DNA from: Sabellastarte sp. h YS-2021
Lineage: Eukaryota; Annelida; Polychaeta; Sabellida; Sabellidae
NCBI GenBank assembly: GCA_964017235.1
Contig: OZ024936.1
Span: 52,999,028 to 53,063,027 of the forward strand
Length of the DNA stretch: 64,000 nucleotides
Direction of reading: 5' to 3'
This document shows, piece after piece, positions 1 through 64,000 of this stretch. The first letter of the stretch is position 1; each line of letters begins with the position of its first letter. Below the pieces are notes generated by a model. That model worked only from the letters and a program-made list of their open reading frames with translations, was not told the DNA's origin and ran no database searches. Both the position numbers and the translations under genes were made by a program.

Positions 1-814
1 GTTTGGTATGAGAAAACAACTTATTGGATATTATGGTCTGAAATCTTTTGCAAGGTCTTCAAGGTTATGCGGAGTCATTGTGCTAAAAGGGTCTTTTATC
101 TCCCTTATAAGTGCTTCTAGGGCTTCAGAATATGAAAACAACTTCTAAGAAATCATGGCCTGTGAATCTTACATCTGCCAACATTCTGTGGATTCTGTAT
201 ACTTCTTACAACTGCCATTGTTCCTAAGTTTTTCTCAAATCTTAATGTTGTTGCCCATTTAGGTGTACCTGTGGGCTGGGATTCTTGCCTGCCAAGACTG
301 GCTATTTTATTTAATGGATATCTAGTAGTTCGCTAATCTTATAAGAGCCATGCTTCCAATTTAAAATATGTCTTCTCCCTTCAAAAGAAATATTCAAACT
401 GCACAGCTACACAGATGACCCCACTTCATGTTTCTGACCACTACAAGTACCCAACATGCTCACTGCAAGAATGTGTCTTTGAAAGCATTTTGCAAATCAG
501 TTGATAATAGAAGAATTTACAGATGTCGACACCCAGTGAGCGTGCCAAAAGATTTGACCTGTGGTTGGCAGAAAGCCAGCCACTGCACTCTCCTTAGTAT
601 CCTGCCAAGGCAAAACTGCTCTGATTTGGGGATACCATAACGATTGCGTTCTGATATGTTCCCAAAATATGTACCCTCACTAACAAGAACTTAAGCTCAT
701 GAAAAGAATAAATATAGTTCTAATCAAAGAAATCACAAAAGAGATCTTATAATCTACAAAATATGTGATAAAATTTTATAGTTTCTTCAGAATTAGTTTA
801 ACTTTGTAATATTT
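1..814. other. No gene seen (left edge)
   Basis: AT-rich sequence. The longest open frame (428-640, 70 codons) has no recognisable domain and no flanking splice context, and I do not support it as a gene. It may be decayed transposon or intergenic DNA. Confidence 0.5.
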
Positions 815-1130
815 AAGAGTCCCCTGAAAAGAGGATGCTTATTGGTTTCACCATCTTTATTCAGACACTGTTGTGCCACAGTGTTTTCCAACTTGAACAT
901 CTCCTTTAATATGTATTAAAGTCTATCAAAATTAGTCTCAGCAGTTTTCATCTGTGGCCAAAAGCAGTAGGAAAAAATTTGCACAGGTATCAACTTCATT
1001 TGACCTTTATTAAGGTTACATGATCAAAAGCTTTTTTCCTCAGAAAATACAGCATGCAAGTCAACAAAATTTGGCAAGAGTTCAAATTTGGCTCATAATT
1101 GACTGACTGAGGGCTGACTGGATATTGTTT
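815..1130 (+). repeat. Hairpin-headed repeat, family D, copy 1 (partial)
   Basis: It starts with a degenerate hairpin (GTCCCCT-GAAA-AGAGGA core) followed by TGCTTATTGGTTTCACC. The same head occurs at 37628 and 52059. Downstream phrases such as ATCTCCTTTAATAT, 'tttgacctttattaaggt' and the ending 'attgactgactgagggctga' match the 52-kb copy, but the tandem array is missing. It ends directly against the DIRS terminal repeat. Confidence 0.6.
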
Positions 1131-1135
1131 AGTAT

Positions 1136-1201
1136 CCACCGGATATACTGGTAGTTGTCGTCACGTGATATCTTCTGACCAATCGCCCTACTTTCTCGTT
1201 G
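1136..1201 (+). repeat. DIRS left inverted terminal repeat
   Basis: Begins CCACCGGATATACTGG and ends TACTTTCTCGTTG. It is the reverse complement of 10968-11033 with one mismatch (CACGTGAT against CACGGGAT). Confidence 0.9.
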
Positions 1202-1372
1202 GCCACGAAGACTGGTAGCAGTTTGTAAATATACAGACATTTTCATTTATTTCTCAGTATCCACGTATTGTTGGAGGCTAATATTTGGACATTTCCTTAA
1301 ATATATTTCATAGATTATTCTGTGAAAATTTTAATTTCACAACTTAAGTAGTTTTCTTTCAATCCGCGTGTT

Positions 1373-3192
1373 TTGAGTTTTCTCGGTTCAGGCAATCTTA
1401 ATTGTACGTCTTTTTATTGCGTTAAAATGTCCCTTCATCAAGCAAACAAAGACAAACCGAGAGCTCAGAAATGCCGCCATTTTTGCTTCAGTTTTGATAC
1501 TCATAATTACTGCCCTACCTGTAGGGAGGCTGGCAAGGGAGATGACCCCTGTGTCACTTTTGAAGCACCCTGCCATATTTGCACGTCTCTCTCTGATGAA
1601 CAATTGCAAAAAATTCAAAACAGGAAGCGGTACTTAAAAAAGCGAAAAGCGGAAACTAGTTCCAAAGATGAACTAGATCTCTTGGGTGAAGGCGATGGGG
1701 ACTCTTTTAATGGTTCTAATGCAGACCTTGAGAGTGCTGCCGATAACCTCTTTACCTCACCCCCCCGTCCTCAACCTCTCGCCTTCAGTTCTTTATCACT
1801 AAAGACCCCAGCAAAAGCTGTTCCACCCACCCCAGGTACTGTTTTGCAAAATAAAATTCAAAGAAATCTAGAGAAATCCCTGGGTGATTCCTTAAATATA
1901 CATATACAGCAGCAAATGGGTTCCTTCCAGGCATCCATGTTAGAAGCATTTCAATCACTCCGAGAGGAGTTGGCAGTTAAAAAGCCTGCCGAGGTTGATC
2001 CCTCGCCTCATGCTTCAAAAGCTGGTCCATCCAGCAAGTCTGCTGCTAATCTGGACCTACCCCCTCCGAGGTCAAGTACTAATGCACAGTCCGAGGCAAT
2101 GGATGTGGACGTTGGTCCAGCACTCCCTCCTCGTCTAGTACTCAACCAAACTTCCTCGGATCAGTACGTTGCCCCTTCTGAAGCAATACCGAAGGATTCC
2201 TCGTACTCGCATAAAAAACAAAGCCACAGGCAAACAGTAACACCGAGCTCTGCCTCGGATCATCTGGATGAGGATTCCGACGAATCTCGGATCCATCCTA
2301 GACCTAAGAAACACTCTGACAAGAGCAAGCATAAATCTAGGTCCAGATATGTCATCTTCAGAGGAAGATCACTCCCCTGTGGCTAGACACAGGTCTTCTA
2401 AGCCCTCTAGGGCTCAGCCCTCAGGCGCAGCTTCTGATCAAGACCTCCCACAACATGATCCAGACCCCCCTTATTATTATAGGGAAGTAGCCCTGTCTGA
2501 CATTCCCTCCCAATACTCTGAAGAGGTAGACACCTTCAGGCGCATTCTTTCTCTCCCTGACCCCAGGGACTCTATGCCCAGGTCGTCAACTTAAGTGTTG
2601 GGTCTGGATGACGAAAAAGGCCGTCAAGAGCTCAGACCTAGAGGTCCTTCCTCTATCTTACCACTTAGCTCAGTTATCAAGGACGCCTTTGATAAATTTC
2701 AACATGATTTCAAAGCTGCCAATTTATCTGAGGGAAAATATGTTAAGCCTCCTCCATCCACTTCCAAGTGGTATAAGGTGGGACAGCCCACTTTTCAAGA
2801 CAAAATCCAGGAGTTGAATACGGACTTTGCTAAGATCTGTATTACTCCTAGACCTCCTGGGGCACCAGTAGCCAAAGTCCCTATGCCAGTCCTTAAGGAG
2901 CTGGAACATCAGGCTAGACAGAATATTTCAACCCTCAATTTCACCGCTGCCTTTGCCAAAACCTCTTCTTCTTGCAATGCTTCTTTGGAAAAGTGCCAAC
3001 ATAGCATCAAGTCAACTGTCAAGAAGATAAAGTCTCAGATCCAGAAAGGTGCCAATCCTGAGAAAGCAGCAAAGCGCGGATATGAGGAAGTTGCTGAGTA
3101 CTTGGATTTTTGGAACAAGACGGTTCTTGTCCAACATAGAGCTCTTACCTGTCTCAGCAAATCGCTAGCCCATATTCTCCAGAGGGAATTAT
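1373..3192 (+). pseudogene. DIRS gag-like ORF, 5' part (broken)
   Basis: The N-terminal part carries Cys/His spacing (CRHFCFSFDTHNYCPTC, then CHIC), resembling the zinc-binding start of DIRS ORF1 proteins. A Ser/Pro/Lys-rich charged linker follows, then a helical region. Presumed role: an RNA-binding or structural protein of the retrotransposon particle. The reading frame runs from about 1373 to near 2345, shifts by frame (the basic KHKSRSR stretch continues as MSSSEEDHSP), meets an in-frame TAA at 2592-2594, and continues to codon TTA at 3189-3191. There the 3.7-kb repeat element interrupts it. Bases 6929 onward continue the same frame once the insert and one TTAT duplication are set aside. 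The first ATG could instead be at 1428. Confidence 0.8.
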
Positions 3193-6100
3193 GTCCACCC
3201 CCCTGGGGGGTGGATATATTATTTTTGCTTTTTTCGCCGTCCGATGTCCGATGTCCGGCGTCCGGCGTCCGATGTCCGGCGTCACGCATGGTTTCCGCTC
3301 ATTTAAAGGAAAAGTATTAGAGCTATTGTCACCAAATTTGGTATGCAGGCTTATTGGGTCAGTAGCTTGCTTGGGATTGCTTTTGGCTGTTGTACCTCTT
3401 TTGCTTACTGAGTAATACTTAAGTACAGCTATTTTCAGTACCCATTGGTTTCCGTGCATTTAAGCCAAAATAATTAAAGATATTTTACTACAATTTTGAA
3501 TACAAGATTGTTATGTCCATAGCTCGCTTGGTATTGCATTTGGGACTGATAGCTTTGTCAGTACATGAGTAATAGCCATTTAGGTACTTCATTGTGTATT
3601 TTCAGTACTACTTTTGAGTAATTTGCTTCTATCTCCTTAACCGTGCGAGATAGAGCGATTTCGGCAAAATTTTCGACCCGCAGGGTATCTGAGGAGTGTA
3701 CTCTTTGCAAATTTCAAAAAATTTTCCCCTCCCCAAAAATGGCGGCCATTTTGAATTTTCGAATTTTTGCCAAAAATGGCAAAACACAAATTTGCTTCTA
3801 TCTCCTTAACCGTGCGAGATAGAGCGATTTCGTCGAAATTTTCGACCCACAGGGTATCTAAGGAATGTAATATTTGCAATTTTCAAAAAATTTTCCCCTC
3901 CCCAAAAATGGCGGCCATTTTGAATTTTCGAATTTTTGCCAAAAATGGCAAAACACAAATTTGCTTCTATCTCCTTAACCGTGCGAGATAGAGCGATTTC
4001 GTCGAAATTTTCGACCCACAGGGTATCTAAGGAATGTAATATTTGCAATTTTCAAAAAATTTTCCCCTCCCCAAAAATGGCGGCCATTTTGAATTTTCGA
4101 ATTTTTGCCAAAAATGGCAAAACACAAATTTGCTTCTATCTCCTTAACCGTGCGAGATAGAGCGATTTCGTCGAAATTTTCGACCCACAGGGTATCTAAG
4201 GGATGTAATATTTGCAATTTTCAAAAAAATTTCCCCTCCCCAAAAATGGCGGCCATTTTGAATTTTCGAATTTTTGCCAAAAATGGCAAAACACAAATTT
4301 GCTTCTATCTCCTTAACCGTGCGAGATAGAGCGATTTTCGGCAAAATTTTCGACCCACAGGGGATCTAAGGAATGCAATCTTTGCAATTTTCCAAAAATT
4401 TTCCCCTCCCCAAAAATGGCGGCCATTTTGAATTTTCGAATTTTTGCCAAAAATGGCAAAACACTAATTTGCTTCTATCTCCTTAACCGTGCGAGATAGA
4501 GCGATTTCGGCAAAATTTTCGACACACAGGGTATCTAAGCAATGCAATCTTTGCAATTTTCAAAATATTTTCCCCTCCCCAAAAATGGCGGCCATTTTGA
4601 ATTTTTGCCAAAAATGGCAAAACACAAATTTGCTTCTATCTCCTTAACCGTGCGAGATAGAGCGATTTCGTCGAAATTTTTGACCCACAGGGTATCTAAG
4701 GAATGTAATATTTGCAATTTTCAAAAAATTTTCCCCTCCCCAAAAATGGCGGCCATTTTGAATTTTCGAATTTTTGCCAAAAATGGCAAAACACAAATTT
4801 GCTTCTATCTCCTTAACCGTGCGAGATAGAGCGATTTCGTCGAAATTTTCGACCCACAGGGTATCTAAGGAATGCAATCTTTGCAATTTTCCAAAAATTT
4901 TCCCCTCCCCAAAAATGGCGGCCATTTTGAATTTTCGAATTTTTGCCAAAAATGGCAAAACACAAATTTGCTTCTATCTCCTTAACCGTGCGAGATAGAG
5001 CGATTTCGTCGAAATTTTCGACCCACAGGGTATCTAAGGAATGTAATATTTGCAATTTTCAAAAAAATTTCCCCTCCCCAAAAATGGCGGCCATTTTGAA
5101 TTTTCGAATTTTTGCCAAAAATGGCAAAACACAAATTTGCTTCTATCTCCTTAACCGTGCGAGATAGAGTGATTTCGGCAAAATTTTCGACCCACAGGGG
5201 ATCTAAGGAATGCAATCTTTGCAATTTTCCAAAAATTTTCCCCTCCCCAAAAATGGCGGCCATTTTGAATTTTCGAATTTTTGCCAAAAATGGCAAAACA
5301 CTAATTTGCTTCTATCTCCTTAACCGTGCGAGATAGAGCGATTTCGTCGAAATTTTCGACCCACAGGGTATCTAAGGAATGTAATATTTGCAATTTTCAA
5401 AAAATTTTCCCCTCCCCAAAAATGGCGGCCATTTTGAATTTTCGAATTTTTGCCAAAAATGGCAAAACACAAATTTGCTTCTATCTCCTTAACCGTGCGA
5501 GATAGAGCGATTTCGTCGAAATTTTCGACCCACAGGGTATCTAAGGAATGCAATCTTTGCAATTTTCAAAAAATTTTCCCCTCCCCAAAAATGGCGGCCA
5601 TTTTGAATTTTCGAATTTTTGCCAAAAATGGCAAAACACAAATTTGCTTCTATCTCCTTAACCGTGCGAGATAGAGCGATTTCGTCGAAATTTTCGACCC
5701 ACAGGGTATCTAAGGAATGCAATCTTTGCAATTTTCCAAAAATTTTCCCCTCCCCAAAAATGGCGGCCATTTTGAATTTTCGAATTTTTGCCAAAAATGG
5801 CAAAACACAAATTTGCTTCTATCTCCTTAACCGTGCGAGATAGAGCGATTTCATCGAAATTTTCGACCCACAGGGTATCTAAGGAATGTAATATTTGCAA
5901 TTTTCAAAAAATTTTCCCCTCCCCAAAAATGGCGGCCATTTTGAATTTTCGAATTTTTGCCAAAAATGGCAAAACACAAATTTGCTTCTATCTCCTTAAC
6001 CGTGCGAGATAGAGCGATTTCGTCGAAATTTTCGACCCACAGGGTATCTAAGGAATGCAATCTTTGCAATTTTCCAAAAATTTTCCCCTCCCCAAAAATG

Positions 6101-6924
6101 GCGGCCATTTTGAATTTTCGAATTTTTGCCAAAAATGGCAAAACACAAATTTGCTTCTATCTCCTTAACCGTGCCAGATAGAGTGATTTCGTCAAAATTT
6201 TCGACCCACAGGGTATCTGAGCATTGTACTCTTGGTAATTTCTAAAAAATTTTCCCCTCCCCAAAAATGGCGGCCATTTTGAATTTTCAAATTTTTGCCA
6301 AAAATGGCAAAACACAAATTTGCTTCTATCTCCTTAACCATGCGAGATAGAGCGATTTCGTCGAAATTTTCAACCCACAGGGTATCTAAGAAATGTAATC
6401 TTTGCAATTTTCAAAAAATTTTCCCCTCCCCAAAAATGGCAGCCATTTTGAATTTTCGAATTTTTGCCCAAAATGGAAAAACACAAACTGGCCTTAACCG
6501 TGCAAAATAGAGTTATTTTGTTGAAATTTTCGACCCATAGGGTATCTAAGAAATGTACTCTTGGCAATTTTCAAAAAAATTTCCTTTTCCCAATAATGGC
6601 GGCCATTTTGAATTTTCAAATTTTTGCCAAAAATAGAAAAACAGGAATTGGCTTCTATCTTCTTAACCGTGCAAGATAGAGTGATTTCGTCAAAATTTTC
6701 AACCCAACCAATGCAAAAAGGCATGAAGCTGAAATAAATTACATCTACACTATCAAATATTTAAGCATCATTGATATATTTTACAAATGAAACAGGGTCT
6801 TGTAAGACTACTGTACAATTTGGGCAAAAGGTTCATGGGTGGACATTACACATGATAATGTGTGTTCTTCTATGCTATCCTGTTTCTATTCGCATCTACT
6901 ATCAACAGGGCGGCCTATTTCTAG
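3193..6924 (+). mobile_element. Family A satellite-bodied mobile element, copy 1
   Basis: Inserted inside the DIRS gag-like ORF. It is flanked by TTAT on both sides (3189-3192 and 6925-6928), and removing the element plus one TTAT restores the gag frame, which fixes the ends as GTCCACC...TTTCTAG. Structure: a perfect 10-bp-stem hairpin at 3194-3214, a (GTCCGA/GTCCGG)n block, about 390 bp of unique head, roughly 18 tandem 169-bp units, and a 230-bp unique tail. It encodes no transposase, so it is non-autonomous. A second full copy lies at 46488-49541, also between TTAT repeats. The terminal hairpin and tandem core recall Helentron-type rolling-circle non-autonomous elements, but the 4-bp duplication does not fit canonical Helitrons. 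Confidence 0.85.
3625..6695 (+). repeat. 169-bp tandem array (family A), about 18 units
   Basis: The unit length is 169 bp, from regularly spaced identical words (for example GCCAAAAATGGC at 3767, 3936, 4105). Each unit contains TTGCTTCTATCTCC, CCGTGCGAGATAGAGCGA, CGACCCACAGGGTATCTAAG and the near-palindrome AAAATGGCGGCCATTTT. The outermost right units (6480-6695) are the most diverged, the usual pattern at array edges. Short open frames on both strands recur because the unit lacks stops in one frame. They shift frame each unit (169 is not a multiple of 3) and are not coding. Confidence 0.95.
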
Positions 6925-6928
6925 TTAT

Positions 6929-7323
6929 ATTCTATGGCTAACACCGGCTTGCTTAGGCGTGAAGCCGAAATGACTCTATTGCATCCCCAGCTAGGGGAAA
7001 CGAGACGCCAAGAACTTAGGAACTCGTCCTTCTGGGACTCCTCCTTGTTCGAGTCTCAACTTGTTAAGGAAGGTGAGGACTTCCTTCTCAAAAAAGGCAC
7101 CTCAAAAGATTCTCAGGGTTTTGCACCCTACCAGAATAAGCCCTTTCGTGGCCCCCACAAGAAAAGAGGCTCCTACAGGAAACGCCCCTATGGGGGCAAT
7201 TCCTCTCAAAGCAGTAACCAATCCTTTCCCTCGGGAAGAGGAAAATCCAACTTCAGAGACTCCAGGGGTCGTTTTCGACCCCACAATAGGGGAAGGGGGC
7301 GTGGAAACCCCCCTTCACAATGA
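6929..7323 (+). pseudogene. DIRS gag-like ORF, 3' part
   Basis: Continues the gag-like ORF after the family A insertion, in the same frame as the codons ending at 3192. It begins YSMANTGLLRREAE and ends in an Arg/Gly/Ser-rich basic tail (RGRFRPHNRGRGRG) typical of nucleic-acid-binding gag C-termini. It overlaps the RT ORF in another frame by about 260 bp, as in other DIRS elements. Confidence 0.8.
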
Positions 7324-9238
7324 CTCCTCCAAAGCCTCATTCAGTCCACCAGTAGGAAGTCGCCTCCGTTCTTTCAAGAGAGACTGGCTAACAAACAAAT
7401 GTTCTCAAAACGTGTTAAACATTATCACCAATGGCTACGTTCTGCCATTCCGTTCAAAGCCAAACTTGATCAGATTTCCTCTGATTCTATCAGAGTACAA
7501 GGCCCAACAAAAAGACCAAGCCTTGGCCACTTGTATCCAGTCTCTCTTGTCAAAGAACGCCATCGAAAGGGTGGAAAACGTAAAATCTCTCGGGTTTTAC
7601 AGTCGCCTGTTCCTAGTACCCAAGCCTCACCAAAGGTGGAGGCCAGTCATAGACTTAAGCAGGCTCAACACTTTCCTACATGTAGAAAAGTTCAAAATGG
7701 AAACCCCGGAGTCCATCAGGACTTCCCTGGTCCCAGGGGAGTGGGTATCGTCGATAGACCTGTCGGACGCATACCTTCACATCCCCATCCATCCAAGCTC
7801 AAGGAAGTACCTAAGGTTTTGCTACAAGGCCCAGGTGTTCCAGTTCACCTCCCTACCTTTCGAACTGGCCACAGCCCCCCAGGTCTTTACGATGATCGTA
7901 AAGGAAGTGAAACTAATGGCCCTCTCAAGAGGACTCAGAATTCACCAATACCTGGACGACTGGCTGATCAGGTCCCAGTCCCAGGAGGAATCTCAAAGGG
8001 ACACACAGGCAGTGGTAGACCTAACCCAATCCTTGGGTTGGATAATCAACCAGGAAAAATCAGAACTGAAACCTACTCAGGTGTTTTCGTTCGTGGGCTA
8101 CGAATACCACCTAGATTCAGCCCTTGTAAGACCCACTCACGAGAGATGGCTCAAACTCCAGGATTTGATCCTACGACTCAAGTCAAAACGTGTTTTGACT
8201 GCAAGATGTTTGATGTCTCTAATTGGGTTGCTAGCCTCAACGGAGAAAATGGTCCCGGAGGTACGCCTTCACATGAGGCCCTTTCAGTTTCATCTCAAGG
8301 AGCACTGGAGATATCCTCAGTCGCTGGACAACCTCCTTCCTTGGACAGAAGCCATTGTAGCCCACCTAGATTGGTGGCAAAACCCCTCAAATGTGATGAA
8401 AGGCGCAGACCTTCATCCCAAGGACCACAGTATCCAACTCTTTACCGACGCCTCAAATGAAGGTTGGGGCGCTCACTTAGATCAAAATTCTACAAAAGGG
8501 CTGTGGTCAGAGCGGGAAAGAAGGCTACACATAAATGTCCTAGAATTGAAGGCGGTCTCCCTGGCCCTTCGAGACTTCAAGGACCAGTGCCAGAATCAAA
8601 CAGTGTTAGTTGCGACGGACAACTCAACAGTGGTAGCCTACATCAACAAGCAAGGGGGAACTCACTCAGCAGAGATGTGCGCTCTCCTGTGGAAAATCAT
8701 GACCTGGTGCCATCACTACCATATAACATTGAAAGCCAGGCACATTCCAGGGTGTCTGAATGTGATGGCCGACCTCCTATCCAGGTCCAACCAAGTGCAG
8801 TCAACAGAATGGTCTCTGCACCCTCAGGTCTTCAAGCAAATCTGCCGAAAGTGGTTCACCCCTCATTTAGACTTATTCGCCACTCACCTGAATCACAAAC
8901 TCCCTCTATATGTGTCTCCTATCCCAGACCCAAGGGCCTGGAACATAGATGCTCTGAACATAAACTGGACCAACCTCACGGCCTACGCCTACCCTCCTAC
9001 GGCTCTCCTTCACAAGGTGATCCAAAAGATCAAGCAATGCCATTGCCTGATCATCGTGATAGCCCCAGGCTGGCCAGGGATGCCCTGGTTTTGGGACCTA
9101 GTGCAGCTCTCAACAGAGATCCCACTACAACTCCCAGTGTCAACGACCCTACTCAAACAGTCCCACAACTATGTGTTCCACAACAACCCACAACAGCTGA
9201 ACCTCCACGCCTGGTGTCTAGGAGCGGACAACTCCTAG
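7061..9238 (+). CDS. DIRS reverse transcriptase / RNase H
   Basis: An open frame of up to 725 codons. In order: RT fingers (SRLFLVPKPHQRWRPVIDLS), palm (SSIDLSDAYLHIPIHP), the active-site YLDDWLI block and the thumb, then RNase H (LFTDASNEGWGAHL, VLELKAVSLAL, ATDNSTVVAYINKQGG), then the conserved DIRS C-terminal region with HLDLFATHLNHK and APGWPGMPWF. YLDD rather than YMDD or YADD is normal for DIRS. The protein copies element RNA into DNA. The true start is uncertain because the ORF overlaps gag; the first Met gives 7061, but recognisable RT begins near 7380. The frame is intact despite breaks in its neighbours. No clear methyltransferase-like domain was identified. Confidence 0.92.
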   Translation: MLRKVRTSFSKKAPQKILRVLHPTRISPFVAPTRKEAPTGNAPMGAIPLKAVTNPFPREEENPTSETPGVVFDPTIGEGGVETPLHNDSSKASFSPPVGSRLRSFKRDWLTNKCSQNVLNIITNGYVLPFRSKPNLIRFPLILSEYKAQQKDQALATCIQSLLSKNAIERVENVKSLGFYSRLFLVPKPHQRWRPVIDLSRLNTFLHVEKFKMETPESIRTSLVPGEWVSSIDLSDAYLHIPIHPSSRKYLRFCYKAQVFQFTSLPFELATAPQVFTMIVKEVKLMALSRGLRIHQYLDDWLIRSQSQEESQRDTQAVVDLTQSLGWIINQEKSELKPTQVFSFVGYEYHLDSALVRPTHERWLKLQDLILRLKSKRVLTARCLMSLIGLLASTEKMVPEVRLHMRPFQFHLKEHWRYPQSLDNLLPWTEAIVAHLDWWQNPSNVMKGADLHPKDHSIQLFTDASNEGWGAHLDQNSTKGLWSERERRLHINVLELKAVSLALRDFKDQCQNQTVLVATDNSTVVAYINKQGGTHSAEMCALLWKIMTWCHHYHITLKARHIPGCLNVMADLLSRSNQVQSTEWSLHPQVFKQICRKWFTPHLDLFATHLNHKLPLYVSPIPDPRAWNIDALNINWTNLTAYAYPPTALLHKVIQKIKQCHCLIIVIAPGWPGMPWFWDLVQLSTEIPLQLPVSTTLLKQSHNYVFHNNPQQLNLHAWCLGADNS

Positions 9239-10381
9239 AACAAGGCTTCTCTGTGGAGGTGGCAGAGAGAATTGCTGCCCCTCAGCGGTCATCAACAAGG
9301 ACCATCTACAGGTCAAAGTGGGCCCTATTTGAAAAATGGTGCAGAGAAAATTCGGTGGATTTCTCCACTCCCATCTGTGAAACAAATCTGAGATTTTTTC
9401 ATGTACCTGTACCAAGACCTAAACAGGCGCCCCTCGACCATTGATGGCTACAGGACTGCTATCGTTGACACTCTGGGCCCAACGGCCCAACACATTGCGC
9501 ACAATGCAGACCTTCATAGGTTACTCTCCAGTTTTCACAGGGATCGTCCTAAAAGTTCCAGAAATTTACCCAAGTGGAACCTTTCTGTTGTCCTTAACGA
9601 GCTCACCAAAGCACCATTTGAGCCCATGAAAGACTCAGACCTCAAACATCTTACTCTTAAAACTGCTTTCTTGCTAGCCTTGGCCTCCGGCAAGCGCCGC
9701 AGCGAAATCCATGCCTGGGTCGCTAACAAAGTAGCTAATTTAGGCCAATGGGAAAAGGTAGCCTTGTTCCCTTCTTCTGATTTCATAGCCAAAAACCAAC
9801 TAGCAAGAGAAGGTTCTCAAAGTGTGTCACCAGTGACTATCCCTGCTTTGACTACCATTGTAGATAGACAGTTTAAGGAAGACAGGACCCTGTGTCCCGT
9901 GCGGGCCCTGAGGTTTTATTTGGACCGAACTAAAGACCTGAGAGGGTCTCGTTCTCTCCTTTTCATCTCCTTTAAGAAAGGACATACCTCAGACATCAGA
10001 CCCGCTACACTCTCCTCATGGTTGAAACAAACCATCCTACTTTGTTACAAACAAGCAGATCAACAAGCCTTGGACTTGGTCCAAGTCAAAGCGCATGACA
10101 TCCGGGCCTTCGCGGCCTCTAAGGCCTTTTACGGTGGAGTATCGGTGGACCAAATCATGCAAGCCTGTCACTGGAAAGCTCACAACACATTCACAAATTT
10201 TTACCTAAAAGACCTTACTTGGTCGGACACCGACAACAATATGTATCTGGGACCCGTAGTGGCAGCACAACAAGTCCTGGATCCTTCCCGTCAGACCAGT
10301 TGTCCTCGGAAAGAAAAAAAGGGGGGTGGGGGGGGCACATCCGCTACAACCAAGTCTTCAGGAGTCTCTCCCAGGATCTAG
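9232..10381 (+). pseudogene. DIRS tyrosine recombinase (one frameshift)
   Basis: The N-terminal SAM-like core-binding region (LLEQGFSVEVAERI, STRTIYRSKWALFEKWC) reads in a different frame from the catalytic part (from about 9401). The switch falls at a T-run near 9390-9396, so a 1-bp homopolymer indel is likely. The catalytic part shows the R-HxxR-Y set: ALASGKRRSEIHAW, then KAHDIRAFAASKAF, then HWKAHNTFTNFYL. This enzyme integrates the circular DIRS cDNA without target duplication. It overlaps or abuts the RT stop codon at 9238. The tail is Lys/Gly-rich. Confidence 0.88.
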
Positions 10382-10841
10382 GTATTCCTTTACCTTCAAG
10401 ATGTTACGGGTACGGTCATTTTATTTTTTAATTATCAGGTAATTTCGATTAAGGACTTAGTCAGTTGTCGTTAATCTCATATTTCAGGTTAAAAATTTCA
10501 TGAGATGCCCAACCACTGGGTTGGTCAGTCACACGTGAAGGTCTAATAGGGACCCTTAGACCTCGAAGTGAGCACCGCTGCACTTCCGTCCTACTACCAA
10601 ACATCTGGACAGTTTTAGCACTGTCCCTTTTTTACTCAGGTTTTTGGCTCGTTACAGGCCCGATCTTCGGGATCGGGGCTCTGTAAAAGGGACTCAGACT
10701 GGCATTTCTGGCACTATTCTGTATATATATTAATTCAAATCTTAGAAAAAATGACATATCTTCCAGTCTCAGCTGTAATCCCGCCACCGGGCGGTTGAAT
10801 TCAGCATTAAGTCCCACATGGTAAGCTATTGTAGCGTAATA
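10382..10841 (+). other. DIRS 3' non-coding region
   Basis: No ORF. It contains the short inverted pair CCCGATC-TTCG-GGATCGGG (about 10660-10677) and a first copy of AAGTCCCACATGGTAAGCT (10809-10827) that recurs in the same orientation at 11098-11116 and is inverted at 10887-10905. Confidence 0.6.
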
Positions 10842-10905
10842 AAATTGAAAATTTTAATTACTTAAATGTAGCTTTTATAAGCTACAAGCTTACCATGTGG
10901 GACTT
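10842..10905 (+). repeat. Putative DIRS internal complementary region
   Basis: This 64-nt block is the exact reverse complement of 11098-11161. In DIRS elements an internal region complementary to the element ends is thought to help form the circular intermediate. The position just left of the right inverted repeat fits that role. Confidence 0.7.
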
Positions 10906-10967
10906 AGAAGAGTCCCACCCTGCCTCCCCGCTGTTTACAGCTGAGGGGTAGGTTTAATAAAAAATTT

Positions 10968-11033
10968 CAACGAGAAAGTAGGGCGATTGGTCAGAAGATA
11001 TCCCGTGACGACAACTACCAGTATATCCGGTGG
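10968..11033 (+). repeat. DIRS right inverted terminal repeat
   Basis: Begins CAACGAGAAAGTAGGGCGAT and ends ATATCCGGTGG. It pairs with 1136-1201 at 65 of 66 positions. The right-end extension (11034-11161) includes the inverted partner of the internal complementary region. Confidence 0.9.
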
Positions 11034-11161
11034 CTAACAAGAACGATCTTTTTTTCTAAGACGTTGGCCCCGGGTGTGGCAACCCGAGAACAGCATGAAG
11101 TCCCACATGGTAAGCTTGTAGCTTATAAAAGCTACATTTAAGTAATTAAAATTTTCAATTT

Positions 11162-13100
11162 AGTATGTTTCCCATTTGAGTTGCTACCACAAAAATTGGA
11201 ATCCCTACGAATGGTTGAACAGTTTTTACATTAATTTAGTATGTGGTATATAATCAGCTGGGCACAGATTAGGTTATATTGCACCTTTGTTGTTTGACTT
11301 TTGAGATGTAACATCAAGTATTTTTACAAAATGAAAAACAAAATGCTGTTGTCAGCAAGATACTGGATGTACAGATTCATGTTTCTGTTATTTTAGTTGT
11401 GTGTAAATTTAGTTTGCTTCATTTGCTATTTTACTCCATATTTTATAAGTTTTTAAAGATGATATGTCAATTAAAGCTGTCCAAACAAAAGTTTGAATCG
11501 TGGTTATTCACATTTAAGTTCATTGCTATTCAATCTTTTACTGAGATATGTTCCCTAAGGTGCAAAACTGTTCTGTATTAAAGGCCCAATACAAGTTCAT
11601 GTTTTATGCCCTAAAATGCCAATTATATCTAGTCAGTGTATGTATGTCTAACAAATGGAGAAATGTTTTGTCTGTTTCCATAAATTTGGTCCTCAGTGTG
11701 TCTTCCATGTGGCTTTTTAAAATGAGAAATATTAAACAGACAAAAACAATATACCCTAAAATAGTCAGTTACAGAATGTACTGAAGAATGCTGCAGAGGT
11801 ACAATGTGTCAAATACGAAACCATACCTTTCATTTTAAGGATTTATATGTATGTGCACTATACATTCATCTCTATATAGGTTTTGTGTAGTTATTCCTAG
11901 CATCTAGGTAATTTATTGTAGGTCATCCAGATATTAAACTATTACTGCAATAAATTTTAGTATTTTATCGGGCTTTGTATCATCATTATGTGTCTGAAAA
12001 GGTCGTAATATTGATAGATTTGTTAAATTTATACCACACTTTTGTAAGTGTCCTGTTACTCATCTGTGTATTTGTTCAAACATATTTCAGGACTTTTGAA
12101 AAACTAACTCTTTTTATTGTAATTATTAAAAATCTTAAAAACTCGACAATGAGAAAATTAATTCCGAGAGTGCACACATGGGTAACAATGTTTTTATTGT
12201 ATTGTATATTTTTCAAAGAAAATAAAGTTGTTAGACCTTTCATCCATCTTTAATTTTTTAAGAAGTGAAAGAATATAAATACATTATAATTAATTAATTA
12301 TTAATTAATTAATTATTTAAAGTGTCATGGCATTTAAATGTAATGCTCCACATATTAAAACACTTAATTTGACAGATTTTGTGTACAACCATAGTGCATG
12401 TATTTTGCAGCTTTGATGTCATTATAGATGAAGGTCTGAAATTGAAATCTAGCCACAATATCATTCTTCGCATTTTTATTGGCCATGAAGTCAAATATAC
12501 AAGCCATGTGAAGTACAAAGAACACAGCACCTAATGCGGATGGAAATCATGTGCCTTGCTTCTGATCTCTAGACCGTATCCTCTTCAAAACAATGTTGGC
12601 TTTTTTCTTCTTTTTTTTTCAGGTTCCGACGTGACAAAGATTTAGGTCACCACTTATAAACTTACTGTCAAAATGCACGATTACAAGTGTCCAAATTTTA
12701 AATCAACTCTGATTTTAATCCAGTGCCTGGGATTTTATGGAAATGAATGTATCATACATTCAAATTATTAGGTTTAGGGAAAGCATTTTGTGTTGGATGG
12801 ATCATCTCGTATACTGCAATCAAGAAATTTTGCAGCTTCCTAACGTTTAGTTCGTTAGTTAATGCCATCATCTGGCTGTTGAATTGCCTTCTTATCACTT
12901 GTCAACAATAAGTGAAGGGGGATAGAGGAATACTGTCCCACCCATTTTCAGTTCACTCTAATTCTAATAGTACTTTATAGCACGTAATCTCAATCGATTT
13001 ACAGACTCCAGGGTGCATAATGCCATAAAGTAGAGATCCATAATCAGATAAGACAGAAACATTGCAGTGGCTAGCATCACAGAAAAAGACTGCAACAAGA
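11162..13100. other. Non-coding, no gene seen
   Basis: AT-rich with scattered short ORFs, none recognisable. A (TTAA/TAAT) simple repeat lies near 12287-12317. Confidence 0.5.
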
Positions 13101-13108
13101 CCAGAAAA

Positions 13109-15522
13109 CTATGGTGGGTATGCTTTTGCAAAAAGATAGGTTTTCAACTTCTTCCTGAATGAAGAGAGATTTTGTTGAGCGTACATTAGGCAGATCATGC
13201 TTAATCCTTGGGGCATCATATGCAAAGCTGAGGCCAAAATGCTTTTTAGACTTCTATACTGATGTAAAGTGAGCGACCTTAAGCAGTACACCATCAGATT
13301 AACTTCTATGATTTTTGTACAAACAATGTTTGGGTTTAAGGAAAGCATTTAGGATAACTACTTTAAGGTACTTGTACACCAATATGCTGTCTTCAAAATT
13401 CTAGGAAAACGGTTTCAGACACTGGAGCTTGTGAAGATCAAGAGTAGACAGACTTGTGTACAAGAAATTACAGTAGTTGGACAACTTAAAACCAAAGCGT
13501 CTGCAGCCAAAAGAGTAGCATCACACAAGATACCCTCTCGAGTCGCTTAGGATTTCTGGTGTAAACAAAACAAGCCTTACAGGTATTTCGGACATGGCAA
13601 GAGAAGGAAAAATCTGAGTTGAACCAAACACCAAGATTCCTAACCACCTCAGCAGGGGAGAGGAGGTTACCAAGCATATTAACTGGGAAAAATTTGTTGA
13701 GTTTTGCGTGAACAGCCCTTCAGCCAAACAGTAACTTCTGTCTTATCGGGATTAAACTTTAGCTTGTTTGCCAAAAGCCACTGTTTTATAGTTATTCAGC
13801 CTATCAAAGGTGTGAATGCCATTCTTGTGTGTAAGATGAACATATAACTGTGTATTGTCGGCATAAAAGTGGAATATTAGGCTAGGGTGATTTTCAATAA
13901 ATCGCTGAGAGGGGTAGTATATAATGAAAATAAGATTGCTCCCAGAACAGAGTATTTGGACACGCCATACAACATCCTTTTAACATTGGATAAAACAGAC
14001 AAATGTACTGATAGTGATCAGAGAAGTAAGACCTGTCTAGAACCACACCACCAACACCACACCAGGAACTCAAGTCAATGAGCATACTATTATCAATGGT
14101 GTCAAATCCTGCAGATTGGTCCAGAATCACAGTCGTTGCTTCACATCAAGCAAGAGCAAGATGGACTTTATTCTTAATTGACAGCAATGCAGTTTTAAAC
14201 TGACATTGTTAATTAAGTCCATTGGGAATGACATGATCATTTAACTTAGAAGTCACTACATACTCCACATGTTTAGAGATGAAGCCCAAGCCAGAGACAG
14301 GTCAGTGGTTTATGAATTATTGAGGTGGTGGAGAGGCCTTTTTAATCAATGGAGGGACAATAACTTTTTTAAAGCCAGCTGGGACAACACCTACAGATAG
14401 GGAACAGTTAGAAAAAGGGTCTCGGATCTTATTTTGTGTGAAAAAAGTCACAAAACAATTGGAAAGACCTGAGAATCATGAGAAGGAAGTACTTTTTGTT
14501 CAGGAACAGAGTGTAATGCAGAGACCTGCCACAGTGTCTTTGAATCATGAGCATTAGCACTGATAAGATTTTTATAATAGTTGGATTTATTCATGTTGAT
14601 AAAAGAGTTGCACCAGACAATCTGCAGAGCCTAGCGCAATTTTGTGGAGACTTGTCATTGTGTCAGATACATTCAAACTGACACATGACAGCTTTGACCA
14701 GCAACTAGGAGTCTAAAAGCCATCCAGCAGAACCTTTGGTAAAAGTTTTGGACACCATAGGAGCATGTTTATCGAGCAAGCCACGTAAATCCCTTGTGAA
14801 TTGCTTATAGAGGGCACTGACTGTATTTCAGGAGATATTGAAAATAAGTAATTAACAAGGTCACTCAGGCTCTGCACTATCTTTGTTTATTTTATTTATT
14901 GGGGTTGACATTGCTTTCAACACTGTATAGGTCATATCACAACGTGAAGTTTTATGGTCAGAGCAAACCTGTACATACAGTTGGTCAAGATTCTGTATTG
15001 TAAGCTGCTGACCATAGGTAAGAAAACTACCAACTTTGCCACATATAGGGTTCGGGATTTGAACCACCAATCTCAGAGGTGGGAGGCTTGTTTGTTAGCA
15101 TTTTATTGAAGTCACCACACATAAAAAATGAACTGAACACAGGTACTCGAAGAGAAAAACTGGTCCCCACAGTTGACAGCTCTGAAAGAGATGGGACCAG
15201 GGTTTACTGAAATACCACCACACAGTAAAAGCAGGACGGATAGGCCACTAAACTTAGCAATACAAGTGAACTGATTAACATTTCTGCAACAGTTTTCCTG
15301 TCTGTAGGATTGAGGGAGAATGCTGGAATGATGAGCGGTCTTAAACAATTCTATAGTTTTGCGTGACATGTTCACTGAAAAAAGGAACAGGAAGACGAGA
15401 CAAGGAGAAAACATTACTGAGCAAAAGGAATAGGCATACTCCAGTGGCCTTAACCTCAAAAGAAAGTGTCTGTGGGGAGTTCGAGCAATTGAAATCTTAA
15501 TGCTCAGTCCTCTAAGCATCAA
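13109..15522 (-). pseudogene. L2/CR1-like LINE relic (minus strand)
   Basis: Read right to left on the minus strand, pieces appear in the order of a LINE ORF2. Near 15190-15260 there is a Leu-rich stretch ending GGISVNPGP, typical of the segment before the endonuclease. Near 13980-14130 comes the RT palm block (SAGFDTIDNSMLIDL), resembling SAAFDTIDHTILLDTL in the intact relative at 30.3 kb. Near 13560-13677 comes LGNLLSPAEVVRNLGVWFNSDF, and at 13109-13160 the C-terminal SSFRKKLKTYLFAKAYPP. Stops and frameshifts separate all pieces, and a SINE sits inside (14882-15091). It is an old, dead copy of the clade represented at 29092-31200. Confidence 0.8.
14882..15091 (-). repeat. tRNA-derived SINE type B, diverged copy
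   Basis: Minus-strand copy, with an inverted AAATAAATAAA-type tail at the left. Recognisable words are CTTTCAACACTGTATAGGTC and, at the right, the inverted B-box region and GAGGTGGGAGGC. It is more diverged than the copies at 23.9, 26.5 and 39.1 kb. Confidence 0.75.
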
Positions 15523-15542
15523 ACAGTTAAGCCTTATGCAGG

Positions 15543-16100
15543 TGTTCCACTGGAGCCGACAGGCCAGTAACTATGCATTTTTGGAGAGTCGGGACCAATG
15601 TTTAAATGGTCGGTTGCAAGTTCCTGGCCTGTCGGGGAGAGTCGGTGAAATATCAAACTTGTTTGATATTTCTACGACCGTTGCAGACCCTTGTATCTGA
15701 CCCTAATTTCAGGCCCCTAGCAACAGGCCTGTTCGTTACCTTAACGGTTAATGAAACAAGGCCTGTCTGTAACAAGTGTCCGTCTTGTCCCAAATATGGA
15801 CTTCCAGACTGTACGTGATGACTCACCGACTGTGCGGGAAGTGTTACAGTACCATGGGTAACTTTAGCCAGCCTGTCTGTAAGTGTTCCCGACAGACCTG
15901 TAAAGTTTACAGGCTGGTTGGTAACTTTAACCGACTGAGTCCTAGAGTCCGGAAAATTTGTATCCAACAGGCCTTAAACTGAAACAGAGAAGCTGTAAAC
16001 AACAACCAACAGGCCTGTAACACTAACAGACAAGCCGGGAACTGTAACCAACAGGCCGGCAATATTTTTGTGTCTTACGGCCTGTTGGCTTCAAAATCTG
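15543..16100. repeat. Repeat with GTTCCAC end and internal reiterations
   Basis: The left edge GGTGTTCCACTGG resembles the TIR of the insert at 27700-28410 (GGTGTTCCACCA). Both also contain a palindrome built on AAATATCAAAC/GTTTGAT (here near 15649-15672). The interior repeats variants of AACAGGCCTGTAAC on both strands. I could not find a matching right TIR, so this may be a truncated MITE. Confidence 0.5.
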
Positions 16101-16337
16101 TGGGTATAAAAAGGCGAGTCAGTAGACAATCTGCATATATTTGGACTTTGACTTGTCGAGAGACAACTGGTGTGCAGCTTTTCTTTAGGTTTTTATTTTT
16201 TGTTTGTAAATTAGCTTAAGTTTTGAGCTAGGCTGGACTGGTTGGGAGTGAAATCTATTCTTCTGTGAGGTTTCACTTTTATTTTTAAGTTTTTGTTTTT
16301 TAAAACAAGTTGTACAATAGAATGATTGATCAGCATG

Positions 16338-17955
16338 CCTAGGGGCAGAAGGAGAAAGATTGAAGTACCAACTAACACTCAACCACAGTTTGAGTTAGGA
16401 GATACAGCTGAGGATATAGAGAGGAGGGAGAGAGACTAGAGAGATGAGAGAGAGAGGAGAGAGCAGGAAGAGAGGGACAGAGAGAGGATGGAGAGAGAGA
16501 GGAGGGAGAGTTTTTATTTTTTTTTATTTATTTATTTGGGGTTTTACGTCACTTTCAACACTGTACAGGTCATATGAAGACGGGTAGTTGGAAGGGCAGA
16601 GGAAACCAGTACAAAGAACCAAATAAACAAACAAATAAACAAAGAGGAGGGAGAGAGCCAGGAAAGGGGAGAGAAGAGAGTGCGAACTGACACGGATACT
16701 GATGTAGAATCAACTCAATCCAGACAGAAGAAGGGCAGATGAAGTCCATTTTCCTGAGTGATTCAGACTAAGAAGCCATCGTGGAGTTTGTTAAACAGCA
16801 CAAGGAACTTTATGACAAGACCAACGACAGTTTCAAAGACAAGTAGAAGAAAGAACGACTTTGGGAGCAGCTAGCAGCTACCAGAAACTTGCCTATCAAG
16901 ACTGTGAAGAAGTGGTTTGAGACTCAACATACCAGATATGCTCACTCAGACGAAGTCAGGACAAGCAGCTGAGAAGAGCACAGAACAGACCTGGCTGAAG
17001 GACAGTTTCAGTTTTCTACGAGGTCACATTAGAAGGAAGGGAGTTTCCAAGTCTTCTGCATTCAAGTCACCCCCGAGGCCTTCTGCAGCCGCAGCCTCAG
17101 CTTCAGTTCCGGATACATCCAAAGACACAGAATCTGAGATGGAAATCAGCATTGCATCAGATGTTACTCATCAGCCTTCGAGCACCAGTCCCAAGTGACG
17201 ACAGCCTCCAGTTCCGACTACCACCACTTTTGCAGATCCAGCATTAGATCAGTTCCAGCAGATGAGGTCCATAATTTCCACATTTCTGGGTGCATGTCAG
17301 GACCCCGCTCCAAATCCTAAACTGTCGTTCTGCAACTATTTCCACTCTGAGATTGAAAACCTGGAAGAAAGGGACTTTTTCACCTTCAGGAATGACACAG
17401 TGAAGCTTCTCAGTGAAATACAGTACAAGGTCAAAGAACACAAGAGACAGGTCACCAAAAGTCAAGAGGTCACCACATATCAACTTCCAGAAGCACCGAA
17501 GGCCACAGCAGGATGTGAATATACTCACCATACCGGAAACTCATCCAGTCTCCATTCCAGTTGTGCAGCCTACACAGACAGCCACAGGAGAGCCTGTTAC
17601 AGTGATTGCCAAAGCACAGCAACCATCAAGGCCTTCATCAGCGTCAGCACAGCCAACTTCTTACGTAGTTGTGGATGACCAACAGCCTGGGACTTCCAGA
17701 CAGATGATTTTCAACCCACCTTCAGTTGCAGATTCACAACAGGAGGAAAGTCAGCACAACACTTCTGGATCATCCAGTCTCTTTGGAGCTATTCTTCAGT
17801 ATCAGCAGATGGACACACCACGGCCATTTTCACCCTCTCAACTTCAACTTCAACCAGCACCGTCACCAGTGCCATCTTCCACTCATCATGAACCGTCAAG
17901 ACCTCCCAGTCAGTCCAGCCAGCAGAGGCAGAGTCAGCCCAAATCAACGGATTAG
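16338..17955 (+). pseudogene. MADF/Myb-SANT-like gene relic
   Basis: The N-terminus reads MPRGRRRKIEVP then an Arg/Glu-rich low-complexity stretch with a stop at 16437. At about 16760-16920 a MADF/Myb-SANT-like helix block is readable: EAIVEFVKQHKELYD, then ERLWEQLAATRNLPIKTVKK. Stops (TAA near 16769, TAG near 16844) and a frameshift near 16930 break it before SFSFLRGHIRRKG. A Ser/Pro/Gln-rich linker follows, then a BESS-like segment (FCNYFHSEIENLEERDFFTF) at about 17325-17390. The family includes sequence-specific DNA-binding proteins and accessory proteins of PIF/Harbinger transposons. No nuclease ORF is seen nearby, so the transposon link is only a possibility. Confidence 0.65.
16511..16642 (-). 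repeat. 5'-truncated SINE type B with 13-bp TSD
   Basis: Minus strand; the inverted tail (TTTATTTATTTATTTGGGG) is at the left. It is flanked by AGAGGAGGGAGAG at 16498-16510 and 16643-16655, a classic LINE-mobilised insertion, into the Arg/Glu-rich part of the MADF relic. Confidence 0.85.
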
Positions 17956-20940
17956 CCCGCACAAGTCACACCAAAACCGGCCCTTCTTAGGGCCACCTGA
18001 ATCTTCAAAAAACAATTAACAAGCTGCATGTCTATGCCCAAAAACAGAAAAAGCACACCGTCCAATACTTACACCTCCCCACAGTACACTAAATATTGTA
18101 CGGATGAATGAGTGAATGTTAAACAAATATTAATAAAGTTCCACCGCAAAACAGAGAAAAAAAACGAATGAAAAATAATCCCCTACCACATCAAAGTAAA
18201 ACCACCCCCTCCCCCAACAAAAATCCATTTTAAAAAACACCCCCCTCCCAAAAAAACCAAGAACTTTGTCAGTCAGGCTATGTCACATATAAGGGCATTC
18301 TGCCAGCATATCTTTTAAAGAGGACAATGTTGTCTCTGGAGATCAGTGGTTCGCACAAACAAGCAAACTGAATAAGTAATAAAGTTTCCAAAAACTTTTG
18401 CAAAGTCTGCACTCAGCTCACCTGCGGGTGATCTTATTTACACAAGTTTCAGTTCAGGCTAAAGTTGTTACTTGTAGTCCTACCCCTCTGACTTCTTCTA
18501 ATTGGTATTCTATATTCAAGATGAGGGGTAGCACTTTTTGACATGTAAATGGATATCTTCTATAAGAGTAGAGATGATGTTGAATTCTGTATCTGTTTTA
18601 AGGTTAGTAATTACACTTTTTGTTGTGAGGCTTGAAGGATGATCAATCTCATACCATACTGAATAACTGTCAAATCTGACTAGGTAGTGCTTGCTATGCC
18701 ATTCAAATAAATCTGTTGCTGCTATCCCAAATTGTGTTTGTGGGACAGGAAATGAAATGTATGCTTCCTTTTGCAGATGTGGTTCTTATAACTGGCATGG
18801 GGAACAATTCTCTTTGTAATAGTGTATAGTGTTTATCATTTCCAGATGTAGATTGTTCTGCAAGTCTCTTTGTAGCTTGTACTCTAAAGTGGACAGAATA
18901 TAGTTGCTTCAGAATGTCTTGAAATAGTGGTTATGGCATACCTATACACTGATCTTTAAATATGATTCCAATTTGGACAACAAGTTCATGACACAGAGAA
19001 TAGTATGGTCATGTGCTCTTTTGTGGATAATCCCGAGTGTTTGAATGTCCTGTTTACTTTGGCAATCAGCCATTGGCTGAATGTCCTTTGGTTATTTTGC
19101 CATTCAACCTTTGGCATGTTTAGTCAGAATCTGTTGCAGATAGATTTCAGGTTGATGAATTTTTAGTGGCATTTGGCAGGATATTGAGACACTGAACATT
19201 GGCTTTTGTCTGTTTGATGAGCTATAAGCTCCGTGAACTATTTAATAGGCTAGAGTCTCATTTGTTATCGGAATTAACAAGACAAATCGCTCCACCAACT
19301 AAGAACGGCCATGCACCACCACCCACCGAATGAAGAAAGAGCTCTCAATCTGTCAATCCTAGCAGTGTCTGGGCCGGGTGATCTAACTTAAAATTATTTT
19401 TTGTTATTTTCAATGTAGAAGTAATTCATAATGAGAAAGTATCACCCAAGCAATATTGAAAAAGATACCTTGAAAGATGTTGATCAAAGAGTGCCGACAG
19501 TTTGGGCTTTTACTAAAAAAACTTTGTAATTTTAAAGGTCAGATGTCACACTCTCCTCAACATGTAACAAAAATGTTGTATATTATATACTAGTTAAAAA
19601 TTAAATAATGTGGTATGGTGTTATGGTCACGGGGAAAGCATGGTAGCAATTACTGGTTGCTTTGAAGTTGCAACAGGAAAAGACAAAATTTAACTTAACA
19701 AATTTATTTAACAATTAAAAATAATGATTACAGTCAACTGGTATGCTCTCAATTGTACACACAATGTTTCAACAATGAAACCAATCTGACCTGACCACTG
19801 GAACTGACAGTTAAGTTTGTCCACTGTTTCCAGCAATCTGTCCTGTAATCTGTTCAATTTCCACTAACACACAGATATCTGTATCCTATGATTTGTTCAA
19901 TGTTCAGTAACACAGAATGTCCTTATCTTGTGATCCCTTTGATATCCAATCACACAAAATGTCTGTATAGAGATAACCAGAGAGTTTGCACAACTGTACT
20001 GTCAACTCCAAGATATGGATAATATCCAAAATGCGGTAAATCCACTCTGTTATATGAATGCACAGTATCCAAAGTACAGTAAATCTATCTGGACAATGTA
20101 CCCAGTTCACTCCAGTAAAGGTTCATAACAACACAAGTAGTTTATATACACTTGATATTAGTTCTAAGACAGCAAAGTACAGCTTTCCTTATAGCCAGCG
20201 AATACTAAGTTCATGTGTGGTCAGATGTACAGTCCTTAAATATGGTTATGGAAATTCTAGAATCTTTTCGAACTAACTTGAATATAATACCAGTCACCAG
20301 ATCAAGTGAGGAAGTTCTAGAACCTACAGGTAGTTTATAGGGTTTCCCCAAGTCTATTAATAGCATCACTGGGGTTAGCCTAGAGGGTTTCCCACCAGTC
20401 TATAAATAGATCAATAAACATCAGTACCACATAGCACAAAATCAATTACTCCCTTACTTTCAGTGTTAATACATACCTATAAAGTTTAGATTAAGTAATG
20501 CACAGACACAGTGCCTATATATTTAACCATAGTTATTGCAGACAATTCTTTTTGTAACCTCCAGAAAAAGTGTTTTAAGAAGCAGAGTTTTCTGTTAAAT
20601 TTTCTACCGGCTTCATTTCCTGATATGTGATGAGAAACTGCTGTGACATCACTATTCTTCTGTGTGTATTTATAGTTACAAACAGTATATTTCTAACTTA
20701 TTTTTGCTTACAGGAAGCATCTCTGTGTACTTTTGTATTTAGCTTTGCTAAAGATTCCAGTTTCTTTGTAATTATGAAAAACCTTCAGTTTACAGAATCA
20801 AGTTACACGCTATATAATGCACTTTGACATGGTGTTTACATGAACACATTTCTAAGAGAGTGTTTAATGAGCTTATATTTTCTTTATGAAAACCAATTTT
20901 TATGTGCATGTTTGAAAGAGATATGATACAGATTTTTATC
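17956..20940. other. Non-coding, no gene seen
   Basis: A C-rich, A-rich low-complexity stretch (18160-18260) follows the MADF relic. Around 20325-20410 'agggtttccc(c)a...agtctat' occurs twice. No ORF or known element was recognised. Confidence 0.5.
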
Positions 20941-21240
20941 TGCCACTGTGGCCTAGCGGGTAACACACTTGTCTAGGAACTCAGAGGATGTGGGTTCAAT
21001 CCCAGGTACAGGCAGATACATAGTGGCTCGGATGACCACTTAAAATGGCGGTCTTTGTCATTGGCTCCTATCCCCAGTGGTAGGTTAAAGAACCTCAAGG
21101 ACGTTGATAAATGGTCATCCTTGAGCCTCTATCTTCAAGTCAGGGGAATGTCAGTTACTTGTGAGTTGGGGCTCCCCCCCCCCCTCCGCCTTCCACCTTC
21201 ACCTGACATCAAGTTGAGAAAGCAGGGAGGAATCTAGGAA
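20941..21240 (+). repeat. tRNA-derived SINE type A
   Basis: The head is tRNA-like: A-box region GTGGCCTAGCGGGTAACAC and B box GGGTTCAATCCC. A body follows that also appears inverted at 38312-38527 (for example AGAACCTC, ATGGTCATCC and GAGCCTCTATCTT). RNA polymerase III would transcribe such a head. The body argues for a SINE rather than a tRNA gene. Confidence 0.85.
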
Positions 21241-22612
21241 TACATGTTGCATAAAAAATGTATCTTCTGTAAATTAAGTTATCATGCTGAACATAAATTA
21301 TTTCAGTTTCTAAAATCACACTCAAAACAACAGGTTGGTATCAGGTATATTAGGAAAGGCAGTTGCACAACAATGTCAGGCTAATGTGGAGTCAATTTCT
21401 ACCAAAGCAATAAAATTAAAATATTTCTCGTATGTATCTCACTGGCTCTTTTAATATTTTATGACAGCTTAGAATGTTAGATAAATTCCTTCATCTCATA
21501 CTTTGTGTGATGCTGCCTGTTAGATCAGTGATACATACACAGTAAATGAGTTCACAAAGTACATATATAATTTTCTTTTAGAAACTGAACATAAACAGAT
21601 ATAAAAAATTAGAAGTTGCTGTCTCTGAAATAGGAAAGAGAAACGTAGCTGATTCCAGTCTCATGAACACTTGGTGGATATTGAATACCAAGTAGTTATT
21701 CTAAATTTCCAAAGAAAGCACAAATTTCTAAGGACAAAAATAAAAAAATAAACCAAAATAAAAAAATCCTTCCATGACACAAATAATAGATTTTCTACTA
21801 TCTAAAATGTTGAAAGCTTAAAAGTTGAAATTTCACTAAAATTTAGAAATGATAAAAAAAAGTATGCAAAGTTCATCCCATGTCACTAAGATCTGACAAA
21901 TTTTCTCAGGCCAGGATAAATTGTTGAATGATATGGCTTGCTAAACCTTATGTAACACACCGTTTTATCCCTTATAGAGAACAGTATAATGGCTTTTATT
22001 TTTTAAAGCAAGTATCTTTTATGGTGGTCTTTCAACAGGTAAAATCTTCAGCTATTTTAGCTTAATCTTTGTTGTATGTCTGACCGTTATGTGATTTTTG
22101 TGTCGAAAGGGCAAATCATAAACAGGCTGTAGGCAGATCTTAGTTTAGGAAATCGCTGATAAATCCCATGACTAAGAATTAATCAGTTATACTATTGTTG
22201 CTCATAGGCAAACATTAACAATGACAGGATGGGAGTCTTAAGATAAAATACTATAATTAAGGAAAAATATATAATTTTCAACAAGAACTCTTTTATTGTG
22301 AATTCGGGAGAACATTATTTTTGTCTAAAACTTGTTTTATACTTAGTCAAAACTGTGGGCTCACTGAAATCTGATTATTAAACACACTATGTTAAATTAT
22401 TCAAATCTGCCAAACTTGTGACCATCAGGCAGTGTCAGTCCAACGACAGAATGGTATCTATGGAAGAAAGAATTTAAATTATAGGTTCATTGGAAGTATA
22501 ATTTCCTGTCAAAAAATATGCCTCCAATTATTATGGAAGGAGAATCATCCACTATCTTTAGCCATAGACACTGGGTTTTTCACAGATATTGATACCACAT
22601 TAAAGTATAATA
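21241..22612. other. Non-coding, no gene seen
   Basis: AT-rich DNA without recognisable ORFs or elements. Confidence 0.5.
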
Positions 22613-22615
22613 TAC

Positions 22616-22741
22616 TGGGGCAGTATTCATAAAAGGGATTAGAGAAAGATGAGTGAAAAATTAGCTAAAGATTAAACCTTTCATAGTTAAGCTAATTTTT
22701 GGCTCATCTTTCGCTTATCCCTTTGTGAATACAGCCCCTGC
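22616..22741. mobile_element. Near-palindromic MITE (GGGGC-GTATTCA ends)
   Basis: The left arm GGGGCAGTATTCATAAAAGG mirrors the right arm, whose reverse complement reads GGGGCTGTATTCACAAAGGG. The two halves pair almost throughout (GATGAGTGAAAAATTAGCT against its inverse). The ends resemble those of the larger element at 46049-49797. Confidence 0.8.
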
Positions 22742-23919
22742 ATAGGTACTTTCAGGTAGCATTTATGTACATACATGGACACAGTTTAAACTTAAGCCCC
22801 TTTTCTGAATTATTTTTTTTAAAAAAAATACCTTTCATTTTTCAATTTCCTTTTCATGTTTTCATTTTGATTGAAGAGTATTTTTGAGAAAGTAATAGCA
22901 CCCCAGCAGGCACACAACTTTGAAATCTGGTTGAGTCCAACGTAGAAATCTAGTTGAAATACGTGTAGATTTTGCAAACCATTTTTGGGTGGATCCAACG
23001 AATGAATTCATGTTGAAACAAATGTTGAAATCAGGTTGAATTCAATTTGTGAAATCTTGTTGAAATATGTGTAGATTTTGCAAACTGTTTTTGGTTGAAT
23101 CCAATGTATGAAATAGGGTTGAATTCAATGGGTGAAATCAGGTTTTTTTTACACTGTCTTATTTATTTGAATCATTGTAGCTTGTGTGTTATAATTATAG
23201 CTTCTTAATAATATTATACAATCACTAACCATATAGATATTTTACAATTTAGATACAACTTCACAGTAATTAATTCTTTCCAAGATGACGTTTTCATGAG
23301 TCATTATGTATTCAATATTCTATTTCTGATGACATTGTAATACAGTAATGACACATAATTTTACATCAGCTTTCAAATATAACTGCTCAAGAGATGTAAA
23401 TCCATATTTCCAACTAGATATCCATTTTTATGTCATTAATAGGACCGGTATTATTCAATGTCTTCAATTGAAATTCTTTTTGTGAAATTTTAAAATAAAT
23501 TTATACTTTTTTCTTTCTAAAAACGAACAATTGTGACATTATTTATATGTTCAAGTATTTTATCCAATGACTTTCTTTTAAATGTTTTATTAGGCTGACT
23601 ATAATTATACTGTAACTAAAAAGAAGCTATAATCATGTAGAAAGCCACAATGCTTAGTTCAGATGTCATATAAACTGAAAAAAACACAAAAAATAGTCAC
23701 ATTTGTAGAACTCCACCCATTACTTCCCACCTTAATTACTTCTCAGTTCTGACCACAGAAAACAGACCTTTGAACAAGGGTAAACCTGCAATTGAACAAG
23801 GGTAAACCCCCACCTCCACCCCTGCTATGTTAATTATCTAATTACTTTTAGTCACAGGCCTAATGTTCTGTGTAGCAGGGTAAAGGTCAGAAAAACTAGG
23901 AACCCCCATTACCTCACTG

Positions 23920-24153
23920 AGGGCCACGGTGGCAGAGTGGTAACACTCTCGCCTCCCACCTCTGAGGCCGGGGTTCTATTCCCGGCATGGCCTCAAGTGG
24001 GAAAGCTGGTACTTTGCTTGCCATTCGTCGACAGTTTACAGTACAGAACCCTAACGAACTGTATGTACTGGTTTCCTCTGCCCTTCCAACTACCCGTCGT
24101 GATATGACCTGTACTGTGTTGAAAGCGACGTAAAACCTCAAATAAATAAATAA
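23920..24153 (+). repeat. tRNA-derived SINE type B, full-length, 14-bp TSD
   Basis: The head has A box TGGCAGAGTGGT and B box GGGGTTCTATTCCC, followed by a body with CTGTATGTACTGGTTTCCTC and CTGTACTGTGTTGAAAGCG, ending in an (AAAT)n tail. Target duplication CCATTACCTCACTG lies at 23906-23919 and 24154-24167. This is the best reference copy here. Confidence 0.95.
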
Positions 24154-24652
24154 CCATTACCTCACTGCTGTGTGATAAAATGTTATAGCTTAGGTTCTCT
24201 GTATAGAGAAGTTTTCAGTGTAAACTTGTAAACTGAAAACTAGTTATTTGAGTATGGGAGCTTTTGAGAAACAAATTCAAATTACTAAGTTCTGATGAAT
24301 AAGTTTGAATTTATCTTTCTTGGAAAAAGTCACGTGACCTCAAAAAAAAAAAAAGACATGTATTTCAGCTCTGGAGGTTTTTGACATTTAGCAGTAATTT
24401 ATTGCTGTGAAGTGCTTTGGATTATTGACAATATTAAAGTTAAGAAACTCAGGATAACAGTGATATATTTATTTGGAAAAAGGACTCACACAAGTGTACA
24501 TAATAATAATAATAATAAAAAAATTGTGCTTGGTTACTTTTTGAAAGAAAAAAACCTTGACAGATTCTATATGAAGGACACCAAATTGCTTTTTCTAAAC
24601 CTATTAACAAGACTTTGAAATTGATTAATTAGTGCTTTTGTGATACAGAATA

Positions 24653-25896
24653 ATGGCTGTCAACTTTGTACCACCAGTGTTCTTTAAAGCAAGAGATGTT
24701 GTGGACTTTAAAACACTGCATGAATTTGAAGTTTATGCAAGTGTTAAAGATAAACTAGGCCTAGAAAATGTTCTAGGTTGTCAGAGAATATGGGGACTTT
24801 GGAGAATTTATGTCAAATTAACTGAATGCAGAATTAAACTATTGACAAACAAACTAACAGGGACCAGTTAATTGACATTTTCAATGAAAACCCATTTAGG
24901 TCAGGTATTGTTTCCCCAGATGAAAAAGTGATCAAAATAACCATAAAGGACATACCTTTGTCTAAAGACAACAGTTGCATTGAAGTCTTTTTGCAGTCCC
25001 TGGGAATAGTATTAAATAAGCCAATACAGTACGGAAAAATCAGAAATCCAGATACCAAGGAATTAACTGAATGTTACTCAGGGGATAGGATATGTTACAC
25101 CAAACCTTTTGACAAAGATATTCAAAGAATAGCTTATATTGGCTCAAATAGGGCAAGGGTGTTCTATGAAGGTCAGACAGTGCTAAAAGTGGATATGATT
25201 TGTACAAATTGCTACTCAACAGACCATTTCAGATCAAAGTGCACTAGTCCTTCTGTTTGCAAAATGTGCTGCATGCCAGGACACAAACAAGGGGATGCTG
25301 CTTGCTATGCACCCAGGAGCACAGCTCACAAGAAAGTGACAGTCTTTCAGAGAAAAGATGATGTGTTAAGCAACCAATACCCTTGCTAAATTAAATGTCA
25401 TGGAATTGTTGCAAAATCCTCAGAGCATGCGTACAACTATGTGCAAGCAATCCAGAAAGGATGCCCAGAAATTGCTGCAAATATCAGAAATGCACCAACA
25501 GCTGTCTTAGCCAAGATTACAGCAAAACGACTTCCCTTTGACCACAAGTGGGAAACTCAGAAGGTATCTGTAATGTATGACATCTTATTTGAAAAATGCA
25601 AGCAAGTACCAGAATTCAAAAAAGAACTTGTTGACAGTAAAACAAATAAACTTGTTGAAGCAGTTCAGGGAGACTTCTTCTGGGGATCAGGCAAGAACAA
25701 AGAAGAGACTTTACACACTAAAACAAAATACTGGTTTGGGAAAAATCAAATGGGAATACTGTTGATGGACCTTCGTGAAACACTTCATGAAAAACATCAA
25801 CAAGGGAAGCCACGAAATACAAAAAACAAAAACTCCTCGCAACTGTCACACAGTCAGGGAAACCATCCATACATGACGGCTAGTGACTCAGAGTGA
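24653..25896 (+). pseudogene. LINE ORF1: zinc knuckles fused to NADAR/YbiA-like domain
   Basis: The N-terminal region (24653-25190) has no recognised motif and contains one frameshift near 24860. Two zinc knuckles follow at about 25200-25305: CTNCYSTDHFRSKC (CX2CX4HX4C) and CKMCCMPGHKQGDAAC. Directly after them comes a NADAR/YbiA-like domain, about 25352-25850: DDVLSNQYPC, SSEHAYNYVQAI, KLVEAVQGDFFWGSGKN and WFGKNQMGILLMDLRETL. One TAA (25387-25389) interrupts it in frame between QYPC and IKCHG, so this copy is dead. NADAR enzymes cleave N-glycosidic bonds, for example in riboflavin-pathway intermediates (YbiA) or ADP-ribosylated guanine. In LINEs ORF1p normally binds RNA, and the knuckles fit that role. 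The NADAR function here is unknown. ORF2 starts about 110 bp downstream. Confidence 0.82.
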
Positions 25897-26498
25897 TGAC
25901 TTTTTAAATGAATACCATTTTTTTGGATAAAATTAAAAGTAAATTAATATTTATTTAAATTTAGTGAATGATTTCAAGATAAATACACTATTAATTCAGT
26001 AAATCATGAAGAGTCTTAAGCTTGGAACACTAAACGTCCGAGGTCTGTGTAATCACAAAACCAGAAGAAAAACATTTTATTGGCTTAATGAATTAAACTT
26101 TGATATCATCTTTCTACAAGAAACATATTGTAAAAATAACTAAAAAATAAAGGTTGTATTGTACATGCAACTACAGATTCATCTCACAGTAGAGGTGTGT
26201 GTATTATGTTCAAAGAAAAATTAAATGTTGAAATTTTGAACTCTAAATGTTGTGATGATGGTAGAATACTCCTATTGAATGTAAAAATTCATGATGAAGT
26301 CTATTGTCTTACTAATATTTATGCTCCTAATTCTGAAATTGAGAGAAAAACAATTTTCACCACTGTTGAAAATTGGCTACAAAATCATTCAGTAAATGTT
26401 ACTCAAATTATCATTGGTGGTGATTTCAATTGTTGTTTGTTAGATAATGACAGAGAACCCAAAACACATTTAAGAGATGCCAGCAAAAAGGTATTACT

Positions 26499-26733
26499 TT
26501 TTTTATTTTATTTTGGGTTTTACGTCGCTTTCAACACTGTACAGGTCATATCACGACGGGTAGTTGGAAGGGCAGAGGAAACCAGTACATAGAGTTCGCT
26601 AGGGTTCTGTACTGTAAACTGCCGACCAACGGCAAGCAACTACCAGCTTTCCCATTTACGGCCATGACAGGGATCGAACCCTGGCCGCAGAGGTGGGAGG
26701 CGAGAGTGTTACCACTCTGCCACCGTGGCTCTG
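26499..26733 (-). repeat. SINE type B inserted in LINE ORF2, 12-bp TSD
   Basis: A full-length minus-strand copy of the 23920-24153 SINE. Target duplication AAAGGTATTACT lies at 26487-26498 and 26734-26745. It splits the endonuclease domain of the Tx1-like LINE. Confidence 0.93.
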
Positions 26734-27699
26734 AAAGGTATTACTCGATCTAATTAAAAAAATTTTACCCTGACAGATTGCTGGGAAGCAACTGCGAGGT
26801 CAAGCGATAAATTTACATTTGTAGATAAGAAGTTCAAAACTAAAAGTAGACTTGATTACATTTTCGCCAGTGAAAACATTAACAGGTAGGATTCTAAAGT
26901 TATTGTTCCGTTCGATACAAGTGTGATAGATCACAAACTTGTTATGACAGATGTAATTTTCAACCTGTGTACAAGGGGACCGAATTACTGGAAATTTAAT
27001 TCAGAATATATTTCAGATAAATTATATTGTGAAAATGTTAAAAAATTAATTGATCAGAAAGTTTTAGAATTGTCTAATGTACCAAATAGCCAAGACCTCT
27101 GGGAAACCTTAAAGTTAAAAATTAAAGAATATACCATTTATTTTGCATCAAAGAAAACCATAGCTAGACACTCAGTAATCCAGGCTTTACAAGAACAAAT
27201 AAATGGCTTAACCTCACATGATTACTCTCAAAATTTACTGAAGTTAACAAATCTTAAAAGTAAGCTAAATGAGTTATTGGAAAAAATAACTAGTGGCAGT
27301 TTTATCAGATCTAAAGCTGAATAGTGCGAAAAGGGAGAAAAATGTAACCAATTCTTTCTTAATTTGGAATCACAGAGACAGAGTAATAATGTAATCAAGT
27401 TTTTAAAATGCAAAGATGGACATTTTGTTCAAAATGAAAATGAAATCTTGAAAGAAATTGCTTCATATTATGAAAATTTGTTTTCGCGCAAAAGTATCAG
27501 CAGCAAAAACACTGAACAATATTTGTCTTAAGTAAAGGTGGCTAAACATTTGACAGATAAGGATAAATGTTTTTGTGATAAACCTATAACACAGGATGAG
27601 GTTGAAACCGCAATAATGCATCTAAAGACATCTAAATCACCTGGATTGGATGGATTAACGCCTGAATTTTACAAATATTTTTGGCCTACCCTAATGCCC

Positions 27700-28410
27700 T
27701 TGTTCCACCAAAGGATTAAGCCCCGATCCTGTCTGCGACCCTTAATCGTGGGTAGTCTTGGAAAAAATGGAAAAAAAATTGACCAATGGGGTGGAAGACA
27801 GAATCGGTGTGAAGGTCTGGGATTAACTACAGATCGGCCTCAGGACGCCCCAGGAGGCTCCAGACAGTCCCTAACTGGTCTGGGACTAAGAACAGACTAA
27901 GCCATTTTTCTGGTCGGTTTGAACCACGATCCTGTCGTAGACAAACCGACTGGGTCCCAGGACGCCTCAGGCCTCCTGGGACTAAGCCCCGACTAACCCA
28001 GGATTAAGTCCCGACCCCACAAGGTGTCCTGAGGCGTCCCCAGGCGTCCCCAGACCGAGATAGCCGATTTTTGCTTTGCAATGGGACTAAGGGTCGCAGG
28101 AAGCCTGGGACTAAGGTATAGAGGGTCTGGGACTAAGGGTCGGCGACTAAGGGTCACAGGCGGCCTGGGACAGCATAGGACTGTGTAAATTTGGTCTGAG
28201 GAGGCCTGAGGAAGCCTGGGACTGGACATTTTGTTTATGGCGGGAAAAAATAATCGGTTGGGGTCGGGAGAAATATCAAACATGTTTGATTTCTCACACG
28301 GCCTCAACCGACCACAACCGACCCTTACAGGAAGCCTGGGACTAAGCATATTTTTGAAACCGACCCTCAAAAACCCTTAATCGGGAGCCTTAGTCGTGTG
28401 GTGGAACACC
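27700..28410. mobile_element. TIR element (MITE-like) in LINE RT domain
   Basis: The left end TGTTCCACCAAAGGATTAAG resembles the inverted right end (GTGTTCCACCACACGACTAAG). The interior reiterates CTGGGACTAAG/GGTCGG words on both strands and holds the palindrome-like AAATATCAAACATGTTTGAT (about 28271-28290). It splits RT between FWPTLMP and FFNMINDTF. I could not fix the target duplication. Confidence 0.7.
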
Positions 28411-29091
28411 CACATTAAACAACCATTTTTTAATATGATTAATGACACATTTCTGCTAGGGTATTTGCCCGATTCCCTTAAAACAGCAGTCGTTACACTG
28501 TTGTATAAAAAAGATAAAAAAGATTACCTTAAAAATTACAGACCAATAAGCCTGACAAATTACGATTACAAAATTATAGCCTTTGTGTTGACTGCTAGAC
28601 TGCAAAAGGTTATAGATGATATAATATCAAAAAGTCAAACTGCCTATATAAAATCAAGATTTATTGGGAGTAACATGAAAGTAATTTGTGACTTAATTGA
28701 TTATTGTGAAAAATTTCAAGCTTCAGGTATATTATTAAGTTTAGACTTTGAAAAAGCCTTTGATACTATTAATTGGGATTTTATGTACAGGTGTTTAAAA
28801 AAATTTAACTTTGGGAATAACTTTATCAACTAGATTAAAATACTATATTGTGATCCAAAAATTGTTGTAAAAAATAATGGGTATTTATCAAGGCAAATTA
28901 AAATAGAACAAGGGTTAAGACAGGGATGTCCTGTATCAGCAATTCTTTTTATACTATGTATTAAAATTCTGGCACTAAATATTGACCAAAATAAAAACAT
29001 TAAAGGATTTGTTTTTGGTGACACTGAATTAAAAATAAGTCAGTATGCAGACGATTCAACACTACTTTTAAAAGATTTCTTATCATTGGAA

Positions 29092-31200
29092 TCTAATCTA
29101 ATCTACCGCTTTGCAAGCGCAATATCTTCCCCACAGAGGGGAACTCAATGCGCTAATTAATCACAATAATTTTCCTAAGGAGAGTCAAGGGGCGTTCAAG
29201 GTCAATGATCCAGGATTATGGGTATGGCCGGGAGGGAAGAAAACTAAGTTGGGAAACTAGAGCTGAAGAGGTGGGTTTTGAGGTGCTTCCTAAAAGATGG
29301 AACAGAGGGGCTGTTTCTAACATGAAAGGGGAAAGAGTTCCAAAGGACAGGGGCATAGTGACAGAATGAATTAGAGAAGTGTTTGATTGATTTGTGAACT
29401 CTACGATCAAAATTGGGGGTTTGAAGGAACTTGAGTTTGGGGGAACTTCGCCTTGTATTTCTAGAAGAGGTGTACGGGTGGATTAATTGTCTTAGATAAA
29501 CTGGTTGACCTTGGTTGAGAATTTTGTATGTAATAAGGCCAATTTTAAATTGTACCCTGTATCTGACTGGTAACCAGTGAAGTTTTTTTAGTTGAGGGGT
29601 AATGTGAGAGAATTTAGAGGAACGGGTGACAACCCTGCAGAGTGAGTTTTGGACTAGCTGCAATCTCCTTAACTCAAAATTAGTGAGCGATAAGAACAAT
29701 GAATTGCAATAGTCCAACCTGCTGCTCACCAAAGCATTTGCCAAGAGAACTGATGTGTTGAGGTCTAGGAGGGGACGAATTGAAATTGGAGTCGAACACT
29801 ACTCCAAGGTTCCTGACACTTTGTGCTGGTGAGACCTGATTTCCTAGAATACTGATGGGGAAATGAGGGAGGAGTTGTTTACGATTTTTATGGGAGCCTA
29901 TGAGAATAAACTCGGTTTTGTCTGGGTTAAGTTTTAATTTATTTGTAAACATGAAATTTTGAATGTCATTTAGGCAGTTCTTTAGTTTTTGGATAGAGTG
30001 AGAGAAATTTGCTGGTGAAAGTGATATGTATAACTGGGTGTCATCTGCGTAGAAGTGATAATCAATGCTACTGTGGGAGTGAATGATTGAGCTGATAGGG
30101 TTAGTATAGAGAGAGAACAGAATTGGTCCAAGGACAGAACCCTGGGGAACTCCATACTGGAGCAAAGCTGGATGGGAGAGTGTACTACCTATCTTGACCG
30201 AATGTGTCCTTCCTGACAGGTATGATCTGAACCAGCCAAGTGCTAGCTCACTGATTCCATAATAAACATTGAGCGTGTCTAGGAGAATGGTGTGGTCAAT
30301 GGTATCGAAAGCGGCGGATAGATCGAGAAGGGTAAGAGCAGTGACAGACCCTTTGGCCATATTAAGAAGAATATCGTTATGAATATTGAGGAGAGCGCTT
30401 TCAGTAGAATGGTGTTTTCTATAAGCGGATTGGAAGGCAGTCAAAAGGCCGGCTTCATCAAGATGTGTTTGTAGCTGGACGGCTACTACCCTTTCAAGTA
30501 TCTTTGAGATAAAGTTTAAATTTGAGACAGGCCTATAATTTTTAAAAACTTCTTTGTCTAAGGATGATTTTTTGAGAAGTGGGGTAACATGGGCCTGCTT
30601 AAAGAAATCTGGACACTTGCCTTGATTAAGAGAAGCATTAATTATTGAAGTGATGGGGGAAATGAGAATATCGAGATAATCCAGAACAAGGAAAGTGGGC
30701 CATGGGTCTAGGGAACATGATTTACTAGGAGAGCTGGTAATAATTTTAGTAGCTTCTTCCTCTGTTACAGTAGAAAAACTGGGGAACATGGGGGGAGGAG
30801 AGTCAGGGGTGATGTGCTGTAAATTGACAGAAGCAGAGAATGTTGAGCGTATTTTTTCAATCTTTTCTGTGAAGAACTCCACGAACCTGTCAGCCAAAAG
30901 CTGAGGTGGGTTTATCGATGGGAGGATCTTAGCTGGAAGTCTGTGTAGGACATCACCCAGGACACGCCATAATTTTGTGGGTTGTGATGATTATCCTGAA
31001 TTTTTTCTTTAAGGAATTGGGATTTGGCCTGCATGCAGACTCTATTATATTGGTGAACCTTCTGCATGTACTGGGATCTATTGAAAGTAGATCTATTTCT
31101 TCGCCAAATGCGTTCAAACAAATGCTTAGTCTCCTTTGCCACAATTACAGTATCATTCACCCATCCCGGGATGTACTTGGCCTTGGTGTGTTTGGTGTGT
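29092..31200 (-). mobile_element. 5'-truncated L2/CR1-like LINE, 7-bp TSD
   Basis: Inserted on the minus strand into the Tx1-like LINE. ATTGGAA occurs at 29085-29091 and 31201-31207, and removing the element with one repeat rejoins the host ORF as LSLE-EALKT. The 3' end carries a short TTAGA-type microsatellite tail (TAGATTAGATTAGA on the minus strand), as in L2/CR1 elements. The endonuclease is missing (5' truncation). Confidence 0.92.
29244..30897 (-). pseudogene. L2/CR1-like reverse transcriptase
   Basis: Minus-strand RT with KSCSLDPWPTFLV, FKNYRPVSNLNFISKILE, TLLDLSAAFDTIDHTILLD, QYGVPQGSVLGPILFSLY and YHFYADDTQLYISLS (YADD active site), then PDKTEFILIG and SVRNLGVVFDSNF. A frameshift near 29760-29790 moves the C-terminal part to another frame: ALVSSRLDYCNSLF, KLHWLPVRYRVQFKI and SFRKHLKTHLFSSSFP. 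Upstream minus-strand sequence to 31214 (QYNRVCMQAKSQFLKEK) is the linker between endonuclease and RT. Few lesions, so it is younger than the relic at 13-15 kb. Confidence 0.92.
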
Positions 31201-33050
31201 ATTGGAAGAAGCACTAAAAACTGTATCTACATTTTCAGACTTTGCAGGTCCTAAACTTAATCTTCAAAAAACAGAAGGATTACTGTTAGGACCCTTAAAA
31301 TATAGTAGTATTAAAAGCTACAACAATATAGAATTTAAAGATAGCCCAATTAAATGTCTCGGAATTTATATAGGACATGACAAGGAAAAGTGTGAAGAAT
31401 CAAACTGGGATTCTAAAATACATAAAATGGAAAGTATACTGAAACTTTGGGAAAAACGAAACTTGGCTATATTTGGTAAAGTAACAATTGTAAATACTTT
31501 ATGCCTTCCAAAAGTAATGTACAATTGTATGTTATTAGTTGTTCCGGAAAGAGTTGTTGTCAAAATAGAAAAGATGATTTCTCACTTTATATGGCATGGA
31601 AAGAATAGAATAAATCGCAATTGTGTTACAAATTCTATTGAAAATGGTGGACTTAATCTTGTGGACGTAAGATTAAAAATAAAATCTCTCAAGGCAGGAT
31701 GGATAAATAGATGGATGAAAACCCCACTTTGGGCTGTAATTGCTGAATCATTTTTAAAAGCAATAGGTGTAAACTTCAATTTCTTGTTAAGAATGAATAT
31801 TAAAAACAACAATGACTTACCAGTAATGAAATCCATGCCACCTTTTTATCAAGATGTATGGATGTCATACTTCTCTTGCAAAACATATAAACCAATAACT
31901 AAGATGACTGACTATGATTTCCTAACAAGTTCAATATGGGGAAGCAACATTTTCAAATTAAATAATCAGTGTATATTTTCAAAAAATTTAATTTCCAGCA
32001 ATATTATATTTGTAAAGGATCTTTTTGATGAAAATGGCAAATTTATACATGAACACGTATTTATGAATATCATTGATGACAAAAGAAATTGGATGGAGGA
32101 ATATTTAACACTTAAAAAGTGGTAATGACTAAAGCCAAAAAATTTAATATTTCTCTTTCAAAATTCATCAAAAATTGCAATCTCAGAAAAAGGATCCTAT
32201 TTTTTTATGGAAAAAACTTGGTTGATTTAGAAAATGAAAAAAGTAAAATGTTTTACAAAATTTTGATCAAAAAAATTCTACAAGGCATTACATGGAAAGG
32301 GTGTGGGAAACAAAATTCAATCAGACCTACAATTCATCAGAAAGGTCAAACATCTATTCAAGAATGGTCAAATCTGTACCATGTAAAAAATTAAGTGAAT
32401 TTAAGTATAAATTACTTCATAATTTGATTTACCCTGGATATATACTTAACAAATGGAAACCATCAGTCTCAAGTCATTGTTCATTTTGTCATGAGACAGA
32501 AACTTTGGAACACTTACTTTTCAAGTGTGAAAGAATCAATGATGTGTGGAATACAGTGGGTCAGGTTATTAGAGTTAACATAAAATGGAAACATTTAGTG
32601 ATAGGTTTAGATGAAAGATATTCAGAAATCATGAATAAAGCAAAAAATATGATCATTACCATTGTAGTTTACTCAATTTTTACTGGATGGGTTAAGTGTG
32701 GTGAGTCAAAAGAGAGTTTTAAGTACATAAACATTTGGAATAATGCACTGTCAAAATTAAATTTATACTTGAAAATTTTCTCAGAATTTGTACACAAAAT
32801 TGTTATGGTATAGTAAATTTAATAAACTGATAGAGGAACTTGGAAAAATGTAAAATTGAATTTATATGATCTGAATTGTAGAAAATGTTTCTATCTTGTA
32901 ACATCTTTGTTTTTTACTGTATTTCATACTGTGTATGAAGATTTGTTGTAAGCCCCTGATGAAGGGTTCGCTACCCTCGCCCTTCCAGGGAGCAATATAA
33001 ATATTGTACAAAAAGGGTAAATAAAAGATATATATTGAAAAAAAAAAAAA

Positions 33051-34080
33051 TCTTTCTTTTTATTTAAGATAAGCTTGACTTCAAAACTTTTTTTTTAATT
33101 ATCTGGAATTACATTAATCAAAATATAATTATAAATTATAAAAATTATTTTTGGGTGCATCAGTTTTGTTGTTGAGATAAATTAATAAGGAGAATGGATA
33201 AAAATGTACAAGTGCATGCACACATAGTCTTTATCATCTTTATAATCTTAAGTCTAAAAATTCGTCTTTGCTTTAGAAATACCTACAAATTCAAAAACTA
33301 TTGCAATAATAGTTCTGTCAAAAAGTTAGACTTAATCACTATATCTCCCTCTAGAAAAAGAATTTTCAATCAACGATCACTAGTCATTCATTTCCCAACA
33401 TTCAACCTGTTTTCTGTTCAATAACGTGACTAACATTTCATGTCTGAAAACCTAACTTGATTTAGTGTTGATTTTTGTATGAAGTATCAATAATTTTTCC
33501 AATCAGAAATCCAGCTTTGAAATAGTGTTGAAATTTTGTCAGTGTCATTTTTTCAACCCAAAATCACCATGATTACTGGTCAAAATATCATTACTTTTTC
33601 ATGTCAGCAAACTAACTTAGCTTTAATAGTTGATAATGCAGATTTCAACATCAGGACCTGTTTTCAACTCTAAATCAATGACATTTCAAGGCGTGTGCCT
33701 GCTGGCCAGGACTCCTGTTTGCTGAAAATAAGAAAAAACACAAAAAAAAGTAATGAAGACATTGTCATGCCTGTACAATTAATACTTTTGAACCATTAAT
33801 TTGAATATTAATTTAAAATTGTCCAAAAACGTAAGTTTCAATTAAAGAATTCTTGTCATTCATTAAACATTAACCATAAACCTTAACCACTCTATTTTTT
33901 GTGTAATTTCTTCATTTTACGTGACAGGTCAGTTATGTTTTTTCAAAAAAAATCTCAAATGTCAAAATTCAATTTATGTTATTGCATTTCCAATGGGAGA
34001 TGCTAGTTTCTGTGCTCGTAGGTGACAAGCCTAAACTTGTTGAACATATTTGCGGGACTTTGTTGTTATGACAAAAAGGC
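33051..34080. other. Transposon arm and intergenic DNA
   Basis: Up to 33705 this is the right arm of the large TIR element (GTTGAAAT/TTCAAC-rich). From 33706 to the E2F promoter I see no gene. It includes AT-rich direct words such as TTAATTTGAATATTAATTT. Confidence 0.5.
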
Positions 34081-34090
34081 ATCGCGCATC

Positions 34091-34113
34091 CATTGGCCAA
34101 TCGTTATCACGTG
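34091..34113 (+). promoter_or_regulatory. CCAAT pair and E-box upstream of E2F gene
   Basis: CATTGGCCAA (34091-34100) holds CCAAT motifs on both strands, and CACGTG follows at 34108-34113. Such motifs are common in promoters of cell-cycle genes. The distance to the start codon is about 640 bp. Function is inferred from motif and place only. Confidence 0.4.
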
Positions 34114-34364
34114 ACCTAAATTTGTCGTCACATGATCTTTTGTTTACATTCTTTTATGGCCCAGTGTTTGGAAGCGATTTTACAAATTTCAATTGAAAAA
34201 TAACAATCAACAGATAATTATTTTGAACATGCACATCAAATGAAAATGTTAAGAAACTTATAACATATATAAGAAATCAATTTAAAGTTTAAACATTGTC
34301 GATCCTGGAAGATAATTTCATTTTCGTTATAAAAATACAAGGTACGGGGCACTGATTGTTACAC

Positions 34365-34390
34365 TTTCGCGGGAAATATGATTTCGCGCC
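34365..34390 (+). promoter_or_regulatory. Two E2F-type sites in E2F gene promoter
   Basis: TTTCGCGGGAAA (34365-34376, a two-sided E2F consensus) and TTTCGCGCC (34382-34390) lie 16 bp apart in an AT-rich background, about 350-370 bp before the ATG. Vertebrate E2F1-3 promoters carry comparable autoregulatory E2F sites, so activation by E2F and repression by pocket-protein complexes is likely here. The transcription start was not located. A possible 5'-UTR intron (GTATGTG at 34519 to TTTCAG ending 34676) would put these sites near the first exon. Confidence 0.65.
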
Positions 34391-34737
34391 ATTTCCTTTG
34401 AAAGTTAATGGTTCTTCAGGTGAAAGTTAAAAGTTCCCTTCGAAAATCCTTAATAATCTTAATCATCCATCCAATTAGGCAGTTGTTTTTGTGATAATGC
34501 AATGAAGCGATAACAAAGGTATGTGTACCGACACTTTGTAGCTCCATTGAATCACGATTCCTTTAGATTAGTGTTATGTTTTGGTGACCTACTTTTCAGG
34601 GGGCACTTGCTACCGAATGAAAACAAAGATGAGTGACACTTCTTGAAAAAATCTTTTGTATTTCAGCGACCGGGGAATTGTCAACGGGAAAGTATACTTT
34701 GGAGTTTACAAAGGATAGGGCCTAACCTGAAGTTATA

Positions 34738-34920
34738 ATGGCTTCAGGAATGGCATCACCTTCCCCGCAGTATGTTTACCTACAGCAAAACGTCCACACA
34801 GCTGACGGTATGACAGTTTTGCATCCTGTGGTAGAAAACTTGGGACATACCTATGCAACCCCACACGGTCACAACTACACAGCCACTACTGTCAGCCATG
34901 CATCTCTTACTCGACCTCAG
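34738..34920 (+). CDS. E2F: E2F exon 1 (start codon)
   Basis: Residues 1-61, ending CTCAG before GTAAGG, phase 0. The N-terminus is Thr/His/Tyr-rich without a known domain. The ATG at 34738 is the first in the open frame; a second in-frame ATG lies 4 codons later. Confidence 0.93.
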
Positions 34921-37900
34921 GTAAGGTGTAGGTTTCTTTATATTAATTCACCAGTTATTGTCAGGAGAAGCATTGAGCAAAAGTCATGTTCATTAGTGGT
35001 GGTGGACCAATTCACGCCCAGCCTCAATTTTCTTAAAGATTTATAATTTTTCATGTGAAAGATGTTTACCACATCATAGATAATTATGGAATTGACCGTA
35101 TACATTGGTAATTTATTGTGTACCTGTGGTTGTTTTGGATAAATTTAGGGGTGGGCGTGAATTGGTTGGAATCAAGAGGTTACCCGATGGATAGGTTTCA
35201 TGATTAATATTCATGAGAAGATGAGGACACAGATTTCCCCTCGAATTTCCTTGCTATAGTTTATAAAACGAACTAATCGAAGTCAATAGAACTCGCGCTT
35301 CTAGAGATCACTTTTTTTGCCTCCGCACTTTCATGAATTGTGGTGCAGCGTCATGAGTATTTGCCTGCTCACTGAAGTTAAGCGGCAATAGGCTACATTA
35401 GTACTTGGATGGTTGACCGTCTGAGTTCTAGACCATCTGTGGGATGTCTCTGAGTTGGAATTTCTTTGTGTAACCAGATTTTTGTAAATTCTAGTGCACT
35501 GCTCATGTCTCTGATGGCTTCCGCTCGCGCTAGGGGACCAAAACACCTTTTGGCCTTGTTTCTTCAACATTCTGAAATGCCCTAGTTCTTTTTAGTCTTA
35601 GGCCAGTTGATTGCAAGAGATACGATGAATTTGGCTTCCGAGTATGACCTTATTTACTCCCATGTTTCACAGTGGGAAGCAAAATGTAAATGCCCATTAC
35701 TTACACTGGAAGCAGGTTCATTTTGAACATTCCAAGGACTTTACAAGCCAGCAAGGACTCAGAATTTTTAACTGTTGTACTCTATTGATTCATACTGGTG
35801 GATTTTTGGACCATATACATTTCGGGCTCATTGCCAACACTGAATAAATGATTTCAGGGATAAGCTTAAATTTTCGCAACATGATAACGGAATAGTGTTG
35901 GCATCGAATAGTAATCTTTATATTAATATTAAACTGTGTCTTTGAGATTTTTGGGATTTTTTTTTGTCTGAATATGGTATTTAAATTCTGTGAAAAATAA
36001 CAGAAGATGGCTGCAGCATCTGTTTAAAATTCCAGGTGAAAAGAAAGCTTGAAATGGAAGCTGTAACTCACGATAACAATGTGTTCAAAACACCAAAAAC
36101 TACCAGACGACGTTCAGTCACTGCCAGAACTGTGTCTCCTTGTCAGAGAGGTGAGAAAATATTAAACTACTGAGTACTAATGTTTGTACTCCAATTCTCT
36201 CTTCACTCATCGACTTACTCTTTGTTTTAAGCAAAAAAAAAAAGCAATAAAGTGTGTCAGAGTAACGTAAATTTTTATGTGATTCTCTTCAAAATTGTCA
36301 ATTTTTTAAGTGAAAGATGGTGCTCTGTTCTTCATCATGTATTCTTATTAATTAAGTCCAGTTTTTCTTTGGGCAAAAATGGAGTTTATAACTCCAAAAT
36401 CCTGAATATATTATCTTATGAATACATTTTGAAATAAGGTCAAGTGCAAGGTTTCCTTCATTAAAGCTTTGGAAAACAGGTACTGGTTTTAACATACAAT
36501 AAGACCACTATCTTTAGTTGGTACTTTAGTGTTCTTTGATGGCCCTGCCATTTAAACCCATTTTCCATTCAAATTTTGTAGAACAAGTTTTGTATTTAAT
36601 CAGTTGACATTCATGGGATTCCAGTGCAGGTTCATGCTTGACAAGATGTAGGTTTCAGTGATGGCCTGTTAATATGTCATAGACTGTTTAAGTGAATGTA
36701 AAACCCTAGATCTTGCACTCCATTGACTTTGTATAGTTCGTGAATTGTGATTTAGTACAAATATTTCAGTCTCCATCATTGTAAACTATGAAGTCTCCAT
36801 TGAAGTTGACTTAATATTCCAGGCATGATAAATATTGCATATTTTCCTTGTGATTATATTGTTTCTGTAGTGCATATTTGTACTATTTTTGTACCCAATT
36901 AACGTGTACAAAAGTTAAACTTTCCTTGCAGTTAAATCCCCAAATGAGAAAACACGGTTCGACACGTCCCTTGGAATCCTGACAAAGAAATTTGTTGCAC
37001 TTTTAAGATCAGCACCTGATGGGGTATGTTGTATCACTTTAATATAATACAAGTTATTGAATATTTTTAGTGTTGAAGACGGTAAACCGGAAACCTATTT
37101 GCCGACCGAAAGACACTGATCCGGTTACGTTTCGTTTTCTTGTAACCAAAACCGGTTTCGCCACATGTAGGCATTATTTGAACTTAAGTTTACCAAAATA
37201 TTAAACTACCACAAATATTTCACAGTATTTTATAATATTCCATCAATATATCACCCATTTTGTCCTCGAAAGTCTTCAAAAAGCCCATAGTTGTTCTTAT
37301 TTATATACGAGTTACGTCTCATGTACGCATTTGAAAACTTATTTCTTTGCGTTTGATAAATCAAATATACCCGGTTTTTCGCCGAATTTCCGCTTTCGGA
37401 AACCGGTTTTGAAATTTGCATTCAACCACAACACTAAATATTTTTAATTGTTTGTTGTTTTTTTTTGGTAAGATGCATTATTGTGTAAATTCTCTTGTTT
37501 TAAAGTTTTTACCAAAGATGGGACAGTATACATTCACATTGTACTTGTTTTTTATTGGGTTGTCATATTTTGTTTCAATATTGAATTATGCTCTTGATGG
37601 GAGTGCTACTACTATTCCATTCCAGCTAAGCAAACGCCCCTTGAAAAGGGGATGCTTATCGGTTTCGCCCACATTTTCAGATAGATTACACCGCCACAAC
37701 ATTTTCAAAGATGAATATCTCCCTAATAAAATTCTTGTCAATGCAATTTTTGGCAGTTATGATTTATTGGCTTGGGGAATTTTGAACTCAAATTTCAGTT
37801 CAAACGTTTGAAATATCGTGTGTTTATACTAAGGCTGTGACCAGGTGGTCGGTATTCGCGATTGGGGTCGATTTGGGAAGATCTCGAGTGCTTTCTGGTC

Positions 37901-40900
37901 CACTCAATAGTTGTTAACCATATATTATATTGTCGCCCGGTTGGTCATGTTTTTCAGAATGACAAAACATGACAACTCTGCATAATGTCAGAATTCTTCG
38001 TATATTGGGACATTTTATGTAATACTCCCCATTTCATAACAATATAATAAGTTTTGATTACCTATCACCGCTATTTTAATGCAAAGACATCCTTTCCGGA
38101 AACTGCCGTTTTGTTTATGGAGAGGAAAAAATGTGTATAGTAAAACATGCGAATACCGAAGTGCGACACAAATTTGGGTAGCTCAGGTACAGGGTTGGAT
38201 TTTAACCACTCGTTGCAGCCTTAATTTATACTCAGTGCAATATCTCCGTGTACTACAGCACTTGGAGGGTTATTGTTCTATCCTGACTGTATAAGTACTG
38301 CCTAAGCAGTCTAGTGCCTGATATTCCCCTAACTGAAAGATATAAGCTCATGGATGACCATGTATTAACTTCCCCGAGGTTCTTCTATCAGTTACTGTTG
38401 ATGGAACCCAATAACAGAGGACTGTCATGTTAAGTAGTCATCCAAGTCACTATCTGACTAGACTGGGATTTAATCGCATGTCCTCTGTGTTCTTGGGTGA
38501 GTGTGTTACTACTAGGCCACAGTGGAAGGCTATATATGAACATAACCTTCATTACTACAACTACTATTACAATTACTACAAGTGGAATTCCTTTTTATGT
38601 AACTGTAGGTAAAAGGTTATTCGAGGGCACTTAAAGTAACACTAAAATTGTGTGAAGTTTCTGCTTGACTGAAAGTATTTTTCTGATCCCTCAAGTTTCA
38701 GGTCAACAGAGATTGCATGTTCTTTCAGGTAGTTGATCTGAATAAAGCAGCAGAGTTGTTGGATGTCCAAAAACGACGGATCTATGACATCACCAATGTG
38801 TTAGAGGGCATAAATCTCATCTCAAAGAAGTCCAAGAATAACATAGAATGGAAGTAAGTTAGGTCAATGTCTGTTTACAAAAGTTGAGGTAGTGACTTGG
38901 GATGTATTATGGGTGTAAACAGAAAATTGGATTCCTCAGTTTTCATTTGGGTGCAAGACTCGTGTAAACAACCATTTTCACTCGATTGTCAGTTTAAAAA
39001 AAAAAACAATTGTCAAATTAAAGCAATGCAAAAAAAGACATGAACAATATGTTTTTGGGGTTTTACGTCGCTTTCAACACTGTACAGGTCATATCACAAC
39101 GGGTAGTTGGAAGGGCAGAGGAAACCAGTACATACAGTTCGTTAGGGTTCTGTACTGTAAACTGCCGACCAACGGTAAGCAACCTCCAGCTTTCCCACTT
39201 GAGGCCGTGCTGGGGATCGAACCCCGGCCTCAGAGGTGGGAGGCGAGAGTGTTACCACTCTGCCACCGTGGCCCCCACATGAACAATATAACCAAAATAT
39301 AAACTTAATACTTTTTACAAACTTCTCCTTCACTCCATACCGTACGTGATGCATGCACGCTTGTGATTCACTGATTTTATGATTACTAAGGCTGTGACTT
39401 CGTTAGAAAAATGACACTGGGTGTTTGTCTCGCAAGAACCAATCTGAATTCGGGTAACCATCTTTTAGTTGTCACTCAGTGGAAGTAGCAGAGAAGCAAC
39501 ATGGCGGATGATGTAAACAAAACGTTATGAAAAATAATGTTAAATATCTGTATAAATAAGGAAAATTATGTGAAAAAGTATTAGTGGTTAGAGAAACCTG
39601 ACGGGATATTGAGGTTTACCCAAGTTTTTCATTGTGTTACAGTATGTTTAATATTTTTTTGGTTACTTGATTCGCCACTTTGTACTCGGTTTCTTACAGA
39701 CTTCGAACCATTTTCGGGTAACCGGGTAACCTATCGCAGCCTTGATGATTACCTGTGTTGAAATACTGTGGGAAAACCCCAAGGTATATTCTAGGGCTGC
39801 AAACGGTTACTTGAACCTCGATAGATAAGTTGGTCTTTGCTAGGACTTGAGTCCATTTTAACTAATAGGTTACTTGCAAAGTATTATATTATTGCCCGTG
39901 TAATGAAGGTAGTGGTTTTCACTTAAAATCGTATAATTTAGTCCATATTCTATACAGTGTATGAACTACCTTACGAAACCAGATGGCCAGCAGGGCCATT
40001 AACTTTTCATTTTTGATGGCCCGTATGAAATGTAAATAGCCCAATAAAATTAAATTTAAATCTCTTTATTTTCTGTAATAATTACCATTTTTTAAACAAT
40101 CATCAAGTGGTTTAGAAATCAGATAGGAAATAAAATAAACATAGAAAAATAGTTTTGCCAAATTTTTTAAAAAAAAAGGTCAAAGCAATTATCACTGCTC
40201 TGGACTAAAGGACCATGCAATGTATTTATCAAATTTATGCCCTGAAAATTTTGAGCTAGCTTTGTGCCTTATTTTTAAAGCAAGTGGGCCACAGACAGAA
40301 CGACAAGGTCTGCAATAATTTTTTTTTCAACATTCAGGGGGTTCAGGGGGTTCGAACTCCCCCCCCCTTGAAAAATAATGTTAAGGGGTTCAACCCAAAG
40401 TACAAAATTATTTCTTGAGAGTGGTGTTAAATTTACTGGAAATGCACTGTATTTTTACCAAAAATTAATTTTTTCCCAGGAAGGCATGCCCCCAACCCCC
40501 TTAGTTATGGTATGTCTGATGTGAACCCCCACCTTACTCTGATATGACCTCTCCCCCCCCCCCCCCCCCCCCCTACTTAAAAGCTGGATCCGCCCGTCAG
40601 AAAATATATATTTTTCAACATTACTGCAGAGTACATGTACTCAGTACATAAAGTCAGTACCACTACTGATCAAAAATTAAACATTGTTATATTGCCCAAC
40701 TCCTACAAAAAACGAAGAAATCTTTAAAACAAAATCACACATCTCTTGACTTTGCTTTCAAAGGCTACATATTTATAAAAATCTTATTTCCAAATCTTTA
40801 AAAACGAAGATATCCCACGTACCAGTGTGTTTTCATTCAAAACGTTACCATCAGAAAGCGGAAATCCAGTGAAGTTCTCTCGATTATAAAACGTTTCGAG

Positions 40901-43900
40901 TATTTTGACTGGTTTTCGTACAATATTTTTCTTCACGTTTAATCAGGAACCAGAGCAAATTTGCATTCAGAACGTTGTCATCGGGAAGCAGAAATTCTGC
41001 GAAGTTCTTTCGATTTTAAAACGTTTTGAGTATTTCGACTGGTTTTCGTACAGTATTTTTCTTCGCATTTAATCAGGAACCAAAGCATTAAATGGCCAGC
41101 CGGGCTACGCATTTGCGAAAAGAGATTGCCCGGAGCAGAACTTGGTAGTTCCTGGCCACCGGGCCCGCGCAGTTTCGAACACTGATTCTATAATATCTTG
41201 TTCAAAAGACATTTTCTTCAAAAGTTTCCTTACCGGAATCGACTATTTGTTTACAGAAGACTTCCAATGGTAGGTACTAAATCTTGCATTTACTCTAATT
41301 CAGGCCGGTTATCAGAGGGCGAGTACTCTGGGCTGTTTTTAAGCACCTGTCCCAGCCCTAGTATCTTCTGTTACTTTATATATTTGCATTTATGATTAGG
41401 TCTGTGATTTTTATGGCTGAATGTATCAATTTTTAGGCGGGTTACGTGTAACCAACCCGTCTATTAGATTGATGTGTCTGTCTGTCCGTCCACATTTTCG
41501 TTTCCGGACTCTCGTAAAACACTTTGTCCAATCGAATTCAGACTTGACATAGAGATAGATCACCATCATAGCTAGGTTCCTTTCGAAATTGGTGTAATTC
41601 CGTGTGTTCGTTTGTCAGTTTTTGTCTGTTTGTCCGTCAACATTTCTGTTTCCGAACTCTAACTCAAAAACGCTGTGTCCACTCGATTTCAAATTTGGCA
41701 GGGAGATAGATCACCATCATAGCTAAGTTGCTTTCGAAATTGGTGTAATTCCGTTTGTCCGTTTATAGCATAGATACAATTATGTAACATAGATTACAAG
41801 TTTTACATTTCTTAGCACGTCTAACACATTTACCATAACTGGGTGACCTAATATTTCTTTCCTTGTTTCTAAATTTAATTACAGCAGTCGCTAACCTTAT
41901 TGCTGCCTGCGGAACCCTCCTTTTGGGGCATTTCTGACTCTCTTGTGTCTTGTCATATATATTGTTATATATTATTGTATCCCCGGCGCGAAGCGGGGAT
42001 ACTATGGATTCATCATCGTCGTCGTCCGCGTCCGCAGAGATTTCTTGTTAGCGACCTACAGTCCACATTTCTTTCCAGATTTCTTTCAAATTTGGAAGGT
42101 GGCTTCATATGGTAGAGGACTCGCCACCCTATCTTTTTGGTAGGGTTTATGTCTAAATTAGGCCTGTGGTAGACAAAAATGTCTAAAATGTGGAATATTG
42201 CTTGTTAGCGACCTACAGTCCACATTTCTTTCTAGATTTCTTTCATATTTGGCAGGTGGCTTGGTATGGTAGAGCATTCGCCAGTCGCCACCCTATCTTT
42301 TTGGTAGGGTTTATGCCTAAATTAGGCCTGTGGTAGACAAAAATGTCTAAAATGTGTAATATTGCTTGTTAGCGACCTACAGTCCACATTTCTTTCCAGA
42401 TTTCTTTCATATTTGGCAGGTGGCTTGGTATGGTAGAGCATTCGCCACCCTATCTTTTTGGCAGGGTTTATGCCTAAATTAGGCCTGTGGTAGACAAAAA
42501 TGTCTAAAACACAAATTTGCTTGTATCTCCTTAACCGTGCGAGATAGAACGATTTCGTCGAAATTTTTGACCCACAGGGTATCTTAGGAATGTACTCTTG
42601 CCAATTTTCAAAAATTTTTCCCCTCCCCAAAAATGGCGGCCATTTTGAATTTTCGAATTTTTGCCCAAAATGGCAAAACACAAATTTGCTTCTATCTCCT
42701 TAACCGTGCGAGATAGAGCGATTTCGTCGAAATTTTCGACCTACAGGGTATCTGAGGAATGTACTCTTGGCAATGTTCAACAATTTTTCCCCTCCCCAAA
42801 AATGGCGGCCATTTTGAATTTTCGAATTTTTGCCAAAAATAGCAAAACACAATTTTGCTTCTATCTCCTTAACCGTGCGAGATAGAGTGATTTCGAAATT
42901 TTCGGCCCGCAGTGTATCTGAGGAATGTACTCTTGCCAATTTTCAAAAAATTTTCCCCTCCCCAAAAATGGCGGCCATTTTGCATTTTCGAATTTTTGCT
43001 AAAAATGGCAAAACACAAATTTGCTTGTATCTCCTTAACCGTGCGAAATAGAGCGATTTCGTCGAAATTTTCGACCCACAGGGTATCTGAGGAATGTACT
43101 CTTGCCAATTTTCAAAAATTTTTCTCCTCCCCAAAAATGGCGGCCATTTTGAATTTTCAAATTTTTGCCAAAAATGGCAAAACACAAATTTGCTTCTATC
43201 TCCTTAACGGTGCGAGATAGAACGATTTCGTCGAAATTTTCGACCCACAGGGTATCTAAGGAATGTAATCTTTGCAATTTTCAAAAAAATTTCCCCTCCC
43301 CAAAAATGGCAAAACACAAATTTGCTTGTATCTCCTTAACCGTGTGAGATAGAGCGATTTCGTCGAAATTTTCAACCCACAGGGTATCTAAGGAATGTAC
43401 TCTTGGCAATTTTCAAAGAATTTCCTCTTCCCACATATGGTGGCCATTTTGAATTTTCGAATTTTTGCCCAAAATGGCAAAACACAAAATTGCTTCTATC
43501 TCCTTAACCATGCGAGATAGGGCGATTTCGTCGACATTTTCGACCCATGGGGTATCTAAGAAATGTATTCTTGGCAATTAGGGCTGCCACGAGTAGCAAA
43601 TTTTGTACTCGAGTACTCTCTCACCATTACTCTACTCTAAAACGAGTACTCTTTTTAGTGATAAATACAACAAAATGTGCCATTTTCCCCTGAAAATTAA
43701 CAGAAATTTTCCCAGTTTATGTCACTTTTATCAAGAATGGCTTATAAAAGGGTAAAAGAGTACTCTTTTGTTCATTTTGTACTCCAAGTAATTTAGTAAT
43801 CTAATCTTTAACGAGTTCTCGAGTACTCTTTCACAGCCCTATTGGCAATTTTCAAAAAATTTTCCCCTCCCCACATATGGCGGCCATTTTGAATTTTTGC

Positions 43901-46900
43901 CCAAAATGGAAAAACACAAATTTGCCTTAACCGTGCAAAATAGAGTTATTTTGGTGAAATTTTCGACCCATAGGGTATCTAAGAAATGTACTCTCGGCAA
44001 TTTTCAAAAAATTTTCCTCTCCCCAAAAATGGCGGCCATTTTGAATTTTCAAATTTTTGCCAAAAATAGAAAAACAGAAATTTGCTTCTATCTTCTTAAC
44101 CGTGCAAGATAGAGTTATTTCGTCAAAATTTTTGACCCAACCAATGCAAAAAGGCATGTAGCTGAAATAATTTACATGTACACTAATAAATATTTAAGCA
44201 TCATTGATATATTTTACAAATGAAACAGGGTCTTGTAAGACTACTGTACAATTTTGGCAAAAGGTTCATGGGGTGGACATTACATTGTCATGTGTGTTCT
44301 TCTATGCTATCCTGTTTCTATTCATATGTCGCAGCTACTATCAACAGGACGTCCTATTTCTGGTTTGTTGTCAAGGTTTGTTTGATTTTCAAGGTTTAGC
44401 ATGTTTAAGAAGTACTGAAAATGTCACATGGACATGTGTTCCAGATGTAAACAAATAATATGGTGGATCACGAGATGCCAGAAAGGCAAAAACCTCACCA
44501 GATTGCTTGGTACTTCGCTAATGATATAATATTTTGATGTTTTAAAAATAAAATACAGAGGAAATGCTTTAATTTGAACATTTTAATTTTTAGGGTCAAA
44601 ACTCAAAATATTCATAGTTTAAATGATCATGTAAATCCAATATACATAAGAAAACAGTTTAGCAATATTGGCGTCAACTAACCTTAATAATCCATTAGTA
44701 GGGTTAATTGTTGCAGCTTTATCATGGATCTGAGCTCCTTTCCCATGTCTCAAGCACTTGTTACTGCCAGACTGGTAACATAAGGCATGCCTGAATTAAA
44801 ACTATCACAGCTTTATCAATGTGTATTTCAAATTGTAGGAGCATGTCAAAATGAACTTGAAGGTTTCTTAACTTGTAAAAGTCTAAGTACAAAATACCAA
44901 ATGACTGAAAAGGATTTTTTTTTGCCAAAAAGCTCCTGTATCATTCTGAATCATCAGATTCAATAATGAGATAGATTCTTACGTTGGGCAGAGACAAAAG
45001 AGTTGTCTCCTGTGTTTCAAGTCTGGGTAAGGTTCAAAATGAATCTGTTTGTATTATACTTGTGTGTTACAAGCTATATATTGTATTCCTGACAGGGGGT
45101 GTACGTCCAACTCTATAGCTTCAAGAGCAGCCACCAGCACCCAGTGTTCATCAAATGTCACTGCCACAGATAAAAAACTGCATGATGGTCAGTATTAAAT
45201 AGGGATGGGTCGGTAGATTCGGTATCGAGACCAGTTTACTGAAACGCCACGATGAGATTTTACAACCGCCACTTCGCTTGACAGCACATATAATGAAAAC
45301 TTAAAATATTGAGAAGAAACCACGAATTTGAAGAAATTATAAGCTTTCTATCCCATATTTTTGTGCATTTTGCAGACTTTTATAGTGATTATGTTGAACA
45401 GAACTGCCATGTTTGGGTTATGATATTTTAAAACCTTAATCTCGCTTGTCAGCTCATATAAATGAAGGAAAATTTCAAATATTCATTTGTTTGTGTTTAA
45501 CAATAGGTAGAGAATAGATCTTTATGGATTTTTTTTGTGAGTAGAGCTTTGTCAAGGGAAAAAAATTAGACTTAAAGTTTAGACTTTTGTCTTAAAATGA
45601 GGCTGAGTCTGTGGTCTTAGACTAAGAGGGTTCCACAAAGCTGCTTAGTCTAGGCTTTGGTTAAGTCTACACGGGAGTGGGCTTAAGTTTTGTAAACAGG
45701 TTAACTTTTGTAAACAAAGACTTAAATATGGCCACTTCAAAAATTTGAAATGCCTAAAGGCTGAAAATCAAGAATAAATATACAGAACACCTCCCTAAAA
45801 TTGTGTTCGGACATATTTTTGTTGCTACAAAGCTTTCCATTGAAAAACAGGATTTTTTTTCAAAGATAAAGTGAGTTAAGAAAAGGATATATATCACCAC
45901 TAAAATATTTTGACTCAATATAAAGATGCACATGACATAGAAAACCACTGTGATCATAAGATAAGTTTGAACTTAGCAAAGTCACCCTTTGTGAAATCCA
46001 TTTGAGTCCAGGACTTAGCAAAGACAAAAGTCTCAGATTTAGGTCCCTGGGCCGGTATTCATAAAACTTGCTGAGACCAAATTTTGTCTCAAGTCTCAAG
46101 TTTTGGTCTCAAATCTGAGACTGTTTTTGGTCTCAAACTTGTTAGCTATTCACAAAATAGTTGAGACCAAATTTAGTCTCAGATTTGGTCTCAAACTTAA
46201 GACTGGTATATAGTTGTCTCAAATATTTTGGTAAAAGTCTCAAGCATTATTTCACCTTAACTGAGATTCATGTTTTTACTTTTTATGGCTTAATGTAAAG
46301 TAGAAATAATTTACAACATATATAATACTTGGCCTAAACTTTTGTAACAATGGATAGTCCAAACTTTGGTTTCAAAAGCACCTTACTTTGAGACACTTTT
46401 CAACAGAGTTTTCTGACTGCATAGCAACAAAGAAGTGGATCATGTGACATGCAAAATAAAAAACAATTGACACAATTTTCTATTTATGTCCACCCCCCTG
46501 GGGGGTGGATATATTATTTTTGCTTTTTTCGCCGTCCGATGTCCGGCGTCCGATGTCCGGCGTCACGCATGGTTTCCGCTCATTTAAAGGAAAAGTATTA
46601 GAGCTATTGTCACCAAATTTGGTATGCAGGCTTATTGGGTCAGTAGCTTGCTTGGGATTGCTTTTGGCTGTTGTACCTCTTTTGCTTACTGAGTAATACT
46701 TAAGTACAGCTATTTTCAGTACCCATTGGTTTCCGTGCATTTAAGCCAAAATAATTAAAGATATTTTACTACAATTTTGAATACAAGATTGTTATGTCCA
46801 TAGCTCGCTTGGTATTGCATTTGGGACTGATAGCTTTGTCAGTACATGAGTAATAGCCATTTAGGTACTTCATTGTGTATTTTCAGTACTACTTTTGAGT

Positions 46901-49900
46901 AATTTGCTTCTATCTCCTTAACCGTGCGAGATAGAGCGATTTCGGCAAAATTTTCGACCCGTAGGGTATCTGAGGAGTGTACTCTTTGCAATTTTCAAAA
47001 AATTTTCCCCTCCCCAAAAATGGCGGCCATTTTGAATTTTCGAATTTTTGCCAAAAATGGCAAAACACTAATTTGCTTCTATCTCCTTAACCGTGCGAGA
47101 TAGAGCGATTTCGGCGAAATTTTCGACCCACAGGGTATCTAAGGAGTGTACTCTTTGCAATTTTCAAAAAATTTTCCCCTCCCCAAAAATGGCGGCCATT
47201 TTGAATTTTCGAATTTTTGCCAAAAATGGCAAAACACAAATTTGCTTCTATCTCCTTAACCGTGCGAGATAGAGCGATTTCGTCGAAATTTTCAACCCAC
47301 AGGGTATCTAAGGAATGTAATGTTTGCAATTTTCAAAAAATTTTCCCCTCCCCAAAAATGGCGGCCATTTTAAATTTTCGAATTTTTGCCAAAAATGGCA
47401 AAACACAAATTTGCTTCTATCTCCTTAACCGTGCGAGATAGAGCGATTTCGTCGAAATTTTCGACCCACAGGGTATCTAAGGAATGTAATATTTGCAATT
47501 TTCAAAAAATTTTCCCCTCCCTAAAAATGGCGGCCATTTTGAATTTTCGAATTTTTGCCAAAAATGGCAAAACACAAATTTGCTTCTATCTCCTTAACCG
47601 TGCAAGATAGAGCGATTTCGTCGAAATTTTCGATCCACAGGGTATCTAAGGAATGTAATATTTGCAATTTTCAAAAAATTTTCCCCTCCCCAAAAATGGC
47701 GGCCATTTTAAATTTTCGAATTTTTGCCAAAAATGGCAAAACACAAATTTGCTTCTATCTCCTTAACCGTGCGAGATAGAGCGATTTCGTCGAAATTTTC
47801 GACCCACAGGGTATCTAAGGAATGTAATATTTGCAATTTTCAAAAAATTTTCCCCTCCCCAAAAATGGCGGCCATTTTGAATTTTCGAATTTTTGCCAAA
47901 AATGGCAAAACACAAATTTGCTTCTATCTCCTTAACCGTGCGAGATAGAGCGATTTCGTCGAAATTTTCGACCCACAGGGTATCTAAAGAATGCAATCTT
48001 TGCAATTTTCCCAAAATTTTCCCCTCCCCCAAAAATGGCGGCCATTTTGAATTTTCGAATTTTTGCCAAAAATGGCAAAACACAAATTTGCTTCTATCTC
48101 CTTAACCGTGCGAGATAGAGCGATTTCGTCAAAATTTTCGACGCACAGGGTATCTGAGCATTGTACTCTTGGTAATTTAAAAAAAAAATTCCCCTCCCCA
48201 AAAATGGCGGCCATTTTGAATTTTCGAATTTTTGCCAAAAATGGCAAAACACTAATTTGCTTCTATCTCCTTAACCGTGCGAGATAGAGCGATTTCGTCA
48301 AAATTTTCGACGCACAGGGTATCTAAGCAATGCAATCTTTGCAATTTTCAAAAAAATTTCCCCTCCCCAAAAATGGCGGCCATTTTGAATTTTCGAAGTT
48401 TTGCCAAAAATGGCAAAACACAAATTTCCCTCTATCTCCTTAACCATGCGAGATAGAGCGATTTCGTCAAAATTTTCGACCCACAGGGTATCTAAGGAAT
48501 GCAATCTTTGCAATTTTCCCAAAATTTTCCCATCCCCCAAAAATGGCGGCCATTTTGAATTTTCGAATTTTTTTACCAAAAATGGCAAAACACAAATTTG
48601 CTTCTATCTCCTTAACCGTGCGAGATAGAGCGATTTCGTCAAAATTTTCGACCCACAGGTATTTGAGCATTGTATTCTTGGGAATTTAAAAAAAAAATTT
48701 CCCCTCCCCAAAAATGGCGGCCATTTTGAATTTTCGAAGTTTTGCCAAAAATGGCAAAACACAAATTTCCTTCTATCTCCTTAACCATGCGAGATAGAGC
48801 GATTTCGTCAAAATTTTCGACCCACAGGTATTTGAGCATTGTATTCTTGGGAATTTAAAAAAAAAATTTCCCCTCCCCTAAAATGGCGGCCATTTTGAAT
48901 TTTCAAATTTTTGCCAAAAATGGCAAAACACAAATTTGCTTCTATCTCCTTAACCATGCGAGATAGAGCGATTTCGTCGAAATTTTTCAACCCACAGGGT
49001 ATCTAAGGAATGTAATATTTGCAATTTTCAAAAAATTTTCCCCTCCCCAAAAATGGCAGCCATTTTGAATTTTCGAATTTTTGCCCAAAATGGAAAAACA
49101 CAAACTGGCCTTAACCGTGCAAAATAGAGTTATTTTGTTGAAATTTTCGACCCATAGGGTATCTAAGAAATGTACTCTTGGCAATTTTCAAAAAAATTTC
49201 CTTTTCCCAAAAATGGCGGCCATTTTGAATTTTCAAATTTTTGCCAACAATAGAAAAACAGGAATTTGCTTCTATCTTCTTAAGCGTGCAAGATAGAGTG
49301 ATTTCGTCAAAATTTTCAACCCAACCAATGCAAAAAGGCATGAAGCTGAAATAATTTACATCTACACTAACAAATATTTAAGCATCATTGATATATTTTA
49401 CAAATGAAACAGGGTCTTGTAAGACTACTGTACAATTTGGGCAAAAGGTTCATGGGTGGACATTACACATGATAATGTGTGTTCTTCTATGCTATCCTGT
49501 TTCTATTCGCATCTACTATCAACAGGGCGGCCTATTTCTAGTTATTTTTTATTTTAATAGACAGTAAAATTTTTAAGAATTGAAACATGCAACAACTATT
49601 GATCTTTAAAAAATGTTGGATATATTTGCAAGTTAATGATTTGTTTACATTGGGAAGACTTGAGGCTGGTCTCAGCTTGGTCTCAGCTGAGAACCTATTT
49701 GTGAATACAAAGTTGAGACTTGGTCTCAGCTGAGACCAAATCTCAAGCTGAGACTATTTTTTGTCTCAGACTTAAGATCTCTTTATGAATACGGCCCCTG
49801 ATTTATCCCAGAGATTCGGATCACATTCTGGATACAAAAACCAAAAAGAAAGACACACCACCCCTAAATTTTTGGAAATCCTCCTGAATGAGGACTCTGC

Positions 49901-52900
49901 TGAGAGTGATCTACGGGTGCTTTGTAGTTTGTGCTGTCTAGTAACTCGCCAACTCAAGTTTCCTATTGGGTTTGACAACTCTTAAATTTTGTCATATTGC
50001 CAAGTTATTTCAAAGCATAAATGGAATCATTCGAAAAGAATATGTAAATAAAGCAGTAACTGTACACAACTATCCAATAAAGGCACGGTTTGACTTGTTT
50101 ATAAAATTTTTTTTCTTCAAGTTTACCTCTTACGAACCTAGACCAATGATTTCCCTACATACAAAATGTGTCTTAAACCTGTCTAGTTTAAAACCTCACC
50201 TGGTTTAAAAAACAATCAAAATTCCCATTTTATTTATCAACATGGTGGTGCCCTTGATCATTTTGTAGGTGAGTATGACGAGATTTGTTGAAAAATGGTC
50301 AAAACTGTTGAGTTTGTTATGAAAAGAGTTATATGTGTGCGTAGGGTTTGGTGTGCAGCATCTTTGTAGTTGATGTTGTCAAAATTAGTGATGGGTCGGT
50401 AGGTGCGGTATCGAGAGCATTTTACTGAAATACCGTTATGAGATTTTACAACCGGCACTTCGCTTGTTAGCCCGTATAATGGAAGGAAGAGTTAAAATAT
50501 TAGAAACATACTCAAAATATGAAGAAATTATAAGCTTTTCTCCCCAATTTTCATGTATTTGCAGACTTTATACAGTACTTGCGATTACGGTGAGCAGAAC
50601 TGCCATGTTTTCGTTATACAATTTATAACCTCAATTTTACTTGTCAGCTTATATAACTGAAGGAAAACTTAAAATATTGGGAACAAACAAAATCTGAGAA
50701 AAAATATATTCTTTTATCTCCTTTTTCGCACATTTGGTCACTTTTATTGTGATGTCGTGAAGAGGAAACGTCCATTTTTGTTTGGGGAGTACTAAAACGC
50801 AGAATCCCCGAATTGATACGGTTTTGCATTGGCGACCTCCCGATTAGTGGTGGGATCGCCAGCTTAAATGCCAGATCGAGTATCACTTGTTAGAAGCGAG
50901 TTGAACTCGAGTTAAACTCGAGTAATTTTCGGGATAAAGTATTTTGTTCGTTAGCTTTTAATATAGAAAATATTTACATAACCGGACGCGAGACAAAACT
51001 TTTACCTGAAAATGACTTTCGCAATATAATTTACGTTAAATGTTCATTGATTTAAGCCAGAATAAAGTAAAAATGCAATATATTTTTGAAAATTTCGGAT
51101 ATTTCTGTTGTTTTGGTGAAGTGTCGGCTGTAGATGGTTGAAATATTGGCGTTTTTCAAAAACTCGAGTTTCACTTGCGCAGATCGATGTCGCCCAATTA
51201 TCGCCCATCGAGTTACAACTCGAGTTTCAGTCAACTCGTCCCAGCACTACTCCCGATGTACATATTTTTCATACCGACCCATCCCTAGTTAAAATTAAAT
51301 ATCCTTTGCAAAGGTTAAAGTTGTGACAACATCTAACAAAGAATTAAAAGATGTTTAGGCCAGTTTAAAATGGAGTCTATCACAGTAAATTTAAAACCAA
51401 AAAAAAAAACCCCAGAAAACTAGTATCATCAAAAGTAAAATAAAGCTATTGAAAATACTGTGAAAGTTGGTATGCACAAATATTTGGAATTTAACATAAT
51501 ATGAGTTTAAATTTGACAGTGTGTTCAGACTATATTGGTTTCAATGTGATCCCTCTTTATCATTTAATTTTCTTTATACATTTCATAGAAATCAGTGGAT
51601 TGAAGTTCAAGGAAGATTATGTGGATCAGATGATCGAAACCTGCACACAACAACTACGATTGCTCACTGAGGACGCTCAGAATTCCAAATATCCTTTTCT
51701 TTTTTGTTGCAACAGATACAAATATCGACATAAAATAAAAATGTTCTTGCCTCACATCAATTGTGTGTACACAAAATGGTGGAAGCGAGCAAGAAGGAAC
51801 AAATGCTGAATGTGACTATGTAGGTCACCTCGCCACTGTTGGAGCCACCTAGCATACGGCTGGGTTGTTTTCTTTTGTTGCCCAGGCCACATGTGGCCAC
51901 CCAAGAATAGCACTTAGTCCCAGCTGGTAAGCTTGTAGTTCATAAAAGCTACACTTTAATCAATTAAATTTTTTTTTCCCCAACAGATTTAACACAACAA
52001 TCTAAATCAGACCTTTTTTCAGATTGAATATGGCATTGTTTCTCTCCGAGTAATAATTAAGCGTCCCTTGAAAAGGGGACGCTTATTGGTTTCACCCCCG
52101 GTTTTCAGTCAGCCGCCGCCGCCGCATTATCGTCTCCCTTGAATATCTCCCTTGTTATTAGGCCTATCCAAATGATATGTGGCAGTGTTCTTCTGTAGGC
52201 GTGGGGGAATTTTTTGACAGGCATAAATTTAACCTTTGACCTTTATCAAGGTCACATTATCAAAAATTCAAAAAAAAATTTACTTCCTTTTCACTAGATT
52301 TCCTCAGAAAGTACTGGGTGTGGGTCAACCAAATTTGGTATGCACATTCCTGAGGGAAGAATCTAGGCGCCAGTCGATATTGGGATCAATCAGGCCATAA
52401 TTGACCGATTGACGGGTGATTGATTATAAGTTCATAAAAATTTTGCTAAGATTAAGCCTTGAACTCGCTTATTATTGATAGTAGAGGTTTGGGATGGTAT
52501 ACCAACATATAGGAAATCATGTGCTGGGAATCTTCTGGTGTGGTCAGATTTGACCTTGGGCCCCTCGTTCAAGGTCAAGCAAGGATAGGCAAAGTTTAAA
52601 GTGCTTATAACTCGCTTATTATTGGTCCTAGAGGTTTGGGATGGTATACCAACATATAGGAAACCATGGGCTGGGAATCTTTTGGTGTGGTCAGATTTGA
52701 CCTTGGACGTCTCCTTCAAGGTTAAACGGGGATAGCCAAACTGGAAAGTGCTTATAACTCGCTTATTATTAGTCCTAGAGGTTTGGGATGGTATATCAAC
52801 ATATAGGAAATCATGTGCTGGGAATCTTCTGGTGTGGTCGCATTTGACCTTGGGCCCCCCCTTCAAGGTCAGACGAGGATAGCCAAACTGAAAAGTGCTT

Positions 52901-55628
52901 ATAACTCGCTTATTATTGGTCCTAGAGGTTTGGGATGGTATACCAACATATAGGAAATCTTGGCCTGGGAATCTTCTGGTGTGGTCGGATTTGACCTTGG
53001 GCCCCTCGTTCAAGGTCAAAAGAGCATAGCCAAACTTAAAAGTGCTTATAACTCGCTTATTATTGGTCCTACAGGTTTGTAATGGTATACCAACATATAG
53101 GAAATCATGTGCTGGGAATCTTCTGGTGTGGTCGCATTTGAGCTTGGGCCCCCCCTTCAAGGTCAAACGAGGATAGCCAAACTGAAAAGTGCTTATAACT
53201 CGCTTATTATTGGTCCTAGAGGTTTGGGATGGTATACCAACATATAGGAAATCATGTGCTGGGAATCTTCTGGTGTGGTCAGATTTGATCTTAGGCCTCT
53301 CCTTCAAGGTCCAATGAGGATAGGAACTTTAAAGTGCTTATAACTCATTTATTATTGGTCCTAGAGGTTTGGGATGGTATACCTACATATAGAAAATGAT
53401 GGGCTTGAAATCTTTTGATGTGGTCAGATTTGACCTTGGGCCTCTCCTTCAAGGTAAAACAAGCATAGCCAAACTTTAAAGTGCTTCTTCTTCTTTGCAG
53501 CTGAAAACACACAGTCAGCTGATACAGAACCCGTTCATAGGCACTGAGTGTTTTTTTCGTTTTAAGGTCACTCTTGTGATCCTAACATGGTCCTTTTCAT
53601 GAACATTTCTCTTCACCAATAACATTTACCTCTTCACATTAGTCCTTTAGCATTTTATATAAAACTTAAAAGCTGTAGGGACGCTTTGTTTTTGTGTACA
53701 AAAACTTTTGTCTAGTTAAAGCTGAAACAGTCAACCGTACTAACCGATTATTAGGTGACCAAGGCACTAGTCGACGTCATTATTCTTGAACCCGTGAACT
53801 GTTTTCCACCTTATATGGTAATTTACGAGATTGTTAGATTCCTTAATATTTGGAGTCACAATTGAAAATGGTAGCAATTCAAAGTATTTTATCTATTTAT
53901 TACGTTAAATATAAAAATTATATGCAGTTTATTTGCAAATTACGTGATAATTTGAATGAATTGTCTTTCCAGGCGACTCTAGATCCGCCATATTTGTTTA
54001 CAATATTTACATCCTGGGTGCATGCAAAGATGTCGATTTCGATATTTCCTCTCTCTCCACAGGTACTATATATCGGAAACAGTTAGCTGATTAGTTGATG
54101 GTTAATGCAAGACACTACCTGGCTAGAAAATATTGCTAATCGTTTTAGCCTTAGTAATAATAAATACCAGTGAGCATAATTTGTCTGGTGTAGGGACAAG
54201 ATTGTGTCACCTGTGTCACAGAATCAAAACCATTTTACTGAAATACCAAAACAAAATCTTTTGATTGGCATGTTGATTTCCCAGCAAATAAAATGGTTGG
54301 AAAACATAAAATATCACCAATGTATAATATGTCTGAAGAAAGTTTAAAGTTTCAATTGCATTGACTTGTACATCGTTTAGAGATGTGGGGGTATGTATGA
54401 ATCAACGATGATTATTGTAACATACTAATCATACTAGTGGTGGGATCGCCAGCTTAAATGGCAGATCGAGCATCGCTTGTTAGAAGCGAGTTGAACTCAA
54501 GTTAAACTCGAGTAATTTTCGGGATAAAGTATTTCGTTTGTTAGCCATAATATGGAAAATATTTTACATAACCGTACATGAGGCAAAACTTTGACCTGGT
54601 TTCGCGATATAATTTAAGTTAAATCTTCATTGATTTAAGCCAGAATAAAGTAAAAATGCAATATATTTGTGAAAATTTCAGATATTTCTATTGTTTTGGT
54701 GAAGTGTCAGCCTTAGATGGTGAAAATATTGACGTTTTCAAAAACTCGAGTTTCACTTGCGCAGATCGATGTCACCCCCAATTATCGCCCAGCACTAGTA
54801 TGATCCTCCTTCAACCCAGGATGAGATTTTCAATAAGATTATAACAATGATGAGACTCCCTTTTTTCCTCAGAATAATACATGATTCACTTGATTAAATC
54901 TTCCTTGACTGCTGTGTTAACGCTTGCATATGTCACATACCAAGACATCCGTAGCATAAGTAGTTTTGAAGAGCAAACTGTGATAGCCATCAAAGCACCT
55001 CCTGAGACAAGACTGGAAGTCCCTGACCCAACTGATGTGAGTTTTGTTTATGGGGTTTCAAAATATTATTCTTTGAAATCTTTATCAAATAATACAAGTC
55101 AGTGATTGTAACTCTAAAAATTATTACACACATTGAAAACAAAATTAGAAAAAGCTACCCACATAGCTATGGTTTGACAATAATTTTATGAAAGTACTTG
55201 AGAATTAATGCCGTTTAAATAAACAGCTTGTTGTAAGTCAATATCCACATGTTTGATGACAGGTAGAAAATCTGCTGCTTGATACCCGTCATTTAATAAA
55301 AGCCAATTCAGATTTTAAATTTTGATGACCTGTTAAGAGTATTGATTCTAAATTCTCAATTGGACAAAAAAAATAAAAAATACTTGCAGTTAAAGCTAAA
55401 GTTGGTAAATTTATTATTAGAGTAAGAAATCTAAAATTCGCCAGGAATCTAAAATTCGCCACCTGTAAAACTTTAGTTAATTTTATGAAGAAAATGATGT
55501 TTTTGTCCAAAAATTGGTATTTTTCAGTTCAAAAAGCCTTAATTTACTATACAGTCAACAAATCTCGCCTCAATTCATTTATTATATCCCCAGACGAAAG
55601 TCGGGGATATATTGGATTCAGGTCCGTC

Positions 55629-55662
<34 letters not shown>

Positions 55663-58600
55663 AGAAATTTCCTTGTGGACGCGATAACTCAAAAACAAAT
55701 TAATATTTTTTTTTCAAACTTGGTACACATGTTAAGGGTGTCCAAAGGAAGATCCCTATTTTAAGGTGACCTTAAACTCCCAATAAAAGAGAACTTATGG
55801 CCACCTTAAGGTCAGAAATTGCACTTTTGGCCACTAAGAGCCCTCTAGGTCACAAACTATGATGCTCAGCTGGCTGAAATTTCACCTGAGAACACATTAA
55901 TATGTTCTTAGTACATGTGCCGAAAATCACGACTTTAAGTTGAGGAGAAAATTGTGTTTGAGGCCCATAAAGACCCCCACTTAGGGGTTTTTTGCTATAT
56001 TTTTCACATATTTTGCCCTATAATTTGGAAGTGGTAACTCTGATGAGTCTCAAACTGCACTAGGTATAACTTTGATATGTAATCCTTGTCTGTAGAAAAT
56101 TTTAGGGCTGTAGGTTTACCCAAAGGGGTCGACTTAAGGTCTCAAAAGTGCCCACAGAGACCCAATTTATGCACTTTTTGCCACTTTCGAGCACTGTAGC
56201 TTTCAAACTATGTCTCTCATCTAAGTTAAATATCATCTGAGAATATATCTATGTGTTTTCTTATATCTGCCCCAAAATTTAGGCCTTTAATAGACATTTA
56301 ACCTGTATGTGAGGACCATAAACACCCACCCGAGTGACCCTTATAAGACATTTTTCACATATTTTTCCCTGTAACTTGGAAATGGTAAGTCTGAGAAGTT
56401 TCAAACTGTATTAGATATACATTCTATGTGTAACCTTTGAATGTGAAAGATTTTTAGTCTGAAGCTTTGATTTGAAGGTCACATTGAGGTCTCTAAAAGG
56501 CCCACAGAGACCCGATATTTTGCCTTTTTGCCACTTTTAAGCCCTGTGACTGTTAAACTATGTTACTGATAGAGCTGAAATCTCACCTGGGAATATATCA
56601 TTATGTCATTTTTACATGTGCTGAACATCAAGGCCTTTAGTAGATATTTAACCTGTGTATGACGACCATAGATACTCACCCGAGTGACCCTTTTTAGACA
56701 TTTTTTACATATTTTGCCTTGTAACTTGGAATGGTAAGTCTGAGAAGTTTCAAACTATATTAGATATACATTCTATGTATAATCTCTGATTGTGAAAGAT
56801 TTTAAGTCTGAAGCTTCAATTTGAAGGTCACATTGAGGTCTCTAAAAGGCCCACAGAGACCCAATATTTGGACTTTTTGCCACTTTTCAGCCCTGTGACT
56901 GTTAAACTATGTGACTGACAGGGCTGAAATCTCAACTAGGAATACATTATTAAGCGTCTTCTTTTTCCATGTACCGAACATCAAGGCCTGTAGTAGACAT
57001 TGAACCTGTGTATGACGACCATAGACACTCATCCAAGTGACCTTTTTTGACATTTTCTACTGTATTTTGCCCTGTAATTTGGAAATGCTTAGTGTGACAA
57101 GTCTTAAACTGTATTATATCTAATTTTTGTTTGTTATGTATGTCCCCCAAAAAGTTTCAGATCTGTAGTTTAATTGCTAAGGTCTCTTAACAATTGTAAA
57201 ATGCCCACAGAAACCCAATTTATGGACATTATGCCACTTTAAAGCCCTGTAACTGTCAAACTATGTGGGTCATAGAGCTGAAATCTTTGAATTTTTAAAA
57301 GGAAGTGCCTGTCTCTTTAAATTTTGAATATTAATGATGTTATGGCTATCTTAGTCTTTTAAGAACTTATTTTTGTGTGTTGTACCTCTGCTTGCTGAGT
57401 TTTTAACTCTTTAAAATGAAACTGGTTAAACATATTCAAGTAGGCAAAATGGACACTGTTATTTTCTGGTGAGCTTTAAGTCCCAATATTAATAAAAGTA
57501 TATCCTTATGTAGTAAAACTAGGGGATTTTTAACCCTCAACTAGCCCAGTTTTATTCAACTTGCCTCAGTTAATTTTGACACAGCTCCTACAGTTATGAA
57601 CTCATTTCAGTTGATAATCACATACTTAAAATTCTCAATTCTTTTTGTATTTGATTACCCCTTTGATATATATCAGATTGTTTGTTTACCATTTATGCTG
57701 TAGTCCCAACCCACATCCCCCACCCACCTCTGGGACCTCCAGCTATATTGAGTGACACTAAATAAACAAAGGTATTTAGTGATATCAAATGAGAAACAAA
57801 GAACTCAATGGGGTTGCAGATCTTGTGTAATAGTGAGAGAGGTGTGGAGAAGGGGAGAGGGGTGGGGTAGGAGGTGGTGGGCTTCATCATATAACACAAA
57901 GGGGAGTCAGAACTGAGATTGTGTCACATATTTAGGTTGCATATACTAGTATATGGACCACATATATAGGAATAGAGGAAATGAATAACTGAAAACAATT
58001 TACAAATTCTATAAATAATATAATAAAATAATAATATAAATAATTTTTTTTTAAATAATATTTTATTTGTGAACAAATATAGAAACAGATATGCGCTTTT
58101 GGGATTATGAATTTTAGAATGGACATTCAATCATCAATCATTTAAATACTTTGAAATTAGGTTAAGAGTTATCATTGCAGGAAGATTGAAAAGTATGATG
58201 TTGAGTTAAAAATAATATTTTATTTGTCAACAAATATAGAAAGAGATATGCTCTTTTGGGATTATTATTTTAGAATGGACATTCAATCATCAATCATTTA
58301 TTAATAAATACTTTGAAAATAGGTTTAGAGTTATCATTGCAGGAAGATTGAAAATATAATTTGAGTTATGTATTCGGCGTCTGGGGATACACATCTTCTT
58401 GGGAAGATACAAACAGAGTAGATTGATGTGCTGAAGTTCATATAATAATGGGTAATTATGCTTTAAAAAATTCCCGATCAAAACCTGTGGCGTGAGTGAT
58501 GACCTGTCTGGGGATATGTTGGCGCCGAGTTGGCCCAATCTAGTTTATATATTTGATTTTATTTTAGTGATAAGATTAACGGAGCTTTTTGTATTTGATT

Positions 58601-61600
58601 ACCCCTTTTATATTATAAGTGTTTGTTTACCATTTGTGCTGCAGCACTCCATCTCTTTGTAGTCCCACCCCCCATCCCCCAACCACCTCTGGGACCTCCA
58701 GCTATTGAGTGACACTAAATAAACAAAGGTATACAGATCTTCTGTAATAGTGAGAGAGGTGTGGAGAAGGGGAGAGAGGTGGGGTGGGGGTGGGAGGTGG
58801 TGTTTGCTTCATTATCTAATTATCTAAGACAAAGGGAGTCAGAACTGAGATTGTGTCACATATTTAGGTTGCATATATATGGACCACACATATAGGAATT
58901 GAGGAAATGAATAACTGAAAAACAATGCAAATTCTAAACATAATATAATAAAATAATAATATAAATAATATATGATTTTTAAATAATATTTTATTTGTGA
59001 ACAAATATAGAAACAGAGATACGCTTTTGGAATTATGAATTTAGAATGGACATTCAATCATCAATCATTTAAATACTTTGAAAATAGGTTCAGAGTTACC
59101 CTTTGCAGGAAGATTGAAAAGTATGATGAGTTGAGTTAAAAATAATATTTTATTTGTCAACAAATATAGAAACATATATGCTCTTTTGAGATTATTAATT
59201 TAGAATGGACATTCAATCATCAATCATTTAAATACTTTGAAAATAGGTTCAGAGTTATCATTGCAGGAAGATTGAAAATATGATCTGTTGAGTTATGTAT
59301 TCGACGTCTGGGGATACACCATCTTCCTTGGGAAGATATAAACTTAGTAGATTGATGTGCTGAAGTTCATATAACTTTTCTCAATATTTATGGCATACAA
59401 CAAATGGATTAAATAAAAAATTCCCGATCAAAACCTGTGGCGTGAGCGATGACCTGTCTGGGGATATGTTGGCGCCGAGTTGGCCCAATCTAGTTTTATT
59501 AGTATTTTCACATGTGACGAATTTCAGATATGTGGCGAATTTTAGATTTCTTACTCTAATAGATGGCGATGAGTAAATATCAGAAACAAGCATTTTATTG
59601 ATGGGAGTCTTCAAAAACATGTGCAAACGTGACAATCACTTTTAGCTTTACTGATTACTGAGATTTTAATCTAATCACAATTTTAACATTGCTTAATCTC
59701 TGTTAGGACATCTAAAAGTTGCAAAAAGGAGAAGTAATTGTTTCAAGGTCATGTGGAAAATGTCTCTTGAAATAGAAATACTGATGTATAGAGAGCTTAA
59801 TTGGCCATTTTGTTGTTCAGAAAATTCAGATTTGGTTGAAGAGTTCCAAAGGAGCAATAGAAGTCTTTCTTTGCCCAGAGGAGAATCAGGATTCCAACAA
59901 TGCAAATAGCAGTTGTCATGGTGATGATTCTCCTTCAAAAAGTTCCACCACCACTGCATGTTCAGAAGACTCCAGGGAGAGTTTCAAAGGTACGTTAATT
60001 CTAACTGGTAGATCATTTGTCAAAACAGGCGATATTTATTGTTTTGGGACAGTATTTCTGATATTCATGTGCAAAGGCATGTATCAGTGTTGCCATTTTA
60101 TGTATAACTATAAACTTACAAATTGCCAATATTGGAAGTAAGCCCATAATTGGAAGAAATTGTGCACTTTTATATGACAGTTTTGTAGTTTTAATTAGGG
60201 ATGGGTCGACATGAAAAATATGTACATCGGGAGGTTGCCAATACAAAACTGTACTGAATTCAGGACTCCATGTTTTAGTACATCTCAAACAAACATGGAC
60301 GTTTCCTCTTCACGACATCGCAATAAAAGTGGCCAGATGCATGAAATATGAAATAAAAGCTTATAATTTCTTCAGATTTTTTGTTTGTTCCCAGTATTTT
60401 AAGTTTTCCTTCATTGATATGAGTTGACAAACGAAATTGAGGTTATAAGCTGTTCTAACCAAAACATGTTCTGCTCAACGTATCGCTATAAAAGTCTGTA
60501 ATTGGGACGAAAATATGGAATAAAAGCTTATAATTTCTTCAGATTTGGGGTATGTTTCTAATATTTTAACTCTTCCATTATATGTGTTGGCAAGTGAAGT
60601 GGTAGTTTTAAAATCTCGTCACAGTATTTCACTAAAAGTTCTTGATACAGAGATACCGGGCCTACCAACCCATCCCTAGTTTTAATGCATTTTTGATGAG
60701 AATTGCCTGTTAGTGGTTGGGGAATCCCCCCCAATATCAAATGATATGAAATATTTTTACTTTCAATATCTATGTCCACTGGCAATTTCATCAATAAGTA
60801 CTTACTAATTAACCAACGAGATAAGGAACCAATGAAATTAAAGGGCTAGCTGAAGTAGGTTTACATACAGATCTGTACATTAGAATACAACGGGACCTGT
60901 TTGTTAGCAGGACCTTCTATTGATCTGGTCCCTGTTCATTAGCCACTTCAGCGGTTCTGTGGGATTATTGATTGATATTGAAAGATTCAGCACCAATCCC
61001 TGGTCTAGTATCTTTGTATCAAGACCATTTTACTGAAATACCGTGATGACACTTTGTTACCATCATCTTGATTGTCAGCACAAAAAAAGTTGAAGAAAAA
61101 TGTAAAATAGTGGAAACACACCCTAGATATGAAAAATTACGAATTTTTATCATATATTGTTTTGGATTTGGTGGCTTTTATAGCAATTTCATTGTCCAGA
61201 ACTCCCCTTATTCTTTTCCATGAGTTTAACAGTTTAACTTCCTGTCATTAGGCCTTTTTGATTGGGAATGTGCAACCATCGATTTTTTTTTTGGAACCCC
61301 TGAATCGAAACAGTTGGTGGGATACCAAAATGGAAAATATGTTACCGACCCTGCCCACTTCTCATGTCTCTAGCTTGCATTGACTTCCAGATCTATCTTT
61401 TAAGCCCCACGTTTTCATTTAATTATTGAATTCTGAGGACCCACCAACAATTTGGGTATGTTCGCCAACAATACTCATACTTAGCTTCTGGTATCAATGT
61501 GTATTTTCTTGTTTTTATTATCATTTCACAGAAGCAGATTGTACAGAGGAGTTGAAAAGTGCCTTACTACACACGGAGATTTCTCCCAATGTACAGAGCC

Positions 61601-61752
61601 ATCTGTTTTTACACACGGATGACCAGGACATAGACTCGCACTTTGAACAGTTAGAACCGCCTCTCAGTATGGACGATTATATGTTCAGCCTCGAAAATAC
61701 TGAAGGCATTTCAGATTTGTTTGATATTGATTCATGTAATCTGTCTCTTTGA
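34738..61752 (+). CDS. E2F: E2F1/2/3-type transcription factor (9 coding exons)
   Basis: A nuclear activator of S-phase genes, acting with a DP partner and restrained by retinoblastoma pocket proteins. Exons: 34738-34920, 36036-36150, 36932-37023, 38729-38853, 45096-45187, 51589-51688, 54922-55036, 59821-59989, 61532-61752. They sum to 1212 nt, giving 403 residues plus stop, with every phase matching. Domains: Cy-like VKRKLEME (62-69); winged-helix DNA binding (about 105-172) with [12 protein letters not shown] at 146-157; leucine zipper (L200, L207, V214, C221, L228); marked box (237-300) with [12 protein letters not shown] and [12 protein letters not shown]; and pocket-binding motif [18 protein letters not shown] (378-395). 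The marked box is closest to vertebrate E2F3, but the Cy-like motif and single-copy look suit a pre-duplication E2F1/2/3. Length is normal (vertebrate E2F1-3 are about 437-465). All introns are GT-AG except intron 6, which looks U12 AT-AC. Sites upstream suggest autoregulation. Confidence 0.97.
35345..35447 (+). repeat. 5S rRNA-derived sequence (SINE3-like or pseudogene)
   Basis: Internal control-region words of 5S rRNA are visible: GAAGTTAAGCGGC (A-box region) and TTAGTACTTGGATGGTTGACC (C-box region), at correct spacing. The first third and last part are decayed. It lies in E2F intron 1, same strand. A 5S-headed SINE or a lone 5S pseudogene are both possible. Downstream sequence to about 35590 may be its body. 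Confidence 0.8.
36036..36150 (+). CDS. E2F: E2F exon 2
   Basis: Acceptor TTCCAG, donor GTGAGA. Residues 62-99 plus one base. It holds the Cy-like/basic segment VKRKLEME and the [10 protein letters not shown] linker, a probable nuclear-localisation and CDK target region. Confidence 0.95.
36932..37023 (+). CDS. E2F: E2F exon 3 (DNA-binding domain, first half)
   Basis: Acceptor CTTGCAG, donor GTATGT. It encodes [20 protein letters not shown], the first helices of the winged-helix domain. Confidence 0.97.
37068..37436. mobile_element. hAT-like MITE, 8-bp TSD (E2F intron 3)
   Basis: Ends TAGTGTTG...CAACACTA. Exact target duplication AATATTTT at 37060-37067 and 37437-37444. The interior has inverted CCGGTTT/AAACCGG words. 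Confidence 0.85.
37628..37811 (+). repeat. Hairpin-headed repeat, family D, copy 2 (partial)
   Basis: The hairpin CGCCCCTT-GAAA-AGGGGATGC is followed by TTATCGGTTTCGCCCAC and CCGCCACAACA, then ATATCTCCCTAATAAAATTC. It shares head layout with the copies at 815 and 52059. No tandem array here. Confidence 0.75.
37830..38223. mobile_element. hAT-like MITE, near-exact 8-bp TSD
   Basis: Ends TAAGGCTGTGACC...GTTGCAGCCTTA. Flanks GTTTATAC (37822-37829) and ATTTATAC (38224-38231) differ at one base. Confidence 0.75.
38312..38527 (-). repeat. tRNA-derived SINE type A (minus strand)
   Basis: The inverse of this segment begins CCACTGTGGCCTAGTAGTAA and follows the 20941-21240 SINE through the body. The B box is decayed (GCGATTAAATCCC). 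Confidence 0.8.
38729..38853 (+). CDS. E2F: E2F exon 4 (DNA-binding domain, second half)
   Basis: Acceptor TCTTTCAG, donor GTAAGT. It encodes [11 protein letters not shown] through [12 protein letters not shown] (DNA-recognition helix) to KKSKNNIEW. Confidence 0.98.
39051..39276 (-). repeat. SINE type B, 13-bp TSD (E2F intron 4)
   Basis: Full-length minus-strand copy. ACATGAACAATAT occurs at 39038-39050 and 39277-39289. Confidence 0.93.
39387..39744 (+). mobile_element. hAT-like MITE, 8-bp TSD, family shared with 62725
   Basis: Ends TAAGGCTGTGACTTCG...ATCGCAGCCTTG. Exact duplication ATGATTAC at 39379-39386 and 39745-39752. The interior (CATGGCGGATGATGTAAACA) recurs inverted at 62725-63057. 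Confidence 0.88.
39792..41360. mobile_element. hAT-like non-autonomous element, 8-bp TSD
   Basis: Ends TAGGGCTGCAAACGG...CCCAGCCCTA. Flanks GTATATTC (39784-39791) and GTATCTTC (41361-41368) differ at one base. The interior (about 39980-41170) holds C-runs and a direct duplication of about 110-115 bp (GACTGGTTTTCGTACA words near 40905 and 41035). No transposase ORF seen. Confidence 0.75.
41435..41800 (+). repeat. Hairpin-headed repeat, family E
   Basis: The head is a nested hairpin (GGCGGGTT / AACCCGTC around GTTAC-GTGTAAC), then TGTCTGTCTGTCCGTCC, then a roughly 151-bp direct duplication carrying AGATAGATCACCATCATAGC (41553 and 41704). The right end was not defined. Confidence 0.7.
41977..44368 (+). 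mobile_element. Chimeric satellite-bodied element (family B head, family A body)
   Basis: Begins with the hairpin GTATCCCCG...CGGGGATAC (41977-42002) and a CGTCGTCGTCCGCGTCCGC block. A family B array of about three 157-164-bp units follows (GCGACCTACAGTCC at 42051, 42208, 42372). At about 42508, within 'aatgtctaaaacacaaattt', it switches to the 169-bp family A array. It ends with the family A unique tail (44130-44368, CTACTATCAACAGGACG). A hAT-like MITE sits inside at 43579-43841. Confidence 0.8.
43579..43841. mobile_element. hAT-like MITE nested in family A array
   Basis: Ends TAGGGCTGCCACGAG...TTTCACAGCCCTA. Exact duplication TTGGCAAT at 43571-43578 and 43842-43849. The interior repeats CGAGTACTC words. 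Confidence 0.92.
45096..45187 (+). CDS. E2F: E2F exon 5
   Basis: Acceptor TGACAG, donor GTCAGT. A Ser/Thr-rich linker then KKLHD, the start of the zipper. Only one frame is open with the required phase. This is the least conserved exon, so its borders are slightly less certain. Confidence 0.85.
45201..45535 (+). mobile_element. MITE family M, left-arm copy
   Basis: Begins TAGGGATGGGTCGGTAGATT right after E2F exon 5 and runs through the shared interior (ACTGAAACGCC, CGCTTGACAGC). No right end found. Another possible MITE (GGGTTCCACAAAGCTGC... near 45628, inverted partner near 46005) follows. Confidence 0.65.
46049..49797. mobile_element. TIR element split by family A copy 2
   Basis: The left end GGGCCGGTATTCATAAAACT mirrors the right end, whose inverse reads GGGCCGTATTCATAAAG. 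Arms are rich in GAGACCAAAT/TGGTCTCA words. Family A copy 2 (46488-49541) lies inside, so the original element was about 700 bp. Confidence 0.8.
46488..49541 (+). mobile_element. Family A satellite-bodied element, copy 2
   Basis: Same ends as copy 1 (GTCCACC...TTTCTAG), again between TTAT repeats (46484-46487 and 49542-49545). The head is nearly identical to copy 1 except for fewer GTCCGG hexamers. About 14 units of 169 bp (46902-49290) and the same tail follow. It lies in E2F intron 5. Confidence 0.88.
50386..51287. mobile_element. MITE family M, 8-bp TSD, with nested MITE
   Basis: Ends TAGTGATGGGTCGG...CGACCCATCCCTA. Flanks GTCAAAAT (50378-50385) and GTTAAAAT (51288-51295) differ at one base. 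It contains the family N MITE. Confidence 0.85.
50845..51249. mobile_element. MITE family N nested in family M
   Basis: Ends TAGTGGTGGGATCGCC...CGTCCCAGCACTA. Exact duplication CTCCCGAT at 50837-50844 and 51250-51257. Both arms carry inverted ACTCGAGTT words. Confidence 0.92.
51589..51688 (+). CDS. E2F: E2F exon 6 (dimerisation zipper)
   Basis: Acceptor TTTCATAG. It encodes [18 protein letters not shown] and [11 protein letters not shown]. It ends AATTCCAA before the U12-type donor ATATCCTT. Confidence 0.95.
51840..51975. repeat. Relic of the DIRS right-end extension
   Basis: TTAGTCCCAGCTGGTAAGCT, then TGTAG and AAAAGCTACA, resembles 11090-11160 of the DIRS element. No inverted terminal repeat or coding sequence accompanies it. 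Confidence 0.55.
52059..53490 (+). repeat. Hairpin-headed repeat, family D, copy 3 with 147-bp array
   Basis: Hairpin AAGCGTCCCTT-GAAA-AGGGGACGCTT (52059-52084), then TTATTGGTTTCACCC, a CCGCCGCCGCCGC block, a head of about 350 bp, and a tandem array with period 147 bp (AACTCGCTTATTATT at 52462, 52609, 52756, 52903, 53050, 53197; last spacing 145). 147 is a multiple of 3, so a 291-codon minus-strand frame stays open through six units. I regard it as non-coding. It lies in the U12-type intron. Confidence 0.88.
53491..54430. other. Intronic, nothing recognised
   Basis: Part of E2F intron 6. No ORF or repeat family recognised. Confidence 0.5.
54434..54797. mobile_element. MITE family N, internally deleted copy
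   Basis: Starts TAGTGGTGGGATCGCC and ends CCCAGCACTA like the 50845 copy, but the right arm lacks the ACTCGAGTTTC...AACTCGTC segment. No matching target duplication found. Confidence 0.75.
54922..55036 (+). CDS. E2F: E2F exon 7 (marked box)
   Basis: Follows the AC of the U12-type intron; donor GTGAGT. It encodes [31 protein letters not shown]. Confidence 0.97.
55584..57300 (+). repeat. Hairpin-headed repeat, family C, with 350-bp array
   Basis: Hairpin ATATCCCC-AGACGAAAGTC-GGGGATAT (55584-55610), then ATTGG and a (CCG)n tract of about 35 bp, then 'ataactcaaaaa' and 'tttcaaacttggtacacatg', then about four units of roughly 350 bp (CCCACAGAGACCC at 56151, 56501, 56850, variant at 57204). Confidence 0.85.
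57645..59495 (+). repeat. Tandem direct duplication, about 0.9 kb x 2
   Basis: GTATTTGATTACCCCTTT starts both copies (about 57645 and 58591), and both end GGCGCCGAGTTGGCCCAATCTAG (58553 and 59495, shown here only as the shared end). Each copy also contains an internal pair of 'aataatattttatttgt' blocks. The right copy carries small indels. It may be the right end of the family C element in duplicate. Confidence 0.8.
59821..59989 (+). CDS. E2F: E2F exon 8
   Basis: Acceptor GTTCAG, donor GTACGT. It encodes the end of the marked box ([20 protein letters not shown]) and a Ser-rich acidic linker. Confidence 0.96.
60196..60678. mobile_element. MITE family M, exact 8-bp TSD (E2F intron 8)
   Basis: Ends TAGGGATGGGTCGAC...CCAACCCATCCCTA. 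Exact duplication GTTTTAAT at 60188-60195 and 60679-60686. A decayed relative covers about 61000-61360. Confidence 0.92.
61532..61752 (+). CDS. E2F: E2F exon 9 (transactivation, pocket binding, stop)
   Basis: Acceptor TTTCACAG. An acidic region ends with [18 protein letters not shown] and a TGA stop at 61750-61752. That motif binds the retinoblastoma pocket in vertebrate E2F1-3. Confidence 0.97.
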
Positions 61753-62139
61753 TTGTTTTTTTTTTATCTTACGTATTGATAGCAAGATTTGCAAATCTAA
61801 TCTTGACTTGATTTGCAAATGTTTGTTTGTTGACCACAAATTTGACATTTGTGGGATGTTTTTCTACAGAAAAGGTTATGATGATGCAATTGATATTTGA
61901 TAATATAAGGGATATATAAGTGACGAAAAATACTGCCAGGGTGAGACTATGTAAAAAAATATTGTAGTTATTTTCTTTTTTTTTTTACAATGTTATCAGC
62001 AAAATTTAACATTCACTTTCTGACTCAAGTCACACACTAAAATCAATATGATTTTTTGGTCAAATTTTATTTGTTATTTTGAAGCAAATGTTGGTTCCAC
62101 ATTATGATAGTTGCCACACATCATTGTTGTTGTGTTTAT
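61753..62139 (+). other. E2F 3' UTR (probable)
   Basis: Sequence after the stop is T-rich without ORFs. The polyadenylation site is not clear. AATAAA occurs near 62372 (inside a MITE) and at 63103-63108. Confidence 0.4.
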
Positions 62140-62636
62140 TAGGGATGGATTGGTGGGTCGGTTGTCTGGGTACCTAAAGTATTTCACTGAAATACTGTTG
62201 CGAGATGTTACAGCCACCTCACCCGTCAACACATATAATTGAAGGAAAACTCAAAATCGTACACATAAACCCTCAATTTAAAGAAATTATGAACTTTTAT
62301 CCCATATTTTGGTGCATGTGAGGCTATTATTCTGTGGTGATTTTGTTGAGCAAAATTGCAATGTTTTGATAAATAAATTAAGACACTTTATAACCTTTGC
62401 CTCGCTTGTCAAAACATATAATGAAAGGAAAACTTAAATATTCTAAACAAACCACAAATTTGAAGAAATTGCACACTTTTGTCCCATTTTTTTGGTGCAT
62501 TTGGGGATTTTTATTGCTATTTCGTTGACTGTAAACGTCTGATTGGGATGTTCTTAAACCGGTGAGGCCTAGAATCAAGACAGTTTTCCATTGGTGACCT
62601 ACTGATCCAAACATTTTTGATACTAACCCATCCCTA
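62140..62636. mobile_element. MITE family M copy
   Basis: Ends TAGGGATGGATTGG...CTAACCCATCCCTA. Flanks GTGTTTAT and GTATCCAT match only partly, so the copy is older. Confidence 0.8.
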
Positions 62637-62724
62637 GTATCCATAGATAAGTTATTTCCTCAAAGTTGCATGCTATAGCATATTTCACATGTTATAGTTT
62701 TACCCGCATCCTGTTGTAAAAAAC

Positions 62725-63057
62725 TAACGCTGTGATAAAAAATTACTTGGTTACCCGAAAACTGTCTGAATTCATTGAGAAACCGAGTACAAAACAGTGA
62801 AGAGGATAACTGGAAAACATTTAAAATGTACATAACATTAATAATCTACTTAGTGAAACTCAGTATTTTGTTAGATTTGTGTACTTGGCATTCGTTTTAC
62901 AGACATTTCACATATTTTCATTTGTTTACATCATCTGCCATGTTAATGTGATTTTTACTTCCATTTGGTAACAACTAAAATGCTATTTCTCGAATTAATG
63001 TCGGCTGTTTTCCAAGTTAATACCTGGTATGGTTTTTCTGACGGAGTCACAGCCTTA
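62725..63057 (-). mobile_element. hAT-like MITE, relative of 39387 copy
   Basis: Its inverse begins TAAGGCTGTGACTCCGTCAG and carries CATGGCAGATGATGTAAACA, as at 39387-39744. The left end is TAACGCTGTGAT. Target duplication not recognisable. Confidence 0.75.
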
Positions 63058-63474
63058 GTAGCATAGACTATTCCAGTTCATTAGAATACAATGGCCACAG
63101 TTAATAAAGTGAAGTATTGATATAGAAAATATTGTTTAGGACATAAATAGGTGTGAGTATAAAGAAATATGAAATTGTAATTCATAAAACCTTTCTGGAA
63201 ACAGTTTTACTTGCTTAATCATGTAGTTGTAAAGGCTTTTTTCAAGAAACATGGCAATGTCACTGTGTATTTGTGAGGTGCTACATTTCAATATCAAATA
63301 TATGCTCAATATCTAATACATGCATATCTCTGATTAGAGGTGTTTACAAAGCCATCAAATGTACAAGAATTTTTGCCTGTAAAAGGTGCTATTGTTGTTA
63401 CTCTACAATGTATGAATGCAGTTCTTCATCTAAGGATCACATGCCCCCCTTACCAATCTGAATCTTATGTGAAT

Positions 63475-63854
63475 TAGTGCTGGGACGAGTTGACGGAAAC
63501 TCGAGTTACAACTCGATGGGCGATAATTGGGGGTCACATCGATCAGCGCAAGTGAAACTCGAGTTTTTTGTAAACGTACATATTTTAACCATCTAAGGCT
63601 GATACTTCACCATAACAATAGAAATATCTGAAATTTTCAGAAATATATTGTATTTTTACTTTATTCTGACTTAAATCAATGAAATTAAAAGCCCATTTCC
63701 AGTTTAAAGTTTTGCCTCATGTACGGTTATGTAAAATATTTTCGCTAACAAACGAAATACTCTATCCCGAAAATTACTCGAGTTTGACTCGAGTTCAACT
63801 CGCTTCTAACAAGCGATGCTCGATCTGTCATTTAAGCTTGCCATCCCACCACTA
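63475..63854 (-). mobile_element. MITE family N, exact 8-bp TSD
   Basis: Inverted relative to the 50845 copy: starts TAGTGCTGGGACGAG, ends CCCACCACTA. Exact duplication ATGTGAAT at 63467-63474 and 63855-63862. Confidence 0.92.
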
Positions 63855-64000
63855 ATGTGAATTTATATAAAGTATATTGTCATTATGAGTAGTAAATTCA
63901 AGATGGTGTTGTATATTTCACATTTCTAAATCCAAATAATGCAATGTGTGTCGCTGGTACAAAAGCATATATGCACCAAAGTTCTATATGATATAAAAAG

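Follow-up and report, generated by a model that had tools for sequence, protein, structure and literature searches.

The locus described here raises a question that is simple to state: why should a LINE retrotransposon carry, within its first open reading frame, a domain of the NADAR family, and does that domain do anything there? The locus lies in a stretch of 64,000 nucleotides from the annelid Sabellastarte sp. (contig OZ024936.1, positions 52,999,028 to 53,063,027 of the forward strand), which will be called the window throughout; coordinates given without further label are positions within it.

The element in question is a LINE of the L1 group on the plus strand, running from about 24322 to 33049, full-length and broken. 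That it is one full-length but dead copy follows from its 5' and 3' ends, the nine-base repeat that flanks it, its split ORF1 and its interrupted ORF2. The 5' end was placed at about 24322-24328 by comparison with family copies (the alignments of L002, L004, L008 and L030 begin at 24326-24328), and with the 5' UTR it occupies 24322..24652 (+), while the 3' UTR and A-rich tail occupy 32811..33049 (+). Immediately outside these limits lie the two copies of a target-site-like direct repeat, atctttctt at 24313..24321 and again at 33050..33058, and both a target-site duplication and an A-rich 3' end are thereby present in this element (one copy). ORF1 starts at 24653 and has to be read in three pieces: the first (24653..24868, +), where L002 has an open frame for the same protein, holds the N-terminal domain ahead of a frame shift near 24860; the second frame (24838..25386, +) supplies the remainder of the N-terminal domain, two zinc knuckles and the start of the NADAR domain; and the third (25390-25896), which follows an in-frame TAA stop lying within the NADAR domain (25387..25389, +), contains most of that domain. 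An initial annotation of this DNA, made from its letters, had put a NADAR domain inside ORF1; the position holds, but ORF1 itself is not open, owing to the frame shift and the stop. The two CCHC knuckles directly ahead of NADAR, also proposed there, are indeed found at 25201..25242 (+; CTNCYSTDHFRSKC) and 25258..25305 (+; CKMCCMPGHKQGDAAC). Both are read from the sequence; the second in addition gives a weak match to zf-CCHC_4 (0.019, below cut-off), and a profile of the ORF1 design to which the window belongs (type A, see below) matches Gag nucleocapsid knuckles in the PDB with E = 5e-4.

ORF2 (26006..32810, +), comprising an APE-type endonuclease, a reverse transcriptase and a zf-RVT domain, is broken and interrupted, and was traced by tblastn with the open ORF2 of a related element (L096) as well as by Pfam. 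The endonuclease match is weak (Exo_endo_phos, 0.0014, below cut-off), those to the reverse transcriptase are above cut-off (RVT_1, 3.2e-16 and 6.6e-8), and zf-RVT is found at 32247-32810 with 3.3e-8; an endonuclease and reverse transcriptase downstream of ORF1, on the same strand and in the layout of a LINE, had been expected from the initial annotation and are there. Three nested insertions split the frame. One is SINE-like (26499..26732, −; family copies end at 26498/26499 and restart at 26733), a second spans 27685..28410 (ends approximate; the L030 alignment runs to 27684 and the ORF2 match restarts at 28411), and the third is a piece of another LINE (29077..31210, −; ends approximate, the ORF2 match restarting at 31211) with an RVT_1 match of 3.9e-33 within 29680-30987 on the minus strand. 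This second LINE, inserted in the ORF2 of the NADAR-bearing one, has a 436-aa reverse transcriptase frame at 29244-30990 (−). The SINE-like repeat occurs three times in the window (23921-24153, 26499-26732 and 39053-39276), and the three copies have in common 31 identical bases that are tRNA-like in appearance; ARAGORN, with bacterial settings, reported no tRNA gene in the window. Other repeats in the window include a DIRS-like element at 6995-10381 (+), with a reverse transcriptase and RNase H (RVT_1, 1.1e-16) and, in its next ORF, a weak match to a tyrosine recombinase (0.0054, below cut-off). There is also a 298-aa frame at 52432-53328 (−), in repeated DNA matched several times by the flank of L005, for which the Pfam matches are weak and below cut-off.

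The NADAR domain spans 25336..25785 (+) and is split by the stop already mentioned. The signature words noticed in the letters were confirmed by the profile search that had been suggested for them: PF08719 matches the piece 25390-25893 with E = 7e-23 (82.1 bits; the cut-off is 35.1). Among PDB entries the piece matches YbiA (2b3w, 4.8e-7), and an AlphaFold2 model of 25390-25893, built with viral-contig and bacterial rows in the alignment, is mainly helical, with a mean pLDDT of 88, a pTM of 0.76 and pLDDT blocks of 91-98 up to residue 130. The same Pfam profile scores 77-169 bits in 10/10 proteins checked.

Whether the fusion belongs to the element or only to this copy can be judged from the rest of the genome, a 1.786 Gb assembly in 647 contigs, for which each search gave the best 150 places. 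With the window's domain as query, the best 150 places (window included) all have E < 1e-18, and in 47 of them the frame runs for at least 380 aa without interruption; open copies of the window family itself are L002, L004 and L005, with ORF1 frames of 417-418 aa. When the part of ORF1 upstream of NADAR was used instead, a NADAR row lay no more than 2.5 kb downstream in 103 of the best 150 places, and among the other 47 four were sampled, all of which have the domain (three of them frame-shifted). ORF1 of the window type lacking NADAR was thus not seen at any of the 107 places judged (103 by coordinates, 4 by sequence) among these best 150, so that the observation which was to have told against the fusion, namely copies of this LINE without the domain, did not materialise. 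A further type-A family is represented by L266 (1-1488; C18:75786380-75788100), which has a 496-aa open frame with a long C-terminal tail; frames of the same length (495-496 aa) occur at four further places among the best 150 N-terminal matches.

A search of the genome with PF08719 gave a best 150 rows that are all above cut-off. Stand-alone NADARs, with frames of 167-179 aa, make up the first 38. The other 112 score 143.9-156.8 bits, far above the window's domain, and the 15 of these that were fetched (L075-L089) all proved to be LINE-type ORF1 proteins, of a second design. The stand-alone gene (L031-L060) has a canonical active site; the copies compared have long flanks in common (more than 3 kb for several) and tandem units of about 165 bases downstream, and the gene is apparently carried by a dispersed repeat or by an element of its own.

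There are, then, two designs of ORF1. Type A (the window, L002-L030, L061-L074 and L090) consists of an N-terminal domain, one or two CCHC knuckles, NADAR and often an acidic tail, and its profile finds YbiA, the P. nicotianae NADAR and the Gag knuckles in the PDB; the order of its domains is kept in eight further rows whose ORF1 identity to the window family is only 33-63%. Type B (L075-L089) has a coiled coil, followed by an L1-type RRM and C-terminal domain and then NADAR, and its profile matches both human LINE-1 ORF1p (2ykp, 1e-10, profile positions 80-229) and the P. nicotianae NADAR (5e-35).

The ORF2 partners are likewise of two kinds, and the two classifications do not run in parallel. 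An L1-group ORF2 is found with type A (L096 and L095) and with type B (L092 and L094). That of L096, a related CCHC/NADAR element, scores 341 bits against human ORF2p (residues 5-892 against 6-888), and that of L092 scores 304 bits; L092 and L096 are colinear with the human protein over some 880 residues covering endonuclease and reverse transcriptase, and are the ones to which L094 and L095 come closest. The available part of the window-family ORF2 (L002) scores 81 bits against human L1 ORF2p, and the reverse transcriptase piece of the window is 51% identical to L096, as against 24-25% to the CR1-like ORF2s considered next. In having an APE endonuclease and reverse transcriptase colinear with L1 ORF2p, these ORF2s belong with the L1 group (L1/Tx1). 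The endonucleases match PDB chain 2v0r (LTX), an L1 endonuclease onto which a Tx1 loop has been grafted and which is hence no guide to Tx1 membership.

A different ORF2 occurs in L091, L264 and L265, all of type B, which are 59-67% identical to one another in this ORF and 22-27% to the L1 group, with 77-91 bits against L1 for L091 and L264. The computed result is simply that they are not of the L1 group; the label CR1/Jockey-like is a provisional one, given on the strength of motifs. All three have a 2A-like NPGP motif (WDIELNPGP or WDIESNPGP) ahead of the endonuclease, and in L091 the open frame has no Met ahead of it. That the NADAR ORF1 and the CR1-like ORF2 form one element follows from their junction: a stretch of 1,100 bases (the last 56 of ORF1, the spacer and the first 359 of the ORF2 frame) is present at full length and 94-100% identity at 14 places, a count that includes the queried place, and 10 of these places lie next to a NADAR row from the PF08719 search. 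The same layout was found in two further families. One further stretch, L093, downstream of L077, in which no ORF reaches 90 aa, was left out.

Given two designs of ORF1, it is natural to ask whether NADAR was acquired once or more often. In a tree of 65 rows (18 type A, window included, 14 type B, one stand-alone NADAR, 18 from viral contigs and 14 bacterial), type A forms one group (support 100/98), and type A together with six viral-contig rows is split from all others (100/99). A single capture serving both designs was rejected by the AU test at p = 0.0104, for a group that was named after the tree had been seen. The 14 type-B rows are not a clade in the best tree, and such a clade was not rejected (AU p = 0.35). 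Since the NADARs of types A and B do not appear to form one clade (AU p = 0.010), the comparison points to at least two captures of NADAR by LINEs in this one genome. No donor is named: the viral-contig rows nearest to type A (L097-L103) are only 25-31% identical and sit on long branches, and the patterns by which the outgroups were found came from these very LINE and host domains and from their viral relatives. A bacterial donor for the type-A NADAR was considered and dropped, a contig scan with type-A patterns having given 19 stretches with no relative among them.

The state of the active site was compared in 31 aligned LINE rows (17 of type A and 14 of type B), using the numbering of the P. 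nicotianae NADAR (8bau_A, with an offset of two that was worked out here). These are representative rows, for which the families are not proven separate; both L002 and L004 of the window family are among them, near-copies (L005-L010, L014-L021, L023, L025, L028, L062, L071, L074 and L077) were left out, and L063, which is without E125, and L266, which was found later, also stand outside the count. The two glutamates E43 and E125 are present in 31/31 rows, window family included; W89 is present in 30/31, K50 and W133 each in 29/31, and the D130 position is Asp in 24, Glu in 6 and Gln in 1. In type A the Y84 loop residue is gapped in 16/17 rows, and the R79 position is K, S, A or R. In the window itself the alignments place the equivalent of E43 at 25423..25425 (+) and that of E125 at 25657..25659 (+), both kept, as are D130 and W133 (25672-25674 and 25681-25683, +). 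The position of K50 (25444..25446, +) is, according to the family alignment, a Gln (CAA). L063 (66-554) is a separate case, an open NADAR ORF1 with a frame of 418 aa in which E125 has apparently been lost and the C-terminus is divergent.

Loss of the lysine is a property of the window family and not of the broken copy. Both exceptions at K50 among the 31 rows are window-family members, and over the set L001-L030 the residue is Gln in 9/9 window-family copies as against Lys in 21/21 copies of sister families. Gln is also found in the type-A protein of L266 (496 aa), although L073, whose NADAR is 54% identical to that of L266, has Lys there, and on that account the change from Lys to Gln probably happened twice. 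In the NADAR of E. coli C7 the corresponding residue (K95) is essential for guanine de-ADP-ribosylation, Arg being able to substitute in vitro, and across the superfamily the lysine is described as largely but not wholly conserved (PMC11543638). Loss of this phosphate-gripping residue suggests that catalysis in the window family is weakened or altered, perhaps in favour of ADP-ribose binding or of some other substrate. As to E43, its equivalent in E. coli C7 is reported as essential in cells, while its change to Ala has a minor effect in vitro (PMC11543638), and for this reason conservation of E43 is not in itself proof of catalysis.

Selection can be assessed independently of any particular chemistry. 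Of 19 NADAR pairs, 12 have saturated dS and give no ratio; in six of the seven usable ones dN/dS (Nei-Gojobori) is 0.08-0.15, about equal to that of the rest of ORF1, and in the seventh (L073/L090) it is 0.35, while dS falls below 1 in only two usable pairs (L002/L004, 0.11, and L075/L077, 0.15). Within the window family non-synonymous changes are fewer than under neutrality in 5/5 pairs (p = 2e-5 to 0.004; these pairs share copies, so the tests are not independent), and from this it follows that the Gln form is kept by selection. The suggestion that NADAR had been captured by the ORF1 of this LINE is borne out by the presence of the fusion at many places in the genome, and capture for a function is well supported by the purifying selection together with the conservation of both active-site glutamates.

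What that function might be is a matter for analogy. The fusion hints that these LINEs undo a chemical mark on their own RNA or DNA, and reversal of nucleic-acid ADP-ribosylation, as first suggested for this locus, is plausible in view of the report that, among the hydrolase families tested, NADARs alone clear ADP-ribose from guanosine in RNA (PMC11833690); guanine-linked ADP-ribose in DNA is also cleared by them (PMC11543638). The reading that we regard as best, and to which we would give an even chance, is that the LINE NADAR is a hydrolase of ADP-ribosyl-guanine tethered to the ribonucleoprotein, and serves as a counter-defence. ORF1p would coat the LINE RNA, by its zinc knuckles in the window type or by the L1-type coiled coil and RRM in the second type, and would so bring NADAR onto the RNA and, in the nucleus, close to the newly made cDNA and to the nicked target DNA. 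There the domain would hydrolyse the bond between ADP-ribose and the amino group of guanine, and with the adducts removed neither translation nor reverse transcription would be stopped. The likeliest source of such adducts would be a host ADP-ribosyltransferase that modifies foreign nucleic acid, and it is this that would make the eraser a counter-defence. What the analysis shows is the fusion, its occurrence in several LINE families that differ in ORF1 (two kinds) and in ORF2 (two kinds), the retention of the glutamates, the purifying selection and the two or more captures indicated by the tree; the coating of the RNA, the enzymatic activity and its guanine specificity, the place of action and the host mark are what we infer from them.

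That the mark is a host defence goes a step further, and finds support by analogy in two quarters. The NADARs of animal RNA viruses have been read as aimed at host ADP-ribosylation (PMC9503650), and CARP-1, a guanine ADP-ribosyltransferase of shellfish, has been proposed to act either in innate defence against DNA viruses or as a regulator of NAD (PMC8053099). In its fullest form the proposal would be that the host ADP-ribosylates guanines of retroelement RNA or cDNA, that NADAR has repeatedly been captured as a counter-defence, and that the families without the lysine came later, for instance as decoys or binders; this version we hold tentatively, as possible though rather doubtful. If true, it would make guanine ADP-ribosylation an unrecognised innate defence against retrotransposons. 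Candidate writers were sought in the genome with Pfam profiles, ignoring introns. For Scabin/pierisin-like genes (PF22596) there were 0 matches, and 0/14 control genomes matched; for DarT (PF14487) there were 0 matches, and 1/14 control genomes matched. The ARTC family (PF01129) gave two places above the Pfam cut-off (0/14 control genomes matched), and we know of no nucleic-acid modification by these.

A first alternative is that NADAR serves routine processing or repair of the element's own RNA, removing stray adducts of ADP-ribose or by-products left by RNA repair, with no host defence involved, which resembles the guess already in print for the Ectocarpus and Crassostrea gigas elements (PMC12477816). 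It draws some strength from the nematode protein SNA-3, essential for trans-splicing, which has three NADARs and is impaired by changes to conserved residues in domain 2 or 3 (PMC9303266). Set against this, at least two captures by LINEs, together with those by RNA viruses and a Gypsy element, fit a conflict better, which is not decisive but leaves us thinking the routine role unlikely, if worth keeping in mind.

The loss of K50 bears on a second alternative, according to which NADAR is a binding or structural part of ORF1p, recognising nucleic acid or ADP-ribose, with catalysis dispensable. Gln in place of the lysine in the window family (9/9 copies examined) and in L266, with the window-family domain still constrained, speaks for such a role, and the window family may already consist of binders; a DNA groove has moreover been proposed for DarT1-linked NADARs (PMC11543638). 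Against it, E43 and E125 are retained in 31/31 aligned rows, the Gln-bearing window family among them, and we consider this role, too, rather unlikely.

Small molecules have also to be considered as substrates, whether ADP-ribose alarm derivatives or other N-glycosides such as riboflavin intermediates, since for phage NADARs such roles have been proposed, and for those of bacteria and plants shown (PMC9503650, PMC9303266). In both designs, however, NADAR belongs to a protein that also has nucleic-acid-binding parts, for which a tethered substrate is the better fit, so that small-molecule targets seem improbable. Finally, the idea of a chance neighbour or functionless passenger, for which only the broken state of the window copy speaks, has a negligible probability in the face of the order kept in eight further type-A rows at 33-63% identity, a dN/dS of about 0.1 and NADAR at 107/107 judged N-terminal places (of the best 150), and mere neighbourhood is ruled out by the genome copies, the N-terminal query and the dN/dS values together.

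The tethered hydrolase of ADP-ribosyl-guanine, to return to the preferred reading, would bring together two sets of enzymes that at present lack partners. NADARs are established as erasers of guanine ADP-ribosylation, and their eukaryotic substrates are still being sought, as are the targets of the CARP-1-type writers of shellfish. LINE NADARs make the link between eraser and writer directly testable, since LINE families keep the ORF1 NADAR under selection and more than one capture is indicated, and they direct the search for the mark towards retroelement RNA, cDNA or target DNA. They also offer many natural variants for assay, with and without the key lysine, and they extend the list of enzyme domains found on LINE ORF1 proteins by an ADP-ribose eraser.

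All this has to be set beside what is already in the literature. The fusion of NADAR to a LINE ORF1 is as such already described: a 2025 paper (Genome Biol, PMC12477816) notes briefly that several C. gigas LINEs of the Tx1 kind have NADAR in their ORF1, and places it also in the N-terminal part of Pol in one Ectocarpus Gypsy lineage. A full-text literature search found no further report of NADAR in retroelements; the main text of a mollusc transposon study makes no mention of NADAR (PMC10294476), and the words "retrotransposon", "transposon" and "retroelement" have 0 occurrences in the available text of PMC9503650. As far as was searched, the CR1-like carriers, the fusion to an L1-type ORF1, the two captures, the selection and the loss of the lysine are new.

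The closest likeness is to the C. gigas Tx1 LINEs, in which ORF1 also has a NADAR of the YbiA family (PMC12477816). With its L1-group ORF2 the window element may well be of the same kind, the comparison being one of descriptions; the brief account of the C. gigas elements, in the text available, does not say how ORF1 is built, in what state the active site is, whether selection acts, how many captures took place or whether there are CR1-like carriers. The Ectocarpus Gypsy lineage is similar in being a retroelement with a captured NADAR, but is an LTR element of a brown alga with the domain in Pol (PMC12477816). With the DarT1-associated NADAR antitoxins and YbiA the LINE domains share the profile family, the active-site glutamates and mostly the lysine (PMC11543638, PMC11125620, PMC11833690). 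They differ from these in being fused to a retroelement protein and, in the window family, in missing the lysine, and the DarT partner of a DarT1-NADAR toxin-antitoxin pair was not found by the PF14487 search, nor does a partner transferase adjoin NADAR in the LINE elements read. The NADARs in polyproteins of animal RNA viruses, like those studied here, were captured by an RNA-based selfish genome, but stand in a polyprotein with an RNA-dependent RNA polymerase (PMC9503650). The SGNH-esterase ORF1p of other non-LTR retrotransposons (PMC3905857), although the enzyme is unrelated, is a parallel in that it likewise has an enzyme domain on a LINE ORF1p.
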